Assembly (NCBI RefSeq): GCF_022370835.2
Contig: NZ_CP092365.1
Coordinates: 3,534,001 to 3,598,000, forward strand
DNA from: Mycolicibacillus parakoreensis
Lineage (GTDB): Bacteria; Actinomycetota; Actinomycetes; Mycobacteriales; Mycobacteriaceae
Reading direction: 5' to 3'
DNA length: 64,000 nt
Of the stretch, positions 1 to 64,000 are shown piece by piece (position 1 is the first letter of the stretch; the number at the start of each line of letters is the position of its first letter). The notes beneath the pieces were generated by a model that ran no database searches, was not told the origin of the DNA, and was given only the letters and a program-made list of their open reading frames with translations. The translations under genes and the position numbers were made by a program.

Positions 1-484
1 CCGGGGTCGACACCCCGACGGGGCTGACCACCAGCGGATAGCCGGCCCGTTCGGCGACCGCGGCCAGCTCCTGGGCCGACCCGGCGAACCAGAACGGCAC
101 CGTCGGCACCCCGAGCTCCTCGGTGACCAGCCGGCGCATCTGTTCGCGGTCGGCGGCCAGCCGCACGCTGCGCGCGCTGGGCACCACCGCCGCCTGCCCG
201 GACTGGGCGGCCAGGCGCAGCGCCTCCACCGACACCTGGTCGGTGACCGCGACCACCACGTCGGGGCCGGCCCGGTTGATCGTCGCCGACAGCTCCTCGG
301 TGTCGGTCAGCGTCGCCACCCGATGCTCGTCGGCGGGGGTGGGCGGCGCGGCCGGCGGGTCCACCGCGATCACCTCCGCGCCGAGGTGCTGCAGCGCGGT
401 GATCAGCTCCGATCCGAGCTGACCGGCCCCCAGCACCATCACGCGGGTGCGCCGCCGCACCGACACGGAATCGGTGTCGGACAC
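1..484 (-). CDS. PurT-like ATP-grasp protein, N-terminal part (runs off window)
   Basis: Only the first ~161 residues are present. The N-terminus has a pre-ATP-grasp fold with a nucleotide-binding start (VMVLGAGQLGSELITALQ), then EVIAVD, VPSARSVRLAADREQMRRL and LGVPTVPFWF. These match phosphoribosylglycinamide formyltransferase 2 (PurT), which makes FGAR from GAR, formate and ATP in purine synthesis. The GTG start at 484 follows a GAGGGGGTGA ribosome site. Where PurT and PurK have the ATP-binding lysine (GYPCxVKPVMSSSGKG), this protein reads GYPLVVSPVGVSTP, so the lysine is Ser and the Gly-rich loop differs. It may be a diverged paralogue rather than an active PurT. It is divergent from the antiporter gene. 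Confidence 0.7.
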   Translation of the reverse strand, partial: MSDTDSVSVRRRTRVMVLGAGQLGSELITALQHLGAEVIAVDPPAAPPTPADEHRVATLTDTEELSATINRAGPDVVVAVTDQVSVEALRLAAQSGQAAVVPSARSVRLAADREQMRRLVTEELGVPTVPFWFAGSAQELAAVAERAGYPLVVSPVGVSTP

Positions 485-558
485 GGACTCACCCCCTCGG
501 TATCGCCTTCAGCGTGTTGCTACAGGATAAAGGCGAACAGAAACGGAGGGTGCGGCGC

Positions 559-2154
559 GTGGATGCTCTGCTGCTCGCGGTGGTGGGTTCGGCGGTGTTG
601 GTCACCGCGTTGGCCCGCCACTTCAACCTCTCGGCGCCGCTGGTCCTGGTCGGTGTCGGGCTGGTGTTCGGCATCGTCCCGGCCATCCCCGACGTGACGA
701 TGGGCTCGGATCTGGTGCTGTTCGTGCTGCTGCCGCCGCTGCTGTGGTCGGCGGGGCTGGACAGCTCGTATCTGAACATGCGCCGCAACGCCCGGTCGAT
801 CTCGCTGTTGGCGGTGGGTCTGCCGCTGGCCACCACCCTGGCGGTCGGGGTGGTGGCCTACGCGGTGGTGCCGGCGCTGACGTTGCCGGCGGCGTTCACC
901 CTCGGCGCGATCGTGGCGCCCCCCGACGCGGTCTCGGCGACCGCGGTGGGCCGCCGCCTCGGGCTGCCGCGGCGGGTCATGACCCTGTTGACCGGGGAGA
1001 GCCTGCTCAACGACGCCACCGCGCTGACCGCCTACAAGGTGGCGCTGGGCGCGGCGATCGGGGCGACGGTCACCGTCGGCGGCGGGCTGGCGGTGTTCGT
1101 CACCGCCGCGGTCGGCGGGGTGGTGACCGGGCTGACGCTGGGTTTCCTGCTGGTGTGGGTGCGCGCCAAACTCACCGACCCGCTCGCCGAGAGCGCGGTC
1201 GGGCTGGTGGCGCCGTTCGTCATCTACCTGGTCGCCGAGATGGTCGAGGGCTCCGGGGTGGTCGCCGTCGTCGTCGCCGCGCTGCTGCTGGGCCAGCGGT
1301 TCACCCGCGCCCACTACGCCACCCGGCTGCAGGACCAGGCGGTGTGGCGTGCGCTGACGCTGATGCTGGAGTCGTTCGCGTTCATGCTGATCGGGCTGCA
1401 GCTGCCGACGGTGATCGGCGATCTGCACGGCGACACGTTCGCCGCGCTGCTGGGGGCCTCGGCGGCGGTGCTGGCCGCGGTGCTGGGCATGCGGATCGTG
1501 TGGGTGTGGGCGTTCGCCACCCTGCCGCGGCGGTTCTCCGCCCGGATCCGGGCGCGCGAACCGGCCGCCACCGCCGCGGAGGTCGCGGTGCTGGCCTGGG
1601 CGGGGATGCGCGGGGTGGTGTCGCTGGCCGCGGCGTTCGGGGTGCCGGTGCTGACGCTGAGCGGCTACAACTTCCCCGGCCGCCCGCAGCTGGTGTTCCT
1701 GACGTTCGTGGTGGTGGTGGGCACGCTGCTGCTGCACGGGCTGACCCTGCCGTGGCTGATCCGCCGGCTCGGCGTCTACGGCGACGAGGCCCGCACCGAC
1801 GCGGTCGCCGCGGCCACCGCGCAGGACAAGGCCGCCCGCGCCGCGCTGGAACGCCTCGACGCGGTGCTGGCCTCCAGCGAGCCGTCGCAGACCACCGAAC
1901 GCGCCGCCGAGGTGCTGCGGGTGATGAACACCCGCCGTCGCAACGCCGCCCGCGAGCGGCTGCGCCGCCACGACGACACCGCCGAGCTCATCGACGAGAG
2001 CGTCTCGGACACGTTCAAGTGGCTGCGCCTGCAGATGCTGGCCGCCGAGCGGGCCACGTTCATCGCCGAACGCGACGCCGGGCACATCGACGACCAGGTG
2101 CTGCGCGCGCTGATGCACGGGCTGGACCTGGAGGAGGCGACGCTGAACCTGTAG
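559..2154 (+). CDS. Na+/H+ antiporter, CPA1/NhaP family
   Basis: Encodes 531 residues. About the first 400 form 11-12 hydrophobic segments, and the last ~120 form a charged cytoplasmic tail. Conserved antiporter stretches include APPDAVSATAVGRRLGLPRR and LTGESLLNDATALTAYK, which holds the ND pair expected at the ion-binding crossing in CPA1 exchangers, plus AWAGMRGVVSLAAA near residue 355. The role inferred from the family is exchange of Na+ (or K+) for H+ at the plasma membrane. I chose the GTG at 559 because GGAGGG sits eight bases upstream; an in-frame start at 514 lacks such a site. It is a single gene between a divergent purT-like gene and a convergent unknown gene. Confidence 0.88.
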   Translation: MDALLLAVVGSAVLVTALARHFNLSAPLVLVGVGLVFGIVPAIPDVTMGSDLVLFVLLPPLLWSAGLDSSYLNMRRNARSISLLAVGLPLATTLAVGVVAYAVVPALTLPAAFTLGAIVAPPDAVSATAVGRRLGLPRRVMTLLTGESLLNDATALTAYKVALGAAIGATVTVGGGLAVFVTAAVGGVVTGLTLGFLLVWVRAKLTDPLAESAVGLVAPFVIYLVAEMVEGSGVVAVVVAALLLGQRFTRAHYATRLQDQAVWRALTLMLESFAFMLIGLQLPTVIGDLHGDTFAALLGASAAVLAAVLGMRIVWVWAFATLPRRFSARIRAREPAATAAEVAVLAWAGMRGVVSLAAAFGVPVLTLSGYNFPGRPQLVFLTFVVVVGTLLLHGLTLPWLIRRLGVYGDEARTDAVAAATAQDKAARAALERLDAVLASSEPSQTTERAAEVLRVMNTRRRNAARERLRRHDDTAELIDESVSDTFKWLRLQMLAAERATFIAERDAGHIDDQVLRALMHGLDLEEATLNL

Positions 2155-2254
2155 GGGCTGCGCCCTGGCACGGTGTTGTCAGGCGGCGAGCCGGTTGATG
2201 GGTGGGTGTCCGCCGAGGGCGTGGCCGCTAGGCACTCGGATCCTCGTTCACGAC

Positions 2255-2848
2255 TCAGCTCACAGAGCCGGTCCTGTTCCATAGGCTTCCGGCGGCATGC
2301 CCAATCAGTAGCTTGGTGTAGTAGACCGGGGCGAACCAGGGAGCTGCCGTCGATGGCCCGAGTCGCCGGTCGAGGATTAGACCGACACAGGTGGTCGCGA
2401 TCGCCAGCAGGAGACGCTGCCGCCGAGGCGATGCAGTAATAACGGTCGCGGATGCGAGCATCCAACCGTAGTGCCCCAGCGTCCAGCGGAGGGCCGACGC
2501 ACGGTCGCGTCGGTGACCCGTGGCGTCGACGGCGGCGATCACCGCAGGGTGTGCCGCATGCAGCGCCGCGAAGCCGAGGTGTTGGCAGGCCCCCTGGCCG
2601 GGGCGCTCGTACCAGCGCACGCTTGCGCGGGTGTTGTTCACCCACGCGCCGCCCCATAAGTCGACTGCAGTCAGTCGCAGCAATGCGCTGCGCAGCAATG
2701 ACCGACGCCGCGGGTCGCGGTCGGCGAACACTGCCGCAGCTATCACGGCGGCAAGCGTGCCGCCGGTCTCGGCCTGGGATGCACGCGGTCCGACGAATCG
2801 GTCCCACGATCCGGCCACGCCGGGGCGGACCTCGTCTTCGATACCCAT
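2255..2848 (-). CDS. Conserved hypothetical membrane-associated protein
   Basis: Encodes 197 residues. I do not recognise the family. The N-terminal half is soluble, with a WYERPGQGACQH stretch. The C-terminal half has two hydrophobic segments (around GWMLASATVITA and LLLAIATTCVGLIL) and ends in a KLLIGHAAGSLWN tail. The ATG at 2848 has an ideal AGGGAGG ribosome site five bases upstream; a GTG one codon earlier would be too close. Base composition is visibly less GC-rich than the neighbours, which could indicate a later arrival. It converges on the antiporter gene, with about 100 bases between the two stop codons and no clear hairpin there. Confidence 0.6.
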   Translation of the reverse strand: MGIEDEVRPGVAGSWDRFVGPRASQAETGGTLAAVIAAAVFADRDPRRRSLLRSALLRLTAVDLWGGAWVNNTRASVRWYERPGQGACQHLGFAALHAAHPAVIAAVDATGHRRDRASALRWTLGHYGWMLASATVITASPRRQRLLLAIATTCVGLILDRRLGPSTAAPWFAPVYYTKLLIGHAAGSLWNRTGSVS

Positions 2849-2920
2849 CACGACCTCCCTTTGGTGCTACGCGCCTTTGTTGCTACGAGCGCCGTATCCT
2901 CTTTTCGGTGGTTGCGGTCG

Positions 2921-2943
2921 CTCGAACGCGACCGGCGTTCGAG
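2921..2943. terminator. Perfect 9-bp inverted repeat, possible terminator or operator
   Basis: CTCGAACGC and GCGTTCGAG are perfect inverted copies separated by GACCG. It lies downstream of the purA/thioesterase pair and upstream of the unknown membrane protein gene, all on the minus strand. It could therefore end the first transcript or act as an operator for the second gene. No T-run follows. The rest of 2849-3060 shows nothing I can call coding. Confidence 0.4.
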
Positions 2944-3060
2944 ACGTTGTTGGCGCCTGCGGCGGTGCCAGCCGGAATTCGCATCGTGCGGGTCAGGGTC
3001 GTGTGGGCTGGTCGGGGTCCGGGGCTGCAGGCCGGGTTTGACGCACGGGCCGTCGACGCG

Positions 3061-5662
<2,602 letters not shown>

Positions 5663-5672
5663 CTTTCCTGGG

Positions 5673-6455
5673 GTGAATGTCCGTTCGCTGCACGGCCAGT
5701 CGGTGCGCCCCAGCCCGGTCTTTTTGGCGCTGGTGGGCGTGACCGCGCTCGGCGGGGCGGGGGCCTGGCTGGCGGCCGAGCAGGTCAGCGCCCTGGCGTA
5801 TGCGGGGGTGTTCGTCTTCGTCATCGCCGGGTGGCTGGTGTCGCTGTGCCTGCACGAGTTCGGCCACGCCTACACCGCGTGGCGCTTCGGCGACCACGAC
5901 GTGGCGGTGCGCGGGTATCTGACGCTCAACCCGCTGCGCTACTCCCATCCGCTGCTGTCGCTGGGGTTGCCGCTGCTGTTCATCGTGCTCGGCGGGATCG
6001 GGCTGCCCGGCGGTGCGGTGTATGTGCGCACCGGGTTCATGCCGCCGCGGCGGCGCACCCTGGTGTCGCTGGCCGGCCCGGCCGCCAACGCCGTGTTGGC
6101 GGTGCTGCTGCTGGGCGCGGTGCAGCTGCGCTACGACCCGGCGCACGCGATCTTCTGGGCCGGCGTGGCGTTTTTGGGTTTCCTCCAGGTGACCGCGCTG
6201 GTGTTGAACCTGCTGCCGATCCCCGGGCTGGACGGCTACGGCGCCGTGGAGCCGCACCTGAGCGCCGAGACCCAGCAGGCGCTGGCCCCGGTGAAGCAGT
6301 GGGGCATTTTGGCGCTGGTGGTGCTATTGATCGCCCCCGGGCTCAACCGGGCCTTCTTCGGGCTGGTGTATGCGGTCTACGAGCTCTCCGGGGTGCCGCG
6401 GGGCCTGTCCGGCGCCGGGGCGGCGCTGACCCTGTTCTGGAACAACCTGCTGTAG
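5673..6455 (+). CDS. Membrane zinc metalloprotease, site-2-protease (M50) family
   Basis: Encodes 260 residues and about six membrane segments. The second segment carries the zinc motif HEFGH (around residue 64). Later, NLLPIPGLDGYG supplies the NPxPxxDG-type third zinc ligand. The protein is a short M50B peptidase without a PDZ domain, matching Rv0359. Family knowledge suggests intramembrane cleavage, but no substrate is evident. The GTG start has no clear ribosome site. A TAGCTT box overlapping the stop of the preceding gene sits seven bases upstream, so an internal leaderless transcript is possible. Confidence 0.85.
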   Translation: MNVRSLHGQSVRPSPVFLALVGVTALGGAGAWLAAEQVSALAYAGVFVFVIAGWLVSLCLHEFGHAYTAWRFGDHDVAVRGYLTLNPLRYSHPLLSLGLPLLFIVLGGIGLPGGAVYVRTGFMPPRRRTLVSLAGPAANAVLAVLLLGAVQLRYDPAHAIFWAGVAFLGFLQVTALVLNLLPIPGLDGYGAVEPHLSAETQQALAPVKQWGILALVVLLIAPGLNRAFFGLVYAVYELSGVPRGLSGAGAALTLFWNNLL

Positions 6456-6465
6456 GCGGGGGCGC

Positions 6466-6525
6466 GGTGGGCCGCCGACCGGTGGGCCGCCCCCACGTGG
6501 GCCACCCCGCGGTGGGCCGCCGAAA
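6466..6525 (+). repeat. Four-unit 15-bp imperfect tandem repeat
   Basis: Units starting at 6466, 6481, 6496 and 6511 share the core GGTGGGCCGCC (third unit CGTGGGCCACC) with an exact 15-base period. They fill the gap between the metalloprotease stop and the palindrome in front of the AbiEi-like gene. No coding role is seen. Confidence 0.7.
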
Positions 6526-6575
6526 CTCACGTTTGCGTGCGTTTTCGGCGCTTGGGCGCACGCAAACGTGCGGCT
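6521..6575. repeat. Left palindromic element flanking the AbiEi-like gene
   Basis: Perfect 14-bp arms CACGTTTGCGTGCG (6528-6541) and CGCACGCAAACGTG (6557-6570) enclose a 15-base loop. A related element in reverse orientation lies at 7491-7545, so the two act as mirrored ends around the gene between them. It could double as a terminator for the upstream metalloprotease, but the second copy argues for a mobile or REP-like role. Confidence 0.7.
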
Positions 6576-6645
6576 CAACGCGCGCGGCGCGTGGGCTGTG
6601 GATGGGTGAACACCTCCGCGGCGGTCGGGGGCGCAGACTTCCCGC

Positions 6646-7536
6646 GTGGGCACGGTATTCATCGGCAGGGAGGCCGTCGCGGCGGGCGAACTCACCGCCA
6701 ACGACCTGCGGCGGCGCTACACCACGCTGTTCCGCGGGATCTATGTGCCCCGCGGGCGCCCGCCGTCGCTGCGCGACAGGATCCGGGGGGCCTGGCTGGC
6801 GTCGGGCCGGCGGGCGGTGATCGGCGGGGTCGCGGCGTCGGCGTTGCACGGCGCCAGGTGGGTGGACCCCGACACGCCCATCGACGTGATCGGGCCCCAC
6901 CTGCGCCCCCAGGAGGGGCTGGTAGTGCACGAGGGCCCCCTGGCGGCGTGCGAGACGACCACCGTCGCCGCGATCCCGGTGACCTCCGTGGTGCGCACCG
7001 CCTTCGACCTGGGCCGGTGGCTGGCGTGCGGGCCGGCGGTCGCCCGCCTGGACGCGCTGGCGCGGGCCGCGCCGTTCGACAGCGCGGCGGTGACCCGGCT
7101 GGCGGCCGACCACCGGGGTGTTCGCGGGCTGTGTCGCCTGCGCGCGGCGCTGCCGCTGGTCGACGGCGGCGCCGCCTCCCCGAAGGAGACGTGGCTGCGC
7201 CTGCTGCTGATCAACGCCGGGTTTCCCACCCCGCAGACCCAGATCCCGGTGATGCGGGGCTACCGGGCGGTGGCATTCCTCGACATGGGGTGGCGTGAGT
7301 ACATGGTGGCCGCCGAGTACGACGGCGACGGCCACCGCGTCGACCGCGTGACCTACCGCCACGAGCACTGGCGCAGGGAGTACATCGACACGCAGGGCTG
7401 GCTGACGGTGCGGGCGATCAACGAGGACCGCCCCGCGCACCTCATCGACCGCGTCTATCGGCTGCTGAGCCTCCGCGGCTGGCGCCCATCCGCACGTTTC
7501 CGTGCGTATCAGCGTGAAAACCGCACCCAAACGTGA
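6646..7536 (+). CDS. AbiEi antitoxin-like / DUF559 (Vsr-like endonuclease fold) protein
   Basis: Encodes 296 residues. The N-terminal ~60 residues (MGTVFIGREAVAAGELTANDLRRRY..IYVPRG) look like the AbiEi winged-helix domain. The middle AVIGGVAASALHG..PIDVIG resembles the AbiEi C-terminal nucleotidyl-transfer-inhibitor region. The last third (SPKETWLRLLLINAGFP..VAAEYDGDGHR..HWRREYIDTQGW) is the DUF559/Vsr-like restriction fold, with E..YDGDGH as probable metal-binding residues. Such proteins recur in mycobacteria as orphans, and no AbiEii toxin lies next to it. The GTG start lacks a good ribosome site. The last residues are encoded inside the right-hand palindrome. Role unknown; nuclease or antitoxin is an inference. 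Confidence 0.7.
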   Translation: MGTVFIGREAVAAGELTANDLRRRYTTLFRGIYVPRGRPPSLRDRIRGAWLASGRRAVIGGVAASALHGARWVDPDTPIDVIGPHLRPQEGLVVHEGPLAACETTTVAAIPVTSVVRTAFDLGRWLACGPAVARLDALARAAPFDSAAVTRLAADHRGVRGLCRLRAALPLVDGGAASPKETWLRLLLINAGFPTPQTQIPVMRGYRAVAFLDMGWREYMVAAEYDGDGHRVDRVTYRHEHWRREYIDTQGWLTVRAINEDRPAHLIDRVYRLLSLRGWRPSARFRAYQRENRTQT

Positions 7537-7545
7537 GTCTCGGCG
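7491..7545. repeat. Right palindromic element flanking the AbiEi-like gene
   Basis: CACGTTTCCGTGCG (7493-7506) and CGCACCCAAACGTG (7522-7535) form arms matching 12 of 14. Read on the minus strand it parallels the left element: GACTCACGTTTGGGTGCG against ACTCACGTTTGCGTGCG. It overlaps the stop codon of the AbiEi-like gene, so the repeat contributes the C-terminal residues. Confidence 0.65.
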
Positions 7546-7600
7546 ATGGGCGGGGTGGGCCTGGGCGCGGGTGAGCGCGGGCGGGGGCGCGCGGGGCGCG

Positions 7601-8017
7601 CTACGCCAGGTCGAGGGCGGCGCGGGCCGCCGGATCGCAGTCGTCGAGCAGGTCCAGGCAGCGCTGGTGCTCGTCGCTCTCCCCGATCGTGTCGGCGGCG
7701 CGGGCCAGCACCGCCACGCAGCGCAGGAAACCCCGGTTGGGTTCGTGGTCGTAGGGCACCGGGCCGTGCCCGCGCCAGCCGTTGCGCCGCAGCGCGTCGA
7801 GCCCGCGGTGGTAGCCGGTGCGCGCGTAGGCGTAGGCGGTGATGACCTTGTCGTCGGCGAGCGCGGTCTCGCCGAGCACCGCCCACACCAGCGAGGCAGC
7901 CGGATGAGCGGCCGCAACGATGGCAGGATGGTCGCCAGCAGCCAACCGCGCCTCCACGTCGGTCTCGGCGGGAAGCAGGATCGGATCGGGGCGCAGCAGA
8001 TCACCGGAGAGTGCCAT
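7601..8017 (-). CDS. DUF3151 family protein (Rv0360c type)
   Basis: Encodes 138 residues, soluble and highly conserved in mycobacteria. Recognisable stretches are DLLRPDPILLP near the start, IVAAAHPAASLVWAVL, TAYAYARTGYHRGLD, PNRGFLRCVAVLARAAD and LLDDCDPAARAAL at the end. This alpha-helical, TPR-like pattern defines DUF3151; its function is not known. The ATG at 8017 (MALSGDLL) was chosen by family N-terminus; an ATG three codons earlier is possible. It is divergent from the Rv0361-like gene, with 72 bases between them. Confidence 0.85.
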   Translation of the reverse strand: MALSGDLLRPDPILLPAETDVEARLAAGDHPAIVAAAHPAASLVWAVLGETALADDKVITAYAYARTGYHRGLDALRRNGWRGHGPVPYDHEPNRGFLRCVAVLARAADTIGESDEHQRCLDLLDDCDPAARAALDLA

Positions 8018-8089
8018 GACACCCATTCTGCCGTGCCGCACCAGGGTCGTAAGCTCCTAACTAGTTTTTCGACGGAGGGACAGCACCCC

Positions 8090-8857
8090 ATGGCCAACCC
8101 ACCAGGGTCCGATCGCGACGGCGAGACCACCGATCCGGTTGCGCCGCTGGAGCACGACGCGGAGAACGACGCCATCACCGACCGGGTCGACGCCCCGGCG
8201 GATCCGCCCACCGAGATCCTCGGCAGCGGCGAGCAGTCCCCCGCCGAGCAGCCCGAACGCCGGTTCACCGCGCCGGGTTTCGACGCCGGCGCCACCCAGG
8301 TGCTGCCGCCGGCGCCGGAGGACCCCGAGACCGAGGTGTTCGCCCCGCAGGCGGGCAAGGTGCCCCCGCAGGCGATCCCGCCGCGCGGCAGCAAGCTGGC
8401 GCCCCAGCTGCACAACAGCTGGGGCTGGGTGCTGGCGTTGACGTTGATCATCCTGGCGCTCGCCGCGATCGCGGTGCTGGGCACGGTGTTGATGACCCGC
8501 GACAGTGACCCCAAGGTCGCCTCCCAGAAGGACCTGGTGCGCGAGACCATCCACGACTTCGACCTGGCGTTGCAGAAGGGTGATCTGACCACGCTGCGCT
8601 CCATCACCTGCGGCACCACCCGCGACAACTACGTCAACTACGACGACGCCAAGTGGGCCGACATCCACGCGCGGGTGAAAAAGGCCGACCGCTACCCGAT
8701 GGTGGCCAGCGTCGACGAGATCGTCGTCAACGACGAGCACGCCGAGGCCAACGTCACCGCCTACATGGCGTACGCGCCCAGCCAGCGCTCCACCCGCAGC
8801 TTCGATCTGCAGTTCCGCGACGACCAGTGGAAGATCTGCCAGGCCCCGGCGGGCTAA
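8090..8857 (+). CDS. Single-pass membrane protein with extracytoplasmic NTF2-like domain (Rv0361 type)
   Basis: Encodes 255 residues. The first ~110 are acidic and Pro-rich, probably disordered and cytoplasmic. One membrane helix follows (WGWVLALTLIILALAAIAVLG). The exported C-terminal ~120 residues (DLVRETIHDFDLALQKGDLTTLRSITCG..WKICQAP) have the helix-then-sheet pattern of DUF4878/NTF2-like domains, with two cysteines that could pair outside the cell. The ATG at 8090 follows a GGAGGG site. A role in the cell envelope is an inference; no partner is evident. Confidence 0.82.
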   Translation: MANPPGSDRDGETTDPVAPLEHDAENDAITDRVDAPADPPTEILGSGEQSPAEQPERRFTAPGFDAGATQVLPPAPEDPETEVFAPQAGKVPPQAIPPRGSKLAPQLHNSWGWVLALTLIILALAAIAVLGTVLMTRDSDPKVASQKDLVRETIHDFDLALQKGDLTTLRSITCGTTRDNYVNYDDAKWADIHARVKKADRYPMVASVDEIVVNDEHAEANVTAYMAYAPSQRSTRSFDLQFRDDQWKICQAPAG

Positions 8858-8892
8858 AACCCCGCTCGGGTCATCTGCTCTGCGCCGCCGGC

Positions 8893-9150
8893 GTGGCGAG
8901 CTGGGCTGTCGCCGTCGGTGCGGTGTTCGCGGTGCTCACCGACCCCGCGTTCGCCGGCGACTTCGAGAACGGCACCCACACCGCCACGATCACCCGGGTC
9001 GCCGGGCCGGTCGCCGGTGTCGGCGCGCTGCTGGGGCTGGTGTTGCTGATCGCGGCGCTGTGGCGCGGGCCGGCCGCGGCGCGCTGGATCAGCGCCGCGG
9101 TGTTGGGGTTGGCCGCGCTGCCCGCGCTGGCGGTGATGCTGACGCCCTAG
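8893..9150 (+). CDS. Small three-helix membrane protein
   Basis: Encodes 85 residues with three hydrophobic segments (VASWAVAVGAVFAVL, VAGPVAGVGALLGLVLLIAALW and ISAAVLGLAALPALAVM) and a short polar loop DFENGTHTATITR. It follows the Rv0361-like gene by 35 bases on the same strand, so cotranscription is likely. The GTG start is the best in-frame choice but has no good ribosome site. The frame continues upstream into the preceding gene. The family is not recognised. Confidence 0.5.
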   Translation: MASWAVAVGAVFAVLTDPAFAGDFENGTHTATITRVAGPVAGVGALLGLVLLIAALWRGPAAARWISAAVLGLAALPALAVMLTP

Positions 9151-9160
9151 CCCCGAGGGA

Positions 9161-9197
9161 CACAGGCGCCCACCCCGAGACCGGGGCGGGCGCTGTG
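9161..9197. terminator. Bidirectional hairpin between convergent genes
   Basis: A long GC-rich stem: CACAGGCGCCCACCCCG pairs with CGGGGCGGGCGCTGTG around an AGAC loop, with one bulge and one mismatch. It lies between the stops of the small membrane protein gene (9150) and fba (9209). There is no T-run, as is common for mycobacterial terminators. Confidence 0.65.
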
Positions 9198-9208
9198 CGG
9201 TTGCAGCG

Positions 9209-10243
9209 TCAGGCGGTCAGCGACTTGCCCGCGCAGTGCAGGTCGTTGCAGGCCTCGATGACGCGCTCGGTCATCGACGCCTCGGCCTTCTTCAGGTAAC
9301 TGCGCGGGTCGTAGGTCTTCTTGTTGCCGACGTCGCCGTCGACCTTGAGCACCCCGTCGTAGTTGGTGAACATGTGCGCGGCCACCGGGCGGGTGAACGC
9401 GTACTGGGTGTCGGTGTCGACGTTCATCTTGACCACGCCGTAGCTCAGCGCGTCCTCGATCTCGGATTTCAGCGACCCCGACCCGCCGTGGAACACGTAG
9501 TTGAACGGTTTCGCGCCGGCCGCCAGGCCCAGCTTCTTCTCGGCGACCTTCTGGCCCTCGTCGAGGATCTCCGGGCGCAGCTTGACGTTGCCCGGCTTGT
9601 ACACGCCGTGCACGTTGCCGAACGTCGCGGCCAGCAGGTACGGGCCGTGCTCGCCGACGCCGAGGGCCTCGATGGTCTTCTCGAAGTCCTCCGGGGTGGT
9701 GTAGAGCTTCTCGTTGATCTCGTGGGCGACGCCGTCCTCCTCGCCGCCGACCACACCGATCTCGATCTCGAGGATGATCTTGGCCGCGGCGCAGTCGTTG
9801 AGCAGGCCGGTCGCGATCTTGAGGTTCTCGTCGATCGGCACCGCCGAGCCGTCCCACATGTGCGACTGGAACAGCGGGTTCTTGCCGGCCTTGACGCGTT
9901 CGGTGGAGATCGCCAGCAGCGGGTTGACGAACCCGTCGAGCTTGTCCTTGGGACAGTGGTCGGTGTGCAGCGCCACGGTGATCGGGTACTTCTCGGCGAT
10001 GACGTGGGCGAACTCGGCGAGCGCCACCGCCCCGGTCACCATGTCCTTGACGCCGAGACCGGAGCCGAACTCCGCACCTCCGGTCGAGAACTGGATGATG
10101 CCGTCGCTGCCGGCGTCGGCGAACCCCTTGATCGCGGCGTTGATCGTCTCCGACGAGGTGCAGTTGATGGCCGGAAACGCATACGCGTTGTCTTTGGCCC
10201 GTTTGAGCATCTCGTTGTAGGTCTCGGGCGTTGCGATGGGCAT
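9209..10243 (-). CDS. fba: Fructose-bisphosphate aldolase, class II
   Basis: Encodes 344 residues, the full family length. It cleaves fructose-1,6-bisphosphate to DHAP and glyceraldehyde-3-phosphate (and the reverse) in glycolysis and gluconeogenesis. It is zinc-dependent: VALHTDHCPKD contains the catalytic Asp and zinc His, EIEIGVVGGEEDG the second metal region, and NYVFHGGSGS and MNVDTDTQYAF the phosphate and DHAP sites. The ATG at 10243 follows AGGAGGA. By gene order this is Rv0363c. It is divergent from dedA with 104 bases between the starts. Confidence 0.97.
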   Translation of the reverse strand: MPIATPETYNEMLKRAKDNAYAFPAINCTSSETINAAIKGFADAGSDGIIQFSTGGAEFGSGLGVKDMVTGAVALAEFAHVIAEKYPITVALHTDHCPKDKLDGFVNPLLAISTERVKAGKNPLFQSHMWDGSAVPIDENLKIATGLLNDCAAAKIILEIEIGVVGGEEDGVAHEINEKLYTTPEDFEKTIEALGVGEHGPYLLAATFGNVHGVYKPGNVKLRPEILDEGQKVAEKKLGLAAGAKPFNYVFHGGSGSLKSEIEDALSYGVVKMNVDTDTQYAFTRPVAAHMFTNYDGVLKVDGDVGNKKTYDPRSYLKKAEASMTERVIEACNDLHCAGKSLTA

Positions 10244-10333
10244 GGGAACGTCCTCCTGGGCGGTTCAAGCGGTTGTTCGGGTCGCGACCCTGTCCCCTCA
10301 GTATCCCCAACGCCTGAACAGCGCAACCACCGG

Positions 10334-10339
10334 TATGTT
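10334..10339 (+). promoter_or_regulatory. Predicted -10 box for leaderless dedA transcript
   Basis: TATGTT (TANNNT) ends nine bases before the dedA ATG. No ribosome site lies between them, so transcription probably begins at or next to the start codon. Confidence 0.45.
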
Positions 10340-10347
10340 GGTGCATC

Positions 10348-11055
10348 ATGATCACCGTCGCGGCCGCCATGCCGCACATCTTGGATCCGATGTACTGGAT
10401 CGGGCAGGGCGGACTCTTCGAGCACGCGGTGCTGCCGGCCATCCTCGTCATCGTGTTCATTGAGACCGGGCTGCTGTTTCCGCTGCTGCCCGGCGAATCG
10501 TTGCTGGTCACCGGTGGTCTGCTGGCCGCCGCCGGCAACCCCGACATCCGGGTGCTGGCCCCGGCGGTGGCGGTGGTGGCGATCGCCGGTGATCAGACCG
10601 GGTACTTCATCGGGCGCAAGATCGGCCCGGCGCTGTTCAACAAGGAAGACTCCCGGTTCTTCAAAAAACACCACGTCACCGAGTCGCACGCGTTCTTCGA
10701 GAAGTACGGCCCGGCGGCGATCATCCTGGCCCGGTTCGTGCCGTTCGCCCGCACCTTCGTGCCGGTCATCGCCGGGGTGTCCTACATGCGTTACCCGGTG
10801 TATCTGGGTTTCGACATCGTCGGCGGCATCCTGTGGGGCGCCGGGATGACCCTGACCGGCTACTACCTGGGCACCAAGGTGCCCGGCATCACCGACCACC
10901 TGGAACTGATCATCGTGGTGATTTTGTTCGTGTCGCTGCTGCCGGCGATCTTCTCGGTGACCAAGACGTATCTGAACCGCCGGCGCGCCGCCGCCGAGGG
11001 GGCCGGCCCCGCCGACCGCGCGCCCGCCGACGCCGAGGAGACCACCGGCTCCTGA
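10348..11055 (+). CDS. DedA family membrane protein (Rv0364 type)
   Basis: Encodes 235 residues with the VTT/SNARE-associated DedA domain. Hallmarks are FIETGLLFPLLPGESLLVTGG near residue 35, GDQTGYFIGRKIGP near 80, and FVPFARTFVPVIAGVSYM with the conserved F-x-R-x-F/V-P motif, followed by two C-terminal helices. DedA proteins act as lipid scramblases or transporters (undecaprenyl phosphate or phospholipid recycling) in other bacteria; the substrate here is not known. The tail is Ala-rich and acidic. The start is supported by the -10 box at 10334. Confidence 0.88.
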   Translation: MITVAAAMPHILDPMYWIGQGGLFEHAVLPAILVIVFIETGLLFPLLPGESLLVTGGLLAAAGNPDIRVLAPAVAVVAIAGDQTGYFIGRKIGPALFNKEDSRFFKKHHVTESHAFFEKYGPAAIILARFVPFARTFVPVIAGVSYMRYPVYLGFDIVGGILWGAGMTLTGYYLGTKVPGITDHLELIIVVILFVSLLPAIFSVTKTYLNRRRAAAEGAGPADRAPADAEETTGS

Positions 11056-11143
11056 GCCGTCGACGCGGTGACCCTGCTGGCCCAGGGCGCCTGAAAGCGG
11101 CGCCTCCCAGGTCGGGGTCGCCCTGGGTGCAGCGTGAACACGT

Positions 11144-12295
11144 TCAGGCCTGCGGGGCCTCGCCCGGCGCACCCGCGTCGCCCGGCTCGCCGGCCTCCAC
11201 CCGGTAGGCGGCCTCCATCAGCATCCAGCCGCCGAGCTGCACCGACAGGTCGCGTTCGGGGATCTGCGAGGAGTTGACCGCGCCGTCGGCGAACGGCGGG
11301 GCGTCGTCCTCGGCGCGCGGCAGCTCGGCGCTGCGGTCCCAGAACGGCCCGAACAGCGGCAGCCCGTCGACCGGCTGGCGGTGGTCCCACGCCGAGCGCG
11401 CCGAGGTGAGCACCAGACGTTTGGCGGTCTCGCGGGCGGTGACGTCGGCGGGGTCCTCGCCGGGCAGCCGGGTGGCGACCAGCGCCAGGTAGCGGGCGGT
11501 GATCGCGCCGAACAGCCCGGCGTCGCCGCCGCCGGCGCCGGTGATCACGTCCTTGGCGGCCATGTGTTCGGCGACCGCGGCGACCAGGCGGTGCACCCGC
11601 TCGGCGTGGCGCGGCTCCCCGGTGCGCGCCGCCAACTCGGTCTCCAGGCCCAGCACCACACCCTGGCAGTAGGTGTACTGGGCGCGCACCAGCGAGCCGG
11701 CCTTGATCCCGTCGAACACCAGGTGGGTCTGCGGGTCGATCAACGTGGCGTCGAGCCAGTCGGCCATGCGCACCGCGCGCGCCAGCCGGTCGTCGATGCG
11801 GGACAAGAAGATGCCGGCCGGGCCGTTGGCGGGGGCGTTGAAGAACTGGTCCTGCTTGCGCCACGGGATGCCGCCGCCGTCCTCGGGCACCCACGAGTTG
11901 ACCAGCTGGCCGGTGAGCTTGTCCAGGGTGCGGCGGTGGGTCTTGCCGGTCACCGCGTCGGCGCGCTGGATCGCCAGCGCCAGCCACGCCATGTCGTCGT
12001 AGTAGTCGTTGACCACCCCGAGGTTGCGCAGCCGCTGCCCGCGGATCTGGGCGTGGATCTGGGCGCGCCGCGCCTCGGTGGGGTCGCGCAGCTGCGCATC
12101 GACCAGGCAGTCCAGCAGGTGCGCCTGCCACCAGTAGTGCCACACCCCGGTGAACCAGCGCTCCCGCCGGGCCGCCGGCCAGGCCACCACCCCCAACTGT
12201 GTGCCGGGCACCCACCACAGCCGCTTGAGGTGACGCTGGGTGATCGCTGCTTCGGCGCTCTCCGCCCGATTAGCCCACTGCTGATCCATGCTCAC
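11144..12295 (-). CDS. Glycoside hydrolase family 76-like protein (Rv0365c type)
   Basis: Encodes 383 residues with no signal peptide. NDYYDDMAWLALAIQRA near residue 95 contains the Asp-Asp pair typical of GH76 endo-alpha-1,6-mannanases. GGIPWRKQDQFFNAPANGPAGI, YTYCQGVVLGLETEL and NSSQIPERDL fit the (alpha/alpha)6 barrel. A mannan or lipoarabinomannan substrate is plausible in a mycobacterium but would need export or turnover inside the cell, as there is no leader. The start may be GTG 12295 or ATG 12289. It follows the SpoU gene by 10 bases and closes a six-gene minus-strand run. Confidence 0.82.
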   Translation of the reverse strand: MSMDQQWANRAESAEAAITQRHLKRLWWVPGTQLGVVAWPAARRERWFTGVWHYWWQAHLLDCLVDAQLRDPTEARRAQIHAQIRGQRLRNLGVVNDYYDDMAWLALAIQRADAVTGKTHRRTLDKLTGQLVNSWVPEDGGGIPWRKQDQFFNAPANGPAGIFLSRIDDRLARAVRMADWLDATLIDPQTHLVFDGIKAGSLVRAQYTYCQGVVLGLETELAARTGEPRHAERVHRLVAAVAEHMAAKDVITGAGGGDAGLFGAITARYLALVATRLPGEDPADVTARETAKRLVLTSARSAWDHRQPVDGLPLFGPFWDRSAELPRAEDDAPPFADGAVNSSQIPERDLSVQLGGWMLMEAAYRVEAGEPGDAGAPGEAPQA

Positions 12296-12305
12296 CGATA
12301 CTGCC

Positions 12306-12950
12306 CTACCACGCCCGGTCGACGTCGGCGTGCTGGGTAATCCAGGTGTGCATCGCGATCCCGGCGGCCACCGCGACGTTGATGCTGCGGGTGGAGCCGA
12401 ACTGGGCGACCGACACCGTCGCCGCGGCGTGGTCCTGCAACTCCGCGGAGATGCCCGGGCCCTCCTGGCCGAACACCATCAGGCAGCGGTACGGCAGCGC
12501 GGTGCGCTCCAGGCGCGCCGCGCCGGGCACGTTGTCGACCGCGATGACCGCCAGGTCGTGCCCGGCGGCGAAGTCCAGCAGTGCGGCGGTGCTGTCGTGG
12601 TGACGCAGCCGCTGGTAGCGGTCGGTGACCATCGCCCCGCGGCGGTTCCAGCGGCGCCGGCCGACGATGTGCACGGTGTGCACCGCGAACGCGTTCGCCG
12701 CGCGCACCACCCCGCCGATGTTGGCGTCCTGACCGAAGTTCTCGATCGCCACGTGCAGGGCGTGGCGGCGCCGGTCGATGTCGGCGACGATGGCCTCCCG
12801 CCGCCAGTACCGGTAGGCGTCGACGACGTTGCGGGTGTCGCCGTCGCGCAACAACTCCGGGTCGTAGCGCGGGTCGGTCGGCCACGGCCCCACCCACGGG
12901 CCGACCCCGGCGCCCCCGGTGCCCCACTCGGTCGGTCCGGGCTCACTCAC
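12306..12950 (-). CDS. SpoU/TrmH-type RNA 2'-O-methyltransferase (Rv0380c type)
   Basis: Encodes 214 residues. It has the three SPOUT knot motifs: VAIENFGQDANIGGVVRAANAFAV (motif 1, with N and R), LMVFGQEGPGIS (motif 2) and VAQFGSTRSINVAVAAGIAMH (motif 3, SxNVxxAxG). It methylates the 2'-O of a ribose in tRNA or rRNA using SAM; the site cannot be read. The GTG start lies inside the end of the lipoprotein gene (8-base overlap), implying coupling. Confidence 0.9.
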   Translation of the reverse strand: MSEPGPTEWGTGGAGVGPWVGPWPTDPRYDPELLRDGDTRNVVDAYRYWRREAIVADIDRRRHALHVAIENFGQDANIGGVVRAANAFAVHTVHIVGRRRWNRRGAMVTDRYQRLRHHDSTAALLDFAAGHDLAVIAVDNVPGAARLERTALPYRCLMVFGQEGPGISAELQDHAAATVSVAQFGSTRSINVAVAAGIAMHTWITQHADVDRAW

Positions 12951-13845
12951 CGGTGATCCACACCCCGGCGTGGGTGCCGACGACCGACACCGTGGCGTAC
13001 AGCAGCGCGGCGGTGAGATCGCCCTGGGTGCACAGCGAGACCGCGGTGTGCACCGCCCCCAGCGACGCGTCGGGCAGCACCAGCACCGAGGACCCGTAGG
13101 CCGCGCACGCCGGGTCGGACCACGGGCCCTCGTCGAACGGGCCGACCAGCAGCATCAGCGGGCCGCCGCGGTCCTCGGACTGCTCACGGTAGCGCGCCGA
13201 GGGGGCGTCGACGGTCAACCCGATCAGCATCTGCCCCTTGCCGTCGAACGCGCTCGGATCGCCCAGGGCCGCCTCGGTCAGCTGCAGGCCGTCGGCGCGC
13301 CAGGCGTGCACACTGCTGGAGCTCAGCGCCAGGCCGGTCTGCTCATCGCCGGTGGGCGGCAACCCGATCGGGAACGCCGCCGGGTAGGCCACCGTGGTGC
13401 CGGCCATCCGGTCGCGCGGGGAGTAGACGTACACCCCGCGCACCGCCGAGCGGTTGGTCATCGGCCCCAGGCACACGGTGCCGCTCAACCGGTCCGGTGC
13501 GGGCGCGGTCAGCGGGGTGGAGGTCGCCCCGACCGCCGAGTCGCAGCTGCCGACCCCGTCGGCCTCCACCGGATGCGCCAGCGCGCCGTAGAGACCGAAG
13601 CGCAGGTCGGCGGGATCGGCGGGCGACTCGTCGGCGTCGGTGGGCTGCCCGACGACGTCGACGAGCACATGGTCGGCGGCCCAGCGCAGGTCCGAGACGG
13701 TCAGATCCCAACCCAGCACGCTGAGTTGGTCGCCCATCCGAGCGCCCTGGGCCCCGTAGGGGGCCTCGATCGCATCGGTGCGCGAACACGAGGTCACCAC
13801 CGCCAGCAGCACCGCCAACGCCGCCGCGACGGCCCGCACAGACAT
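12943..13845 (-). CDS. Lipoprotein of unknown function (Rv0381c type)
   Basis: Encodes 300 residues. The N-terminus MSVRAVAAALAVLLAVVTSC is a lipoprotein signal with Cys 20 as the lipidation site. The mature part is a beta-rich exported domain with several cysteines (SCDSAV, TVCLGPM, DPACAAYG, SLCTQGD), likely disulfide-bonded outside the membrane. Position between pyrE (8 bases upstream) and the SpoU gene matches Rv0381c. No catalytic motif was recognised. Confidence 0.82.
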   Translation of the reverse strand: MSVRAVAAALAVLLAVVTSCSRTDAIEAPYGAQGARMGDQLSVLGWDLTVSDLRWAADHVLVDVVGQPTDADESPADPADLRFGLYGALAHPVEADGVGSCDSAVGATSTPLTAPAPDRLSGTVCLGPMTNRSAVRGVYVYSPRDRMAGTTVAYPAAFPIGLPPTGDEQTGLALSSSSVHAWRADGLQLTEAALGDPSAFDGKGQMLIGLTVDAPSARYREQSEDRGGPLMLLVGPFDEGPWSDPACAAYGSSVLVLPDASLGAVHTAVSLCTQGDLTAALLYATVSVVGTHAGVWITGE

Positions 13846-13853
13846 CGTCGCCG

Positions 13854-14408
13854 CTACTCCAGCCCCAGATCAGCCAGACCGAGCACACTGCGGTAGGAAA
13901 ACCCTTCGGCTTCAATGGTTTCCGCGGCTCCGGTGGCACGGTCGACCACGGTCGCCACCCCGACCACCTCCGCACCGGCCTTGCTCACCGCGCGCACCGC
14001 GGTCAGTGCGGAGTTGCCGGTGGTGCTGGTGTCCTCGACCACGAGGACGCGCCGACCGGTCACGTCGGCACCTTCGATCATCCGTTGCATGCCATGGGTT
14101 TTCACCGATTTACGGACCACGAACGCGTCGATGGCCCGCCCCGGTGCGTGCATGACCGCGGCGGCCACCGGGTCGGCCCCCAGCGTCAGCCCCCCGACGG
14201 CGACGTAATCCCAGTCGGCGGTGAGCTCACGCATCAGCCGGCCGATCAGCGGGGCGGCGCGGTGGTGCAGGGTGGCGCGGCGCAGGTCGACGTAGTAGTC
14301 GGCCTCGTTTCCCGACGACAGCGTGACCCGGCCGTGCACCACGGCCAGGGTGCGGACCAACTCGGCCAGTTCGGCCTTGTCGGCGGTGGTCAGCTCAGGT
14401 ACGCCCAC
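13854..14408 (-). CDS. pyrE: Orotate phosphoribosyltransferase
   Basis: Encodes 184 residues. It transfers phosphoribose from PRPP to orotate, giving OMP in pyrimidine synthesis. The PRPP loop RRVLVVEDTSTTGNSALTAV near residue 118 is diagnostic. VRKSVKTHGMQRMIEG is the mobile catalytic loop, GNEADYYVDLRRATLH the N-terminal motif, and YVAVGGLTLGADPVAAAV the core strand. The GTG at 14408 (VGVPELT) gives the family N-terminus and has GGGAGGGG just upstream. It overlaps the SDR stop by 14 bases, so the two are coupled. Confidence 0.95.
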   Translation of the reverse strand: MGVPELTTADKAELAELVRTLAVVHGRVTLSSGNEADYYVDLRRATLHHRAAPLIGRLMRELTADWDYVAVGGLTLGADPVAAAVMHAPGRAIDAFVVRKSVKTHGMQRMIEGADVTGRRVLVVEDTSTTGNSALTAVRAVSKAGAEVVGVATVVDRATGAAETIEAEGFSYRSVLGLADLGLE

Positions 14409-15171
14409 GGCCCCTCCCGAAAGTGTTGGCCAGGGCGCGCACCAGGTTTCGCGGCACCAACCGGCCGGCGGCGGTGAGCGCCTTGTACTGCACGCCGGGC
14501 ACGCTGAGCACCCGGCCGCGCGCGATGTCGGCGAGGCTCTCGTTGACCACGTCGTCGACCGACAACCACATCGGTGCGGGCACCGACCCCATCTCGATGC
14601 CGGCGCGCTGGTGGAATTCGGTGCGGACGAACCCCGGGCAGACCGCGTGCACACCGACCCCGGTGCCGCCGAGCCCGCCGGCGAGGCCCTCGGAGAACGA
14701 CACCACCCACGCCTTGGACGCCGAGTAGGTCGAGCCGCGCCCCGACAACAGCCCGGCCACGCTGGCGATGTTGATCACGGTGCCCACACCGGCGGCCAGC
14801 ATCGGCGGCAGCGCGGCGCGGGTCAGCTGCATCACCGCGGTGACGTTGACGTCGAGCTGGGACTGCAGCAAGGCGGGATCGGCGGTCCAGAACTCCCCGG
14901 AGGTGCCGAACCCGGCGTTGTTGACCAGCACCTGCACCCCGGCGGCGCAGCGCTCGGCGACCGCGGCGCGGCCGGTCTGTTCGGCGAGGTCGGCGGGCAG
15001 CACCTCCACCGAGCGCCCGGCCTCGTCGCGCAGCTCACCGGCCACATCGGCCAGCCGGGTGCTGTCGCGGGCGACGAGCACCAGGTCGTAGCCGTCGGCG
15101 GCGAAACGGCGCGCGTACCCCAGCCCGAGCCCGGACGTCGGCCCGGTGATCAGGGCAACCGGCCGCGCCAT
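14395..15171 (-). CDS. Short-chain dehydrogenase/reductase
   Basis: Encodes 258 residues. It has a classical SDR fold: ALITGPTSGLGLGYARRFA (NAD(P)-binding TGxxxGxG), LVNNAGFG, INIASVAG (Ser), YSASK (catalytic Tyr and Lys) and VCPGFVRTEF. LVARDSTRLADVA after strand 2 suggests NADP preference. The substrate is unknown. The ATG at 15171 sits in a TGATG junction with the upstream Rv0383c-like stop, and its end overlaps pyrE, so this is the middle of a tight operon. Confidence 0.9.
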   Translation of the reverse strand: MARPVALITGPTSGLGLGYARRFAADGYDLVLVARDSTRLADVAGELRDEAGRSVEVLPADLAEQTGRAAVAERCAAGVQVLVNNAGFGTSGEFWTADPALLQSQLDVNVTAVMQLTRAALPPMLAAGVGTVINIASVAGLLSGRGSTYSASKAWVVSFSEGLAGGLGGTGVGVHAVCPGFVRTEFHQRAGIEMGSVPAPMWLSVDDVVNESLADIARGRVLSVPGVQYKALTAAGRLVPRNLVRALANTFGRGRGRT

Positions 15172-15935
15172 CAACGCTGCAGGCGGGAGGCCTGCCGGCC
15201 GGCGGGGCTCGACACCGGCCGGCGCGCCTCGGCGCGCACCGGGTCACCGTGGGCGGCCGGGGCCAGCGGGCGCCCCGGCGCGGGACGGCGCTCGGCGGCC
15301 TGCGGCAACGCCGCCGGCGGGGCCAGCGGCGGCAGCACCCGCAGCAGGTCGTTGAACTGCCGCACGGTGCGCATCCCCTCGTCCCACTGGGCGCGGGTCG
15401 ACGACAGCGGCATGCTGATCAGCGTCCAGTTCGGCTCGTTCCACATGATCTCGATGCAGTCCGGCGCGGTGTGGGCGAAGGTGACCATGCGCCGGTCGCA
15501 GGCGCGGCGGGCGGCGTCGAGGTTGGTCGAGTACACCATCCGCGGGCCGATCGCGCCGAGCAGCCAGGTGTCGGATTCGCGGGGCTCCTTGATGCCCTTG
15601 AGCCGCATGTCGATGACCACATTGGTGCCGACCTTGCGGTGCAGCGCGATCACGGTGGCCACCTCGTCGAGATCGAAGATGTAGACCGCCTCGCCGCGGA
15701 TCTGGCCGAGCACCACGTTGCGGGCCTGCACGTCGCCGACCGTCGACATGATCCCGCGCTGCCAGCGGTCGAGGATCTTCGTCGAGACCGGTTCGTAGTC
15801 GAAGCCCTGCGAACGGGCCCAGGACCTGCGCCGTCGTCCGCGTCCCCGGGTGCGGTCGATGTCGGTGTACAGCAGGACCGCCGCACTGACGAAACACAGT
15901 GCGGACAGCGTGAACCAAAGCGGCACCATCCGCAC
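15171..15935 (-). CDS. Membrane-anchored conserved protein (Rv0383c type)
   Basis: Encodes 254 residues. One N-terminal membrane segment (VPLWFTLSALCFVSAAVLLYTDI) is followed by a basic patch RGRGRRRR, then a soluble domain rich in conserved blocks (GDVQARNVVLGQIRGEAVYIFDLDEVATVIALH, DTWLLGAIGPRMVYSTNL, APDCIEIMWNEPNWTLISMP). The last ~50 residues are Pro/Arg-rich. It corresponds to Rv0383c; function unknown. GTG 15935 or the ATG two codons later may be the start. It heads the minus-strand operon through pyrE to the GH76 gene. Confidence 0.82.
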   Translation of the reverse strand: MRMVPLWFTLSALCFVSAAVLLYTDIDRTRGRGRRRRSWARSQGFDYEPVSTKILDRWQRGIMSTVGDVQARNVVLGQIRGEAVYIFDLDEVATVIALHRKVGTNVVIDMRLKGIKEPRESDTWLLGAIGPRMVYSTNLDAARRACDRRMVTFAHTAPDCIEIMWNEPNWTLISMPLSSTRAQWDEGMRTVRQFNDLLRVLPPLAPPAALPQAAERRPAPGRPLAPAAHGDPVRAEARRPVSSPAGRQASRLQR

Positions 15936-16081
15936 TAGCCTACTTGCTCACCCCGACGTTCACAGAATCCGAGCAGGTCACAACCGCGCATCACGACGGT
16001 GACGACGCTCACGCCCGGCCGCCGGCGCGGGCGCCCCGTCGCGGCGTGCCCGGGCGCCGGGGCGGGTGCGAGAATCAGCGG

Positions 16082-16108
16082 ATGCGGCGGCGCGGAGTGC
16101 GGTCATGA
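16082..16108 (+). other. Possible leaderless micro-ORF coupled to the DUF2207 gene
   Basis: ATG at 16082 opens an 8-codon frame (MRRRGVRS) whose TGA overlaps the DUF2207 ATG as ATGA (16105-16108). GAGAAT seven bases before it could be a weak -10 box. It may deliver ribosomes to the next gene. Short and unproven. Confidence 0.3.
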
Positions 16109-17946
16109 GGCGCGTCGGCGCGTTCTTCTCCCCGTTGACCACCGGTAAACGCCTGCTGCTGTCGGCGGTGCTGGTGGCGCTGGCCGGCCTCGGGCTGGTC
16201 TGGCCGCTGCTGGTGCAGTCCGGCGGCGATTCGGCGGCCCCGGTCGACACCGCCTCGACGATCACCGACTTCACCGCCCGCTACCGGGTCGAGGCCGACG
16301 GGCGGGTGTATGCCACCGAGGCGCTGACCGTGCAGCTCGGGCCGGGCCGGCACGGGATCTTCCGGTTCTTCCCCGCCGAGGACCCCACCGATGCGCACGC
16401 CCGCCGGCTGCCGACGGTCACCGCGGTGAGCATGGACGGCCAGCCGGTGCCGGTGCACTACGAGTGGCGCAACGCCCGCACCATGTACGTGGCGCGCATC
16501 GGCGACTCCACACGCCCCGTGCCGGCGGGCCCACACCGCTACGAGATCAGCTACACCTTCGACGGCGGCCTGGTGCCCGCCCCCGAGGCCGCCGGGGCGT
16601 TCACCGCCGAGGCCGGCGCGCCCGACCCGGCGGCGACCGCGAGCTTCTACTACGATGTCGTCGGCTTCTGGGCGATGCCGATCCGCACCGCCACCGTGAC
16701 CCTGCAGCTGCCCGCGCGCACCGGTGTGGTGCGCTGCGCCGCCGACACGCACGCGGCGATCCCGTGCGCGATCACCGGGGCGGGCACCGACCGGGTCACG
16801 GTCCGCGCGGCGTCGCTGCCGGCGCAGAACCCGGTGACGGTGCGCGCCGACGTGGTCGCCGAGCCGCCGCGGCGGGCGCTGAGCCTGCCGTGGACCATCC
16901 GGTTCGACAAGATCCTGGGCCACTCGGTGGCCGCGGTCGCGGTGGTGGCGCTGCTGACCCTGCTCGGCGGGGCCGGCGGCTGGTGGTGGTCGCGGCGCGC
17001 CGGCGAGGACGCCCCCGGCACTCCGGTGCTCTACGCCCCACCCGACGGGCTGGGCCCGGCGCAGACGGTCTACATCGTCGACGAGACACCGGGTGCGCAC
17101 GCACTGGTGGCCACGGTGCTGCACCTGGCCGAACGCCAGCTGGTGCGCCTCGACGGCGACGACCCGAAGCACTGGACGATCACCGGGATCGCCGAGCCCG
17201 CCCAGTGGCGGGAGGTCGACGAGGTCACCGCCCTGGTCGGCCACGCGCTCGGCGTGGACACCGCCGGGGCCGCCCTGGCGGTCGACGGCGGCGCGGACGC
17301 CGGGGAGAAACTGGCCGCCGCCGGCAAGGAGCTGGCGACCGGCTGCCGGTCGTGGTCGCGCAGCGAGAAACTGATGCGCACCGCCGTCGCCGAGTGGGTC
17401 GGCAAGATCACGGTGGTGCTCTGTCTGGTGCTGGCGTTCCTCGGGTTCGCCGGTACGGCCGTCTGGACGATGTGGGGGCTGCCGTTCGCGGCGTTCGCCA
17501 TCGGCGGGCTCGGGCTGCTCAGCGTCACCGCCGGGTCGCGGCGCACCCGCGCGGGCCGCGACGTGTGGTCGCGCGCCGCGGGGTTCCGTCGGCTGCTGGC
17601 CACCCGGTCGGCGGAGGACCGGTTCGACTACGCCGCCCGCCAGGACCTGTTCATCGCCTACATCCCCTATGCGGTGGCGTTCGGGGTGGCCGATGCGTGG
17701 GCGGCGAAGTATCGCACCGCGACCGGCGTCGAACCGCCCACCCCCGCCTGGTATCCGGTGGCGGTCTCCGGCGGCGTCGGGTCGGCGCCGCTGTACGCCG
17801 CCGGTGGGCTGGCCGGGTTCTCCGCCGCGGTGGGCGCGGCGATCGGTGCCTACAACAGCGCGCGCAGCTCCGCGGCCGGCGGCGGGGGCTTCTCCGGCGG
17901 CGGCGGTTTCGGCGGCGGCGGTGGCGGCGGGGGCGGCACCTGGTGA
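16105..17946 (+). CDS. DUF2207 membrane protein with Gly-rich tail
   Basis: Encodes 613 residues. An N-terminal membrane helix (LLLSAVLVALAGLGLVWPLLV) is followed by an exported ~230-residue beta domain (TDFTARYRVEADGRVYATEALTVQLG..YEISYTFDGGLV), typical of DUF2207. Another helix comes near 290 (VAAVAVVALLTLLGG), then a cytoplasmic part, two helices near 450, and a C-terminal GGGFSGGGGFGGGGGGGGG run ending in TW. The family is common in actinobacteria; function unknown. The start is uncertain: ATG 16105 has a poor ribosome site, with an in-frame GTG at 16066. Confidence 0.82.
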   Translation: MRRVGAFFSPLTTGKRLLLSAVLVALAGLGLVWPLLVQSGGDSAAPVDTASTITDFTARYRVEADGRVYATEALTVQLGPGRHGIFRFFPAEDPTDAHARRLPTVTAVSMDGQPVPVHYEWRNARTMYVARIGDSTRPVPAGPHRYEISYTFDGGLVPAPEAAGAFTAEAGAPDPAATASFYYDVVGFWAMPIRTATVTLQLPARTGVVRCAADTHAAIPCAITGAGTDRVTVRAASLPAQNPVTVRADVVAEPPRRALSLPWTIRFDKILGHSVAAVAVVALLTLLGGAGGWWWSRRAGEDAPGTPVLYAPPDGLGPAQTVYIVDETPGAHALVATVLHLAERQLVRLDGDDPKHWTITGIAEPAQWREVDEVTALVGHALGVDTAGAALAVDGGADAGEKLAAAGKELATGCRSWSRSEKLMRTAVAEWVGKITVVLCLVLAFLGFAGTAVWTMWGLPFAAFAIGGLGLLSVTAGSRRTRAGRDVWSRAAGFRRLLATRSAEDRFDYAARQDLFIAYIPYAVAFGVADAWAAKYRTATGVEPPTPAWYPVAVSGGVGSAPLYAAGGLAGFSAAVGAAIGAYNSARSSAAGGGGFSGGGGFGGGGGGGGGTW

Positions 17947-17988
17947 CCGCTACAGTTGGCCCACCCCGATGACGAAGGAGTCAGCGCC

Positions 17989-18330
17989 ATGCGTGGACAC
18001 GCTCTGGCCGGTGCCGTGGCCGTGGCCGTCGCCCTGCTGGGTGGCTGCGCCGGCCCCGACACCGCCGCCGACCCGGCCATCTCGCAGAGCGGGCTGGCGG
18101 AGCTGACCATGCAGAAGCTGGCCGACACCGCCGGGCCGCAGCCGGAGTCGGTGCAGTGCGACGGTGACCTGCCGGCCACCGTCGGGATCAAGCGGCGCTG
18201 TGTGATGACCACCCCGGAGGGCACCCGCTACGGGGTGACGGTGACCGCGACCAAGGTCGACGGTGAGCAGATCGACTTCGAGGCGGTCGTCGACGACACG
18301 CCGATGGACCCGCCGGAGCAGTCCGGGTAG
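17989..18330 (+). CDS. DUF4333 lipoprotein
   Basis: Encodes 113 residues. The signal MRGHALAGAVAVAVALLGGC makes Cys 20 the lipidated residue. The mature domain has the DUF4333 pattern (SGLAELTMQKLADTAG..VQCDGDLPATVGIKRRCVMTTPEGTRYGVTVTATKV), with two cysteines likely forming a disulfide. Small exported domains of this type are abundant in mycobacteria, with unknown roles. AAGGAG lies nine bases before the ATG. It follows the DUF2207 gene by 42 bases. Confidence 0.85.
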   Translation: MRGHALAGAVAVAVALLGGCAGPDTAADPAISQSGLAELTMQKLADTAGPQPESVQCDGDLPATVGIKRRCVMTTPEGTRYGVTVTATKVDGEQIDFEAVVDDTPMDPPEQSG

Positions 18331-18384
18331 CCCGGAGCAGTCCGGGGAGTGCGCCGACCGCCGGCCCCGGAGGCGGGGTGGCTG

Positions 18385-18457
18385 CTGAGATCGACGCCTC
18401 AGCGGACATACACCCCCAAAAATCACGGGGTCGAGTCGATTTGCGTGTCGATCTCAG
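18385..18457. repeat. Intergenic element bounded by 11-bp inverted repeats
   Basis: CTGAGATCGAC (18385-18395) and GTCGATCTCAG (18447-18457) are perfect inverted copies enclosing 51 bases with a low-GC centre (CCCCCAAAAATCACGGGG). It lies in the 267-base gap between the DUF4333 gene and the convergent clpB end. It could be a dispersed small element or a terminator. The remainder of the gap shows nothing else. Confidence 0.5.
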
Positions 18458-18597
18458 TCGCAACCCGGCCTCGGGGCACCCGTGGGCCCGGCACCGACAT
18501 GCCACAGCAACACAACCGGTCACACCTGCACCGTGAACCCCACGCCGCGCGTGCCGCACCGAGGCGGCGGTGCGCGTGCCGTTGGTGGCCGGTCAGG

Positions 18598-21144
18598 TCA
18601 GCCGAGCACCAGCCCCTCGCCGTCGGCGGTGAGGTTGACCGCGACGACGTCGCCGTCGTGGACCTTGCCGGCCAGCAGCATGCGGGCGAGCTCGTCGCCG
18701 ATGGCGTGCTGGATGAGCCGGCGCAGCGGGCGCGCGCCGTACAGCGGGTCGAACCCCCGCTCGGCCAGCCACCGCTTGGCCTCCAGCGACACCTCCAGCT
18801 GCAGCCGGCGCTGGGCCAGGCGCTTGTCGAGCTGGGCGAGCTGGATGTCGACGATGTGGACCAGTTCGTCGGCGTCGAGGGCCTCGAAGATGAGCACGTC
18901 GTCGAGCCGGTTGATGAACTCCGGCTTGAACGTCGCCCGCACCGCGGCCATCACCTGGTCCTCATCACCGCCGGCGCCCAGGTTGGACGTCAGGATGAGG
19001 ATCGTGTTGCGGAAGTCGACCGTGCGCCCCTGCCCGTCGGTGAGCCGGCCCTCGTCGAGGACCTGCAGCAGCACGTCGAACACGTCCGGGTGGGCCTTTT
19101 CGACCTCGTCGAAGAGCACCACCGTGTAGGGCCGGCGCCGCACCGCCTCGGTGAGCTGCCCACCCTGGTCGTAGCCGACGTAGCCCGGCGGCGCGCCGAC
19201 CAGGCGGGCCACCGAGTGCTTCTCGCCGTACTCGCTCATGTCGATGCGCACCATCGCGCGTTCGTCGTCGAACAGGAAGTCCGCCAACGCCTTCGCCAGC
19301 TCGGTCTTGCCGACCCCGGTCGGGCCGAGGAACAAAAACGCCCCGGTCGGCCGGTTCGGGTCGGCCACCCCGGCACGGGCGCGGCGCACCGCGTCGGAGA
19401 CCGCGGCGACCGGTTTGCGCTGCCCGACAACCCGTTTGGCCAGCTCGTCTTCCATGCGCAGCAGCTTGGCGGTCTCGCCTTCCAGCAGCCGCCCGGCCGG
19501 GATCCCGGTCCAGGCGCTCACCACATCGGCGATGTCGTCGGGACCGACCTCCTCTTTGAGCATGACGTTCTCGCGGGCCTGAGCGGTCGGCAGCGCGGCC
19601 TCGAGATTCTTCTCCACCTCCGGGATGCGCCCGTAGCGCAGCTCGGCGGCCTTGGCCAGATCGCCGTCGCGTTCGGCGCGGTCGGACTCCCCGCGCAGCG
19701 AGTCCAGCTGCTCGGTGAGTTCGCGCACCACGTCGATGGCGCCTTTCTCGTTCTGCCACTTGGCGGTGAGCTCGGCGAGTTTCTCTTTGTGGTCGGCGAG
19801 TTCGGCGCGCAGTTTGTCCAACCGGTCCCGGGAGGCGTCGTCCTCCTCCTTCGACAGCGCCATCTCCTCGATCTCGAGGCGACGCACGAGGCGCTCCACC
19901 TCGTCGATCTCCACCGGCCGGGAGTCGATCTCCATGCGCAGCCGCGACGCCGCCTCGTCGACCAGGTCGATCGCCTTGTCCGGCAGGAACCGGGAGGTGA
20001 TGTAGCGGTCGGAGAGGGTGGCCGCGGCCACCAGCGCGGAGTCGGTGATGCGCACCCCGTGGTGGACCTCGTAGCGGTCCTTGAGCCCGCGCAGGATGCC
20101 GATGGTGTCCTCCGCCGACGGCTCGCCGACGTAGACCTGCTGGAAACGGCGCTCCAGCGCGGCGTCCTTCTCGATGTATTTGCGGTACTCCTCCAGCGTG
20201 GTCGCCCCGACCATCCGCAGCTCCCCGCGGGCGAGCATCGGCTTGATCATGTTGCCGGCGTCCATCGCCCCCTCGCCGGTCGCGCCGGCACCGACGATGG
20301 TGTGCAGTTCGTCGATGAACGTGATCACCTGCCCGGCCGAGTCCTTGATCTCGTCGAGGACGGCCTTGAGGCGTTCCTCGAACTCGCCGCGGTACTTCGC
20401 GCCGGCCACCATCGACCCCAGGTCCAGGGCGACGACGGTCTTGTCGCGCAGGCTCTCGGGCACGTCGCCGGCCACCACCCGCTGGGCCAGGCCCTCGACG
20501 ATCGCGGTCTTGCCGACGCCGGGCTCACCGATGAGCACCGGGTTGTTCTTGGTGCGCCGGGAGAGCACCTGCACCACCCGGCGGATCTCGGTGTCGCGGC
20601 CGATGACCGGGTCGAGCTTGCCCTCCCGGGCGGCGGCGGTCAGGTCGGTGGAGTACTTCTCCAGCGCCTGATACGAGCCCTCGGGATCGGGGCTGGTGAC
20701 CCGCGCCGAGCCGCGCACCTTGACGAACGCCTCGCGTAACGCCTCGGCGGTGGCGCCGCGGTCCTGCAGCAGGGAGGCGACGTCGGAGTCGCCGGTCGCC
20801 AGCCCCACCACCAGGTGTTCGGTGGAGACGTATTCGTCGTCCATCTCGGTGGCCAGGTGCTGGGCGACGGTGATCGCCGCCAGCGCGTCACGCGACAACT
20901 GGGGCTGCGCGTTCGAGCTGGTCACCTGCGGCGCGAGGTCGACGAGACGTTGCGCCTCGCTACGCACCCCCGCCGGGTCGACCCCGACGGCCTCCAACAG
21001 CGGCGCGGCGATGCCGTCGTTCTGGGTCAGCAGCGCCAGCAGCAGATGGGCGGGACGGATGTCGGGGTTGCCGGCGGCGGTCGCCGCCTGCAGCGCCGCG
21101 GTGAGCGCGGCCTGCGTCTTGGTGGTCGGGTTGAACGAGTCCAC
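18598..21144 (-). CDS. clpB: Chaperone ClpB (Hsp100 disaggregase)
   Basis: Encodes 848 residues, the normal length. It unfolds aggregated proteins with DnaK, using ATP, in the cytosol. It has an N-domain repeat (~1-145), AAA-1 with Walker [11 protein letters not shown] near 206 and Walker [11 protein letters not shown], a coiled-coil M-domain (~405-530, [19 protein letters not shown]), AAA-2 with GPTGVGKTE near 607 and [11 protein letters not shown], and pore loops KYRGEFEER and GYVGYDQGG. The GTG at 21144 begins the family N-terminus [11 protein letters not shown] after GAAGGAG; the longer frame would run into the promoter. It is controlled by the HAIR site at 21227. Confidence 0.97.
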
Positions 21145-21226
21145 AAATGCTCCTTCGGGGGCTAGTCGGTCGCGCGCTGGTCGGGATGGGGTCCCCGCAC
21201 GCGTTACGTCCTTCAACGCCGCAGAG

Positions 21227-21247
21227 GTTGAGTCTGTTCCGCTCAAG
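21227..21247 (-). promoter_or_regulatory. HspR operator (HAIR) upstream of clpB
   Basis: On the minus strand the sequence is CTTGAGC-N7-ACTCAAC, close to the HAIR consensus CTTGAGT-N7-ACTCAAG bound by HspR. It lies about 83 bases before the clpB start, so clpB is probably repressed by HspR together with the dnaK operon. Confidence 0.85.
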
Positions 21248-21325
21248 TCTGCCCGATCGGGCTGCCCCGCTCATTGTTGCCCGCGGCGGCGCCGAAAACA
21301 GCGAGATCCCCGCATCGGGGGCCGC

Positions 21326-21889
21326 TCAGCCCTCGAAGAGCATCCGGGCGATCCGCTCGACGGTGCCCATCGGGTCGGCGGCGCGCACCGCCGGGTCCAG
21401 CGCGCCGTTGCGCCACAGGGTGGCGAACCCGTGCACCAGCGACCAGGCGGCCAGCTCGGCGGCGACCGGGTCGGCGTGGGCGTGCGGGTCCTCGAGCGAG
21501 GCCACCCCGCGCGCGAGCTCCGCGCCGGCGGCGCGCTCGGCGGCCGTCAAAGCGGGGTCGGCGGCGTCCAGCAGCGATTTGGCGAACATCACCTCGTAGT
21601 GACCCGGGTGCTCGAGGGCGAACCGCACGTAGGCCAGTGCGGCGTCGACGAACCGCGGGCGCGCGGCGGTCAGGGCCGCCTCGAGCAGCCGGAATCCCTC
21701 GGTGGCCAGCGCGGTGAACAGCCCGCGGCGATCGGTGAAGTGGTGCGCGGGCGCGGCATGGGAGACCCCGGCGCGCCGGGCCAGCTCGCGCAGCGAGATC
21801 CGGTCGGCGCCGCGCTCAGCCACCAGGGCCGCGGCCTCGGCCAGCAGCGCCGCCCGCAGATCGCCGTGGTGATAGCTCGACCGGGTCAT
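21326..21889 (-). CDS. TetR family regulator
   Basis: Encodes 187 residues. The N-terminal helix-turn-helix (DLRAALLAEAAALVAERGADRISLRELARRAGVSHAAPAHHFTDR, residues ~8-52) is followed by an all-helical ligand domain. I chose the ATG at 21889 (MTRSSYHHGD); the longer frame crosses the operator region. It is divergent from the DoxX-like gene, with two copies of CTTGACA-type sites between them, so it probably represses itself and that gene. The ligand is unknown. Confidence 0.88.
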   Translation of the reverse strand: MTRSSYHHGDLRAALLAEAAALVAERGADRISLRELARRAGVSHAAPAHHFTDRRGLFTALATEGFRLLEAALTAARPRFVDAALAYVRFALEHPGHYEVMFAKSLLDAADPALTAAERAAGAELARGVASLEDPHAHADPVAAELAAWSLVHGFATLWRNGALDPAVRAADPMGTVERIARMLFEG

Positions 21890-21912
21890 GGCGCCCAGCA
21901 TAGCCGACAAAT

Positions 21913-21968
21913 CTTGACACTGCCTAGATGACGCCCGTAGGCTCCCTTTAACTTGACAGTGTCTAGAT
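21913..21968. promoter_or_regulatory. Two operator-like repeats between tetR and doxX
   Basis: CTTGACACTGCCTAGAT (21913-21929) and CTTGACAGTGTCTAGAT (21952-21968) are near-identical, 39 bases apart. The second contains the palindrome GACAGTGTC. They sit in the divergent gap and are the likely binding sites of the TetR protein. Confidence 0.65.
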
Positions 21969-21979
21969 TGGAGAGCGTC

Positions 21980-22426
21980 ATGGCCCCCTTGATCACGTTG
22001 CTGCTCGGCAGCGCCGGCGCCCGCGCCGCCGGCGCGCTCGGCGTGGACGACCTCGATTCCTGGCCGCGCGCGATCGCGGTCGGGCTCGCGGCGATGTTCA
22101 CCCTCACCGGCGTGGCGCACTTCGCGCCCCCGCTGCGGCGCCCACTGATCGCGATCGTGCCCCCGGCGCTGCCCGCGCCCGCGCTGCTGGTCAGCCTCAC
22201 CGGGGTGCTCGAGCTGCTCGGCGCCGCCGGTCTGCTGCTGCCCGCCACCCGGGTCGCGGCGGCCGCCTGCCTGCTGGTGTTGATGCTGGTGATGTTCCCG
22301 GCCAACGTCTACGCCGCCGCCATGCCCGACCCGCCGGCGGCGATGGCGACGCGGCTGCCGCGGCGCACCGCCGAGGAACTGCTCTACCTGGGGGCGGCCC
22401 TTGTGGTCATCCTCGGGGCCGGCTAG
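21980..22426 (+). CDS. DoxX-like integral membrane protein
   Basis: Encodes 148 residues with four membrane helices: AIAVGLAAMFTLTGVAHF, a central pair around LLVSLTGVLELLGAAGLLLP and VAAAACLLVLMLVMFPANVYAA, and a final LLYLGAALVVILGAG. The pattern GVAHF..LTGVLELLGAAGLL..R matches the DoxX/DoxD superfamily. The role is likely membrane redox or stress related, not proven. The ATG at 21980 has GGAGAG upstream. Its stop overlaps the stop of the convergent neighbour by three bases. Confidence 0.83.
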   Translation: MAPLITLLLGSAGARAAGALGVDDLDSWPRAIAVGLAAMFTLTGVAHFAPPLRRPLIAIVPPALPAPALLVSLTGVLELLGAAGLLLPATRVAAAACLLVLMLVMFPANVYAAAMPDPPAAMATRLPRRTAEELLYLGAALVVILGAG

Positions 22427-23169
22427 CCCAGGGGCAGCCGGCGCCGCACGGCCTGGATCATCCCGGGCACCCGCGACGCGCCCATCAGCGCCTTGAACAC
22501 CGGACTGCGCTCCCCGGGCACCACCCCGGAGGACTGCAGGGCGTCGAGGATGTCAAACAGCGTCTCCCCGAAGTACATCCGGCCGTCCTTGCCGAAGTGG
22601 TAGCGGTCCACCGCGGCGCACTGCACGAAGGTGCCGACCCCGTGGATGGCCGGGGCGGAGTCGTCGTAGGGGTAGAACCGCAGCGTGCCGCTGAAATGCC
22701 CGCTGCCGATGTAGCGGACGACCACCCGGGTCTCGCCGTCGGGGGTGACATCGAGGTACACCTGATCGGGCAGCGGGTCGTAGCGCCAGTCGGGGATCGC
22801 GTCGAGGAAGGCGAAGTTGTAGCGCACGAACTCGTCGAGCCCGACGATGATCCGCCCGAACGTGGTGGGGTCCTTGTAGCGCAGATCCGGGGTGTAGAGC
22901 TCGTCGTTGAGCGACATGTCCCGCATCAGCCAGCTCCACCAGTACTTCTTGGCCCACTCGGCGACGAACGCGATGTCCAGGCCGTGCTCGGCGTAGAAGG
23001 CGATCTTGGCGTCCAGGTCGACGAACCACTGCTCGGTCTGGGCGTTGAGCTCGTCCTCGGTGAGCACCGCGACCCGCCCGCCGGCGCGGTTGCCCTCGAG
23101 GTAGGTCGGCAGCGGCTGACGCAACCGGGGCCGGGCGATCGCCTCGCGGAACTTGGCCTCGTCGAACAC
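22423..23169 (-). CDS. Conserved protein of unknown function (NTF2/SnoaL-like)
   Basis: Encodes 248 residues. The central part (MSLNDELYTPDLRYKDPTTFGRIIVGLDEFVRYNFAFLDAIPDW..VVVRYIGSGHFSGTLRFYP..VQCAAVDRYHFGKDGRMYFGETLFDILDAL) has the cone-shaped SnoaL/NTF2 pattern. Such domains bind or turn over small hydrophobic molecules; I cannot name the substrate. The GTG start is preceded by AAGGAGGA. It is divergent from a TetR gene, with two palindromes between them, so it is probably that regulator's target. Confidence 0.75.
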   Translation of the reverse strand: MFDEAKFREAIARPRLRQPLPTYLEGNRAGGRVAVLTEDELNAQTEQWFVDLDAKIAFYAEHGLDIAFVAEWAKKYWWSWLMRDMSLNDELYTPDLRYKDPTTFGRIIVGLDEFVRYNFAFLDAIPDWRYDPLPDQVYLDVTPDGETRVVVRYIGSGHFSGTLRFYPYDDSAPAIHGVGTFVQCAAVDRYHFGKDGRMYFGETLFDILDALQSSGVVPGERSPVFKALMGASRVPGMIQAVRRRLPLG

Positions 23170-23197
23170 GGCGCTCCTCCTTCTGCAGCCCAATGTA

Positions 23198-23256
23198 GGA
23201 ATCAGTTGATTCCTTTGAGGATCGTGGCACGCCGACGGCCTAGAATCAAGTGATTC
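23198..23256. promoter_or_regulatory. Paired TetR operators (GAATCA-N2-TGATTC)
   Basis: GGAATCAGTTGATTCC (23198-23213) and GAATCAAGTGATTC (23243-23256) are two perfect palindromes sharing the half-site GAATCA, 44 bases apart centre to centre. They lie between the SnoaL-like gene and the divergent TetR gene. Confidence 0.8.
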
Positions 23257-23284
23257 GACCTCGACTGCGGCGGGAGGGCGGCCG

Positions 23285-23920
23285 GTGGCGGCGACGGCGG
23301 GGACGCCCCGGCGGTGGCGCGGGCAGACCCACGACGACCGGGTGCACGCCCGGCGGCGCCGACTGCTGGCGGCCGGCTACGCGCTGCTCGGCGACGACGG
23401 CACCGCCGGGGTGAGCATGCGGGCGGTCTGCCGCCACGCCGGGCTGAGCCTGCGCTACTTCTACGAGAACTTCGCCGACACCGACGCGCTGATCACGGCG
23501 GTCTACGACGAGTGCAACAGCGAGCTGCTGGCGGCGATCACCGCCGCGGCGCTGCCGCTGCGCGCCGAGCTCGATCGCGCGGTGCGCGCCGCGATCGACG
23601 CCGGGGCCGGCTATTTCGCCGCCGACCCGCGGCGCGTCCGCATCCTGCTGCGCGAACCGCTCTCCAACGACCTGCTCACCGACCGGCGCGCCGCGGTCGC
23701 CCCGGAACTGCTCGGCGCCCTGGTGCAGACCGGCGGCCTCGACCCCCGCGGGCCCGCCGCCGTCCACGCGATGACCGCCAGCGCGTTCTCCGGGGCGTTC
23801 ACCGCCCTCATCCTGGACTGGTCGGACGGCCGGCTGGCCGTCGACCGCGCCCAGCTGGTCGACTACGCGGCCACACTGGTGCTCTCCCAGCTGGGCGGCT
23901 CGGCTACCGTGCAGCCATGA
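23285..23920 (+). CDS. TetR family regulator
   Basis: Encodes 211 residues. The helix-turn-helix is at ~20-65 (RRRRLLAAGYALLGDDGTAGVSMRAVCRHAGLSLRYFYENF), followed by a ligand domain. The GTG at 23285 has GGGAGGG upstream. It probably controls itself and the divergent SnoaL-like gene through the paired GAATCA palindromes. The stop overlaps the start of the next gene as ATGA, so that membrane protein is likely in the same regulon. Confidence 0.88.
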   Translation: MAATAGTPRRWRGQTHDDRVHARRRRLLAAGYALLGDDGTAGVSMRAVCRHAGLSLRYFYENFADTDALITAVYDECNSELLAAITAAALPLRAELDRAVRAAIDAGAGYFAADPRRVRILLREPLSNDLLTDRRAAVAPELLGALVQTGGLDPRGPAAVHAMTASAFSGAFTALILDWSDGRLAVDRAQLVDYAATLVLSQLGGSATVQP

Positions 23921-24588
23921 CACCGGCCTGGGGTTCGGCGCTGACCGCGCTGGCCCCGCTGGCGTTGGTGGTGGCGGCCTCCCCGATCACGGTCATCCCC
24001 GCGGTGCTGGTGTTGCACACCCCGACCCCGCGGGCGAGCGGACTCGGCTTCGCGGCCGGGTGGCTGCTCGGGGTGGGCGGGTTGACCGCGGTGTTCGTCG
24101 CGGTCTCCGGTCTGCTCGGCGGGCTGGGCCGCACCCCGCCGGGCTGGGCGTCGTGGCTGCGGATCGTCGTCGGCGCCGCCCTGATCGGCGTCGGCGTCTA
24201 CCGCTGGCTCACCCGCGAGCGGCACACCGCGATGCCGCGCTGGATGCGTTCGTTGACCACGCTGCGCCCGTCGCGCGCGGCGGGCGTGGCCGTCGCGCTG
24301 GCGGTGGCACGCCCCGAGGTGCTGGGCATGTGCGCGGCCGCCGGCCTGGCGGTCGGCAGCGCCGGACTCACCCGACCCGAATCATGGCTGGCGGCAGCGA
24401 TTTTCGTGGCTGTGGCCACCTCCAGTGTGCTGGTGCCGATCGGCGGGTTCGTCGCCGCCGGCCCACGCCTCGAGGAACCGCTGACCCGGCTGAAGACGTG
24501 GATGGAGGCTCAGCACGCCGTGATGCTGGCGGTGGTGCTGGTGCTGATCGGGGCGATGGTGCTCTACAACGGGGTGCACGCGCTGTGA
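23917..24588 (+). CDS. GAP/LysE-superfamily membrane transporter
   Basis: Encodes 223 residues with six membrane segments. The start ALAPLALVVAASPITVIPAVLVL carries the SP-x-x-V-PA pattern of the GAP (Sap, sulfolipid-addressing) family within the LysE transporter superfamily. In mycobacteria members help move glycolipids across the membrane; here the cargo is unknown. The C-terminal AAGPRLEEPLTRLKTWMEAQHAVMLAVVLVLIGAMVLYNGV is also typical. It is translationally coupled to the TetR gene by a 4-base overlap. Confidence 0.8.
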   Translation: MTPAWGSALTALAPLALVVAASPITVIPAVLVLHTPTPRASGLGFAAGWLLGVGGLTAVFVAVSGLLGGLGRTPPGWASWLRIVVGAALIGVGVYRWLTRERHTAMPRWMRSLTTLRPSRAAGVAVALAVARPEVLGMCAAAGLAVGSAGLTRPESWLAAAIFVAVATSSVLVPIGGFVAAGPRLEEPLTRLKTWMEAQHAVMLAVVLVLIGAMVLYNGVHAL

Positions 24589-24644
24589 CCTCAGCGGGCC
24601 TCGACACGGCGGGCGACCTGGCGCGGCGTGCGGCGCGCGCGCCT

Positions 24645-24650
24645 TAGAAT
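24645..24650 (+). promoter_or_regulatory. Predicted -10 box for leaderless flavohemoglobin transcript
   Basis: TAGAAT ends nine bases before the ATG at 24659, with no ribosome site between. Confidence 0.45.
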
Positions 24651-24658
24651 CGGCGCGC

Positions 24659-25828
24659 ATGGGGTTGACCGACCGCACCGCGCTGCAGACGCTGCAGGAC
24701 GCGTTCGCCGCCCCGGCGGGCCCCGAGGTCACCGTGCACCGGTTTTTCACCCGCTGGTTCGCCGCCGAACCCGCTGTGCGCGCGATGTTCCCGCCCCACC
24801 TGAGTCCGCTGCGGGTGGCGTTCGCCCAGGCCCTGCACTGGGTGTACGGGCAGCTGGTTGCGCAGCGCTCGAAGGAGCCGGTGGCGTTTTTGGCCCAGCT
24901 CGGCCGCGACCACCGCAAATACGGGGTGACCGCCGGGCACTACCCGGCGATGCGCGCCGCCCTGCACGCGGCGCTGCGCGACAGCCTCGCCGCCTCGTGG
25001 ACCGCGACGCTGGAGGCGACCACCGCGCAGTCGCTGACGCTCATCACCGGGGTGATGAGCAGCGCCGCGGGCTCCGACACCGGCCCGGCCTGGTGGGACG
25101 GCACCGTCGTCGAGACCCACCGGGTCTCCCGGGACCTGGCGGTGGTGCGGCTGCAACTGGACCAGCCGTTGCCCTATCACCCCGGCCAGTACGTCAAGGC
25201 CGAGGTGCCCCAATGCCCCCGCAGCTGGCGGTATCTGTCCCCGGCGATCCCGGCGCAGGACTCCGGCGGCATCGAATTCCACGTTCGGGCGGTGCCCGGC
25301 GGGCTGGTCAGCACCGCCATCGTCGCCGAGACCCGCCCCGGTGACCGCTGGCGCCTCTCCGGGGCGCACGGCGGGCTGCACATCGACCGCGACCGCGGCG
25401 ACGACGTGCTGATGGTCGCCGGCAGCACCGGGCTGGCGCCGCTGCGCGCGCTCATCATGGATCTCACCCGGTGGGCCCAGAACCCGCGGGTGCACCTGTT
25501 CTTCGGGGCCCGCTACCCGTGCGAGCTCTACGATCTGCCCACGCTGTGGCAGATCGCCGCGCACAACCCGTGGCTGTCGGTCTCCCCGGTCACCGAGTAC
25601 TCCGCCGACCCGCCGTGGGCGCCGCACTACCCCGACCCGACACCGCCGCGCGGGCTGCACGTGCGCCAGGGGGGCCGGTTGCCCGAGGTGGTGGCCCAGT
25701 ACGGCGGGTGGGGGGATCGCCAGATCCTGGTCTGCGGCGGCCCGGCGATGGTGCGCGCCACCGTCGCAGCGCTGCGGGCACGCGGCACCGCCGCCGACCG
25801 CGTGCACCACGATCCGCTGTTCAGCTGA
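24659..25828 (+). CDS. Type II flavohemoglobin (Rv0385 type)
   Basis: Encodes 389 residues. The globin domain (1-~135) contains VTVHRFFTRWFAAEPAVRAMFPP and the proximal-side region GRDHRKYGVTAGHYPAMRAAL. It is followed by the FAD/NAD(P)H reductase module: PYHPGQYVKAEVP, RYLSPA, VLMVAGSTGLAPLRAL, FGARYPCELYD and ILVCGGPAMVRATV. The FAD motif is RYLSPA rather than RxYS. It resembles M. tuberculosis Rv0385, a type II flavohemoglobin reported to use D-lactate as electron source rather than act as a classic NO dioxygenase. Which reaction applies here is not settled. The start is supported by a leaderless -10 box. Confidence 0.85.
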   Translation: MGLTDRTALQTLQDAFAAPAGPEVTVHRFFTRWFAAEPAVRAMFPPHLSPLRVAFAQALHWVYGQLVAQRSKEPVAFLAQLGRDHRKYGVTAGHYPAMRAALHAALRDSLAASWTATLEATTAQSLTLITGVMSSAAGSDTGPAWWDGTVVETHRVSRDLAVVRLQLDQPLPYHPGQYVKAEVPQCPRSWRYLSPAIPAQDSGGIEFHVRAVPGGLVSTAIVAETRPGDRWRLSGAHGGLHIDRDRGDDVLMVAGSTGLAPLRALIMDLTRWAQNPRVHLFFGARYPCELYDLPTLWQIAAHNPWLSVSPVTEYSADPPWAPHYPDPTPPRGLHVRQGGRLPEVVAQYGGWGDRQILVCGGPAMVRATVAALRARGTAADRVHHDPLFS

Positions 25829-25846
25829 GTCGGGCAGAATCCGCCG

Positions 25847-26752
25847 ATGGCACCCCCGCAGATCCCCACCGTCACGCTGCGCGATGCGACCTCGCCGCTG
25901 ACCGCCACGTTCGCCCCGGGCGCGGGCATGGTGGGTGTCTCGCTGGCCGACGACGGCGTGGAGTTCCTCGGCCAACGCCACGGCCTGCGCGCCTACCTCG
26001 AGCGCGGCAAGACGATGGGCATCCCGATCCTGTACCCGTGGGCCAACCGGCTCGGCGCCGACCACTACGACGTCGACGGGGCGGTGGTCACACTGACCCC
26101 CGGCGCCGGCGGGGTGCGCACCGACGAGCACGGGGCGCCGATCCACGGGGTGCTGTCGGCCTACCCGGGCTGGCAGGTGATCCGCACCACCGAATCCCGG
26201 CTCATCGCCGAGATCGACTACGGCGCGCGGCCGTTGCTGCTGGCCAGCTTCCCCTACCCGCACCGGCTCACCGTCGAGGTCACGCTCGCCGAGCGCACCC
26301 TGCGCATCGCCACCACGGTCACCGCCACCGCCGCACCGGTGCCGCTGTGCTACGGGTTCCACCCGTATCTGCACCTGCCCGGGGTGCCGCGCGCCCAGTG
26401 GACGGTGCAGACCCCGGCGATGACCCACCGGCCGGTCGACGAGCGGGGGCTGCCCACCGGGGCCGCCGACACCCGCCGCGGCGCGACGGTCGTCCTCGGC
26501 CGCCGCGTCTACGACGACGGCTACACCGACGTGCCCGCCGGGGCGGTGTTCGCGGTGAGCGGCGGGCACCGGCGCCTCGAGGTGCACTTCGAGCGGGGTT
26601 TCCCGGCCGCGCAGGTGTTCGCCCCCGCCGACGACGACGTCATCTGCTTCGAACCGATGAGCGCCCCCACCGACGCGCTGCGCCGCGGCGGCTACCGGCT
26701 GGCCCACCCCGGGGAACCGGACACCACCGCCTTCGCCATCCGGGTCTGCTGA
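25847..26752 (+). CDS. Aldose 1-epimerase family protein
   Basis: Encodes 301 residues, a beta-sandwich galactose mutarotase fold. Catalytic positions are visible: IHGVL (first His), YGFHPYLHLPG (second His) and CFEPMSAPTDALRRGG (catalytic Glu and the EPMS/TN-type end motif). NRLGADHYDVDG is the family N-terminal block. It interconverts alpha and beta anomers of a hexose, and a phosphosugar is also possible. It follows the flavohemoglobin gene by 18 bases and converges on hspR. Confidence 0.9.
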   Translation: MAPPQIPTVTLRDATSPLTATFAPGAGMVGVSLADDGVEFLGQRHGLRAYLERGKTMGIPILYPWANRLGADHYDVDGAVVTLTPGAGGVRTDEHGAPIHGVLSAYPGWQVIRTTESRLIAEIDYGARPLLLASFPYPHRLTVEVTLAERTLRIATTVTATAAPVPLCYGFHPYLHLPGVPRAQWTVQTPAMTHRPVDERGLPTGAADTRRGATVVLGRRVYDDGYTDVPAGAVFAVSGGHRRLEVHFERGFPAAQVFAPADDDVICFEPMSAPTDALRRGGYRLAHPGEPDTTAFAIRVC

Positions 26753-26767
26753 CGGCGCAAGCGGCGG

Positions 26768-27139
26768 TCAGCGGCGCGGACGCCAGACCACCACGGCGGT
26801 GCTCTTGGGCGCCACCATCAGGTCGCGGCGCTGGTTGGCGCGCAACGACTCCACCTCACGGTTGAGCTCGGCGACGCGGGCCTGGAGCGCGTCGACCTGG
26901 TTGGTCAACTCGATGATCCGCTTGATGCCGGCCAGGTTGACGCCCTCGTCGTGGGAGAGCCGCTGCACCTCGCGCAGCAGATCGACGTCGTGCTCGGAGT
27001 AGCGCCGCCCGCCACCGGAGCTGCGGCGCGGACGCACCAACCCGATCCGGTCGTAGGTGCGCAACGTCTGGGCGTGCATCCCGGCGAGCTCGGCGGCCAC
27101 CGAGATCAAGAAGGTGCGGGCTTCGCTCTCCTTGCTCAT
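26768..27139 (-). CDS. hspR: Heat-shock repressor HspR (MerR family)
   Basis: Encodes 123 residues. The MerR winged helix-turn-helix (TFLISVAAELAGMHAQTLRTYDRIGLVRPRRSSGGGRRYSEHDV, ~10-55) is followed by a coiled-coil (LTNQVDALQARVAELNREVESLRAN). HspR represses the dnaK and clpB promoters at HAIR sites and needs DnaK as co-repressor, giving feedback. The ATG overlaps the dnaJ1 stop as ATGA. The C-terminal VVVWRPRR tail is conserved in mycobacteria. It is the last gene of the dnaK operon. Confidence 0.96.
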   Translation of the reverse strand: MSKESEARTFLISVAAELAGMHAQTLRTYDRIGLVRPRRSSGGGRRYSEHDVDLLREVQRLSHDEGVNLAGIKRIIELTNQVDALQARVAELNREVESLRANQRRDLMVAPKSTAVVVWRPRR

Positions 27140-28317
27140 CGGTGGCTCCCGGCCCAACCGGCGCGCGGGTCGAACCCGCTGGCCTTCTCCGCCGCGGCGT
27201 AGGCCTGCAACGCCTCCTTGGCCTCACCCTCCAGCTTGGAGGGCACCGCGACCTTCACGGTCACCAACAGATCGCCGTGTCCGCCACCGCGTTTGGGCAC
27301 ACCGCGCCCGCGCACCCGCAGGATCCGCCCGTCGGCGGTGCCCTCGGGCACCCGCACGTTGACGGTGCCCTCCAGGGTCGGCACGGTCAGCGTGGTGCCC
27401 AGCGCGAGCTCGGTGAAGCTCACCGGCATCGTCACGGTCAGATCGGTGCCGTCGCGGCCGAACACCGCATCGGGGCGCACGTGCACGGTGACATACAGAT
27501 CACCCGACGGGGCCCCGCGCAGCCCGGCCTCGCCCTGTCCGGCCAGCCGGATGCGCTGACCGTCCTCGACCCCGGCGGGGATGCGCACGTTGATGGTGCG
27601 GGTGCGGGTGGCGACCCCGGTGCCCTTGCACTCGTCGCAGGGGTTTTCGATGATCGACCCGCTGCCGCGGCAGTCGGTGCACGGCTCGGAGAACCCGAAC
27701 GCGCCCTGGTTGCGGCTGATCGCCCCCGACCCGTTGCAGGTCGGGCAGACCTTCGGGCTGGTCCCCGGCCGCGCGCCGCTGCCGTGGCAGTTGGTGCACG
27801 GCGCCGGGCTGGTCAGCCGCAGCGGCATCTGCACGCCCTTGGTGGCCTCCCGGAAATTCAGTTCGGTCTCGGTCTCCAGGTCGTTGCCCCGGCGCGGCCG
27901 GCTGGGACGGGGCTGGGCCGCACCCCGGCCGAACAGACCGCCGAACAGATCCCCGATGTTGGCGCCGCCGCTCTGCCCGGCGGCGTCGAACAGGTCGTTG
28001 AGGTTGAACTCGACGCCGTCGGCGCCGGCACCGGCGAACCCGCCGAAATCGCCGCCGCCGAAACGCCGCCGACCACCGTTGGCGAACAACCGACGCGTCT
28101 CGTCGTATTCGCGCCGCTTCTCCTTGTCGGTCAGCACATCCCGCGCCTCGCCGACGGCCTTGTACTTCTCGTCGGCGGCGGCGTTGCCGGGGTTGCGGTC
28201 GGGGTGATTCTCCGCCAGCAGCTTGCGGGCGACCCGCTTGATCTCCTCCTCGCTGGCGTCGGGAGGGACGCCGAGTTCCTTGTAGAAGTCCTTCTCGACC
28301 CACTCACGTTGAACCAT
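27136..28317 (-). CDS. dnaJ1: Chaperone DnaJ1 (Hsp40)
   Basis: Encodes 393 residues. The J-domain (1-~75) has the HPD tripeptide in LLAENHPDRNPG. A Gly/Phe-rich linker follows, then four CxxCxGxG zinc repeats (CTNCHGSGA, CPTCNGSGA, CTDCRGSGS, CDECKGTGV) and the C-terminal substrate-binding domains (VRIPAGVEDGQRIRLAGQGEAG). It stimulates DnaK ATPase and hands over unfolded clients. The ATG at 28317 gives the conserved start VQREWVEKDFYKELGV. It lies 57 bases downstream of grpE. Confidence 0.97.
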   Translation of the reverse strand: MVQREWVEKDFYKELGVPPDASEEEIKRVARKLLAENHPDRNPGNAAADEKYKAVGEARDVLTDKEKRREYDETRRLFANGGRRRFGGGDFGGFAGAGADGVEFNLNDLFDAAGQSGGANIGDLFGGLFGRGAAQPRPSRPRRGNDLETETELNFREATKGVQMPLRLTSPAPCTNCHGSGARPGTSPKVCPTCNGSGAISRNQGAFGFSEPCTDCRGSGSIIENPCDECKGTGVATRTRTINVRIPAGVEDGQRIRLAGQGEAGLRGAPSGDLYVTVHVRPDAVFGRDGTDLTVTMPVSFTELALGTTLTVPTLEGTVNVRVPEGTADGRILRVRGRGVPKRGGGHGDLLVTVKVAVPSKLEGEAKEALQAYAAAEKASGFDPRAGWAGSHR

Positions 28318-28374
28318 GCCGCGTCACCTCCTCACCCTTCTCCGCTCGTTGTGTCGTTGTGCGCCATCTGCCGG

Positions 28375-29045
28375 CTACGATTCGGTGTCCGGCTCGGCAT
28401 CCTCCTCGGGTCCCTCCGTGGTCTCGTCCTCGGCCCCGGCGGCGTCCGGGGCGTCGGCGGCGTCGGTGGCGTCGGTGGCGTCGGTGGTGTCCTCCACAGT
28501 GTCCACCACGCCGACCATGGCGTGGCGCAAAACCGCCTCACCGAGTCGGTAGCCCTTGCGCAGCACGTCGGCGATGACCGTGAGCCCGCCGCCGTCGCCC
28601 TCGTGGTGGACGGCCTCGTGCAGAGCCGGGTCGAATTCGTCGCCTTCGGCGCCGAACTCGGCCAACCCCAGTGAGGTCAGCGCGTCGGTGAGCTTGTCGG
28701 CGAACGCCTTCAGCGGTCCCGACTCCAGATCACCGTGGCTGCGTGCACGATCCAGATCGTCGAGGATGCCGAGCATCTCGGTGACCACCGCGCCCTTGGC
28801 GCGTTCGGCGGCGGCCTGCTGGTCGCGCAGCGCCCGTTTGCGGTAGTTGGCGAAATCGGCCTGCACCCGTTTGAGGTCGTCGGTGAGCTCGGCGAGCTTC
28901 GTCGCGTCGGCGCCGGAGTCGGCGACCTCCTCCGAGCCCGGCCCGCTGGGGGCCGGGTCGGCGGCAGGCTCGCGCACTTCACCGGTCTCGGGATCGATGC
29001 GCCGCTTGTCGGTCACGACCACCGGTTCGTCCGGGTTCTGTTCGC

Positions 29046-29049
<4 letters not shown>
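28375..29049 (-). CDS. grpE: Nucleotide exchange factor GrpE
   Basis: Encodes 224 residues. The long coiled-coil (~50-100, [21 protein letters not shown]) is followed by the beta domain ([44 protein letters not shown]), which drives ADP release from DnaK. Both tails are acidic. The C-terminus carries a [17 protein letters not shown] run and ends in [12 protein letters not shown], longer than in many species. The GTG start overlaps the dnaK stop (GTGA). Confidence 0.96.
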
Positions 29050-30899
<1,850 letters not shown>

Positions 30900-30941
30900 G
30901 AGCGTTCCTCCTGATAGACGTTCTTGTGGACGTTGACGTGG

Positions 30942-30962
30942 TCTGAGCGAACCAGACTCAAG
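30942..30962 (-). promoter_or_regulatory. HspR operator (HAIR), dnaK-proximal
   Basis: Minus strand CTTGAGT-N7-GCTCAGA: one perfect HAIR half-site and one degenerate, about 43 bases before the dnaK start. Confidence 0.75.
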
Positions 30963-30996
30963 CCTGCTCTCGGCGCCTCGAGTCTGTCAACTCGGG

Positions 30997-31017
30997 GTTG
31001 AGCCTACTTCACTCATA
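30997..31017. promoter_or_regulatory. HspR operator (HAIR), dnaK-distal
   Basis: GTTGAGC-N7-ACTCATA, a second imperfect HAIR copy upstream. A TTGACA hexamer lies between the two sites on the minus strand (30985-30990) and could be the -35 element. The rest of 30900-31092 shows no gene. Confidence 0.65.
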
Positions 31018-31092
31018 CTTGTCGGGTTCAACGGCCCGGTGCCCGCCTTTGTTCCCCGGGGCACCGACTGCCGGCACCTGCGCCTCACGGGC

Positions 31093-32097
31093 TCACCGCG
31101 CGAAGTACGCCCGCACCGCCGCCACGACGGTGTCGATGTCGTCGGCATCGACGTCGAGGTGGGTGACCAAACGCGTCTGCTCGCCCGCCCCGGTGAGGAT
31201 GCCGCGGTCGGTCAGCCACGCCGCCAGCGGCGCGCGGTCCTCGGGCGCGAACCGCGCGAACACCATGTTGGTCGCCTGCGACACCACGGTGACGCCGTCG
31301 ATCTGCGCGAGCCCTGCGGCCAGGCGCGCCGCGTGGGCGTGATCGTCGGCCAGCCGCGCCACATGGTGGTCGAGGGCGTACAAACACGCCGCCGCCAGCA
31401 CTCCGGCTTGGCGCATGCCGCCGCCCAACGTCTTGCGCCAGCGGCGCGCCTCACCGATCAGCGCCTCGCTGCCCACCAGCACCGAGCCCACCGGGGCGCC
31501 GAGGCCCTTGGAGAAGCAGATCGACACCGAATCGAAGCCCTGCGCCAGCGCCGCCGGCGGGTGACCGGAGGCGACGGCCGCATTGAACAGCCGGGCGCCG
31601 TCCAGATGGGTGGCAAGCCCGCGCCCGTGGGCGAACGCGGTGGCCTCAGCGACGTAGTCCTGCGGCAGCACCGTGCCGCCGATGGTGTTCTCCAGCGCCA
31701 ACAGTCGCGTGCGGGCGAAGTGATCGTCGACCGGCTTGATCGCGGCCGCGATCCGCTCGAGCGGAATCGTGCCGTCGGCGGCGTTGTCGAGGGGCTGGGG
31801 CTGGATGCTGCCGAGCACCGCCGCGCCGCCGCCTTCGAATTTGTAGGTGTGGGCGGCCTGGCCGACGAGGTATTCGTCGCCGCGGCCGCAATGCGCCATC
31901 AGCGCGGCCAGATTGCTCTGCGTGCCGCTGGGGAAGAACAGGCCGGCCTTCTTGCCGGTCTCTTCGGCGACCCGCTCCTGCAGGAGCACCACGGTGGGAT
32001 CATCGCCCCAGACGTCGTCACCGGTCTGCGCGCGGGTCATCGCCGCCAGCATCGCCGTGCTCGGACGGGTGACGGTGTCGCTACGCAGATCGATCAT
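31093..32097 (-). CDS. Low-specificity L-threonine aldolase
   Basis: Encodes 334 residues, a PLP enzyme of fold type I splitting L-threonine (or allo-threonine) to glycine and acetaldehyde. The N-terminus MIDLRSDTVTRPSTAML and GDDVWGDDPTV are family signatures. FFPSGTQSNLAAL binds the cofactor phosphate, HLDGARLFNA holds the cofactor Asp, and SICFSKGLGAPVGS contains the Schiff-base lysine. AGGAG precedes the ATG. It stands alone on the minus strand downstream of the dnaK promoter region. Confidence 0.93.
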   Translation of the reverse strand: MIDLRSDTVTRPSTAMLAAMTRAQTGDDVWGDDPTVVLLQERVAEETGKKAGLFFPSGTQSNLAALMAHCGRGDEYLVGQAAHTYKFEGGGAAVLGSIQPQPLDNAADGTIPLERIAAAIKPVDDHFARTRLLALENTIGGTVLPQDYVAEATAFAHGRGLATHLDGARLFNAAVASGHPPAALAQGFDSVSICFSKGLGAPVGSVLVGSEALIGEARRWRKTLGGGMRQAGVLAAACLYALDHHVARLADDHAHAARLAAGLAQIDGVTVVSQATNMVFARFAPEDRAPLAAWLTDRGILTGAGEQTRLVTHLDVDADDIDTVVAAVRAYFAR

Positions 32098-32221
32098 GCG
32101 AGGGCTCCTGGTGGTGGCGTCGCGGCCGCATCGGCGCGGCCGCGAGAGCCACCGCAGTGTATTTTCGACCGGCGCGGCGCGGCAACCGCGGTGCCCGAGT
32201 GCCCCGGTGCGGCAGGCCCGC

Positions 32222-33076
32222 TCAGCGCATCAGGGTGGCGCCGCCGTCGAGACGGATCTGCTGGCCGGTCATGAACCGGGACTCGTCGGCGAGCAGATAG
32301 ACCGCGGCATAGGCCGATTCCCAGACGCTGCCGCGGCCCATCTTGAGTTTGACGACGTCGTGGTAGGCGTCCTCGACCTCACCGGGGGTGTAGCCGAACA
32401 GCTTCTGCGAATCCTGGTTGCCGATGACCGAGTCGATCGGGCCCAACATCAACGTGTTGACCCGCACCCCGGCGGGCGCGTACTGCGCGGCGGTCAACTC
32501 GGTGATGTAGTTCAGGCCGCACTTGCCCAGCGCATAGGGCATGATCCCGATGTTGAGGCCCAGTTGGTGCGTCACGCTCGCGATCGAGGAGATGTTGACG
32601 ATGCTGCCGTTGGTGTCCTCGCCGTTCTTCTCCATGCACTGGGAGGCAAACAGGTTGCAGTGATAGCAGCCCAGCATGTTCACGTTGATGCCGTGGTCGA
32701 AGTTCTCGACGGTCATCGCGTTGGACTCCCGGTCGAACGGCGGGTTGATCGCCACGCTGTAGACCATGCCGTCGACGCGACCACGGGTGTTCATCGTGGT
32801 GTCGAAGATGCGTTGACAGTCCGCCTCTCGGGAGACGTCGGCCTCGATGGCGTAGGCGCTGCCGCCTTCGGCGGTGATCATCTCGACCGTCTCGTCGGCG
32901 GCCGGCAGGTTCCGGTCGACGGCGATGACCTCGGCGCCGTGGCGCGCGGCCAGGATGCAGATGGCCCGACCGTTGCCCATGCCGGGACCGCTCTGCTGTC
33001 CCCCGCCCACGACGACGATCACCTTGCCGGACAAATCCAGCGCCTTGCGGTCCCTGCGGTGGAAGTCAAGCGACAT
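32222..33076 (-). CDS. SDR oxidoreductase partnered with a P450
   Basis: Encodes 284 residues. It is an SDR fold with an unusual cofactor loop: VIVVVGGGQQSGPGMGNGRAI replaces TGxxxGIG and is a few residues longer. VAVDRN after strand 2 suggests NAD. YALGK gives the catalytic Tyr/Lys, NISSIAS the Ser, and the end TGQQIRLDGG is standard. It overlaps the P450 stop by 11 bases, so the two are coupled. It probably oxidises the alcohol produced by the P450; the substrate is unknown, with a sterol or terpenoid plausible. Confidence 0.85.
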   Translation of the reverse strand: MSLDFHRRDRKALDLSGKVIVVVGGGQQSGPGMGNGRAICILAARHGAEVIAVDRNLPAADETVEMITAEGGSAYAIEADVSREADCQRIFDTTMNTRGRVDGMVYSVAINPPFDRESNAMTVENFDHGINVNMLGCYHCNLFASQCMEKNGEDTNGSIVNISSIASVTHQLGLNIGIMPYALGKCGLNYITELTAAQYAPAGVRVNTLMLGPIDSVIGNQDSQKLFGYTPGEVEDAYHDVVKLKMGRGSVWESAYAAVYLLADESRFMTGQQIRLDGGATLMR

Positions 33077-34415
33077 GGTTCTTCCCTTCGATGGCGTGGT
33101 GCGGGTCGGGGTCGACGACGACGTGCAGGTCGGTGAGCCCGCGCAGGATGTAGGTGGGCACATAGGTGTAGCGACGGTCATGGGCGGGCCCATGCGCCTC
33201 GGCGTCGATTCTGATGTCGGCGGTCCTCTCCAGCAGTCGTTGAAAAAGTACCCTCGCCTCGGCGCGGGCCAGCGGGGCCCCGATGCAGCTGTGTATCCCT
33301 CTACCGAAACCGATGTGGCGGCGCGCATTCGCCCGATCCGGGTCGAACACGTCGGGATCGTCGAAAATGCGCGGATCGCGGTTGGCGGCGCCGTAGTGCA
33401 GCATCAGCGTGGTGCCCGCGGGGACGTCGACCCCGCCGACCGTCGTCGCGGCGCGCGCCAACCGGAAGTCGCCCTTGATGGGGCTTTCGAAGCGCAGCGT
33501 CTCTTCGATGAAGTTCGGGATGTCGCCGGGGTTTTCGCGCAACCGCGTCTGGAGTTCGGCGTCCTCGCACACCAACTTCAGCGCCGTGGACAGCAATCGC
33601 ACGGTGGTCTCCTGGCCGGCCGAGAACAGGTTGGCCGCCACCCGGACCACGTCGATGACCTCGGGAGTGGATCCGTCGGGGAACCTCGCCTGCGCCATCT
33701 CGGTCATGACGTCGCCGGCGGGCCTCTCGCGCCGCGCGCCGATGTAGTCGGTGAAGCGCGCGTAGAGGTACTCCAACGGCGCATGCTCCATGACGGTCTC
33801 GCCGTCGGTGCTGCCCAGGGAGACGTCGGCGGTGAGCACCTGCGCGAGCTCGTCGTGGTCCTCCTCGGGCACACCCAACAGATCGGCGATCACCAGCAGC
33901 GCGAACGGGCTGGCGACCTCGCCGATGAACTCCCCTGCGCCGCGCGCCAGGAACACGTCGAGCACCCGGTCGGCCAGCCGCCACATGAACTCCTCGTTGG
34001 ACTTCAGCCGTTTGGGGGTGATCAACCGCGACAGCAGCGAGCGGTGCGCGGTGTGCACCGGCGGGTCGAACGTCGGCAGTTGATCGCTGAACGGCAGCTC
34101 GTCGCGGTGGGCGTCGATCAAGGCGCTGACCTCGGCGTCGTCGCGGCCCGCCAACGGCACCGGGAACCCCGGCACGGGCCCGGTCACCGTGTTGCACGAC
34201 GAGAACGTCTCGGGATCGCCGGCGACGGCGAGCACCTCGTCGTAGCCGGTGACCACCAGGACGTCGTGGACGGGTTCGCGCAGCACCGGGTTCGCCGCGC
34301 GCATCCGGTCGAGCACCGGGTACGGGTCGGCGATCATCGCGTCGTCGCCGAAGAAGTCCAGCGAGGCGAAGTCCTCGGGCGCCGCGGTTGCCGGCGTCGG
34401 ATCACGGGGTGTCAT
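33066..34415 (-). CDS. Cytochrome P450
   Basis: Encodes 449 residues, soluble bacterial type. The I-helix is NLFSAGQETTVRLL, with Gln-Glu in place of the usual Gly-Asp-Thr pair start but keeping ETT. The K-helix has EETLRFESP (ExxR). The haem loop HIGFGRGIHSCIGAPLARAE carries the Cys ligand. It needs a ferredoxin and reductase from elsewhere. I chose the ATG at 34415 after GAGGAG; the longer frame crosses the operator region. It is divergent from a TetR gene, which likely controls it together with the coupled SDR. Confidence 0.93.
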   Translation of the reverse strand: MTPRDPTPATAAPEDFASLDFFGDDAMIADPYPVLDRMRAANPVLREPVHDVLVVTGYDEVLAVAGDPETFSSCNTVTGPVPGFPVPLAGRDDAEVSALIDAHRDELPFSDQLPTFDPPVHTAHRSLLSRLITPKRLKSNEEFMWRLADRVLDVFLARGAGEFIGEVASPFALLVIADLLGVPEEDHDELAQVLTADVSLGSTDGETVMEHAPLEYLYARFTDYIGARRERPAGDVMTEMAQARFPDGSTPEVIDVVRVAANLFSAGQETTVRLLSTALKLVCEDAELQTRLRENPGDIPNFIEETLRFESPIKGDFRLARAATTVGGVDVPAGTTLMLHYGAANRDPRIFDDPDVFDPDRANARRHIGFGRGIHSCIGAPLARAEARVLFQRLLERTADIRIDAEAHGPAHDRRYTYVPTYILRGLTDLHVVVDPDPHHAIEGKNHVA

Positions 34416-34439
34416 GGGCTCCTCGAATCCACTCGATCC

Positions 34440-34500
34440 TGACCATTCGTCAAGGCATCTCCTGACCAACCGTACAGGATGAAACTGGCCGATTGGTCGG
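34440..34500. promoter_or_regulatory. Candidate TetR operators between P450 and tetR
   Basis: TGACCATTCGTCA (34440-34452), TGACCAACCGTA (34463-34474) and CCGATTGGTCGG (34489-34500) share a GACCAWYCG core in both orientations. The first and third are palindromic at their ends. They are the likely sites for the TetR protein. Confidence 0.5.
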
Positions 34501-34513
34501 TTATGCTGGGGTC

Positions 34514-34546
34514 GTGAACGAAGTAACGTCGAGGGCCGCACTGTGA
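34514..34546 (+). other. Possible leaderless micro-ORF coupled to tetR
   Basis: GTG at 34514, seven bases after TATGCT (34502-34507), opens a 10-codon frame (MNEVTSRAAL) whose TGA overlaps the tetR GTG as GTGA (34543-34546). It could couple translation of the regulator. The regulator also has its own GAGGG site, so the role is unproven. Confidence 0.4.
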
Positions 34547-35118
34547 GCGGCGACGCAGCGCAGGCCGGCCCCACCCGCCAGCGGCTCCTCGACGTGGCGA
34601 TCGAGCTGTTCAAGCAGTACAGCGTCGCGGGCACGTCGCTGCAGATGATCTCCGACGAGCTCGGATTGACGAAATCGGCGATCTACCATCACTTCCGCAC
34701 CCGCGACGAGCTGTTGAGCGCGGTGATGGAACCGATCATCGCCGAGCTCGCCACGCTCGTCGAGGCCGCCGAGACCCGGCGCGGCCCGCGGGCCCGCGCC
34801 GACCGCATGCTGTGCGGCTACGCAGGCCAGGCCGCGAGGAACCGCGAGCTGATCTCCCTGCTCAGCGGCGACCCCAGCGTGCACGCGCTGATCCGAACCC
34901 GCCCGGGTTGGCGCGATCTCATCGAACGTCAGGTGGCGCTGATCGCCGACGTCGAACCGGGACTGGGCGGCAGGGTCAAGGCCGCACTGGTCATGTCCGG
35001 AATCGCATCCGCCGCCGGCACCGACTACGGCGACGTCGACGTCGACACCCTGCGCGACCAGCTGATCGCGGCCGGTCGCCGCACGCTGGGGCTGCGCGGG
35101 TCGCGCGTCGACCGCTGA
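34543..35118 (+). CDS. TetR family regulator of the P450/SDR pair
   Basis: Encodes 191 residues. The helix-turn-helix is at ~10-55 (TRQRLLDVAIELFKQYSVAGTSLQMISDELGLTKSAIYHHFRTR), followed by a helical ligand domain. The GTG at 34543 follows GAGGG with seven bases of spacing and overlaps a possible upstream micro-ORF stop. Divergent from the P450 gene with operator-like repeats between, it is the likely repressor of that operon. Confidence 0.9.
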   Translation: MSGDAAQAGPTRQRLLDVAIELFKQYSVAGTSLQMISDELGLTKSAIYHHFRTRDELLSAVMEPIIAELATLVEAAETRRGPRARADRMLCGYAGQAARNRELISLLSGDPSVHALIRTRPGWRDLIERQVALIADVEPGLGGRVKAALVMSGIASAAGTDYGDVDVDTLRDQLIAAGRRTLGLRGSRVDR

Positions 35119-35243
35119 GGGCCCCCACCCGGCGTCTGGCCGACAGTTGACACCGCGGTTCCCCGGCGGTCACCGCCCGGACACATTCGCGCGGCAGTGT
35201 GGGGCGTGTCACCCCGTCATCCGTTCGACGCCCGGAGGTCTCG

Positions 35244-35435
35244 ATGGACGCCTCAGAACAGCACCGGTTGCACCAGCTCGCGCACGACCTGCAGCGCTTC
35301 GCCGGCGAGGTGCACACCCTGGGTTACTCCCCGTCGATCGCCTGCGGCGCCGAAGGCCCGTTCCTGGAGCTCTCGGCGCGCATGCGCGCCCGCGCCGACG
35401 CGCTGGCCCGGATGGCCGCCGCGCGCAGCGCCTGA
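35244..35435 (+). CDS. Small helical hypothetical protein
   Basis: Encodes 63 residues, mostly alpha-helical (HRLHQLAHDLQRFAGEVHTLGY..LELSARMRARADALARMAAARS), with no signal or membrane segment. The ATG has GGAGG upstream. It precedes the DIP1984-family gene by 83 bases on the same strand. Family not recognised. Confidence 0.55.
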   Translation: MDASEQHRLHQLAHDLQRFAGEVHTLGYSPSIACGAEGPFLELSARMRARADALARMAAARSA

Positions 35436-35518
35436 CCCGTGGGCCCGGCGCTGGTATCGTGCGGTGATCGTCGATGCCCGGTGAGCCGGCCGCGAGGCCG
35501 CCGCGGAGAGGAACGGTC

Positions 35519-35989
35519 ATGAAGCTGGCGGAGGCACTTTCGTTGCGGGCCACCGTGACCCGACGTATCGAACAGCTGCGGACCCGGATCGTCCACAACG
35601 CCCGCTACCAGGAGGGGGAAGACCCCCCGGAGGACGCGGCGGCCCTGCTCGTCGACGCCGACGACGCGCTGCGCGAGTACGAGGAGCTCATCCGGCGCAT
35701 CAACCGCACCAACGCCGCCACCGTGATCGGCGCGCACGGCACGCTCACCGACGCGTTGGCGCGGCGCGATGCCCTGCGGCTGCGTCATCATGTGCTCAAA
35801 AGCGCCGCCGACGCAGCTGCCGGCACCGGTCAGCCCGGCTACACCCGCCAACTGCGCTCGGAGCTGAAGATGCTCGCGGCGCTACCGGTCGCCGAGTTGC
35901 GCTCCCGCGCCGACGTCGTCGCCCGGGAGTATCGCGAACTCGATGTGCGTATCCAACGCGCCAACTGGGAGGTCGATCTGCTGGAGTAG
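35519..35989 (+). CDS. DIP1984 family protein
   Basis: Encodes 156 residues, almost entirely helical (KLAEALSLRATVTRRIEQLRTRIVHNARYQEGEDPPEDAAALL..DALREYEELIRRINRTNAAT..LTDALARRDALRLRHHVLKSAAD..LDVRIQRANWEVDLLE). The start MKLAEALxxRAxxxxRIxxL and ExPxE turn are typical of the DIP1984 (formerly septicolysin) family, whose function is unknown. The ATG follows GGAGAGG. A probable Y RNA begins about 25 bases after the stop in the same orientation, which may hint at an RNA-linked role. Confidence 0.82.
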   Translation: MKLAEALSLRATVTRRIEQLRTRIVHNARYQEGEDPPEDAAALLVDADDALREYEELIRRINRTNAATVIGAHGTLTDALARRDALRLRHHVLKSAADAAAGTGQPGYTRQLRSELKMLAALPVAELRSRADVVAREYRELDVRIQRANWEVDLLE

Positions 35990-36013
35990 CCGGCGCGCGC
36001 CACCCGCCGGGGT

Positions 36014-36165
36014 GGTGCGCGCAGTCCGAGGAGAGTCTGTAGGTAGCCGTCGCGGAGGCGTGCGCAAGCCCCGACCGGCGGGCGAAGTCCGGTCTCCACT
36101 GGCGCACGACGGGCAGTGCAACGGGTTCGATTCCCGCTTCACCGAGCAGCCCCGCATCGCGCACC
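36014..36165 (+). ncRNA. Probable Y RNA, YrlA-like, with tRNA-mimic domain
   Basis: A ~150-base region closed by a perfect 8-bp helix: GGTGCGCG (36014-36021) with CGCGCACC (36158-36165). Inside is a hairpin GACCGG..CCGGTC (36073-36094) whose loop side holds GGCGAAG (36081-36087), matching the GNCGAA(N)G motif reported for Ro60-binding bacterial Y RNAs. Further on, CGGGTTCGATTCCCG (36122-36136) is a canonical tRNA T-arm. No acceptor stem pairs with the flank of this T-arm, so it is not a normal tRNA. YrlA RNAs combine exactly these parts. No Ro60 gene is in the window. The exact ends are inferred from pairing. Confidence 0.6.
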
Positions 36166-36275
36166 GGTGATCGCGCACGACGCACACCGCATCACCACCG
36201 CGCAGATCCGCGACGGCGAGGGCGGGCACGGGGCACCTCTTCTCGGTCGCGCCGGTGTGCTCGGGCGTGCGGGGG

Positions 36276-37412
36276 TCAGCCCGCGGCTCGTCGGGTGGCT
36301 TGCCGCTGCCTCGCGGCCGCGACGAGGGCGTCGTTGCGGCGCTCGATCTCCTCCTGGGTGGCCGGCGCGAGGAGCTCACCGCCCGGTGCGGCCATCTCCT
36401 GGGTGCTGATCGCACGCGGTCGTTGAGCGCGGTCGTAGTGCGCCAAGGCCCCCTCGACGTCGCCGCGATGATCGCGTAACGCTTCGGCGAGGAGCCAGGC
36501 ACCGGTGAGGGCCAGGCTGGTGCCGCGGCCGGTCAGGTTGGAGGTGCAGTGCGCGGCGTCCCCGACCAGCACCACGCGACCGCGGTGCCAGCGGGTCATC
36601 CGGATCTGGCTGACCGAGTCGAAGTAGAACTCCGGGTCCTCGATCGCCGCGTTGACCAACTCGGGGATGCGCCATTCGGTGCGCCCGGCGAAGGCGTCGG
36701 CGAGGATCTGCTTCTGGGCCCCCAGATCGTGGTAGTCGTAGTCGATCCAGGGTGAGCGAAACATGAAGGCCGCCAACGCGGTGTCGTTATAGGCGGCGAT
36801 GCCGGCCATGTGGCCGGGAAAGTTGTACATCGGGTTGACGCGGTCGGTCGGGGTGTCGCCGGGCAGTCGGGCGAGCGCGATGTACATGCCGAGGAAATGT
36901 AGGAACTGCCGTTCGTCGCCGAACGTGAGCCGCCGGATCGCCGAGTGCATCCCGTCGGCGCCGACGACCAGGTCGTAGCGGCCGGTGGCCCCGGAGGCGA
37001 AGCGGACGTCGACCCCGGTGCCGTCGTCACGCAGGTCGGAGACCGACTCGCCGAACCGGAGGTCCACGGCGGGCCCGAGGTGGTCGTGGAGGATGGTGGT
37101 GAGGTCTTCGCGGGGGATCTCGATGTCGTCGGGGGAGTCGTTGATGTAGTCCCAGGACGGTTCGGCCACGACGGCTCCGTCGCTGTCGATGAATTGGACA
37201 CGTTCGGTCATGTCGATGCGGCGCTCACGGATCGGCCCGAGTACACCCATCTTGTCGGCGACCCCGATCGCCTCGCCCCGGATGTCGATGGGCGAGCCGT
37301 TGGCGCGCAGATGATGGGCCCGTTCGACGAGGGTGACGTCGTGGCCGGTGGCGCGCAGCGTGATCGCGGCACTCAGGCCCGCCACCCCCGCACCGGAGAT
37401 GAGAATGCGCAT
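36276..37412 (-). CDS. FAD-dependent monooxygenase (PHBH-like)
   Basis: Encodes 378 residues. The FAD-binding start ILISGAGVAGLSAAITLRATGHDVTLVERA, GADGMHSAIR (the DG motif binding FAD and NADPH) and VVLVGDAAHC (ribityl-binding GD) are the three hallmarks of class A flavin monooxygenases. It hydroxylates an aromatic or polyketide-like substrate, which could be a drug; the substrate is unknown. The tail is Ala/Arg-rich. It is divergent from a TetR gene, with a perfect palindrome between them. Confidence 0.9.
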   Translation of the reverse strand: MRILISGAGVAGLSAAITLRATGHDVTLVERAHHLRANGSPIDIRGEAIGVADKMGVLGPIRERRIDMTERVQFIDSDGAVVAEPSWDYINDSPDDIEIPREDLTTILHDHLGPAVDLRFGESVSDLRDDGTGVDVRFASGATGRYDLVVGADGMHSAIRRLTFGDERQFLHFLGMYIALARLPGDTPTDRVNPMYNFPGHMAGIAAYNDTALAAFMFRSPWIDYDYHDLGAQKQILADAFAGRTEWRIPELVNAAIEDPEFYFDSVSQIRMTRWHRGRVVLVGDAAHCTSNLTGRGTSLALTGAWLLAEALRDHRGDVEGALAHYDRAQRPRAISTQEMAAPGGELLAPATQEEIERRNDALVAAARQRQATRRAAG

Positions 37413-37434
37413 GGAGCAGCCCCTTCCAGCAGTA

Positions 37435-37451
37435 AGATACGATGTGTATCT
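37435..37451. promoter_or_regulatory. TetR operator AGATAC-N5-GTATCT
   Basis: A perfect 6-bp-arm palindrome around GATGT between the flavin monooxygenase and divergent TetR starts. It covers the region where both promoters should lie. Confidence 0.75.
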
Positions 37452-37480
37452 AACGGTACCTCGGGATTATAGGAAACACA

Positions 37481-38086
37481 ATGTCTCTTAACCCGGCAGG
37501 CGGGTCGACGCGGCGTCGCGGCCGCGTCCTGGAGGACGCACTCCTGGACGCCGCGTGGTCGGAGCTGGTCGAGCGCGGTTACGACGAGTTCACCATCGAC
37601 GCCGTCGCCGTGCGGGCCGGCACCAGCCGCGCGGTGCTCTACCGGCGCTGGCCCGGCAAGCAGGAGCTGGTCCTCGCGGCGCTGAAACACGAGATCGGCA
37701 AGGACCCCGTCGTCGCCCCCGACACCGGCAGCCTGCGCGACGACGTGATCGCGGTGCTGCGGCAGGCCAACAAGGTCCGCACCGGGCTGGCGGTGCAACT
37801 GGTCACCCAGCTCGGCGGTTTCTACCGTCAGACCGGCATCAGCCTGGCCGACCTGAGTGCGTTTGTGCCCGGTGGGCGCAACCCCGTCTTGGACGAGGTG
37901 ATGCAGCGGGCGATCGACCGCGGGGAGATCCACCGCGAGCAGGTCACCGACCGGATCGCCCGGCTGCCCGGCGATCTGTTCCGCTACGAGCTGCTCGTGA
38001 CGCTCAAACCCGTGTCCGACGACACCATCGAAGAGATCGTCGACACGGTGTTCCTGCCGCTTGTCGACCGGCGCGCCCCGTCGTGA
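37481..38086 (+). CDS. TetR family regulator of the flavin monooxygenase
   Basis: Encodes 201 residues. The helix-turn-helix is at ~17-62 (LEDALLDAAWSELVERGYDEFTIDAVAVRAGTSRAVLYRRWPGKQEL), followed by a C-terminal TetR_C-type helical domain. The ATG has AGGAA upstream. It probably represses itself and the divergent monooxygenase through the AGATAC palindrome. The first copy of the 45-bp hairpin repeat lies just downstream. Confidence 0.9.
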   Translation: MSLNPAGGSTRRRGRVLEDALLDAAWSELVERGYDEFTIDAVAVRAGTSRAVLYRRWPGKQELVLAALKHEIGKDPVVAPDTGSLRDDVIAVLRQANKVRTGLAVQLVTQLGGFYRQTGISLADLSAFVPGGRNPVLDEVMQRAIDRGEIHREQVTDRIARLPGDLFRYELLVTLKPVSDDTIEEIVDTVFLPLVDRRAPS

Positions 38087-38099
38087 CCGTCGCGGGCGC

Positions 38100-38240
38100 C
38101 CACGGCGGTGCCGCGTGGGCCTTGTGCGCCCACGGCGGTGCCTTGTGCGTCCACGGCGGCGATCGTCGCGATTCGGGCGCCGTGAGTGCACACACCTCCC
38201 TGAGTGCACAAGGCTCCCCGGGTGCACTCAGCCACGGTGG
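38100..38240. repeat. Hairpin repeat element, copy 1
   Basis: Contains a 45-base core (38140-38184) identical to that at 39575-39619. Units resembling YTTGTGCRCYCACGGCG occur on both sides of the centre GCGATCGTCGCGATTCGGG in opposite orientation, so the whole can fold into a long hairpin. It fills the gap between the TetR gene and the frameshifted membrane gene. Confidence 0.8.
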
Positions 38241-38254
38241 CGCTCACACGTGGA

Positions 38255-38685
38255 TCAGTGCGGTCGATCGGCGGTGGTGAGCGGCGGGAACCAGGGCGCA
38301 CCGCGCAGCGGACCGTAATCGGCGACAGCGAAGGCCGTCACCGCCGCGGCGGCCAGGGCACAGAAAACGCCGGGGCGACGCACCGCATCGGGGGGAAATC
38401 GACGATCAGCCACCCGAACAGCACCATGGCGACGGTGTTGACGGCGTCGGTGACCCCGATCGTCGACACGTCGGGGCGGCACAGACCGTACTGCCCACCG
38501 GTGAGCGCGGTGAGGAGCCCCATCACCCCGGCGATCAGGAAATACAGCGTGGCCACGGCATTGAACTGCCAGCCGTTCTGCGTAACACCATCGACCTGGG
38601 CCCAGGGCAGGAACAGCGTCACGATCAGCGAAGCACCGCCCACGCCGACGATCAGGCGTTGGTGCGCCGGGGTGTGTGTAGCCAT
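38255..38685 (-). pseudogene. Four-helix membrane protein gene, frameshifted in a poly-G run
   Basis: The ATG at 38685 (after GAAGGGG) starts MATHTPAHQRLIVGVGGASL, with membrane segments LIVGVGGASLIVTLFLPWA, LYFLIAGVMGLLTALTGG and TVAMVLFGWLIV. The frame then reaches six G on the plus strand (38390-38395) and stops at 38338. With seven G it would continue as VDFPPDAVRRPGVFCALAAAAVTAFAVADYGPL, adding a fourth helix and ending at 38255. The intact form is about 142 residues. This is a true mutation, a phase-variable tract or a sequencing slip. It is divergent from a TetR gene with paired operators. Confidence 0.7.
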
Positions 38686-38731
38686 GACGACCCCTTCCGA
38701 ATACTGGCGATGAGCCGGCAAACTCATCGAT

Positions 38732-38775
38732 ATAACAATTGTTATTGCCGGTCCAGGCAGAATAACGGTCGTTAT
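38732..38775. promoter_or_regulatory. Paired TetR operators ATAAC-N4-GTTAT
   Basis: ATAACAATTGTTAT (38732-38745) and ATAACGGTCGTTAT (38762-38775), exactly 30 bases apart, lie between the membrane gene and the divergent TetR gene. The second touches the TetR start region, fitting autorepression. Confidence 0.85.
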
Positions 38776-38781
38776 GGCAGG

Positions 38782-39495
38782 ATGTCAACGGTGGCTTCGA
38801 CGTCTTCTCCCGATACCGAACCGGGCCCGCGGGACCGCCTGGTGGCCGCGGCGTTGACCGTGCTCGAACGCGACGGACCGGCGGCGATCCAGGCGCGCTC
38901 GCTGGCCCGCGAGATCGGCGCCTCCACCATGGCGGTCTACACCCATTTCGGGGGCATGCCGGAGCTCATCGACGCGATGCTGCGTGAAGGCCTGACCCGG
39001 TTCGCCGACCAGGTCCGCGGAGTCGCCCACACCGACGACCCGATGGCCGACCTGATCGCCGGAGGCCTGGCCTACGGGGAGTTCGCGTTGCAGAACCCGC
39101 AGTTGTACCGAGTGCTGTTCGGGCTCAGCGACCTCGGGCGCGCATACAAATTGCCGCCCGGCGCAACAACCCCCTGGGATCTCGCCGAAGGGGTGGACGC
39201 CCTGTCCGTAATGGTCGATGCCGTCGAACGGGTCATCGCGGCAGGCCGTATCCGACCACAGGAGCCGAGACCGGCGGCCAGCCAAATCCTGAGCGCCACA
39301 CACGGGTTCGTGCTGCTGACGATGACCGGGTTCATCGACGCCGACGAAGCGCAGCAGGTGATGGCCCCGCTGGCGGTCCATTTGGTGGTCGGTCTCGGTG
39401 ACACCCGCCGCCGTGCTGAACGCTCGCTGGCCGCCGCACTCGACGCACGCGCCGCGGCGGCGGGCCCGCATCGCTCCGGCTCACCCCACCAGTGA
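38782..39495 (+). CDS. TetR/AcrR family regulator (TetR_C_33 type)
   Basis: Encodes 237 residues. The helix-turn-helix is at ~18-62 (RDRLVAAALTVLERDGPAAIQARSLAREIGASTMAVYTHFGGMPEL). The ligand domain contains DDPMADLIAGGLAYGEFALQNPQLYRVLFGL, closely similar to the regulator at 56597. I chose the ATG at 38782, just after the second operator; the longer frame crosses both operators. It likely controls itself and the divergent frameshifted membrane gene. Confidence 0.9.
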   Translation: MSTVASTSSPDTEPGPRDRLVAAALTVLERDGPAAIQARSLAREIGASTMAVYTHFGGMPELIDAMLREGLTRFADQVRGVAHTDDPMADLIAGGLAYGEFALQNPQLYRVLFGLSDLGRAYKLPPGATTPWDLAEGVDALSVMVDAVERVIAAGRIRPQEPRPAASQILSATHGFVLLTMTGFIDADEAQQVMAPLAVHLVVGLGDTRRRAERSLAAALDARAAAAGPHRSGSPHQ

Positions 39496-39554
39496 GCGGC
39501 GGCCAACACCGTCAGGGTGGGCCTGTCGGCGGCCGGCACGCCAACGGGCACCGG

Positions 39555-39668
39555 CTGTGTGCGCTCACGGCGATGCCTTGTGCGTCCACGGCGGCGATCG
39601 TCGCGATTCGGGCGCCGTGCGTGCACAAGGCTCCTTGAGTGCACAAACCGCCGTGAGTGCACACAGCT
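39555..39668. repeat. Hairpin repeat element, copy 2
   Basis: Holds the second identical 45-base core (39575-39619). Left units CTGTGTGCGCTCACGGCG and CCTTGTGCGTCCACGGCG face right units ending CGCCGTGAGTGCACACAG, so nearly the full 114 bases are self-complementary. It lies in the 291-base gap before the methyltransferase gene, which holds nothing else I can call. Confidence 0.8.
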
Positions 39669-39786
39669 ACGCCCCCGGAGAAACACGCCCCCGCGGGATC
39701 GCGCGCGTGCTAAGCAGGAAGGCGGGGCGCACAGGCCCAACGCGTGGCCCCCAATGCGTGTGCCCCAGGGTGTGAGGAGGATCCCC

Positions 39787-40437
39787 GTGTCGCAGGCCAG
39801 GGACTGGGAGGGCATCTACCGCGATGCCACGGCACCGCCGTGGAATCTCGGCGAGCCCCAGCCGGAGCTGGCACGGCTGATCGAGGACGGCAGGATCCAC
39901 GGCACCGTGCTCGACGCCGGATGCGGGCACGCGGAGTTCGCGCTCGCCGTGGCCGCCGCAGGCCACAGCGTGGTCGGACTCGACATCAGCGCCACCGCGG
40001 TCGCCGCGGCGACCGCTGCCGCCGCCGACCGCGGTCTGACCACGGCACACTTCGCCTCGGCCGACCTCACCGACTTCGGTGGCTACGACGGCCGGTTCGA
40101 CACCCTCGTCGACAGCGGCCTGCTGCACTCGTTGCCCGCCGACAAGCGGCAGGGCTACCTGGCCTCGATTCACCGGGCCGCCGCAACCGGTGCGGTGCTC
40201 TACATCCTGGCGTTCGCCGCCGAGACGTTCGGCGACGACGATCCGGACCGCGGCGGCCCGCACGGGTTCACCGCCGAGGAGCTGCGTGCCACCGTGGCCC
40301 CGCTCTGGGTGGTCGACGACGTCCGCCCGGCCACGGTCTACAGCAGCACACCAGGGCATCGGGCCACCGCCGATGCGACCGGGCGCGGCATGATGGCCGG
40401 GTTGCTGCTGCACGCCCACAAACCCCGAGGATCTTGA
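39787..40437 (+). CDS. Class I SAM-dependent methyltransferase
   Basis: Encodes 216 residues. The SAM-binding motif I is GTVLDAGCGHAEFALAVA. VVGLDIS is the acidic end of strand 2, HFASADLTDF motif II, and FDTLVDSGLLHSL motif III. The N-terminus DWEGIYRDATAPPWNLGEPQPEL is typical of the thiopurine/thiol methyltransferase-like group in mycobacteria. The substrate is unknown. The GTG follows GAGGAG. The DDN-like gene follows by 33 bases. Confidence 0.88.
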   Translation: MSQARDWEGIYRDATAPPWNLGEPQPELARLIEDGRIHGTVLDAGCGHAEFALAVAAAGHSVVGLDISATAVAAATAAAADRGLTTAHFASADLTDFGGYDGRFDTLVDSGLLHSLPADKRQGYLASIHRAAATGAVLYILAFAAETFGDDDPDRGGPHGFTAEELRATVAPLWVVDDVRPATVYSSTPGHRATADATGRGMMAGLLLHAHKPRGS

Positions 40438-40470
40438 TCCCCCGACCGGCCCCGCGGAGAGGAACGATCG

Positions 40471-40908
40471 ATGGCTGACGACCACCCGCAGCTCACGTTC
40501 AACGAACGCAACATCGCCGAGTTCCGCCGCCGGGGCGGCACCCTGGGCGGCCGGTTCGAGGGCGCTCCGGTGCTGCTGTTGACCACCACCGGGGCGAAAT
40601 CCGGACTCGACCGCACCAGCCCGATGATGTATCTGCCCGAGGGCCAACGCGTCTTCGTGTTCGCCTCCAACGCGGGCAGCGACAGCCACCCGAACTGGTA
40701 TCACAATCTGCGGGCCGATCCGACGGCCACCGTGGAGCTGGGCACCGAGACCTTCACCGCGACCGCCACCGAGATCACCGGCGCCGAACGGGATCGCCTG
40801 TACGCGATCCAGGCGCAGCGCTACCCCGGCTTCGCCGAGTACCAGGCGGGCACCGAACGGCTCATCCCGGTCATCGAACTGGTGCGCACGCCGGACGCAG
40901 CGGGCTGA
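40471..40908 (+). CDS. F420-dependent nitroreductase family protein (DDN-like)
   Basis: Encodes 145 residues, a split beta-barrel flavin/F420-binding fold. GGRFEGAPVLLLTTTGAKSGLDRTSPMMYL, VFASNAGSDSHPNWYHNLRADPTATVELG and RYPGFAEYQAGTERLIPVIEL follow the deazaflavin-dependent nitroreductase pattern. Members reduce quinones or nitroaromatics using reduced F420. GGAGAGG precedes the ATG. Probably cotranscribed with the methyltransferase. Confidence 0.9.
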   Translation: MADDHPQLTFNERNIAEFRRRGGTLGGRFEGAPVLLLTTTGAKSGLDRTSPMMYLPEGQRVFVFASNAGSDSHPNWYHNLRADPTATVELGTETFTATATEITGAERDRLYAIQAQRYPGFAEYQAGTERLIPVIELVRTPDAAG

Positions 40909-40924
40909 CGGTGCGGCGTAGGGC

Positions 40925-41362
40925 TCATTCGGGCGTGAGCGCGAACACCGGGATCGACGGTGCCGCCCGCGCCAGCTCCGCCTCGGTGGAGTCCGGCGTC
41001 AACCCGGCGACATAGCCCTTGACCTCCCAGTACCACCGCTGCAGGTAGCGGCGCAGCACCGCCGGTTTGGCCGCATCGGCGACCTCGCCGGCCCGCCGGG
41101 TGCGGCGCCGGTGGCGCGGGCCGATCTGCACCACCCCGGCGGCGCGCACATTGCGGGCCCACTGGGTGTTGCCGCGCGGGGACACCAGATAGTCGGTGCC
41201 GTCGACGGTCAGCACGTTGACCACGACGGCCCGCGGTGTGCCGGTCTTGCGTCCCGCCACCCGCAGCACCCGGGTGCCGGCGATGCTGATCCCGGCCTCG
41301 GCCAGCCACCGGATCACCGCGCTGCCGGCCCGCGCCAGCCGACCGGGCTTGTCGTAGCGCAC
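40925..41362 (-). CDS. F420-dependent nitroreductase family protein (second, divergent type)
   Basis: Encodes 145 residues. TRVLRVAGRKTGTPRAVVVNVLTVDGTDYLVSPRGNTQWARNVRAAGVVQIG is the same split-barrel core as the neighbour but with a longer basic N-terminus (MRYDKPGRLARAGSAVIRWLAEAG), as in the TIGR00026/DUF385 group. The C-terminus adds a helical part (PAVLRRYLQRWYWEVKGYVAGL). It converges on the DDN-like gene with 16 bases between stops. Function unknown. Confidence 0.85.
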   Translation of the reverse strand: MRYDKPGRLARAGSAVIRWLAEAGISIAGTRVLRVAGRKTGTPRAVVVNVLTVDGTDYLVSPRGNTQWARNVRAAGVVQIGPRHRRRTRRAGEVADAAKPAVLRRYLQRWYWEVKGYVAGLTPDSTEAELARAAPSIPVFALTPE

Positions 41363-41399
41363 TGCATTCCGCCTTTCGTGTCGTCGCCCGCGGGCCGCC

Positions 41400-42098
41400 T
41401 CAGCGCGGCGACCGTCGGGTGATCGTGAGGGATCGGTCGATCTGCCGGAACGCGGTGAACGTCTCGGCGGGCACGGCGAAGATCGCGGCCAGCACCTCCG
41501 GCGGCAGCTTGCTGATCGAGGCGCCGATGCCGATGTCGTCCTTGCCCTCCTCGGTGCTGGCGTTGAACACGATCAGCACGTCGAGATCGGTCGAGGTTTT
41601 GTTCTCGAAGTAGTGCAGCGAACCCTGGGGAGCGAAGATCACGTCGCCGGCCTGTGCGTCGAAGCTCTCCGATTTGCCGAGCGGGTCGAGCAGCGTCCAG
41701 GTGGCGGTGCCGCGGGTGATGACGCTGAGCTCCCACGCGCTGGGATGCCAGTGCGGCTCCCGGATACCGCCCGGCTCCAGGGTCACCATCACCACACTGG
41801 CCTCCTGGCCGGTCAGGATCGGAAAGTTGCCCCGGTGGGCCTGGCGCAGGTGTCCGCCGTCGAAGACGGTGGGCTCCACCGCACCCAGCCGACACAGGTG
41901 GGTGTGCTCGTATCCCAGCTCCGCGGGGATCCGCGGGTCCCCGAAGCGGGCGGCATCATCGGCCATGGACGGCTCCTCGGGACGGTTCTGCGGGGGCGGG
42001 CCGGCGTCGGTGACGACGCGGTCGGCGGCCACGCCGACGACGGCGCCGGCGCCCACCAGCCCGGTGCCGCCGAGCACCCTGCGTCGATTGATCGGCAT
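41400..42098 (-). CDS. Tat-exported cupin (oxalate decarboxylase-like)
   Basis: Encodes 232 residues. The N-terminus MPINRRRVLGGTGLVGAGAV has a twin-arginine signal. The mature cupin has GGIREPHWHPSAWELSVITRG (motif 1 with HxH..E metal ligands) and AGDVIFAPQGSLHYFENK (motif 2 with His). It resembles single-domain oxalate decarboxylase-like cupins, probably a manganese protein outside the membrane. I chose the ATG at 42098, which gives the signal. It is the second gene after the F420 protein on this strand in reverse order, separated from it by 37 bases. Confidence 0.87.
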   Translation of the reverse strand: MPINRRRVLGGTGLVGAGAVVGVAADRVVTDAGPPPQNRPEEPSMADDAARFGDPRIPAELGYEHTHLCRLGAVEPTVFDGGHLRQAHRGNFPILTGQEASVVMVTLEPGGIREPHWHPSAWELSVITRGTATWTLLDPLGKSESFDAQAGDVIFAPQGSLHYFENKTSTDLDVLIVFNASTEEGKDDIGIGASISKLPPEVLAAIFAVPAETFTAFRQIDRSLTITRRSPR

Positions 42099-42153
42099 CC
42101 GTCCAGAGTAGTGAGCTTCGGCCCGGTGGCGGGGCTTTTGACCGGCTCGGTTC

Positions 42154-43116
42154 CTAGACGGCGACGGCCGAGGCGGCGGTGGCCAGGAACGCCCGGAACG
42201 ACTGCAGCTGCGGGTTGAGCGCACGGACCAGCGCCAGATCGCGGTCGCCGACGAAGCGCTCGGCGTTCTGCGCGTAGTACTGGAACATATTGCCCATTTC
42301 GACCGCACCGGGAAAGCCCTGCGCCCGAAACTCTTCGGCGCTCAACGGCCGGTAGGTGACCGGTTCACCGAGCGCGTCGGTCAACGCGGCCGCGTACTGC
42401 TCGCCGGTGAGGTGCTCTCCGGCGATGCTCACCGTGGTGTCGAGGAACTGTGCGCCGCGCTTGAAGATGCCCAGCGCGGTCCTGCCGATGTCCGCCACGG
42501 CGATACCCGACAGCGGCTTGTCGGCCAGCGGCAGGGTCAACGCCAGCGCGCCGTCGTCGTCGCGGGTCAATCCCGTTCCGGCGGTGATGTTGTCGAAGAA
42601 GAACGCGGTGCGCAGCAACGTCGTGGGCACCCCGTTGCGACGGAAGGCGTCGTCGGCTTCGCCCTTGGCGTCGAAGTGCGGCACCGTGTAGCGGCCCTCC
42701 ACGATCGGCACCTGCGCAGCGTCGCCGAAGAAGTCGCGGGTGTCCTCCAGCGTCGACCAGATCACGTGCGCCACGCCCGCGTCGCGGGCGGCCCGCGCCG
42801 CAGTCTCAGCCTGGGCGAGTTCGCGCTCGGCCCGGCTGCGCCGGTCCCGCGGGCCCAGCGGCGCCCAGTAGTCGGTCATGACGTAGGCGCCGTGGGCGCC
42901 GTCGAAGGCGCGACGCACGCTCGCCTCGTCGTCGAGGTCGGCCGACACCACGGTGGCCCCGGCGCGGGCCAGGTCCCGCGCCGCGGGCGCGTCGGCGTTG
43001 CGGGTCATCGCCCGCACCGCGAACTCGCCCCCGGGGTCGGCCAGGATCGCGCGCACCAGGCCGCCGCCCTGCGACCCGGTGGCTCCGACGACGGTGATCA
43101 GTTTCTGGTGGGTCAT
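42154..43116 (-). CDS. NmrA-like NAD(P)-binding protein
   Basis: Encodes 320 residues, an atypical SDR. ITVVGATGSQGGGLVRAIL is the GxxGxxG cofactor loop, VRAMTRNAD gives the Arg for NADP, and VIWSTLEDTRDFFGD, VPHFDAKGEADDAFRRNGVPTTLLRTAFFFDNI are typical of the NmrA/HSCARG group, which sense or reduce with NADPH. It lacks a YxxxK pair. GGGAGG precedes the ATG at 43116. It is divergent from a MarR gene with paired palindromes, so probably its target. Confidence 0.9.
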   Translation of the reverse strand: MTHQKLITVVGATGSQGGGLVRAILADPGGEFAVRAMTRNADAPAARDLARAGATVVSADLDDEASVRRAFDGAHGAYVMTDYWAPLGPRDRRSRAERELAQAETAARAARDAGVAHVIWSTLEDTRDFFGDAAQVPIVEGRYTVPHFDAKGEADDAFRRNGVPTTLLRTAFFFDNITAGTGLTRDDDGALALTLPLADKPLSGIAVADIGRTALGIFKRGAQFLDTTVSIAGEHLTGEQYAAALTDALGEPVTYRPLSAEEFRAQGFPGAVEMGNMFQYYAQNAERFVGDRDLALVRALNPQLQSFRAFLATAASAVAV

Positions 43117-43140
43117 CACGTCCTCCCGAACAACACTTGA

Positions 43141-43195
43141 GTTGATGTATCAACCTGATACCCGACCGTATGCCATACTGAGTTGATATGTCAAC
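43141..43195. promoter_or_regulatory. Paired MarR operators GTTGA-N4-TCAAC
   Basis: GTTGATGTATCAAC (43141-43154, perfect) and GTTGATATGTCAAC (43182-43195) lie 41 bases apart between the NmrA-like gene and the divergent MarR gene. Confidence 0.85.
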
Positions 43196-43215
43196 CACAG
43201 GAGTGGGAGGGGTCC

Positions 43216-43701
43216 GTGGCCGACCGTCAGCGGCTCAGCACCGACGAACTACAGGCGTGGCGCAGCTTCATCGAGATGGCGCATCACCTGCAACGCCATC
43301 TGGACCGGCACCTGCAGCGCGAGTTCGCGCTCTCCGGCGCCGACTTCGAAATCCTGGTCAACCTCTCCGAGGCGCCCGGGGCGCGGATGCCGATGGCCGA
43401 CCTGGGCGAGGCCACCGGCTGGGAGAAGAGCCGGCTGTCCCATCACCTGAGCAGGATGGCCAAGCGCGCCCTGATCCGCCGCGACACCGGTGAGCGCCGC
43501 TACCCCGACATCGTGTTGACCGACGCCGGCCGGGCGGCCATCACCGCCGCCGCACCGGCCAACGCCGAGCGGGTCCGCACGCTCTTCGTCGACGTCCTCG
43601 GGCCCGAACGGCTGGCGCTCTTCGGCGACGCCTGCGACGACGTGGCCGCCGCCTTGGCCGAGCATCAGCGCGGCGACTGTTCGCTGGCGACACCGGACTG
43701 A
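43216..43701 (+). CDS. MarR family regulator
   Basis: Encodes 161 residues. The winged helix covers ~50-120: [47 protein letters not shown] then [20 protein letters not shown] (wing and DxR/RR-type core). The GTG follows GGGAGGGG. It probably represses the NmrA-like gene and itself via the GTTGA palindromes. Confidence 0.92.
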
Positions 43702-43823
43702 CTCCGCGGGCCCCGCAGCACACACCTCGCCTTAGGATCTACCCGAGCGCCGGGCTCGCCCCGAGCGGCTGCTCCGGTCTGCACCGCGCCACCGCCACCC
43801 GCCACCACCGCAAGGACGCCGCT

Positions 43824-45281
43824 TTGTCTCAGCCGTCAGCCTCCCCCTCGGCCGCAGACCGGCTCCGCCGCGAAGACGCCGGCTACCACAAGGGGCTGCG
43901 CCCCCGGCAGCTGCAGATGATCGCGATCGGTGGGGCGATCGGCACCGGGCTGTTCCTCGGCGCCGGCGGGCGGCTGGCCTCGGCCGGCCCGAGCCTGTTC
44001 CTGGTCTACGGCATCTGCGGCGTGTTCGTGTTCTTGATCCTGCGCGCCCTGGGCGAACTGGTGCTGCACCGGCCGTCGTCGGGCTCGTTCGTGTCCTACG
44101 CCCGCGAATTCTTCGGGGAGAAAGTCGCGTTCGTCGCCGGCTGGATGTACTTCGTGAACTGGGCGATGACCAGCATCGTCGACATCACCGCGATCGCCAC
44201 CTACTTCCACTACTGGCGGCTTTTCCACGTGGTCCCCCAATGGCTGCTGGCGTTGCTCGCACTGGTGGCGGTGGTCGCGATGAACCTGATCTCGGTGAAA
44301 CTCTTCGGCGAACTGGAATTCTGGGCGGCGCTGATCAAGGTGGTCGCGCTGATCACGTTCCTGGTGGTGGGCACCGTGTTCCTGGCCGGCCGCTACGAGA
44401 TCGACGGGTCCGAGACCGGGTTGAGCCTGTGGCACTCCAACGGCGGCCTGTTCCCCACCGGGATGCTCCCGCTGGTGCTGGTCACCTCCGGGGTGGTGTT
44501 CGCCTACGCGGCGGTCGAACTGGTCGGCACCGCGGCCGGGGAGACCGTCGAACCGGAGAAGGTGATGCCGCGGGCGATCAACTCGGTGATCGCGCGCATC
44601 GCGATCTTCTACGTCGGGTCGGTGTCGCTGCTGGCGCTGCTGTTGCCCTACACCGCCTACCGCTCGCACGAGAGCCCGTTCGTCACCTTCTTCTCCAAGG
44701 CCGGCTTCGACGGCGCGGGCGGGCTGATGAACCTGGTGGTGCTCACCGCGGCGCTGTCGAGCCTCAACGCCGGGCTGTATTCGACCGGCCGGATCCTGCG
44801 CTCGATGGCGGTCAACGGCAGCGGGCCCCGGTTCACCGCGGTGATGTCGAAGAACGGGGTGCCCTACGGCGGGATTCTGCTCACCGCCGGGATCGGCCTG
44901 TTCGGGGTGGCGCTGAACGCGGTGGTGCCCGAGCACGCCTTCGAGATCGTGCTCAACATCGCCGCGCTCGGGGTGATCGCGGCGTGGGCGACGATCGTGG
45001 CCTGCCAGATCCGGTTCCATCAGCTGACCCGGGCCGGTGTGCTGCGACGGCCGTCGTTCCGGATGCCGCTGGCCCCCTACAGCGGATACGTCACGCTGGT
45101 GTTCCTGATCGGGGTGCTGGTGTTGATGATGTTCGACCCGGAGTACGGCGTCTGGATCCGCACCGCGGCGCTCGTCGGTGTGCCGGCGATGACCGGAGGC
45201 TGGTTTTTGGTGCGCAAGCGGGTGATGATCGCAGCTAACGCACCGCTGACGGCGCCACTGGAAACGGAGCACTCAGAATGA
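43824..45281 (+). CDS. ansP2: Amino-acid permease, probably L-asparagine (AnsP2 type)
   Basis: Encodes 485 residues and 12 membrane helices of the amino-acid/polyamine/organocation family. The start [24 protein letters not shown] is the substrate-binding unwound helix 1. [29 protein letters not shown] and [24 protein letters not shown] are characteristic of AnsP-type importers. It matches Rv0346c by order next to lpqJ. The TTG start is the only one at the family N-terminus. A small membrane protein gene follows with an ATGA overlap. Confidence 0.9.
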
Positions 45282-45469
45282 CCGGCTCGACGCGCAACCG
45301 GAACGCCGCCCGTCCACCGCTGTACGGGATGCTGCTGGTGTTCACCGCCCTCGCGGTGGTGGCGATCACCAAATACGCCCACCTCGGGTGGTGGTCGCTG
45401 ATCGGCTACGGCGCGGCGGCGGTCGTGGCGGTCGCCGGGTTCACCCTGGCGTTCCGCGATTTGTCCTGA
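45278..45469 (+). CDS. Small two-helix membrane protein coupled to ansP2
   Basis: Encodes 63 residues with two membrane segments ([17 protein letters not shown] and [19 protein letters not shown]). The ATG overlaps the ansP2 stop (ATGA) and GGAG lies upstream. It may be an accessory of the permease; no known family recognised. Confidence 0.65.
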
Positions 45470-45547
45470 CCCCGCCGCGCGGCGGTGCTCTAGGCTGTGG
45501 CCGGTCGACGACGGGCCGGTCAACGGGTAGCGGAGGTCTGCGAGCAC

Positions 45548-46108
45548 GTGAACACGGGCAGAGCGCTGGCACTGCTCGGCGTCGCACTGGTCGCCGGGTG
45601 CACCACCACCATCGACGGCCGTCCGGTGCCCGGGCCCGGCGCCGGCCCCCCGGAGCCGACGTTTCCCTCGACCACCCGCCCCCCGGTGCACTCCCCGACC
45701 CCGAGCACACCGGCGCCGACGACACCGGCCACCCCCGGGCCGGGCACGCCGAGCACCCCGCCCGGGTCCACCGAACTGCCCGCCGACGATGCCGGCCTGG
45801 TGTTCATCGAGACGAAATCGGGCAAGACCCGCTGCCAGATCTCGGTCAACAGCGTCGGATGCGAGGCGCAGTTCACCGACTCCCCGCTGCGCGACGGCGA
45901 GCACGCCAACGGGGTGCGCGTCACCTCCGACGGGGACGTGGAGTGGGTGCTGGGAAACCTGGGGGCCATCCCGGCGATCACCCTCGACTACCGCGGCTAC
46001 GTCGCGCAGGGCTGGACCATCGACGCCGGCTTCGACGGCACCCGGTTCACCAACATCGACACCGGGCACGGCATGTTCGTCAGCATCGAACGCGTCGACA
46101 CCTTCTAA
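45548..46108 (+). CDS. lpqJ: Lipoprotein LpqJ
   Basis: Encodes 186 residues. The signal NTGRALALLGVALVAGC is lipidated at the Cys. A Pro/Thr-rich spacer (PPEPTFPSTTRPPVHSPTPSTPAPTT) of ~60 residues crosses the wall. The folded domain (GLVFIETKSGKTRCQISVNSVGCEAQF..GVRVTSDGDVEWVLGNLGAIPAITLDYRGYVAQGWTI) has a Cys pair. Position near ansP2 matches M. tuberculosis lpqJ (Rv0344c). The GTG at 45548 gives the lipoprotein signal and GGAGG lies upstream. Function unknown. Confidence 0.82.
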   Translation: MNTGRALALLGVALVAGCTTTIDGRPVPGPGAGPPEPTFPSTTRPPVHSPTPSTPAPTTPATPGPGTPSTPPGSTELPADDAGLVFIETKSGKTRCQISVNSVGCEAQFTDSPLRDGEHANGVRVTSDGDVEWVLGNLGAIPAITLDYRGYVAQGWTIDAGFDGTRFTNIDTGHGMFVSIERVDTF

Positions 46109-46144
46109 GTGCCGGCCCGGCCGGCACCGCCTAGTGTGGCGCGC

Positions 46145-47074
46145 ATGGACTTCCGGGTATTCGTCGAGCCGCAGCAGGGTGGAAGCTACACCGACCAACT
46201 GGCGGTGGCCCAGACCGCGGAGCAGGTCGGGTTCTCCGGCTTCTTCCGCTCCGACCACTTCGTGGCGATGAGCGGCGACGGCCTGCCCGGGCCGACCGAT
46301 TCCTGGGTCACCCTGGGGGCGCTGGCCCGCGAAACCACCGCGATCCGGCTGGGCACGCTGGTGACCTCCTCGACGTTCCGTCACCCCGGCCCGCTGGCGG
46401 TGGCGGTGGCCCAGGTCGACGCGATGAGCGGCGGCCGGGTCGACTTCGGCATCGGAGCCGGGTGGTTCGAGGCCGAGCACCGCGCCTACGCGATCCCGTT
46501 CCCTCCGCTGGCGGAACGCTTCGCCCGGCTCACCGAGCAACTGGAGGTCATCATCGGGCTGTGGACCGCGCCCGACGGCGACCTGTTCGACTACGCCGGC
46601 ACCCACTACGCGTTGTCGCACTCCCCGGCCCTGCCCAAACCGGCGCAGCGCCCGCACCCGCCGATCATCATCGGCGGGCTGGGCCCGCGGCGCACCCCGA
46701 TGCTGGCGGCCACCTTCGCCGCGGAGTTCAACGTGCCGTTCGCCTCGATCGAGACCATCGAACGCCAGTTCGGCCGGGTGGCCGACGCGGTGGCCGCCGT
46801 CGGGCGCCGCCCGGACTCGCTGGTCTATTCGGCGGCGTTCGTGGTCTGCGCCGGGCGCAACGACGCCGAGGTGGCCCGCCGCGCCGACGCCATCGGCCGC
46901 GACGTCGACGAGCTGCGGTCCAACACACCGCTGATCGGCACCCCCGCCCAGATCGTCGACCAACTCGGCGCGGCCGCCGAGATCGGGGTTCAGCGCATCT
47001 ACCTGCAGGTCCTCGACATGTCCGACCTCGATCACCTCGACCTGTTCGCCACCGAGGTGATGCGCCAGTTCTGA
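46145..47074 (+). CDS. LLM-class F420-dependent oxidoreductase
   Basis: Encodes 309 residues, a luciferase-like TIM barrel. FSGFFRSDHFVAM, AIRLGTLVTSSTFRHPGPLAVAVAQVDAMSGGRVDFGIGAGWFEAEH and RPHPPIIIGGLGPRRTPMLAA are hallmark F420-binding blocks of the LLM class found throughout mycobacteria. It uses or makes reduced F420; the substrate is unknown. A TAGTGT box eight bases before the ATG suggests a leaderless transcript. Confidence 0.9.
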   Translation: MDFRVFVEPQQGGSYTDQLAVAQTAEQVGFSGFFRSDHFVAMSGDGLPGPTDSWVTLGALARETTAIRLGTLVTSSTFRHPGPLAVAVAQVDAMSGGRVDFGIGAGWFEAEHRAYAIPFPPLAERFARLTEQLEVIIGLWTAPDGDLFDYAGTHYALSHSPALPKPAQRPHPPIIIGGLGPRRTPMLAATFAAEFNVPFASIETIERQFGRVADAVAAVGRRPDSLVYSAAFVVCAGRNDAEVARRADAIGRDVDELRSNTPLIGTPAQIVDQLGAAAEIGVQRIYLQVLDMSDLDHLDLFATEVMRQF

Positions 47075-47129
47075 GTGGGCGGCGCGTCGGGGCCCGGCCG
47101 GGCCCCGACGGCTCCTACTATCGGTGTCC

Positions 47130-47666
47130 GTGGGGCGCCATGGAACACCGCAGGATCCGGGGGACGAGCCGACCGAGTACATCAACGTCGGCGATTACGG
47201 CACCGCCGGGCCGTCCGAGCCGCCCGCGTCGCCGTGGTACCTCAAACCGGCGGCGCTGATCGTGTGGGGTCTGCTGGTCTCCCTGCTGATCGGGGTGATC
47301 GTCTACGGGGTGGTCGTGCTGGTCACCAGCCGGTCCGGGGTGTCGGGGCCGACCCGCGACACCACCACGACCAGCGTTCCCGCGATCGCGCCGGTCACCC
47401 CGACCCCACCCACGACCACGGTGCGCACCCCGTCGACCACGACCTCGACCCCGGCGGAGACCACCACGACGACCACGACGACCGCGACCACCGCGACCAG
47501 CGAGACCACCACCGCGACCACCGCGACCACCGCCTCGACGCCCGAGACCGAGTCGACGCCTGTCGAGGAGCCCGGGGCGGGCAGCGAGTCCGAGGAGTTC
47601 CCGGCCGGACCGCCGCCGGGGCCCGTCGAGGAACCCGCGCCGCCCGCGGCCCCGCCGGGCGCCTAG
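47130..47666 (+). CDS. Thr-rich single-pass membrane protein, DEPTEYIN type (paralogue A)
   Basis: Encodes ~178 residues. A cytoplasmic N-terminus with DEPTEYINVGDYGT is followed by one membrane helix (ALIVWGLLVSLLIGVIVYGVVVLV) and an exported tail almost wholly Thr, Pro, Ser and Glu (TTTTSVPAIAP.., TTTTTTTTATTATSETTTAT). A TACTAT box ends nine bases before GTG 47130, so I prefer this leaderless start to the GTG two codons earlier. It shares layout and motif with the next gene. Function unknown; the tail probably spans the cell wall and may be glycosylated. Confidence 0.72.
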   Translation: MGRHGTPQDPGDEPTEYINVGDYGTAGPSEPPASPWYLKPAALIVWGLLVSLLIGVIVYGVVVLVTSRSGVSGPTRDTTTTSVPAIAPVTPTPPTTTVRTPSTTTSTPAETTTTTTTTATTATSETTTATTATTASTPETESTPVEEPGAGSESEEFPAGPPPGPVEEPAPPAAPPGA

Positions 47667-47718
47667 CGGGATCACCGCGTTCTCCGGTTCTCAGCATCGA
47701 CCAGTAAAATCTCTCGGC

Positions 47719-48168
47719 GTGTCCCGCTATGACGAGCCGACCGAGTACATCAACACCGGCATCGACCCCAACGCCGAGCGCCCCTCCCCCTGGTATCGGC
47801 GCCGCGGGCTGCTGATGGCCTGGCTGGTGTTGGTGCTGATCCTGCTCGGGCTGATCGTGTGGGGCCTGGTGGTGTTGTTCAGCGACCAACCCGACTCGCA
47901 GATGCCGACCACGCCGACATCGTCGACCACCCAGTCGTCGACCACGACCACGGCGCCCAGCACCACCACCGCCACGACCACCCCGTCGTCGGAGGCCTCG
48001 GAGTCCCCCGAGACCCAGGCTCCCGACGAGCAGCCGGGCTCGACCGCCGAGTCCCCCGGACCCACCGAGACCAGCAGGGAACACCGCCTGCCGCAGTTGC
48101 CGGAGACGATCACGATCCCGTCGAACCCCTACGTGCCGACCGAGATCACCATTCCGTCCCTGCCGTAG
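47719..48168 (+). CDS. Thr-rich single-pass membrane protein, DEPTEYIN type (paralogue B)
   Basis: Encodes 149 residues. Starts SRYDEPTEYINTGIDPN, then PSPWYRRRG, one membrane helix (LLMAWLVLVLILLGLIVWGLVVLF) and a Thr/Ser/Pro tail ending PETITIPSNPYVPTEITIPSLP. The shared D-E-P-T-E-Y-I-N and following layout mark it as a duplicate of the preceding gene. TAAAAT ends nine bases before the GTG, again leaderless. The Hsp70-like membrane gene follows about 100 bases on. Confidence 0.75.
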   Translation: MSRYDEPTEYINTGIDPNAERPSPWYRRRGLLMAWLVLVLILLGLIVWGLVVLFSDQPDSQMPTTPTSSTTQSSTTTTAPSTTTATTTPSSEASESPETQAPDEQPGSTAESPGPTETSREHRLPQLPETITIPSNPYVPTEITIPSLP

Positions 48169-48269
48169 CCACCGCCCGCGCAGGCCGACCGGGGACCGCC
48201 GGGGCACCGGTTATCGTTGAGGCGCACTAGCCCGCCAGCCAACCAGTCGAGACACGAGGTGCGCGCGAC

Positions 48270-50117
48270 ATGAGCGACTCGCTGGGTTTGTCGATCGGCA
48301 TGACCAACCTGGCCGCCGCCCACAGCGGCCGCCCCCCGGTGATCCGCCGGTGTGTGTTGACGCTGTTCGACCGCCGGCCGCCCGAAGTCGGGATTCGCGG
48401 CGAGAACCCGAACCTGGCCACCGACCCCGGGGATCCCGGGGTGGTGCTGCGCGGGTTCGTCGAGCGGATCGGCGATCCGGTGCCGCTGGTGGCCGCCGAC
48501 GGCGCGGCCTACAGCGGTGAGGGCCTGACCGCCGAGGCGCTCGACACGATCGCGGCCACCGTCGGCCACGGCGCCCCGGTCACCGTGGCGATCCCCGCGC
48601 ACTGGGATCCGGGCGCGTTCTCGTCGCTGTCGGCCGCGTTGGCGGCCAAGCCGCGGCTCTCCCCGGGCGGGGCGACCCCGCCGCTGGTGCCCGACGCGAC
48701 CGCCGCGCTGGCCGCGCTGGCCACCGAACCGGGCATGCCGACCGACGGCATCGTTTTGCTCTGCGACTTCGGCGGCAGCGGCACCAGCATCACCGTCGCC
48801 GACGCGGGGGCCGACCTCACCGCGGTGGGACAGACGTTCCGCTACACCGATTTCGCCGGCGACCTGGTCGACAACGCGGTGCTCAACCACGTGCTCACCC
48901 GGCTGCCCGACGCCGGGGACACCGCCGCGGTCAGCTCGATGGCCCGGCTGCGCGAGCAGTGCCGGGTCGCCAAGGAACAGCTGTCGCAGAGCGCCACGAG
49001 CACCGTCGCCACCGGGATCGCGGGGACGGCCCCGGTGCCGTTGAACCGCGCGGAGTTGACCATGCTCATCGCCGGCCCGTTGGCCGGGTGCATCGACGCC
49101 GTCGCCACCACCATGCAGCAGAGCGGCATCCCGGCGCGTCGGCTCGCGGCCATCGCCGCGGTCGGCGGCGGAGCACAGTTGCCCGGCATCGCCGAGCAGC
49201 TCTCGCAGCGCCTGCAGGTGCCGGTCATCACCCCGGCCCAGCCGGCGCTGAGCGCCGCCGCCGGTGCCCGCATCCTCGCCGAGCGCGGCGGCGCCGGTCG
49301 GGCGCCGATGACCCCGACCGGCCCCGACGCCCCCACCGGGTTGTGGACCGAACCGCCGGCGCCCACCGGGCGGGCCGGGGCGATCGGCGCGACCGGGGCC
49401 ACGGCCATGGCGCCCTCCGCCGCCGGCTTCACCGGCGGGGCCGAGTCCACCTCGGAGGCCACGTCGTATGTGCCCGGACCGCCGGCCGAGTCGGTGGGCC
49501 CCGAGCTGGCCTGGTCGCAAGACGCCGTCGGCCCCAGCGAACCCACCCCGTACACCGGCGACGACTACCGGTTCGACGCCTCCAGCTACACCGACTCCCC
49601 GCCGCCGCCCCCGCCGCCGGCGGCCGACCCCGGTTACGCCCCGGCACCGGGACTGCCCTGGTATCGGCGCCCCCCGGTGCTGTTCGGCGGCGCGGTGGCC
49701 CTCGCGGTGTTCGCCGGCGGCGGTCTGCTCTACAGCCTGGTCTCCGGCACCGAGTCCGGAGACCAGAAGCCGGGCGTCACCACCCCCGCGGAGCCGCCCG
49801 CCCCGGTCACGGTGACGGTGACCGGCGACGACGGTCTGCCGACCGTCTCGACGATCCCGCCCCCGCCGCCCAGCGAGGAGCCGCCGCCCCCGGAGTCCAC
49901 CAGCGAAGAGACCACCACGACCACCGAGGCGACGACGACCACCAGCGACGAGACCACCACCTCCGAGGCGACCACCACCACCGAGGCGACCACCACGACC
50001 GAGCGCACCACCTCGGCGCAGCCGACGACGACGCAGGCACCGACCACGAGTGCGCAGCCGACGGCGACCGGCGACGCGTCGGCGGAGGGCGGCGAGGAAT
50101 CCGGCGGGCAGTCCTAG
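48270..50117 (+). CDS. Hsp70-like membrane protein with exported Thr-rich tail
   Basis: Encodes 615 residues. The first ~350 form an actin/Hsp70 ATPase fold: phosphate-1 LGLSIGMTNLAAAHSG, phosphate-2 VLLCDFGGSGTSITVAD and adenosine LAAIAAVGGGAQLPGI are all present. There is no substrate-binding domain. Instead a Pro/Gly/Ala linker, WYRRPP, and one membrane helix (VLFGGAVALAVFAGGGLLYSLV, ~475) lead to a Thr/Ser/Glu/Pro tail. It resembles M. tuberculosis Rv0312-type proteins. The role could be cytoplasmic sensing coupled to the envelope. The ATG has no strong ribosome site; GAGGTG lies upstream. Confidence 0.75.
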   Translation: MSDSLGLSIGMTNLAAAHSGRPPVIRRCVLTLFDRRPPEVGIRGENPNLATDPGDPGVVLRGFVERIGDPVPLVAADGAAYSGEGLTAEALDTIAATVGHGAPVTVAIPAHWDPGAFSSLSAALAAKPRLSPGGATPPLVPDATAALAALATEPGMPTDGIVLLCDFGGSGTSITVADAGADLTAVGQTFRYTDFAGDLVDNAVLNHVLTRLPDAGDTAAVSSMARLREQCRVAKEQLSQSATSTVATGIAGTAPVPLNRAELTMLIAGPLAGCIDAVATTMQQSGIPARRLAAIAAVGGGAQLPGIAEQLSQRLQVPVITPAQPALSAAAGARILAERGGAGRAPMTPTGPDAPTGLWTEPPAPTGRAGAIGATGATAMAPSAAGFTGGAESTSEATSYVPGPPAESVGPELAWSQDAVGPSEPTPYTGDDYRFDASSYTDSPPPPPPPAADPGYAPAPGLPWYRRPPVLFGGAVALAVFAGGGLLYSLVSGTESGDQKPGVTTPAEPPAPVTVTVTGDDGLPTVSTIPPPPPSEEPPPPESTSEETTTTTEATTTTSDETTTSEATTTTEATTTTERTTSAQPTTTQAPTTSAQPTATGDASAEGGEESGGQS

Positions 50118-50213
50118 AGGCCGGCGCCGGGGGGATCCAAAACCGGAGTTAGGGCAACCTGCGTCAGCGGCGGGTAGCACAATGATGTCACTATTGAGCT
50201 GGCACGCAATTAT

Positions 50214-50254
50214 GTTACTGACCGGTAACCAGGGATAGGTTACTCATCGGTAAC
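50214..50254. promoter_or_regulatory. Paired operators GTTACT-N4-GGTAAC before etfD
   Basis: GTTACTGACCGGTAAC (50214-50229) and GTTACTCATCGGTAAC (50239-50254), 25 bases apart, share the arms GTTAC/GTAAC. They lie 24-64 bases before the etfD start, a position suited to a dimeric repressor. The regulator is not in the window. Confidence 0.8.
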
Positions 50255-50277
50255 TTACCTTGTGGGAAGGACTCCCC

Positions 50278-53220
50278 GTGGAGAACACGCAGATGCTGAT
50301 CAGGCTCGTGGTGGGCCTGGGCGGAACGGCGGTGGTGGGCTTCTTCGCCGCCTCCCGGATCCTGTGGCTGTACCGGCTGGTCATGTCCGGCCAGAAGACC
50401 GGCGACGAGCGGACCACCGACGTCGCCACCCGGGTGTGGACCCAGATCCGCGAGGTGGCCGGGCAGTCCAAGCTGCTGAAATGGTCGATCCCCGGCCTGG
50501 CGCACTTCTTCACCATGTGGGCGTTTCTGGTGCTGCTCACCGTGTACATCGAGGCCTACGGGCTGCTGTTCAAAAACGACTTCGCGATCCCGATCATCGG
50601 CCACTGGGACGCCCTGGGCTTCCTGCAGGACTTCTTCATCACCGCGGTGACGATCTCGATCATCGTGTTCATGATCATCCGCACCATCCGCAACCCCCGC
50701 GACATGGGGCGCGCCTCCCGGTTCTACGGCTCGCACAACGGCGGGGCCTGGCTGATCCTGGTCATGATCGGCCTGGTGGTGCTCACGTTCCTGCCGCTGC
50801 GCGGGGCGGCGGTCAACAACGGCACCCTGCCCTACGGCAACGGGGCGTTTCTGTCCCAGCTGATGGGCAAGCTGATGTCGGGACTCAGCCACACCGCCAG
50901 CGAGTGGGTCGAGACCGGCTCGCTGCTGGCGCACATCGCGGTGATGCTGGCGTTCCTGCTGATCGTGCTGCACTCCAAGCACCTGCACATCTTCCTGGCG
51001 CCGATCAACGTCACCTTCAAACGGCTGCCCGACGGGCTGGGCCCGCTGCTGCCGATCGAGGTCGACGGCACGCCGGTCGACTTCGAGGATCCGCCGGAGG
51101 ACGCCTCGTTCGGTCGCGGCACGATCGAGGACTTCACCTGGAAGGGCCTGCTGGACTTCGCCACCTGCACCGAGTGCGGTCGCTGCCAGTCCCAGTGCCC
51201 GGCGTGGAACACCGGTAAGCCGCTGAGCCCGAAGCTGCTGATCATGGACCTGCGCGACCACTGGATGGCCAAGGCCCCCTACCTGCTCGGCGACGAGGAG
51301 ATGCCGTCCGGGGACGTCGACCTGTCCGGCGCGAAGCCGGTCCCGGGCCATCACGTGCCGGAGAAGGGCTTCGAGCGCATCGGCGGGCACGGCCCCGAGC
51401 AGGCCACCCGGCCGCTGGTCGGCACCGAGGAGCAGGGCGGGGTCATCGACCCCGACGTGCTGTGGAGCTGCACCAACTGCGGGGCCTGCGTCGAGCAGTG
51501 CCCGGTGGACATCGAGCACGTCGACCACATCCTCGACATGCGCCGCTACCAGGTGCTGATGGAGTCGGAGTTCCCGTCCGAGCTCGGGGTGCTGTTCAAA
51601 AACCTCGAGACCAAGGGCAACCCGTGGGGCCAGAACGCCAGTGAACGGACCGGCTGGATCGACGAGCTGGACTTCGACGTGCCGGTCTACGGCCAGGACG
51701 TGGAGAGCTTCGAGGGCTTCGAGTACCTGTTCTGGGTCGGGTGCGCCGGGGCCTATGAGGACCGGGCCAAAAAGACCACCAAGGCGGTCGCCGAGCTGCT
51801 CGCCGCGGCCGGGGTGAAGTTCCTGGTGCTGGGCACCGGCGAGACCTGCACCGGGGACCCGGCGCGGCGCTCCGGCAACGAGTTCCTGTTCCAGCAGCTC
51901 GCCCAGCAGAACGTCGGGACCCTCAACGAGCTGTTCGAGGGTGTCGAGACGGTGGACCGCAAGATCATCGCCAGCTGCCCGCACTGCTTCAACACGATCG
52001 GCCGCGAGTACCCGCAGCTGGGCACCAACTACACGGTGCTGCACCACAGCCAGGTGCTCAACCGGTTGGTGCGCGACAAGAAGCTGACCCCGGTCAAGCC
52101 GATCAACCAGAAGATCACCTACCACGACCCGTGCTTTTTGGGCCGGCACAACAAGGTTTACGACCCGCCGCGTGAGGTGGTCAGCTCCTCGGGGGCGGAT
52201 CTGATCGAGATGCCGCGCTCCCGCGACCGGGCGCTGTGCTGCGGCGCCGGTGGGGCGCGGATGTGGATGGAAGAGCACATCGGCAAACGCGTCAACCACG
52301 AGCGGGTCGATGAGGCGCTGGCCACCGGCGCCGACACCATCGCCACCGCCTGCCCGTTCTGCCGGGTGATGATCAGCGACGGTGTCGACGACCGGCAGGA
52401 CATCGCCGGACGCGAAGGGGTGCAGATCCGCGACATCGCCCAGCTGCTGCTCGGGTCGCTGGACAAGGAGAAGGTGACGCTGCCGCCGAAGGGTGCGGCC
52501 GCCGAGGCCGCCGCCAAGGCCGCACCCAAGAAGCCGGCTCCGGCCGCCGCCGCGACCGCCACGATGGAGAAACCGGCCGCCGAGACCGCCCCGGCCGAGA
52601 CCAAGACGGCCGGGGAGACCAAGGCGGCCGCCCCGGTGAAGGGCCTGGGCATCGCCGGCGGCGCCAAACGCCCGGGGGCGAAGAAGGCCGCACCGGCCAA
52701 GGCGGAGGCCGCCCCGGCGGAGGCCGCGGAGTCCGCTCCGGCCGAATCCGGTGAGGCCCCGAAGGCCGCGCCGGTCAAGGGTCTGGGCATCGCCGGGGGC
52801 GCCAAGCGGCCCGGCGCGAAGAAGACGGCGGCCAAACCGGCCGCGGCCCAGCCGGAGAAGACCGAGGACAAGACCGAGACGGCGGGCAAGGCGCAGTCCG
52901 CCCCGGCCGAATCCGGTGAGGCCCCCAAGGCCGCCGCGCCGGTGAAGGGCCTGGGCATCGCGGCCGGCGCCAAACGGCCCGGCGCGAAGAAGACGGCGGC
53001 CAAACCGGCCGGCGGCGCCGAGAAGGCCCCGCAGTCCCCCGAGGCTCCCGAGGCCCCCAAGGCCGCCCCCGAGGCCGAGGCGGGCGGGGCCGCGAAGGAC
53101 ACCGACACCGCTGCCGAGAAGGCCCCCGAGAAGGCCCCCGAGAAGGCCGACGAGAAGCCGCAGCCGCCGGTGAAGGGGCTGGGCATCGCCCGCGGGGCCA
53201 AACCGCCAGGCAAACGCTGA
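50278..53220 (+). CDS. etfD: Membrane iron-sulfur oxidoreductase EtfD (Rv0338c type)
   Basis: Encodes 980 residues. About five membrane helices fill the N-terminal 260 residues. Two 4Fe-4S clusters follow: CTECGRCQSQCP near 300 and CTNCGACVEQCP near 400. Two CCG domains (..CTGDPARRSGN..CPHCFNTIG.. and ..CCGAGGARMWMEE..CPFCRVM) resemble heterodisulfide reductase HdrD. Rv0338c was reported to pass electrons from EtfBA (acyl-CoA dehydrogenases in beta-oxidation) to the membrane chain. The last ~230 residues are an Ala/Lys/Pro-rich extension with four copies of PVKGLGIA-type repeats. The GTG follows GAAGGA. Dual operators lie upstream. Confidence 0.9.
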   Translation: MENTQMLIRLVVGLGGTAVVGFFAASRILWLYRLVMSGQKTGDERTTDVATRVWTQIREVAGQSKLLKWSIPGLAHFFTMWAFLVLLTVYIEAYGLLFKNDFAIPIIGHWDALGFLQDFFITAVTISIIVFMIIRTIRNPRDMGRASRFYGSHNGGAWLILVMIGLVVLTFLPLRGAAVNNGTLPYGNGAFLSQLMGKLMSGLSHTASEWVETGSLLAHIAVMLAFLLIVLHSKHLHIFLAPINVTFKRLPDGLGPLLPIEVDGTPVDFEDPPEDASFGRGTIEDFTWKGLLDFATCTECGRCQSQCPAWNTGKPLSPKLLIMDLRDHWMAKAPYLLGDEEMPSGDVDLSGAKPVPGHHVPEKGFERIGGHGPEQATRPLVGTEEQGGVIDPDVLWSCTNCGACVEQCPVDIEHVDHILDMRRYQVLMESEFPSELGVLFKNLETKGNPWGQNASERTGWIDELDFDVPVYGQDVESFEGFEYLFWVGCAGAYEDRAKKTTKAVAELLAAAGVKFLVLGTGETCTGDPARRSGNEFLFQQLAQQNVGTLNELFEGVETVDRKIIASCPHCFNTIGREYPQLGTNYTVLHHSQVLNRLVRDKKLTPVKPINQKITYHDPCFLGRHNKVYDPPREVVSSSGADLIEMPRSRDRALCCGAGGARMWMEEHIGKRVNHERVDEALATGADTIATACPFCRVMISDGVDDRQDIAGREGVQIRDIAQLLLGSLDKEKVTLPPKGAAAEAAAKAAPKKPAPAAAATATMEKPAAETAPAETKTAGETKAAAPVKGLGIAGGAKRPGAKKAAPAKAEAAPAEAAESAPAESGEAPKAAPVKGLGIAGGAKRPGAKKTAAKPAAAQPEKTEDKTETAGKAQSAPAESGEAPKAAAPVKGLGIAAGAKRPGAKKTAAKPAGGAEKAPQSPEAPEAPKAAPEAEAGGAAKDTDTAAEKAPEKAPEKADEKPQPPVKGLGIARGAKPPGKR
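52620..53220 (+). repeat. Coding repeat: four PVKGLGIAxGAKxPG units in EtfD tail
   Basis: Units APVKGLGIAGGAKRPGAKK occur three times (once with AAG) and end with PPVKGLGIARGAKPPGKR at the stop. They are separated by Ala/Glu/Pro linkers with repeated SAPAESGEAPKAA. DNA identity between units is high, so recombination could change copy number. Confidence 0.8.
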
Positions 53221-53225
53221 GACGC

Positions 53226-53266
53226 CAGTTGGGGCCGTGATTGCCGAGCAATCACGGCCCCAACTG
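53226..53266 (+). terminator. Strong 17-bp perfect hairpin after etfD
   Basis: Arms 53226-53242 and 53250-53266 pair perfectly (CAGTTGGGGCCGTGATT) around a 7-base loop GCCGAGC, starting five bases after the etfD stop. There is no T-run. It separates etfD from aspC. Confidence 0.85.
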
Positions 53267-53303
53267 CTCTCCGGGCAAATTTTCGCTAGACACTCGTGGG
53301 ACG

Positions 53304-54575
53304 ATGACCGACGTGACGACGCACCAGTGGCCCGGCCAGACCGGGCTCCCGCCGCGACCGCGCACGTTCGCGCAGTCCAGCAAGCTCCAGGATGTCCTCT
53401 ACGAGATCCGCGGTCCGGTGCACGACCACGCCGCCCGGCTGGAGGGCGAAGGGCACCGCATCCTCAAGCTCAACATCGGCAACCCGGCGCCGTTCGGGTT
53501 CGAGGCCCCCGACGTGATCATGCGCGACATGATCCAGGCACTGCCGTACTCGCAGGGCTACTCGGACTCCCAGGGCATCCTGTCGGCGCGCCGGGCGGTG
53601 GTCACCCGCTACGAACTGGTCGAGGACTTCCCGCCGTTCGACGTCGACGACGTCTACCTGGGCAACGGGGTCTCCGAGCTGATCACGATGACGCTGCAGG
53701 CGCTGCTCGACAACGGCGATCAGGTGCTGATCCCCGCCCCGGACTACCCGCTGTGGACCGCCTCGACGTCGCTGGCCGGGGGGACCCCGGTGCACTACCT
53801 CTGCGACGAGACCCAGGGCTGGCAACCCAACATCGCCGACCTGGAATCGCGGATCACCGAACGCACCAAGGCGCTGGTGATCATCAACCCCAACAACCCG
53901 ACCGGGGCGGTGTACTCGCGGGAGATCCTCACCCAGATGGTCGAGTTGGCGCGCAAACACCAACTGCTGCTGCTCGCCGACGAGATCTACGACAAGATCC
54001 TCTACGACGACGCCGAGCACATCAACGTCGCCGCCGTCGCCCCCGACATGCTGTGCCTGACGTTCAACGGGTTGTCGAAGGCCTACCGGGTGGCCGGCTA
54101 CCGGTCCGGGTGGTTGACCATCACCGGCCCCAAGGAGCACGCCGCCAGCTTCATCGAAGGCATCCACCTGCTGGCCAACATGCGCCTGTGCCCCAACGTG
54201 CCGGCCCAGCACGCCATCCAGGTGGCCCTCGGCGGCTACCAGAGCGTCGATGACCTGGTGCTGCCCGGCGGGCGACTGCTCGAGCAGCGCGACACCGCCT
54301 GGACCGCGTTGAACGAGATCCCCGGGGTCTCCTGCGTCAAGCCGGCCGGGGCGCTCTACGCATTCCCCCGGCTGGACCCGGAGGTCCACGACATCGCCGA
54401 TGACGAGCAACTGGTGCTCGACCTGTTGATGTCGGAGAAGATCCTGGTCACCCAGGGCACCGGATTCAACTGGCCGGCACCGGATCACCTGCGCATCGTG
54501 ACGCTGCCGTGGAGCCGGGATTTGAGCCGCGCGATCGAGCGGCTGGGCAACTTCCTGGCCAGCTACCGCCAGTAG
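53304..54575 (+). CDS. aspC: Alanine/aspartate-type aminotransferase AspC
   Basis: Encodes 423 residues, a class I PLP aminotransferase. LNIGNPAPFGFEAPD at the start, VYLGNGVSELITMTLQAL, PAPDYPLWTA, IINPNNPTGAVYS, LADEIYDKILYDD and FNGLSKAYRVAGYRSGW (Schiff-base Lys) match the AlaA/Rv0337c group rather than classical AspC; glutamate-pyruvate transamination is the better guess. I chose the ATG at 53304 because MTDVTTHQ precedes the family region; the longer frame reaches into the terminator. It converges on the DUF1707 gene with a 13-base overlap. Confidence 0.93.
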   Translation: MTDVTTHQWPGQTGLPPRPRTFAQSSKLQDVLYEIRGPVHDHAARLEGEGHRILKLNIGNPAPFGFEAPDVIMRDMIQALPYSQGYSDSQGILSARRAVVTRYELVEDFPPFDVDDVYLGNGVSELITMTLQALLDNGDQVLIPAPDYPLWTASTSLAGGTPVHYLCDETQGWQPNIADLESRITERTKALVIINPNNPTGAVYSREILTQMVELARKHQLLLLADEIYDKILYDDAEHINVAAVAPDMLCLTFNGLSKAYRVAGYRSGWLTITGPKEHAASFIEGIHLLANMRLCPNVPAQHAIQVALGGYQSVDDLVLPGGRLLEQRDTAWTALNEIPGVSCVKPAGALYAFPRLDPEVHDIADDEQLVLDLLMSEKILVTQGTGFNWPAPDHLRIVTLPWSRDLSRAIERLGNFLASYRQ

Positions 54576-55060
54576 GGACGGCCTGACCGCGCGATCTGCT
54601 CGCCGATCCGCGAGCGGCCCGGCGCCCCGCACGCCGACAGCCCGCCCGCGTGGCACGCCATCCCGATACCCCAGCCGAGGAGCGGCCAGATCGGCCAGAA
54701 GTACCCGCCGGTCACCGCCCAGATGCCGAGCATCAGCGCCGCGGCACCCAGGTAGGCGGCCAGGTGGATCCGCACGCCGGTGCGGGCGGCGCGGTGCAGC
54801 GCGGCCCGCCGCTGCGGATCGTGCCGGCGGATCCGGTCGACGGGAAGATCGGCCATCAGCTCGTCGAGCGCCCCGACGGTCCGGGCCGCGATCGCCGCAT
54901 CCGTCCGGGTCTCGTACTCTCCGATCGACAGATACCCCTGGCTGAGCGCCTGAGCGAGCCGCGCGGCGACGCGTTCGCGTTCCCGGTCGCCGACCCGCAC
55001 CCCGCGTCCGGCCGCCGGCCGGGGGCGCGGCGACGGTGAGGCCACGGTCTCGGTGGTCAT
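54563..55060 (-). CDS. DUF1707 and 2TM-domain membrane protein
   Basis: Encodes 165 residues. DUF1707 (~20-75: RVGDRERERVAARLAQALSQGYLSIGEYETRTDAAIAARTVGALDELMADLP) is followed by two membrane helices (IHLAAYLGAAALMLGIWAV and FWPIWPLLGWGIGMACHAGG) of the 2TM type. The function is unknown but common in actinobacteria. AAGGAG precedes the ATG. It lies 34 bases downstream of the carotenoid oxygenase gene, so the two may share a transcript. Confidence 0.85.
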   Translation of the reverse strand: MTTETVASPSPRPRPAAGRGVRVGDRERERVAARLAQALSQGYLSIGEYETRTDAAIAARTVGALDELMADLPVDRIRRHDPQRRAALHRAARTGVRIHLAAYLGAAALMLGIWAVTGGYFWPIWPLLGWGIGMACHAGGLSACGAPGRSRIGEQIARSGRPYWR

Positions 55061-55094
55061 GTCGACTCCTTCCGTTCGCGCCGACCGCCCGATC

Positions 55095-56537
55095 TCAGCG
55101 GGCGGTCGGCACCCAGTTGCCGTGGAAGCCGGCCGGAACCCGATGCGGCAGGTGCACGCTGGCGACGGTGTCCAGTGTCTGCGCGTCGAGGATCGCCAGA
55201 TCGCTGCGGTCGGCGGCGGCGTCGTAGACGAAGCCCATCAGCACCCCGTCATCCTCGTTCGCGTCCGGCGCCGACGGGTGGAAGACGAACTCGCCCAGCT
55301 GCATTCCGACACCGAAGGATCGCTTCGCCGTGCCGTCGCCGACGAAGTCGTGTTTGATCAGCACCCCTTCCGGCTCGCCGTCGTCGACGCCGACCGCGTA
55401 ACCGAAGCGATTTCGGCGGCCGACGCGACGCTCGTCGACGCGGGGGAACTCCTGGGCCCGGTCGTCGATGCGCGACTCCCGCAGTTTGCCGTCGGCGAGG
55501 TCGATGGTCCACCGCTCCAGCGTCGGCGGGCCCTCCTCGGGCCCCCGCAGGTTGGTGTCGAACATCTTGGGGTGGCGCACCACGTCGAGCACGACGGTGT
55601 CACCGTCGTCGTGGGCGTTCATCGGATGGAACACGTAGCAGGGTTCGACCTCGAACCAGCGGACATCGGTGTTGTCGCCGTTGCGGGGCATCACGCCGAC
55701 CCGCGCGGGATAGCGCGGGTTCCACCGGTACGGCAGACCGAGGGCCTGCGGGGCGGGCATCGGCAGCCGCGCGGCGATGGGGTCGGGAATGCGCACCCGC
55801 CCGATCAGCGCCGAGATCATCAGTCGGGCCGGCAGCCGCAGCGCCCGCGGCACCGTCGCCTCGACGACCTGCTGGGCGTCGAAGGTCACCGGCAGGTCGT
55901 AGAGCACGACGTGGTTCTCGGTGAGCGAGAAGTCGTGCATCATCGGCGCACCGGTGACCTCGATGTCCACCGAGCGCCGCGCCCGCCCGTCGGCTCCGAT
56001 CACCGAGTACTGCACGGTGTTGCCGCGGTTGAACGCATACGACACCGCGTGCAGCTCCCCGGTGTCGGGGTCGCGCTTGGGGTGCGCGGTGTAGCCGCCC
56101 GGTAGGGTGCCGTCGAAATCGCACGGCCCGACGGTGTCGAGTTCGTCGGTGAGCTCATAGCAGGAGATGCCGCCCTCGATCAGCGCCAGCGTGCGCCCGG
56201 CGTGGCCGATGACGTTGGTGTTGGCGCCGATCGCCGACGGTCCGACGTGGCGACCCCGCGGCGCCGGTTCGCCGAGCGCGGCGCCGGCCTGCGGTGCGCG
56301 CACATACCGGTTCCGATACCACTCGGCCTTGCCGTCGCGCAGCCGAACGCCGTGCACCATGCCGTCACCCATGAACCAGTGATACAGCGCCGGATCGACC
56401 TCGCTGATCGGGTTCGGCCCGTTGCGCAGGTAGCGCCCGTCCAGGTAGCCGGGGATCGTGCCGGTGACCGGCAGATCGGTGAGCGTGTGTTCCTCGGCGA
56501 TCGGGGCGAAGCCCCCCTGCAGGTAGCGGTTGTCCAT
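55095..56537 (-). CDS. Carotenoid cleavage oxygenase (Rv0654 type)
   Basis: Encodes 480 residues, a seven-bladed propeller of the RPE65/CCD family. It splits a carotenoid or related double bond with O2 at an Fe(II) held by four His: TAHPK, MMHDFS, FHPMNAHDD and FHGNWVP at the end. The N-terminal YLDGRYLRNGPNP is a family mark. GGAAGGA precedes the ATG. It is divergent from a TetR gene with two palindromes between, matching the Rv0653c-Rv0654 arrangement. Confidence 0.93.
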   Translation of the reverse strand: MDNRYLQGGFAPIAEEHTLTDLPVTGTIPGYLDGRYLRNGPNPISEVDPALYHWFMGDGMVHGVRLRDGKAEWYRNRYVRAPQAGAALGEPAPRGRHVGPSAIGANTNVIGHAGRTLALIEGGISCYELTDELDTVGPCDFDGTLPGGYTAHPKRDPDTGELHAVSYAFNRGNTVQYSVIGADGRARRSVDIEVTGAPMMHDFSLTENHVVLYDLPVTFDAQQVVEATVPRALRLPARLMISALIGRVRIPDPIAARLPMPAPQALGLPYRWNPRYPARVGVMPRNGDNTDVRWFEVEPCYVFHPMNAHDDGDTVVLDVVRHPKMFDTNLRGPEEGPPTLERWTIDLADGKLRESRIDDRAQEFPRVDERRVGRRNRFGYAVGVDDGEPEGVLIKHDFVGDGTAKRSFGVGMQLGEFVFHPSAPDANEDDGVLMGFVYDAAADRSDLAILDAQTLDTVASVHLPHRVPAGFHGNWVPTAR

Positions 56538-56555
56538 GACCCGTCCTTCCGAAAC

Positions 56556-56590
56556 ATAACCTTGTTATGGTTCAGGTATAACACTGTTAT
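56556..56590. promoter_or_regulatory. Paired TetR operators ATAAC-N3-GTTAT
   Basis: ATAACCTTGTTAT (56556-56568, extended CATAACCTTGTTATG) and ATAACACTGTTAT (56578-56590), 22 bases apart, lie between carotenoid oxygenase and divergent TetR starts. Half-sites are identical to those at 38732-38775 but the spacer is three, not four. Confidence 0.85.
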
Positions 56591-56596
56591 GGCAGA

Positions 56597-57283
56597 ATGG
56601 CAAGGATGAGTTCGCAGCGCAGCGCTTCCACCAACACCGACACCCGGCAACGGTTGGTCGACGCCGGCATGCACCTGCTGCGCCGCGAGGGTCCCGAAGC
56701 CCTGCAGGCCCGCAAGCTCGCCGCGGAGATCGGCGCCTCCACGATGGCGGTCTACACCCACTTCGGCGGCATGACCGGACTGCTCGACGCGCTGGTCGCC
56801 GAATCGTTCCGGCAGTTCGGCGCGGCGCTGGCCGGCGCGTCGACCACCGACGATCCGATGGCGGATTTTTTCGTGATGGGCTTCGCCTACTGGGAGTTCG
56901 CGCGGCGCAGCCCGCAGCGCTACCGGCTGATGTTCGGGCTGGCGGCCCCCCATCTCTCCCGTGCGGTGCAGACCGACACGCCGGTGGCCGCGGCGACCTT
57001 CGAGCAGTTGGTCACCGCGGTGCGGCGCATGCTCGACACCGGGCAGCTGCGCGCCGACGACCCGGTCGACCTGGCCGGCCGGGTGTGGAGTCTGGTGCAC
57101 GGCATCGTGCTGCTGGAGATCGTGGGTGCCTTCGACGGCCACGACTCGGCGGGCCCGGGCGTTTACGCGCTCACCCACATCATGGGCCCGATGGTGGTCG
57201 ATCTGCTGGTCGGCATGGGCGCCGACCGCACCCGCCTCCAGCGTTCTCTGCACAAGGCACGCGACCGGCTGGCGGCCGACTGA
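56597..57283 (+). CDS. TetR/AcrR regulator of carotenoid oxygenase
   Basis: Encodes 228 residues, or 225 from the ATG at 56606. The helix-turn-helix is LVDAGMHLLRREGPEALQARKLAAEIGASTMAVYTHFGGMTGL, near-identical in its recognition helix to the regulator at 38782. DDPMADFFVMGFAYWEFARRSPQRYRLMFGL continues the similarity. It likely represses itself and the oxygenase via the ATAAC palindromes. Gene order matches Rv0653c. Confidence 0.92.
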   Translation: MARMSSQRSASTNTDTRQRLVDAGMHLLRREGPEALQARKLAAEIGASTMAVYTHFGGMTGLLDALVAESFRQFGAALAGASTTDDPMADFFVMGFAYWEFARRSPQRYRLMFGLAAPHLSRAVQTDTPVAAATFEQLVTAVRRMLDTGQLRADDPVDLAGRVWSLVHGIVLLEIVGAFDGHDSAGPGVYALTHIMGPMVVDLLVGMGADRTRLQRSLHKARDRLAAD

Positions 57284-57395
57284 GTTCGCCCGCGGCGCCC
57301 TGCCCAGTCTCATTCTAGGTCGACACCGGGGGCTTGCGGCAAGACCCCTGTCGTGGGGCACACTGCGGTGATCATCGGTAGAAATCGAGGGGGCG

Positions 57396-57827
57396 ATGGT
57401 GGCCGAAGCGCCGAAACCATTTGTGGCACATCAATCGGGGGCATACCTACACGGCACGAAGGCCGACCTGGCGGTCGGTGATCTGCTGGTGCCCGGACGC
57501 CGGTCGAACTTCGAGGCCGACCGGGTGTCGAACCACGTGTACATCACCCGCACGCTCGACGCCGCCGTGTGGGGTGCCGAGCTCGCCCTCGGCGCCGGAC
57601 CCGGACGCGTCTACCTGGTCGCGCCGCAGGGGATCGTGGAGGACGATCCGAACGTGACCGACGCGAAGTACCCGGGCAACCCGACCCTGTCCTACCGCAC
57701 CCGGCAGCCGGTGGCGGTGATCGGTGAGGTCACCGACTGGGTCGGGCACTCCGACGACCAGCTCGACGCCATGCGCACGCTTCTGGACGACCTGCGCCGC
57801 CGCGGTGAGGCGGTCATCTACGACTGA
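57396..57827 (+). CDS. arr: Rifamycin ADP-ribosyltransferase Arr
   Basis: Encodes 143 residues, the family length. It transfers ADP-ribose from NAD to the C23 hydroxyl of rifamycins, inactivating them. YLHGTKADLAVGDLLVPGRRSNF carries the His at the NAD site; NHVYITRTLDAAVWGAELA, GRVYLVAPQGIVEDDPNVTDAKYPGNPT and EVTDWVG are hallmark Arr blocks, including the late Asp region. GAGGGGGC precedes the ATG. It converges on rmlA. Present in many nontuberculous mycobacteria and absent from the tuberculosis complex. Confidence 0.95.
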   Translation: MVAEAPKPFVAHQSGAYLHGTKADLAVGDLLVPGRRSNFEADRVSNHVYITRTLDAAVWGAELALGAGPGRVYLVAPQGIVEDDPNVTDAKYPGNPTLSYRTRQPVAVIGEVTDWVGHSDDQLDAMRTLLDDLRRRGEAVIYD

Positions 57828-57837
57828 GCTCGTCGCC

Positions 57838-58725
57838 TCAGCGCAGCACCCCGAAGTCCGGACCCTGCTCGAGAAGGTCCAGCAGGTAACTGCCGTAGCC
57901 GGATTTGAGCAGGGCGTGGGCGCGGGCGGCGAGCTGCTCGTCGTCGATGAACCCGCGTCGCCACGCCACCTCCTCGGGCACACTGATTTTCAGTCCCTGC
58001 CGACGCTCCAGGGTGCGCACGTAGTCGCTGGCGTCGAGCAGGGAGTCGAAGGTGCCGGTGTCCAGCCAGGCGGTGCCGCGCGCCAGCACCTCGACGGTCA
58101 ACCGGCCCTGCTCGAGATAGGTCTGGTTGATCTCGGTGATCTCGTACTCCCCGCGCGGTGACGGCCGCAGACCACGGGCGATCTCGATGACGTCGTTGTC
58201 GTAGAAGTACAGCCCCGGCACCGCATAGTGGGATTTGGGAACGGCGGGTTTCTCCTCGATCGAGACCGGCCGGTGGTCGGCATCGAATTCCACCACGCCG
58301 TACGCCGACGGATTGGCGACCCGGTAGGCGAAAATCGCTCCGCCCGCGACACTTTGAAATCGGCTCAGACTCGTCCCGAGCTCGGGTCCGTAGAAGATGT
58401 TGTCGCCCAACACCAACGCGACCGATCCGTCACCGATGTGGTCGGCACCGATGACGAAAGCCTGTGCCAGGCCGTTGGGTTCGTCTTGGATCGCGTAACT
58501 GAGGTTGATGCCGAACGCGGAGCCGTCACCGAGGAGCCGTTGGAAGCCCGGCGCGTCGTGGCCGGTGGTGATCACCTGGATGTCGCTCAGGCCCGCCATG
58601 ATCAGCGTCGACAGCGGGTAGTAGATCAGCGGCTTGTCGTACACCGGCAGCAGCTGTTTGCTGACGCCGTTGGTGATGGGATACAGGCGAGTGCCCGAAC
58701 CGCCGGCCAGGATGATCCCGCGCAT
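57838..58725 (-). CDS. rmlA: Glucose-1-phosphate thymidylyltransferase RmlA
   Basis: Encodes 295 residues. It joins dTTP and glucose-1-phosphate into dTDP-glucose, the first step to dTDP-rhamnose for the rhamnosyl linker of arabinogalactan. [18 protein letters not shown] is the nucleotide loop, [21 protein letters not shown] contains the Gln/Lys, and [22 protein letters not shown] and GTAWLDTGT are present. A TAGGCT box ends seven bases before the ATG, so it is probably leaderless with its own promoter, although two same-strand genes precede it. Confidence 0.97.
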
Positions 58726-58731
58726 GTGGTG

Positions 58732-58737
58732 AGCCTA
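58732..58737 (-). promoter_or_regulatory. Predicted -10 box for leaderless rmlA
   Basis: TAGGCT on the minus strand, seven bases before the ATG, lying in the 17-base gap after the SnoaL-like gene. Confidence 0.5.
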
Positions 58738-58742
58738 GGGGA

Positions 58743-59105
58743 TCAGTCGATGCGGTCAGCCTCGGTGAGGCGGGTCGCGGCCAGCGCCGCATCGAGGTCG
58801 GGGTGGCGGAAGACCGAGGTGACCTGGTCGTCGACCACCTGAAAAGCCGCCGCCTCCACCGGCGCGTCGGGGTCCTCGGGGATCAGCTCGACGACCACCA
58901 CCCCGTCGTGGATGTACATCCGGCCCAGCTTGGTGATGATCGTCACCGTCTGCGCCCACTCCCGCAGTGCGCGATGCCCCTGTCCGGCGGCGTGCGGCTG
59001 CGCCACCTCGATGCCGTCGCTGGACAACGACTCCAGCGTGGTCAGATCCCGGGCGGCCAGCGCGTCGTGCCAGGCCAGAACGGTGGCCATCTCCGATGTC
59101 GTCAT
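58743..59105 (-). CDS. SnoaL-like small protein (Rv0333 type)
   Basis: Encodes 120 residues. The fold pattern VLAWHDALAARDLTTLESLSSDGIEVAQPHAAGQGHRALREWA..VVVELIPEDPDAPVEAAAFQVVDDQVTSVFRHPDLDAALAA is NTF2/SnoaL-like. It may bind a small ligand; no catalysis is shown. The ATG at 59105 is preferred because the longer frame is a shadow of the next gene. Order with rmlA matches Rv0333. Confidence 0.8.
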   Translation of the reverse strand: MTTSEMATVLAWHDALAARDLTTLESLSSDGIEVAQPHAAGQGHRALREWAQTVTIITKLGRMYIHDGVVVVELIPEDPDAPVEAAAFQVVDDQVTSVFRHPDLDAALAATRLTEADRID

Positions 59106-59131
59106 GTCCTGCAAAATACCCTGTGGCGCGC

Positions 59132-59896
59132 TCAGAACGGCGTGCGGTCCAACCACTGCTGCCACACCGCGGCGTCCCCGAACATCTCGATGCCGCTGTC
59201 GGCGACCGGGATGCGCCGCAGGGTGGCCAACAGCAGGTCGGTGGCGCTCCCGCGCAGCGCCACACTGCCCTTGCCGTGTTCGTGCGACCACCGCAGCCCG
59301 TCGGGGCCGCCGTGGATCGTCCACTCCCCCGCCGCCCCGAGATCGGCGTCGGTGACGTGCAGGTGCACGCTCTGGCCGTCGGCGAGCGGGGCGGGACCGG
59401 ACCCACGCCCGGCGAGCCCGCTCGCCAGTTCCAGCCATTCGGTGACGGCGTCGGCCGCCAACTCCGGCGGCAGACCGGCCAGGCCCGGTTCACCGGTGAG
59501 CGCCAGGGCGGCGTCGGCGCGGTGCACGATCACCTCGTGCAGGCGCCGGCGGATCCACCACCGGGCGGGCTGCGGGCCCACGAACGTCCACACCGGGGTG
59601 TCGGGGCCGGTCGCGGCGGTCGCGTCGAGGAGTTTCTGCGCCCCGGCGTGCAGCCAGTCCAGCGCCGCATCCGGGTCGGCGGGCGGTTTGCCGCCGGGCA
59701 CCGACCGCGGATCGACCGGGGTGTCCGCGGGCTCGGCGACGATCGCCGCGGCCCACAGGTTGCCGCGCCCGACGTGGCGGAACAGCTGGTTCAGCGTCCA
59801 CTGCGGGCAGGTGGGCACCGGTGTGTCCGGGTCGCCGCCGCCGATCAGTTCCCCGAAGGCGCGGTTCTGGTCCACAAACGCCGCCGTGAAATCCAC
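59132..59896 (-). CDS. Maleylpyruvate isomerase-type mycothiol-binding protein (Rv0332 type)
   Basis: Encodes 254 residues. The N-terminal DinB/MDMPI helical bundle (VPTCPQWTLNQLFRHVGRGNLWAAAIV..RWWIRRRLHEVIVHRADAALAL) carries the three His expected for the metal (RHVG, HEVIVHR). A C-terminal MDMPI_C domain (VHLHVTDADLGAAGEWTIHGG..GSATDLLLATLRRI) follows. Such proteins catalyse mycothiol-dependent reactions. A TAGCCT box ends eight bases before the GTG, indicating a leaderless start. It precedes the SnoaL-like gene by 26 bases. Confidence 0.87.
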   Translation of the reverse strand: MDFTAAFVDQNRAFGELIGGGDPDTPVPTCPQWTLNQLFRHVGRGNLWAAAIVAEPADTPVDPRSVPGGKPPADPDAALDWLHAGAQKLLDATAATGPDTPVWTFVGPQPARWWIRRRLHEVIVHRADAALALTGEPGLAGLPPELAADAVTEWLELASGLAGRGSGPAPLADGQSVHLHVTDADLGAAGEWTIHGGPDGLRWSHEHGKGSVALRGSATDLLLATLRRIPVADSGIEMFGDAAVWQQWLDRTPF

Positions 59897-59965
59897 GAGT
59901 TTCAGGCTAGTGGATCGACGCCGCCGACCTCACCGAGTTGGACGGGCCGGCCCACCGGCGCGGCC

Positions 59966-61495
59966 TCACAGACCGGGGATCCCGGGGATGTCCCACTTGC
60001 CGCCGCCGCGACCGTGACCGTGACCGCCACCGCCGATGATCGGGATCTTCGGCGGCTTCCAGCCGTCGTGGTCGTGGTCGCCGCCGCGGCGCGGCCCGTC
60101 CCGGTCGCGGCCACCGCGTTTGCCGGGCGGATCGAAATCGGGCAGACCCGGGATCGGCAACGGCACGACCACCGGCGGCGGGGGCGGGGCCGCCGGGGGT
60201 GGCGGTGGCGCAGCCGGCGCCGGCGCCGGCGCGGGGGCGGCCGGGGCCGGGGCCTGGACCACCGGGGCCTTCGGCGCCTGGGTCTGCGGCGCAGGCGCGT
60301 TCTCGGGGGCCGGCGCGGGCGCCTCCGGGGCCGGGGCCGGGGCCGGGGCCTTCGGCGGCGGGGGCGGTGGCTCCTGCGGTTTCGGTGGGGCCGCCTTCTC
60401 GCTGGGCACCACCCGCGCCCCGGGATGGGGGTTGGGCGACTGGGGCGAGTCGAGGCCGACCAGCACCGAGATCACCAGCGCGGTGATCGCGACGACGACG
60501 ACCGACCCGGCCCCGCCGACCAGCAGCCGCAGCCGCCCCCGCGGGTCCTCCTCGGCGGCGCGGAAGTCGAGCATGCCGGAGTCGAGGCGCTCGGGTTCGT
60601 CGGCGTCGGCGGCGGCCGCGGTGTCGACGTGTTCGGGGTTCTCGCCCTCGACCGCGCCGGGGACCGCACTGTAGGCCAGTGCGCCGTTGTCGCTGGTGGC
60701 GTCGTAGTCGATCGCGCCGGGCAGCGCGGTCAGCCACGCCCGCATCGCCCCGGAGTCCAGCGATCCGGTGCCGAAGTCCTGGGCCCACGCCATCGCCCGG
60801 GTCGACGAGGCGAACAGCGGGGCGTGCGCGCTGGCCAGCGCGGCGCCGCGACCCATCGCCAACGCCGGTTCCCCGGGCACGTTGACCGGCAACCGGGTGG
60901 CCGATTCCAACCGTGATTTGACCGCCGAGGTCATCACGCCGGAGCCGACGACGAATATCCCGTCGGGCGGGTCGGGCACCTCGGCGACGCTGGCGACCAA
61001 CGTCGCCAGTTCGTCGGTGAGGTCCTCCTCGCAGTCCTCGTGCACCAGCCGGTGGCGACGCACGTCGGCGATCGCGCCGTCGGCGGATTCCACGGTCGCC
61101 AACGTGGCGGTTCCGGGCTGCACGAACAGCAGGGCGGTGCGCGCATGGCCGGTCTCGCTGCCGACGCTCTGGGTCAGCGCGACCGCCGCCAGAAACGCCG
61201 AGACGACCATGACGTCGTCGACCCGGTGGCGGACCAACGCGTCGCGCAGCAGGTCGGCCTCGATCGGGTCGTTGAACGACACCCCGATCGACGTCAGCTG
61301 GTGGCCGGCGTTGACCGCGCCGGCGCGGGCGCCGTCGATCGCGTTGACCACCTGCTCGGCCACCGATTCACCGGCGGCGACGTCGAACTCGTCACGATCG
61401 ACGGTCACCCCGTCGGCGCTCTCCCCCTCGATCACGACCATCCGAACGGCCGGTGAGGATGCGGTGGCCAGCGACACGCCTAACGCGATGTCCAC
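59966..61495 (-). CDS. Actin-like fold membrane protein with Pro-rich tail (DUF7159-like)
   Basis: Encodes 509 residues. The first ~280 are soluble and Ala/Val-rich with repeated beta-alpha units (MDIALGVSLATASSPAVRMVVIEG.., SIGVSFNDPIEADLLRDALV, GIFVVGSGVMTSAVKSRLE), an actin/Hsp70-like layout without a full set of ATP motifs. A membrane helix (LRLLVGGAGSVVVVAITALVISVLVG, ~330) leads to an exported Pro/Ala tail (APAPAPAAPPPPPA) and a Gly/His/Asp-rich end (GGGGHGHGRGGGKWDIPGIPGL). The GTG follows AGGGAGGGG. It echoes the protein at 48270 in architecture. Function unknown. Confidence 0.72.
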   Translation of the reverse strand: MDIALGVSLATASSPAVRMVVIEGESADGVTVDRDEFDVAAGESVAEQVVNAIDGARAGAVNAGHQLTSIGVSFNDPIEADLLRDALVRHRVDDVMVVSAFLAAVALTQSVGSETGHARTALLFVQPGTATLATVESADGAIADVRRHRLVHEDCEEDLTDELATLVASVAEVPDPPDGIFVVGSGVMTSAVKSRLESATRLPVNVPGEPALAMGRGAALASAHAPLFASSTRAMAWAQDFGTGSLDSGAMRAWLTALPGAIDYDATSDNGALAYSAVPGAVEGENPEHVDTAAAADADEPERLDSGMLDFRAAEEDPRGRLRLLVGGAGSVVVVAITALVISVLVGLDSPQSPNPHPGARVVPSEKAAPPKPQEPPPPPPKAPAPAPAPEAPAPAPENAPAPQTQAPKAPVVQAPAPAAPAPAPAPAAPPPPPAAPPPPPVVVPLPIPGLPDFDPPGKRGGRDRDGPRRGGDHDHDGWKPPKIPIIGGGGHGHGRGGGKWDIPGIPGL

Positions 61496-61780
61496 GACCC
61501 CTCCCTAGCGTCGGCAACGAACTCGCTGGTGATTCCTGTATAGCGGATCGGCCGTGCACCCCCGCCAGGCCCACCCGGTCTGAAGGCTCCGGTGTCTGCA
61601 ACGGCACGGCAACCGATATGCCGACCCTACGCGTAGAAACCGGTCAAAAAAATTTAGAACGCCGAAGCACCGTCGTGAACTGGCGCAACGCGGCGTGTGA
61701 TTTTTTCGGCGTGTCGCGCCGGGATAGGGCGATCTCACGCCAGACGCGCAGACGCGGCGTCGTCGGGCCCCGATCTCCGG
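61496..61780. other. Intergenic region upstream of the Pro-rich protein
   Basis: 285 bases without a supported gene. A TATACA hexamer on the minus strand near 61540 may be the -10 box of the Pro-rich protein. A lower-GC stretch with CAAAAAAATTTAGAAC lies near 61645. Open frames here have no conserved features. Confidence 0.5.
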
Positions 61781-62347
61781 TCAGGGAACGAAGTTCTGGT
61801 AGGAGCGCGACGGGGTGGGCCCGCGCTGGCCCTGATACTTCGAGCCGACCCGGGTGCTGCCGTAGGGGTGCTCGGCGGGGCTGGTCAGCCGCAGCAGGCA
61901 CAGCTGGCCGATCTTCATCCCCGGCCACAGCGTGATCGGCAGGTTGGCGACGTTGGAGAGCTCCAGGGTGATGTGCCCGCTGAAACCGGGGTCGATGAAC
62001 CCGGCGGTGGAGTGGGTGAGCAACCCCAGCCGGCCCAGCGACGACTTGCCCTCCAGACGGCCGGCCAGGTCGTCGGGCAGGGTGAACAGCTCCAGGGTGG
62101 CGCCCAGCACGAACTCCCCGGGATGCAGGACAAACGGCTCGCCGTCGACCGATTCGACCAGGCTGGTCAGGTCGTCCTGCTGGCGGGCGGGGTCGATGTG
62201 GGTGTAGCGGGTGTTGTTGAACACCCGGAACAGGCTGTCGAGGCGCACGTCGATGCTGGAGGGCTGCACCAAGGTGTCGTCGAACGGGTCGATGCCCAGC
62301 CGCCCGGCGGCGATGTCGGCGCGCAGGTCACGATCGGAGAGCAGCAC
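61781..62347 (-). CDS. dcd: dCTP deaminase (bifunctional dCTP deaminase/dUTPase type)
   Basis: Encodes 188 residues. It converts dCTP to dUMP in mycobacteria, feeding dTMP synthesis. [19 protein letters not shown] is the family N-terminus; [36 protein letters not shown] (Ser, Arg and catalytic Glu) and [15 protein letters not shown] are dUTPase-fold motifs. Encoded next to tRNA-Gly as in M. tuberculosis (Rv0321). Confidence 0.96.
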
Positions 62348-62503
62348 CCGATGAGCCTATCCGCTGGGGTGCGCAGGCCCGCCGGCGCCGGAGCAAACCG
62401 CGCCACGCGCGGCGACGATCCGGGGATGACCGGGGTTTTTCCCCGGCGGCGACCTGCGGTGAGAGGCGGATACCGGCGGGTGCTAGCCTGCGAGGGCACC
62501 TGC

Positions 62504-62577
62504 GCCGATGTAGTTCAATGGTAGAACATCAGCTTCCCAAGCTGAGAACGCGGGTTCGATTCCCGTCATCGGCTCCA
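62504..62577 (+). tRNA. tRNA-Gly (CCC)
   Basis: Cloverleaf: acceptor GCCGATG with CATCGGC, anticodon stem TCAGC/GCTGA with loop TTCCCAA (anticodon CCC, reading GGG), T-arm CGGGTTCGATTCCCG and an encoded CCA. The 3' end faces an integrase gene, so it is the likely attachment site of the element beyond. Confidence 0.96.
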
Positions 62578-62584
62578 CTCTGAC

Positions 62585-62598
62585 CAGCATCGATGCTG
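62585..62598. repeat. 14-bp perfect palindrome between tRNA and integrase
   Basis: CAGCATCGATGCTG is a perfect palindrome eight bases past the tRNA CCA. It may be part of the attachment or integrase-binding region. No second copy is visible here. Confidence 0.4.
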
Positions 62599-62612
62599 TT
62601 CGATAGCGTCGA

Positions 62613-62629
62613 ACACCCCTTTCGGGTGT
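62613..62629. terminator. Hairpin ACACCC/GGGTGT near the integrase end
   Basis: A 6-bp stem with a 5-base loop CTTTC, between the tRNA and the integrase stop. It could end the tRNA transcript or that of the convergent integrase. Confidence 0.5.
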
Positions 62630-62638
62630 CACAGAATG

Positions 62639-63832
62639 TCACAACTCCCCCGTAACTCGATCCAAGCTGCTCCCCGCCTGGCGCAGCGCATCGTCCTGTG
62701 AATGGGCGTACAGCCGCATGGTGAGAGAGGCATCCTTGTGGCCGATCCAGGCGGCAACCACCGCAGTCGGCACACCGTCGAGGTGCATCAGCGTGGCGCA
62801 CGTGTGGCGGGCCGCGTGGAGCTTGATATGCCGGATACCCGCCGCCTCAACGGCCTGGCGCCAGTACCGAGAGAGGGTCTGCGGTGCATACGGCTGGCCG
62901 ACCTCATTGCTCACAACGTATTCACCCGGCCCATACGACGGGCCGACGGCAAGCCGCTCCGCCGCCTGCCGTGATCGCGCCGCCCGAAGCACCATCTTCA
63001 TACGATCCGTTAAGGGCAGCTCCCTCCGCGATGTGGCTGATTTCGGCTGATTCTCTACCGACGTGTTCCCGGCCTGAACCCGGTTGTTCGCCACCCGCAG
63101 CACACCGGCATCAAGGTCAACATCACCCCAGCGGAGGCCGGCGATCTCACCGCGCCGCAACCCTGATAAAGCCAACTCCCACGCATGAGCAAGGCGATCT
63201 TGGCCCAGCGACGCCCGGAGCGCCCGCACCTCGGCGACGGTGAACGTCTCTACCTCCGAATGGGGCACTTCCACCCGAGATACCAATTCGGCCGGGTTCC
63301 GAGCAATGAGACCCTGCCGCTGGGCATCAGCAAGCACCTGCTCGATGGTGGAGATCACCTTGTTCACCGCCACGGCTGACCATGGCTGACGAACGCGCCC
63401 CAGGGGTGTCTTGGTGCCACCGGCCACCAGGTCGGCCACCAGAACGTCGATATGGGCCTTTGTGAGGCGCTGCACCGGGAGCTCGCCGTACCGCTGTCGC
63501 AACGGACCCAAGTCATATTCGAGTTTCGACAGCGACGACGCCCGCAGCCGGTGCCGACCCGCAATGTAGTTCGCGCAAACCCTATCCACAGTGATAGAGG
63601 TCCGGGGGATAAAAGTGCCCTTCGCGGTGGCGTCGGTGATCTCCGCCAGTGCCTTGCGTGCTTCCCGTTCGGTCGCGTACCGGCGGCGTGTCTGCTGCCG
63701 GCGTCCCGTCACCGGATTAAGGCCGGTATCCACCGTGACCTGATACCGCACAACGGATTTACCCGTCCGCCGATCCTGTACTTCTATTTTCCGGATCTGC
63801 GGCGGCAGTTGCCGGCGGCGAGGGCTAGTCAT
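62639..63832 (-). CDS. Tyrosine-type site-specific integrase
   Basis: Encodes 397 residues. There is an N-terminal AP2-like arm-binding domain (YQVTVDTGLNPVTGRRQQTRRRYATEREARKAL), a core-binding SAM-like domain (~65-165) and a catalytic domain with the R-H-R-H-Y set: ALSGLRRGEIAGLRW, HAARHTCATLM, WIGHKDASLTMRLYAHS (Tyr nucleophile). It integrates phage or island DNA, here most likely at the tRNA-Gly 3' end. The ATG at 63832 (MTSPRRRQL) overlaps the stop of the small upstream gene. Confidence 0.93.
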   Translation of the reverse strand: MTSPRRRQLPPQIRKIEVQDRRTGKSVVRYQVTVDTGLNPVTGRRQQTRRRYATEREARKALAEITDATAKGTFIPRTSITVDRVCANYIAGRHRLRASSLSKLEYDLGPLRQRYGELPVQRLTKAHIDVLVADLVAGGTKTPLGRVRQPWSAVAVNKVISTIEQVLADAQRQGLIARNPAELVSRVEVPHSEVETFTVAEVRALRASLGQDRLAHAWELALSGLRRGEIAGLRWGDVDLDAGVLRVANNRVQAGNTSVENQPKSATSRRELPLTDRMKMVLRAARSRQAAERLAVGPSYGPGEYVVSNEVGQPYAPQTLSRYWRQAVEAAGIRHIKLHAARHTCATLMHLDGVPTAVVAAWIGHKDASLTMRLYAHSQDDALRQAGSSLDRVTGEL

Positions 63833-63989
63833 CGTCGCCCAGCATTTCGCGCAACGTATTCCGCTGATCCTCAAGGGACGCGATGGAAGCCCGGTACCGT
63901 TCCGCGTCCGCAGCCAGACGTTCCTTGAAGGCGTCGGGCATCCGAAGCTTCTTCGGGCCCTCTTCGGCCTGGAACAGGCTGTGGCGCAT
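63825..63989 (-). CDS. Small protein encoded upstream of the integrase (possibly partial)
   Basis: 54 residues from the ATG at 63989: MRHSLFQAEEGPKKLRMPDA then a helical stretch FKERLAADAERYRASIASLEDQRNTLREMLGDDD. Its TAG overlaps the integrase ATG by eight bases, so they are coupled. The frame stays open to the window end, so the true start may lie outside. A role as an excisionase or DNA-binding helper is possible but not shown. Confidence 0.5.
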   Translation of the reverse strand: MRHSLFQAEEGPKKLRMPDAFKERLAADAERYRASIASLEDQRNTLREMLGDDD

Positions 63990-64000
63990 CGTTTCTAATT

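Follow-up and report, generated by a model that had tools for sequence, protein, structure and literature searches.

The DIP1984/DUF6847 gene of Mycolicibacillus parakoreensis is followed by a structured RNA, some 200 nt long, that belongs to a widespread class of noncoding RNAs (ncRNAs) that are genetically bound to this gene family. Sequence comparison establishes that the RNA class exists, how it folds and that it goes with DIP1984; on balance, we also favor a reading in which the RNA and the protein act together as a ribonucleoprotein (RNP) on tRNA. With its two pseudoknots and tRNA-like arm, the RNA occurs together with DIP1984 in cellular genomes of several phyla, on plasmids and on viral contigs, and is unmatched in Rfam among the members tested. 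DUF6847, often labelled 'septicolysin', thus gains a candidate RNA partner, concrete enough to give the domain a testable role.

The DIP1984 gene and the RNA element downstream

The window analyzed here is a 64,000-nt stretch of contig NZ_CP092365.1, part of a 3.94 Mb genome (2 contigs, completeness 100). A preliminary description of this DNA had proposed a YrlA-like Y RNA at 36014-36165, directly after a DIP1984-family gene. The gene assignment was borne out: the upstream gene product scores 180.2 bits against NF038048 (cut-off 70) and 169.2 bits against PF20935 (cut-off 27), and in Pfam and NCBIfam it matched DUF6847/DIP1984 alone, with no match to nuclease, recombinase or transposase models. 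A single protein search returned 4459 related proteins, and the closest protein in that search, which its source names Mycobacterium koreense, is 90% identical. The model of DIP1984 predicts a protein of four helices (pLDDT 92), and its relative in the PDB is 3KDQ (phmmer E 1.1e-26; Foldseek E 7.8e-10), the DIP1984 protein of Corynebacterium diphtheriae, which shares family and fold with the window protein and was deposited as a functionally unknown protein under an entry title that names no RNA partner. The fold search with this model gave no clear match beyond 3KDQ; its generic coiled-coil rows, including seryl- and valyl-tRNA synthetase, were discounted as evidence. Conserved Arg, Asn, Gln and Trp residues characterize the family.

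The boundaries of the RNA differ from those initially proposed, as the conserved element spans 36034-36235 and its closing helix P1 (36047-36056/36207-36216) runs past them. The features of the locus are as follows:

35519..35989, + strand: DIP1984/DUF6847 gene, the constant neighbor of the RNA (156 aa plus stop)
35993..36022, + strand: 13-bp local hairpin between gene and RNA, outside the conserved element (from folding)
36034..36235, + strand: whole conserved structured RNA, about 200 nt (span of the match to covariance model R1)
36042..36046, + strand: GGTAG, D-loop-like
36047..36056, + strand: closing helix P1, 5' strand, pairing with 36207-36216 (covariation)
36059..36065, + strand: helix P2, 5' strand, made up of C36059 and 36061-36065 with G36060 bulged (covariation)
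36068..36071, + strand: pseudoknot PK1, stem S1, 5' strand, pairing with 36080-36083 (75.3% of cells paired)
36073..36078, + strand: PK1, stem S2, 5' strand, pairing with 36089-36094 (92.4% of cells paired)
36080..36083, + strand: PK1, stem S1, 3' strand; GGCGAAG at 36081-36087 overlaps S1 and the pseudoknot loop
36089..36094, + strand: PK1, stem S2, 3' strand (covariation)
36104..36119, + strand: hairpin P4, 36104-36107 with 36116-36119 (94.5% paired)
36111..36114, + strand: P4 loop GGGC, pairing with the downstream GCCC to form pseudoknot PK2
36122..36136, + strand: tRNA-like T-arm CGGG-TTCGATT-CCCG, CGGGTTCGATTCCCG (T-stem, 88.0% of cells paired)
36149..36152, + strand: GCCC, PK2 partner of the P4 loop (covariation)
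36200..36205, + strand: helix P2, 3' strand (covariation)
36207..36216, + strand: closing helix P1, 3' strand, beyond the 3' end first proposed for the RNA (covariation)
36218..36233, + strand: conserved G-rich 3' tail, GAGGGCGGGCACGGGG (invariant or near-invariant columns)

The conserved architecture thus comprises GGTAG, P1, P2, the H-type pseudoknot PK1, P4 with its PK2 loop, the T-arm in many members, a linker and the G-rich tail. The GG of GGTAG is invariant and the TA nearly so in the 51-sequence alignment, although GGTA-like words doubled as an anchor for extracting the RNA sequences; likewise, the tail, with the consensus GAGGGYGGGnnnGGGG 3' of P1, supplied a pattern that doubled as an extraction anchor. 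The window RNA matches R1 with 175.2 bits (E 6.2e-57), and because the window stretch is itself among the 22 seeds of R1, the independent test lies in non-seed relatives. In a DNA search of 61 genomes with 35980-36180 as the query, three genomes of the same genus (G001, G008 and G010) showed 78-84% identity over query positions 62-200, each with DIP1984 directly upstream of the RNA region. Short matches in two further genomes, G039 (E 8.5e-4) and G047 (E 2.4e-4), were by eye different from the RNA and were rejected.

Free-energy folding of the RNA by itself did no better than shuffled sequence. For the stretch first delimited, 36014-36165, the fold of -59.8 kcal/mol (z +1.5) was equalled or exceeded in stability by 192 of 200 shuffles. 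The 8-bp helix that had been taken to close this stretch does have complementary arms, GGTGCGCG at 36014-36021 and CGCGCACC at 36158-36165, but it is not conserved: its 5' arm is absent from a close relative of the window locus, in Mycolicibacillus koreensis (L135), and in the window belongs to the 13-bp hairpin at 35993-36022. That hairpin is itself stable (-31.5 kcal/mol, z -3.7; none of 200 shuffles as stable) and is perhaps a processing hairpin. Strong hairpins between the DIP1984 stop codon and the RNA were also seen by eye in L083 (near 4465) and L242 (near 3130); in some lineages, such hairpins may perhaps be processing sites.

Covariation supports a conserved fold with two pseudoknots

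A regular expression located the element after the DIP1984 stop codon, mostly with a length of 180-217 nt, in 115 of 139 loci, a set that includes overlapping fetches of the same genomes. The 115 RNAs were reduced to 109 by length, to 69 by removing near-duplicates and to 57 by removing 12 divergent RNAs; 51 sequences entered alignment A4, from which 22 were picked as seed A5. In a structure-free MAFFT alignment of the 57 sequences, the top 14 covarying column pairs all fell within P1, P2, PK1 and the T-stem, and in every one of them standard pairs made up 86% or more. In the 22-sequence MAFFT alignment, 90.5% of cells pair, compared to 77.7% after shuffling and 32-47% in slid versions, and 29 of the 39 pairs of the structure with both pseudoknots are changed on both sides somewhere.

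Covariance model R1 was built from the nested helices alone, leaving out PK2 and stem S1 of PK1. Aligning 88 matches to it gave 87 distinct rows, nine of them weak matches (E >0.01), in which 91.0% of cells pair (61.9% shuffled, 38-43% slid) and 921 cells are doubly changed, as against 294 in the control; by construction, this alignment is biased towards the nested helices. Although both are absent from R1, PK2 is paired in 94.6% and PK1-S1 in 75.3% of cells, and all eight of their pairs (4/4 each) are changed on both sides. The PK2 variants by row include GGGC/GCCC (39), GGAC/GTCC (5), GAGC/GCTC (2) and GAAC/GTTC (2), among others. With eight low-scoring rows, which the 87-row count retains, removed to give an 80-row alignment, the top 26 covarying pairs were all within the structure.

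A helix in the linker between the T-arm and the 3' strand of P2 was sought among the best covarying pairs, and none was detected. As for a pairing of GGTAG with a downstream CTACC, the first three pairs are by eye constant, and the remaining ones are absent among the 70 best covarying column pairs. Frames open across the whole element occur in 18, 28 and 4 of the 109 extracted RNAs, by frame. The T-arm was found at 36122-36136 just as the preliminary description had it, and the T-loop pattern recurs in 65 of the 109 RNAs; it is absent in the other 44, so tRNA mimicry cannot be the sole function.

The RNA accompanies DIP1984 across genomes and plasmids

A five-member DIP1984 alignment searched against species genomes yielded 226 relatives, and we worked with the top 80. 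By their titles, these loci belong to actinobacteria, clostridia, bacilli, Chloroflexota, a cyanobacterium, alpha- and gammaproteobacteria, Chthonomonadales and a Desulfovibrio, a spread that covers several phyla. An R1 match lies beside DIP1984 in 79 of these best 80 loci (E <=4.6e-9). The next match in the 612,290 bases has E 0.011, and the 80th locus (L106) has a match in place at E 0.042. Ten of the 80 loci are R1 seeds, and setting aside another two (L123 and L132), whose contigs equal seed contigs in length, leaves 67 of 68 non-seed loci with the RNA beside DIP1984. The RNA is 3' of the gene in 78 of the 79 matched loci; it shares the gene's strand, and its start falls -2 to 88 nt after the stop codon of DIP1984 (78 loci, excluding L111 and L106). 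In L111 (Corynebacterium glaucum; 3741-3979), the RNA is 5' rather than 3' of DIP1984. Terminator-like hairpins 3' of the RNA were seen in 20 of 78 loci, as counted by our own script without a shuffled control.

Within the genus, DIP1984 is patchily spread, with PF20935 found in 28 of 248 genomes, and the RNA is present in 28 of these 28; nine of the 28 are seeds, and the set overlaps the best-80 loci. One carrier, G010 (locus L033), has a TAA stop inside the DIP1984 frame, with an intact-looking RNA beside it. R1 also matched (E <=0.001) in another 14 genus genomes, all of them lacking PF20935. By eye, the RNA has lost its 5' part or its T-arm in two of these, G424 (136.7 bits) and G503 (51.8 bits); these copies (L159 and L160) look decayed, and DIP1984 was not found in the 4.5 kb around them. 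In the other twelve, the RNA matches reach at most 33.6 bits and are mostly short pieces.

In a phylum-wide sample, DIP1984 was found in 12 of 296 genomes and the RNA in nine of the 12. Of the others, G289 has a partial RNA match interrupted by a contig end, G144 carries DIP1984 with no R1 match found, and G321 has a weak protein match (44 bits) with no RNA found by R1. Five weak RNA matches (18.6-25.7 bits) came from PF20935-negative genomes of this sample.

The association extends to plasmids. An RNA-first blastn search of 72,556 plasmid records with the window RNA matched seven, which are the seven best DIP1984 plasmid records, with the RNA 16-35 nt from the DIP1984 protein match. DIP1984 occurs on 369 plasmid records, 340 of them from Acinetobacter. 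The Acinetobacter plasmid form, sampled at three loci, was missed by R1 in two (L048 and L049) and barely matched in the third (L055, E 0.0012); by eye, it keeps P1, P2 and a CTACC or TTACC, and the T-arm and the G-rich tail are absent. The Psychrobacter and Enterococcus forms matched R1 at E 6e-6 and 9e-7, respectively.

Viral tRNA arrays, RtcB and other neighbors

Among nine viral loci found via the protein, seven have an RNA match at E <=1.6e-4, and the other two (L138 and L141) have DIP1984 with no R1 match found. A scan of viral contigs for the tail pattern produced 54 stretches with 30 R1 matches at E <=0.01. Among these, L242 was a newly found full-length RNA lying just behind a DIP1984 gene, and two known contigs were found again, those of L140 (as L201 and L226) and L143 (as L200); 26 short matches (E 1.4e-5 to 0.0083) lay around the pattern itself and were taken as a selection effect. 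A viral scan with ACTACCRYGTGCTGAT gave 35 stretches, in which no full-length RNA was found, and one 33-nt piece (E 0.0028). Blastn of the RNA against phage records gave no match; the DIP1984 protein was found in 4 phage records. Two loci carry more than one RNA copy: two tandem copies stand behind one DIP1984 gene in L140 (4534-5014), and two copies lie 0.5-1.3 kb downstream of DIP1984 in L136 (4990-5985).

On four viral contigs, the gene and the RNA sit inside tRNA arrays of 24 (L137), 13 (L139), 17 (L144) and 10 (L242) tRNAs within 4.1-8.5 kb, an arrangement that points to such arrays as a possible home for an additional type of RNA-protein module. The other viral loci have one tRNA (L140), two (L143) or none (L136, L138, L141 and L142). 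Around cellular loci, no tRNA clustering is evident in 612 kb, where 9 tRNA genes lie outside the RNA; we judge this number to be background, so the link to tRNA rests on the viral contigs. Searching five proteins against PHROGs gave one weak tail-fibre match, in L144 (E 6.5e-4).

RtcB, sought by tblastn with one Acinetobacter RtcB, lies near the gene and RNA in three lineages: immediately ahead of DIP1984 in a Ruminococcus MAG (L125), past the RNA in the actinobacterium G314 (seen as L008 and L154), and one gene before DIP1984 on an Acinetobacter plasmid (L055), together with RNase Z and RtcA. On that plasmid (NZ_CP098797.1, 1-4774), the order on one strand is RNase Z, RtcB, an unknown gene, DIP1984, a 260-nt gap with the weak RNA match, and RtcA; the 216-aa protein encoded between RtcB and DIP1984 has no Pfam match. 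Within the genus, RtcB is little commoner among DIP1984-positive genomes (11/28) than among negatives (7/28), which leaves RtcB unsupported there as a required partner of DIP1984, and a search of the M. parakoreensis genome did not find it. Neighbor clusters that recur consist of DIP1984, frames overlapping DIP1984, sets from genomes related to one another and, scattered over 10 loci, ATPases that by eye resemble those of ABC transporters, and no neighbor family around the loci indicates a pathway.

A proposed role on tRNA and its alternatives

The mechanism we propose would proceed in steps of decreasing certainty. Gene and RNA would share one transcript, and the RNA would be freed from the 3' UTR of the gene; DIP1984 would then bind the RNA as a dedicated RNP; and, least certain, the T-arm may imitate or hold the tRNA elbow. 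Such a particle could protect tRNA under nuclease attack, serve as a decoy or help repair it. Because the RNA sits among viral tRNA genes and RtcB is nearby in unrelated lineages, mimicry of the tRNA elbow in the service of guarding, decoying for or repairing tRNA seems to us, with low confidence, the most likely role. Taken further, DIP1984 and its RNA could form an undescribed tRNA-imitating RNP that guards or repairs the tRNA pool, a portable module of bacteria and plasmids that large phages carry with their tRNA arrays against tRNA-cutting defenses of the host; we offer this more specific version tentatively, as a possibility that may well prove wrong.

The alternative that survives best is a cis-acting element in the 3' UTR that governs how stable the DIP1984 mRNA is, or how it is processed or translated, and has no function in trans. 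The RNA begins at or just past the DIP1984 stop codon, and a scan of 35400-36320 in the window, confined to sites of the sigma-70 type, found nothing promoter-like, both as expected for such an element. However, for something that merely stabilizes an mRNA, a fold with two pseudoknots, a T-arm and a tail that hardly varies is elaborate, and this reading fits poorly with the placement of the RNA 5' of the gene in L111, its two copies 0.5-1.3 kb downstream in L136 and the two in tandem in L140. We regard it as unlikely, though deserving of serious consideration.

Less likely still is a toxin-antitoxin pair in which DIP1984, in keeping with its old label 'septicolysin', is a toxin neutralized by the RNA. 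The close pairing of gene and RNA, the patchy spread (28 of 248 genus genomes) and the presence on plasmids and viral contigs all suit such a pair. However, the RNA lies downstream and lacks the repeats that type III toxin-antitoxin systems have, its structure has been kept in different phyla, no recognizable RNA goes with DIP1984 in G144, and PADLOC, run on three proteins, returned no match; together, these points make the reading improbable.

A small mobile element, with the RNA marking its end or guiding its movement, would account for the occurrence on chromosomes, plasmids and viral contigs. In TnpB-type elements, too, a protein gene is directly followed by a structured RNA. Nevertheless, the DIP1984 protein has no nuclease, recombinase or transposase match in Pfam or NCBIfam, and we consider this explanation quite improbable. 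That the element is a decayed tRNA or tmRNA gene is barely credible, despite the T-arm and tRNA calls by ARAGORN inside two members (L118 and L129), given that the window element has no tRNA or tmRNA call and that its strong compensatory change implies selection on the present fold.

Relation to Y RNAs and other known RNAs

The preliminary interpretation was right in seeing a structured RNA with a tRNA-like T-arm tied to DIP1984; its identification as a YrlA-type Y RNA with a Ro60 partner encoded elsewhere did not withstand comparison, and we give it almost no weight. GNCGAA is the Ro60-binding motif of Y RNAs. The hairpin-loop word GGCGAAG, which had suggested this motif, is present at 36081-36087, but of the 109 extracted RNAs, 7 have GNCGAA in the equivalent 60 nt, a count that includes the same window DNA twice, and in the window the site overlaps the conserved pseudoknot PK1. 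The comparison with relatives suggested at the outset gave a divided result: the region 3' of DIP1984 holds a conserved element, and the Ro motif and the proposed 8-bp closing helix are not conserved. The covariance-model check also came out against YrlA, as RF02553 was absent among the matches in the window at 35900-36300 up to E 10 and the YrlA model had no match in the whole genome at E <=0.001. As regards a Ro60 partner acting in trans, the genome has no TROVE match at E <=0.001.

Among the other carriers, TROVE was found in 1 of 28 in the genus, leaving 27 of 28 without a match, and in 3 of 8 elsewhere. In the four TROVE genomes (G537, G109, G217 and G238), YrlA-model matches lie within about 1.3 kb of TROVE and none at DIP1984, with DIP1984 and the RNA on other contigs or megabases away; these YrlA matches are all below the Rfam cut-off (30-48 bits vs 69). 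Further sub-cut-off YrlA matches occur on other contigs in G217 and G238 (one each) and about 5 kb from TROVE in G537 (a second one), and 7 of 14 control genomes have sub-threshold matches too, so the separation seen in the four genomes is only supporting evidence. The lack of a model match, the absence of TROVE from this genome and from 27 of 28 genus carriers, and the lack of conservation of the motif led us to reject the YrlA/Ro60 reading.

There is nonetheless a resemblance in plan. The T-arm and the long helix recall the Y RNA layout as outlined in PMC8394870. Like YrlA with Ro60 (Rsr), the element is an ncRNA linked to a protein, and its long helix and tRNA-like part may correspond to those of YrlA: P1 closes the RNA, with the conserved tail continuing beyond it. 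In the tRNA-like part, the T-stem covaries, the T-loop pattern occurs in 65 of 109 RNAs and GGTAG is present; a D-stem is absent among the covarying pairs. The rtcBA operons of some bacteria include YrlA (PMC7790460 and PMC8394870), and the DIP1984 RNA likewise has RtcB nearby in three lineages. Unlike YrlA, it has DIP1984 as its constant neighbor, with TROVE mostly absent, and it is longer, at about 200 nt compared to the 90-150 nt given in PMC8394870, with two pseudoknots, a G-rich tail and no conserved Ro motif.

Other known RNAs fare no better. At the window element, no Rfam family reaches its cut-off, and neither Rfam nor ARAGORN calls a tRNA or tmRNA; at gathering scores, 21 further loci gave no Rfam match, and two relatives, searched to E 5, gave nothing more than weak matches attributable to chance. 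In one relative, a 15-nt piece of the T-arm matched the tmRNA model with 9.7 bits (cut-off 47). The tmRNA combines a tRNA-like part and pseudoknots with a small protein partner, SmpB, and the DIP1984 RNA resembles it in the first two and in having a small protein as its candidate partner, but its T-arm is internal and the window has no tmRNA call.

Burroughs and Aravind, reviewing RNA-repair systems in 2016, reportedly mention a novel tRNA-like molecule near RtcB. It is likewise a tRNA-like ncRNA, reportedly tied to SPFH/Band-7 proteins and not to DIP1984; it might be a related RNA or the same one. In the literature searched on Y RNAs, tRNA-like RNA and RtcB, septicolysin and bacterial ncRNA surveys, no description of the RNA was recognized. 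The element is outside every known RNA family or RNP tested, with the reservation that the Burroughs-Aravind molecule might be related to it; its newness is that of an RNA or RNP family and does not extend to protein-bound tRNA mimics in general.

Annotation of both RNA and protein may be affected. Inside the RNA element, ARAGORN calls a tRNA-Gly and a tRNA-Gln, at 4524-4610 of L118 and 4487-4562 of L129, respectively, so some members of the class may be mis-annotated as tRNAs. For the protein, given its candidate RNA partner, the toxin-like label 'septicolysin' may be misleading; by title, the literature that uses the word deals mostly with Acinetobacter and, in a few cases, with clostridia or yeasts.
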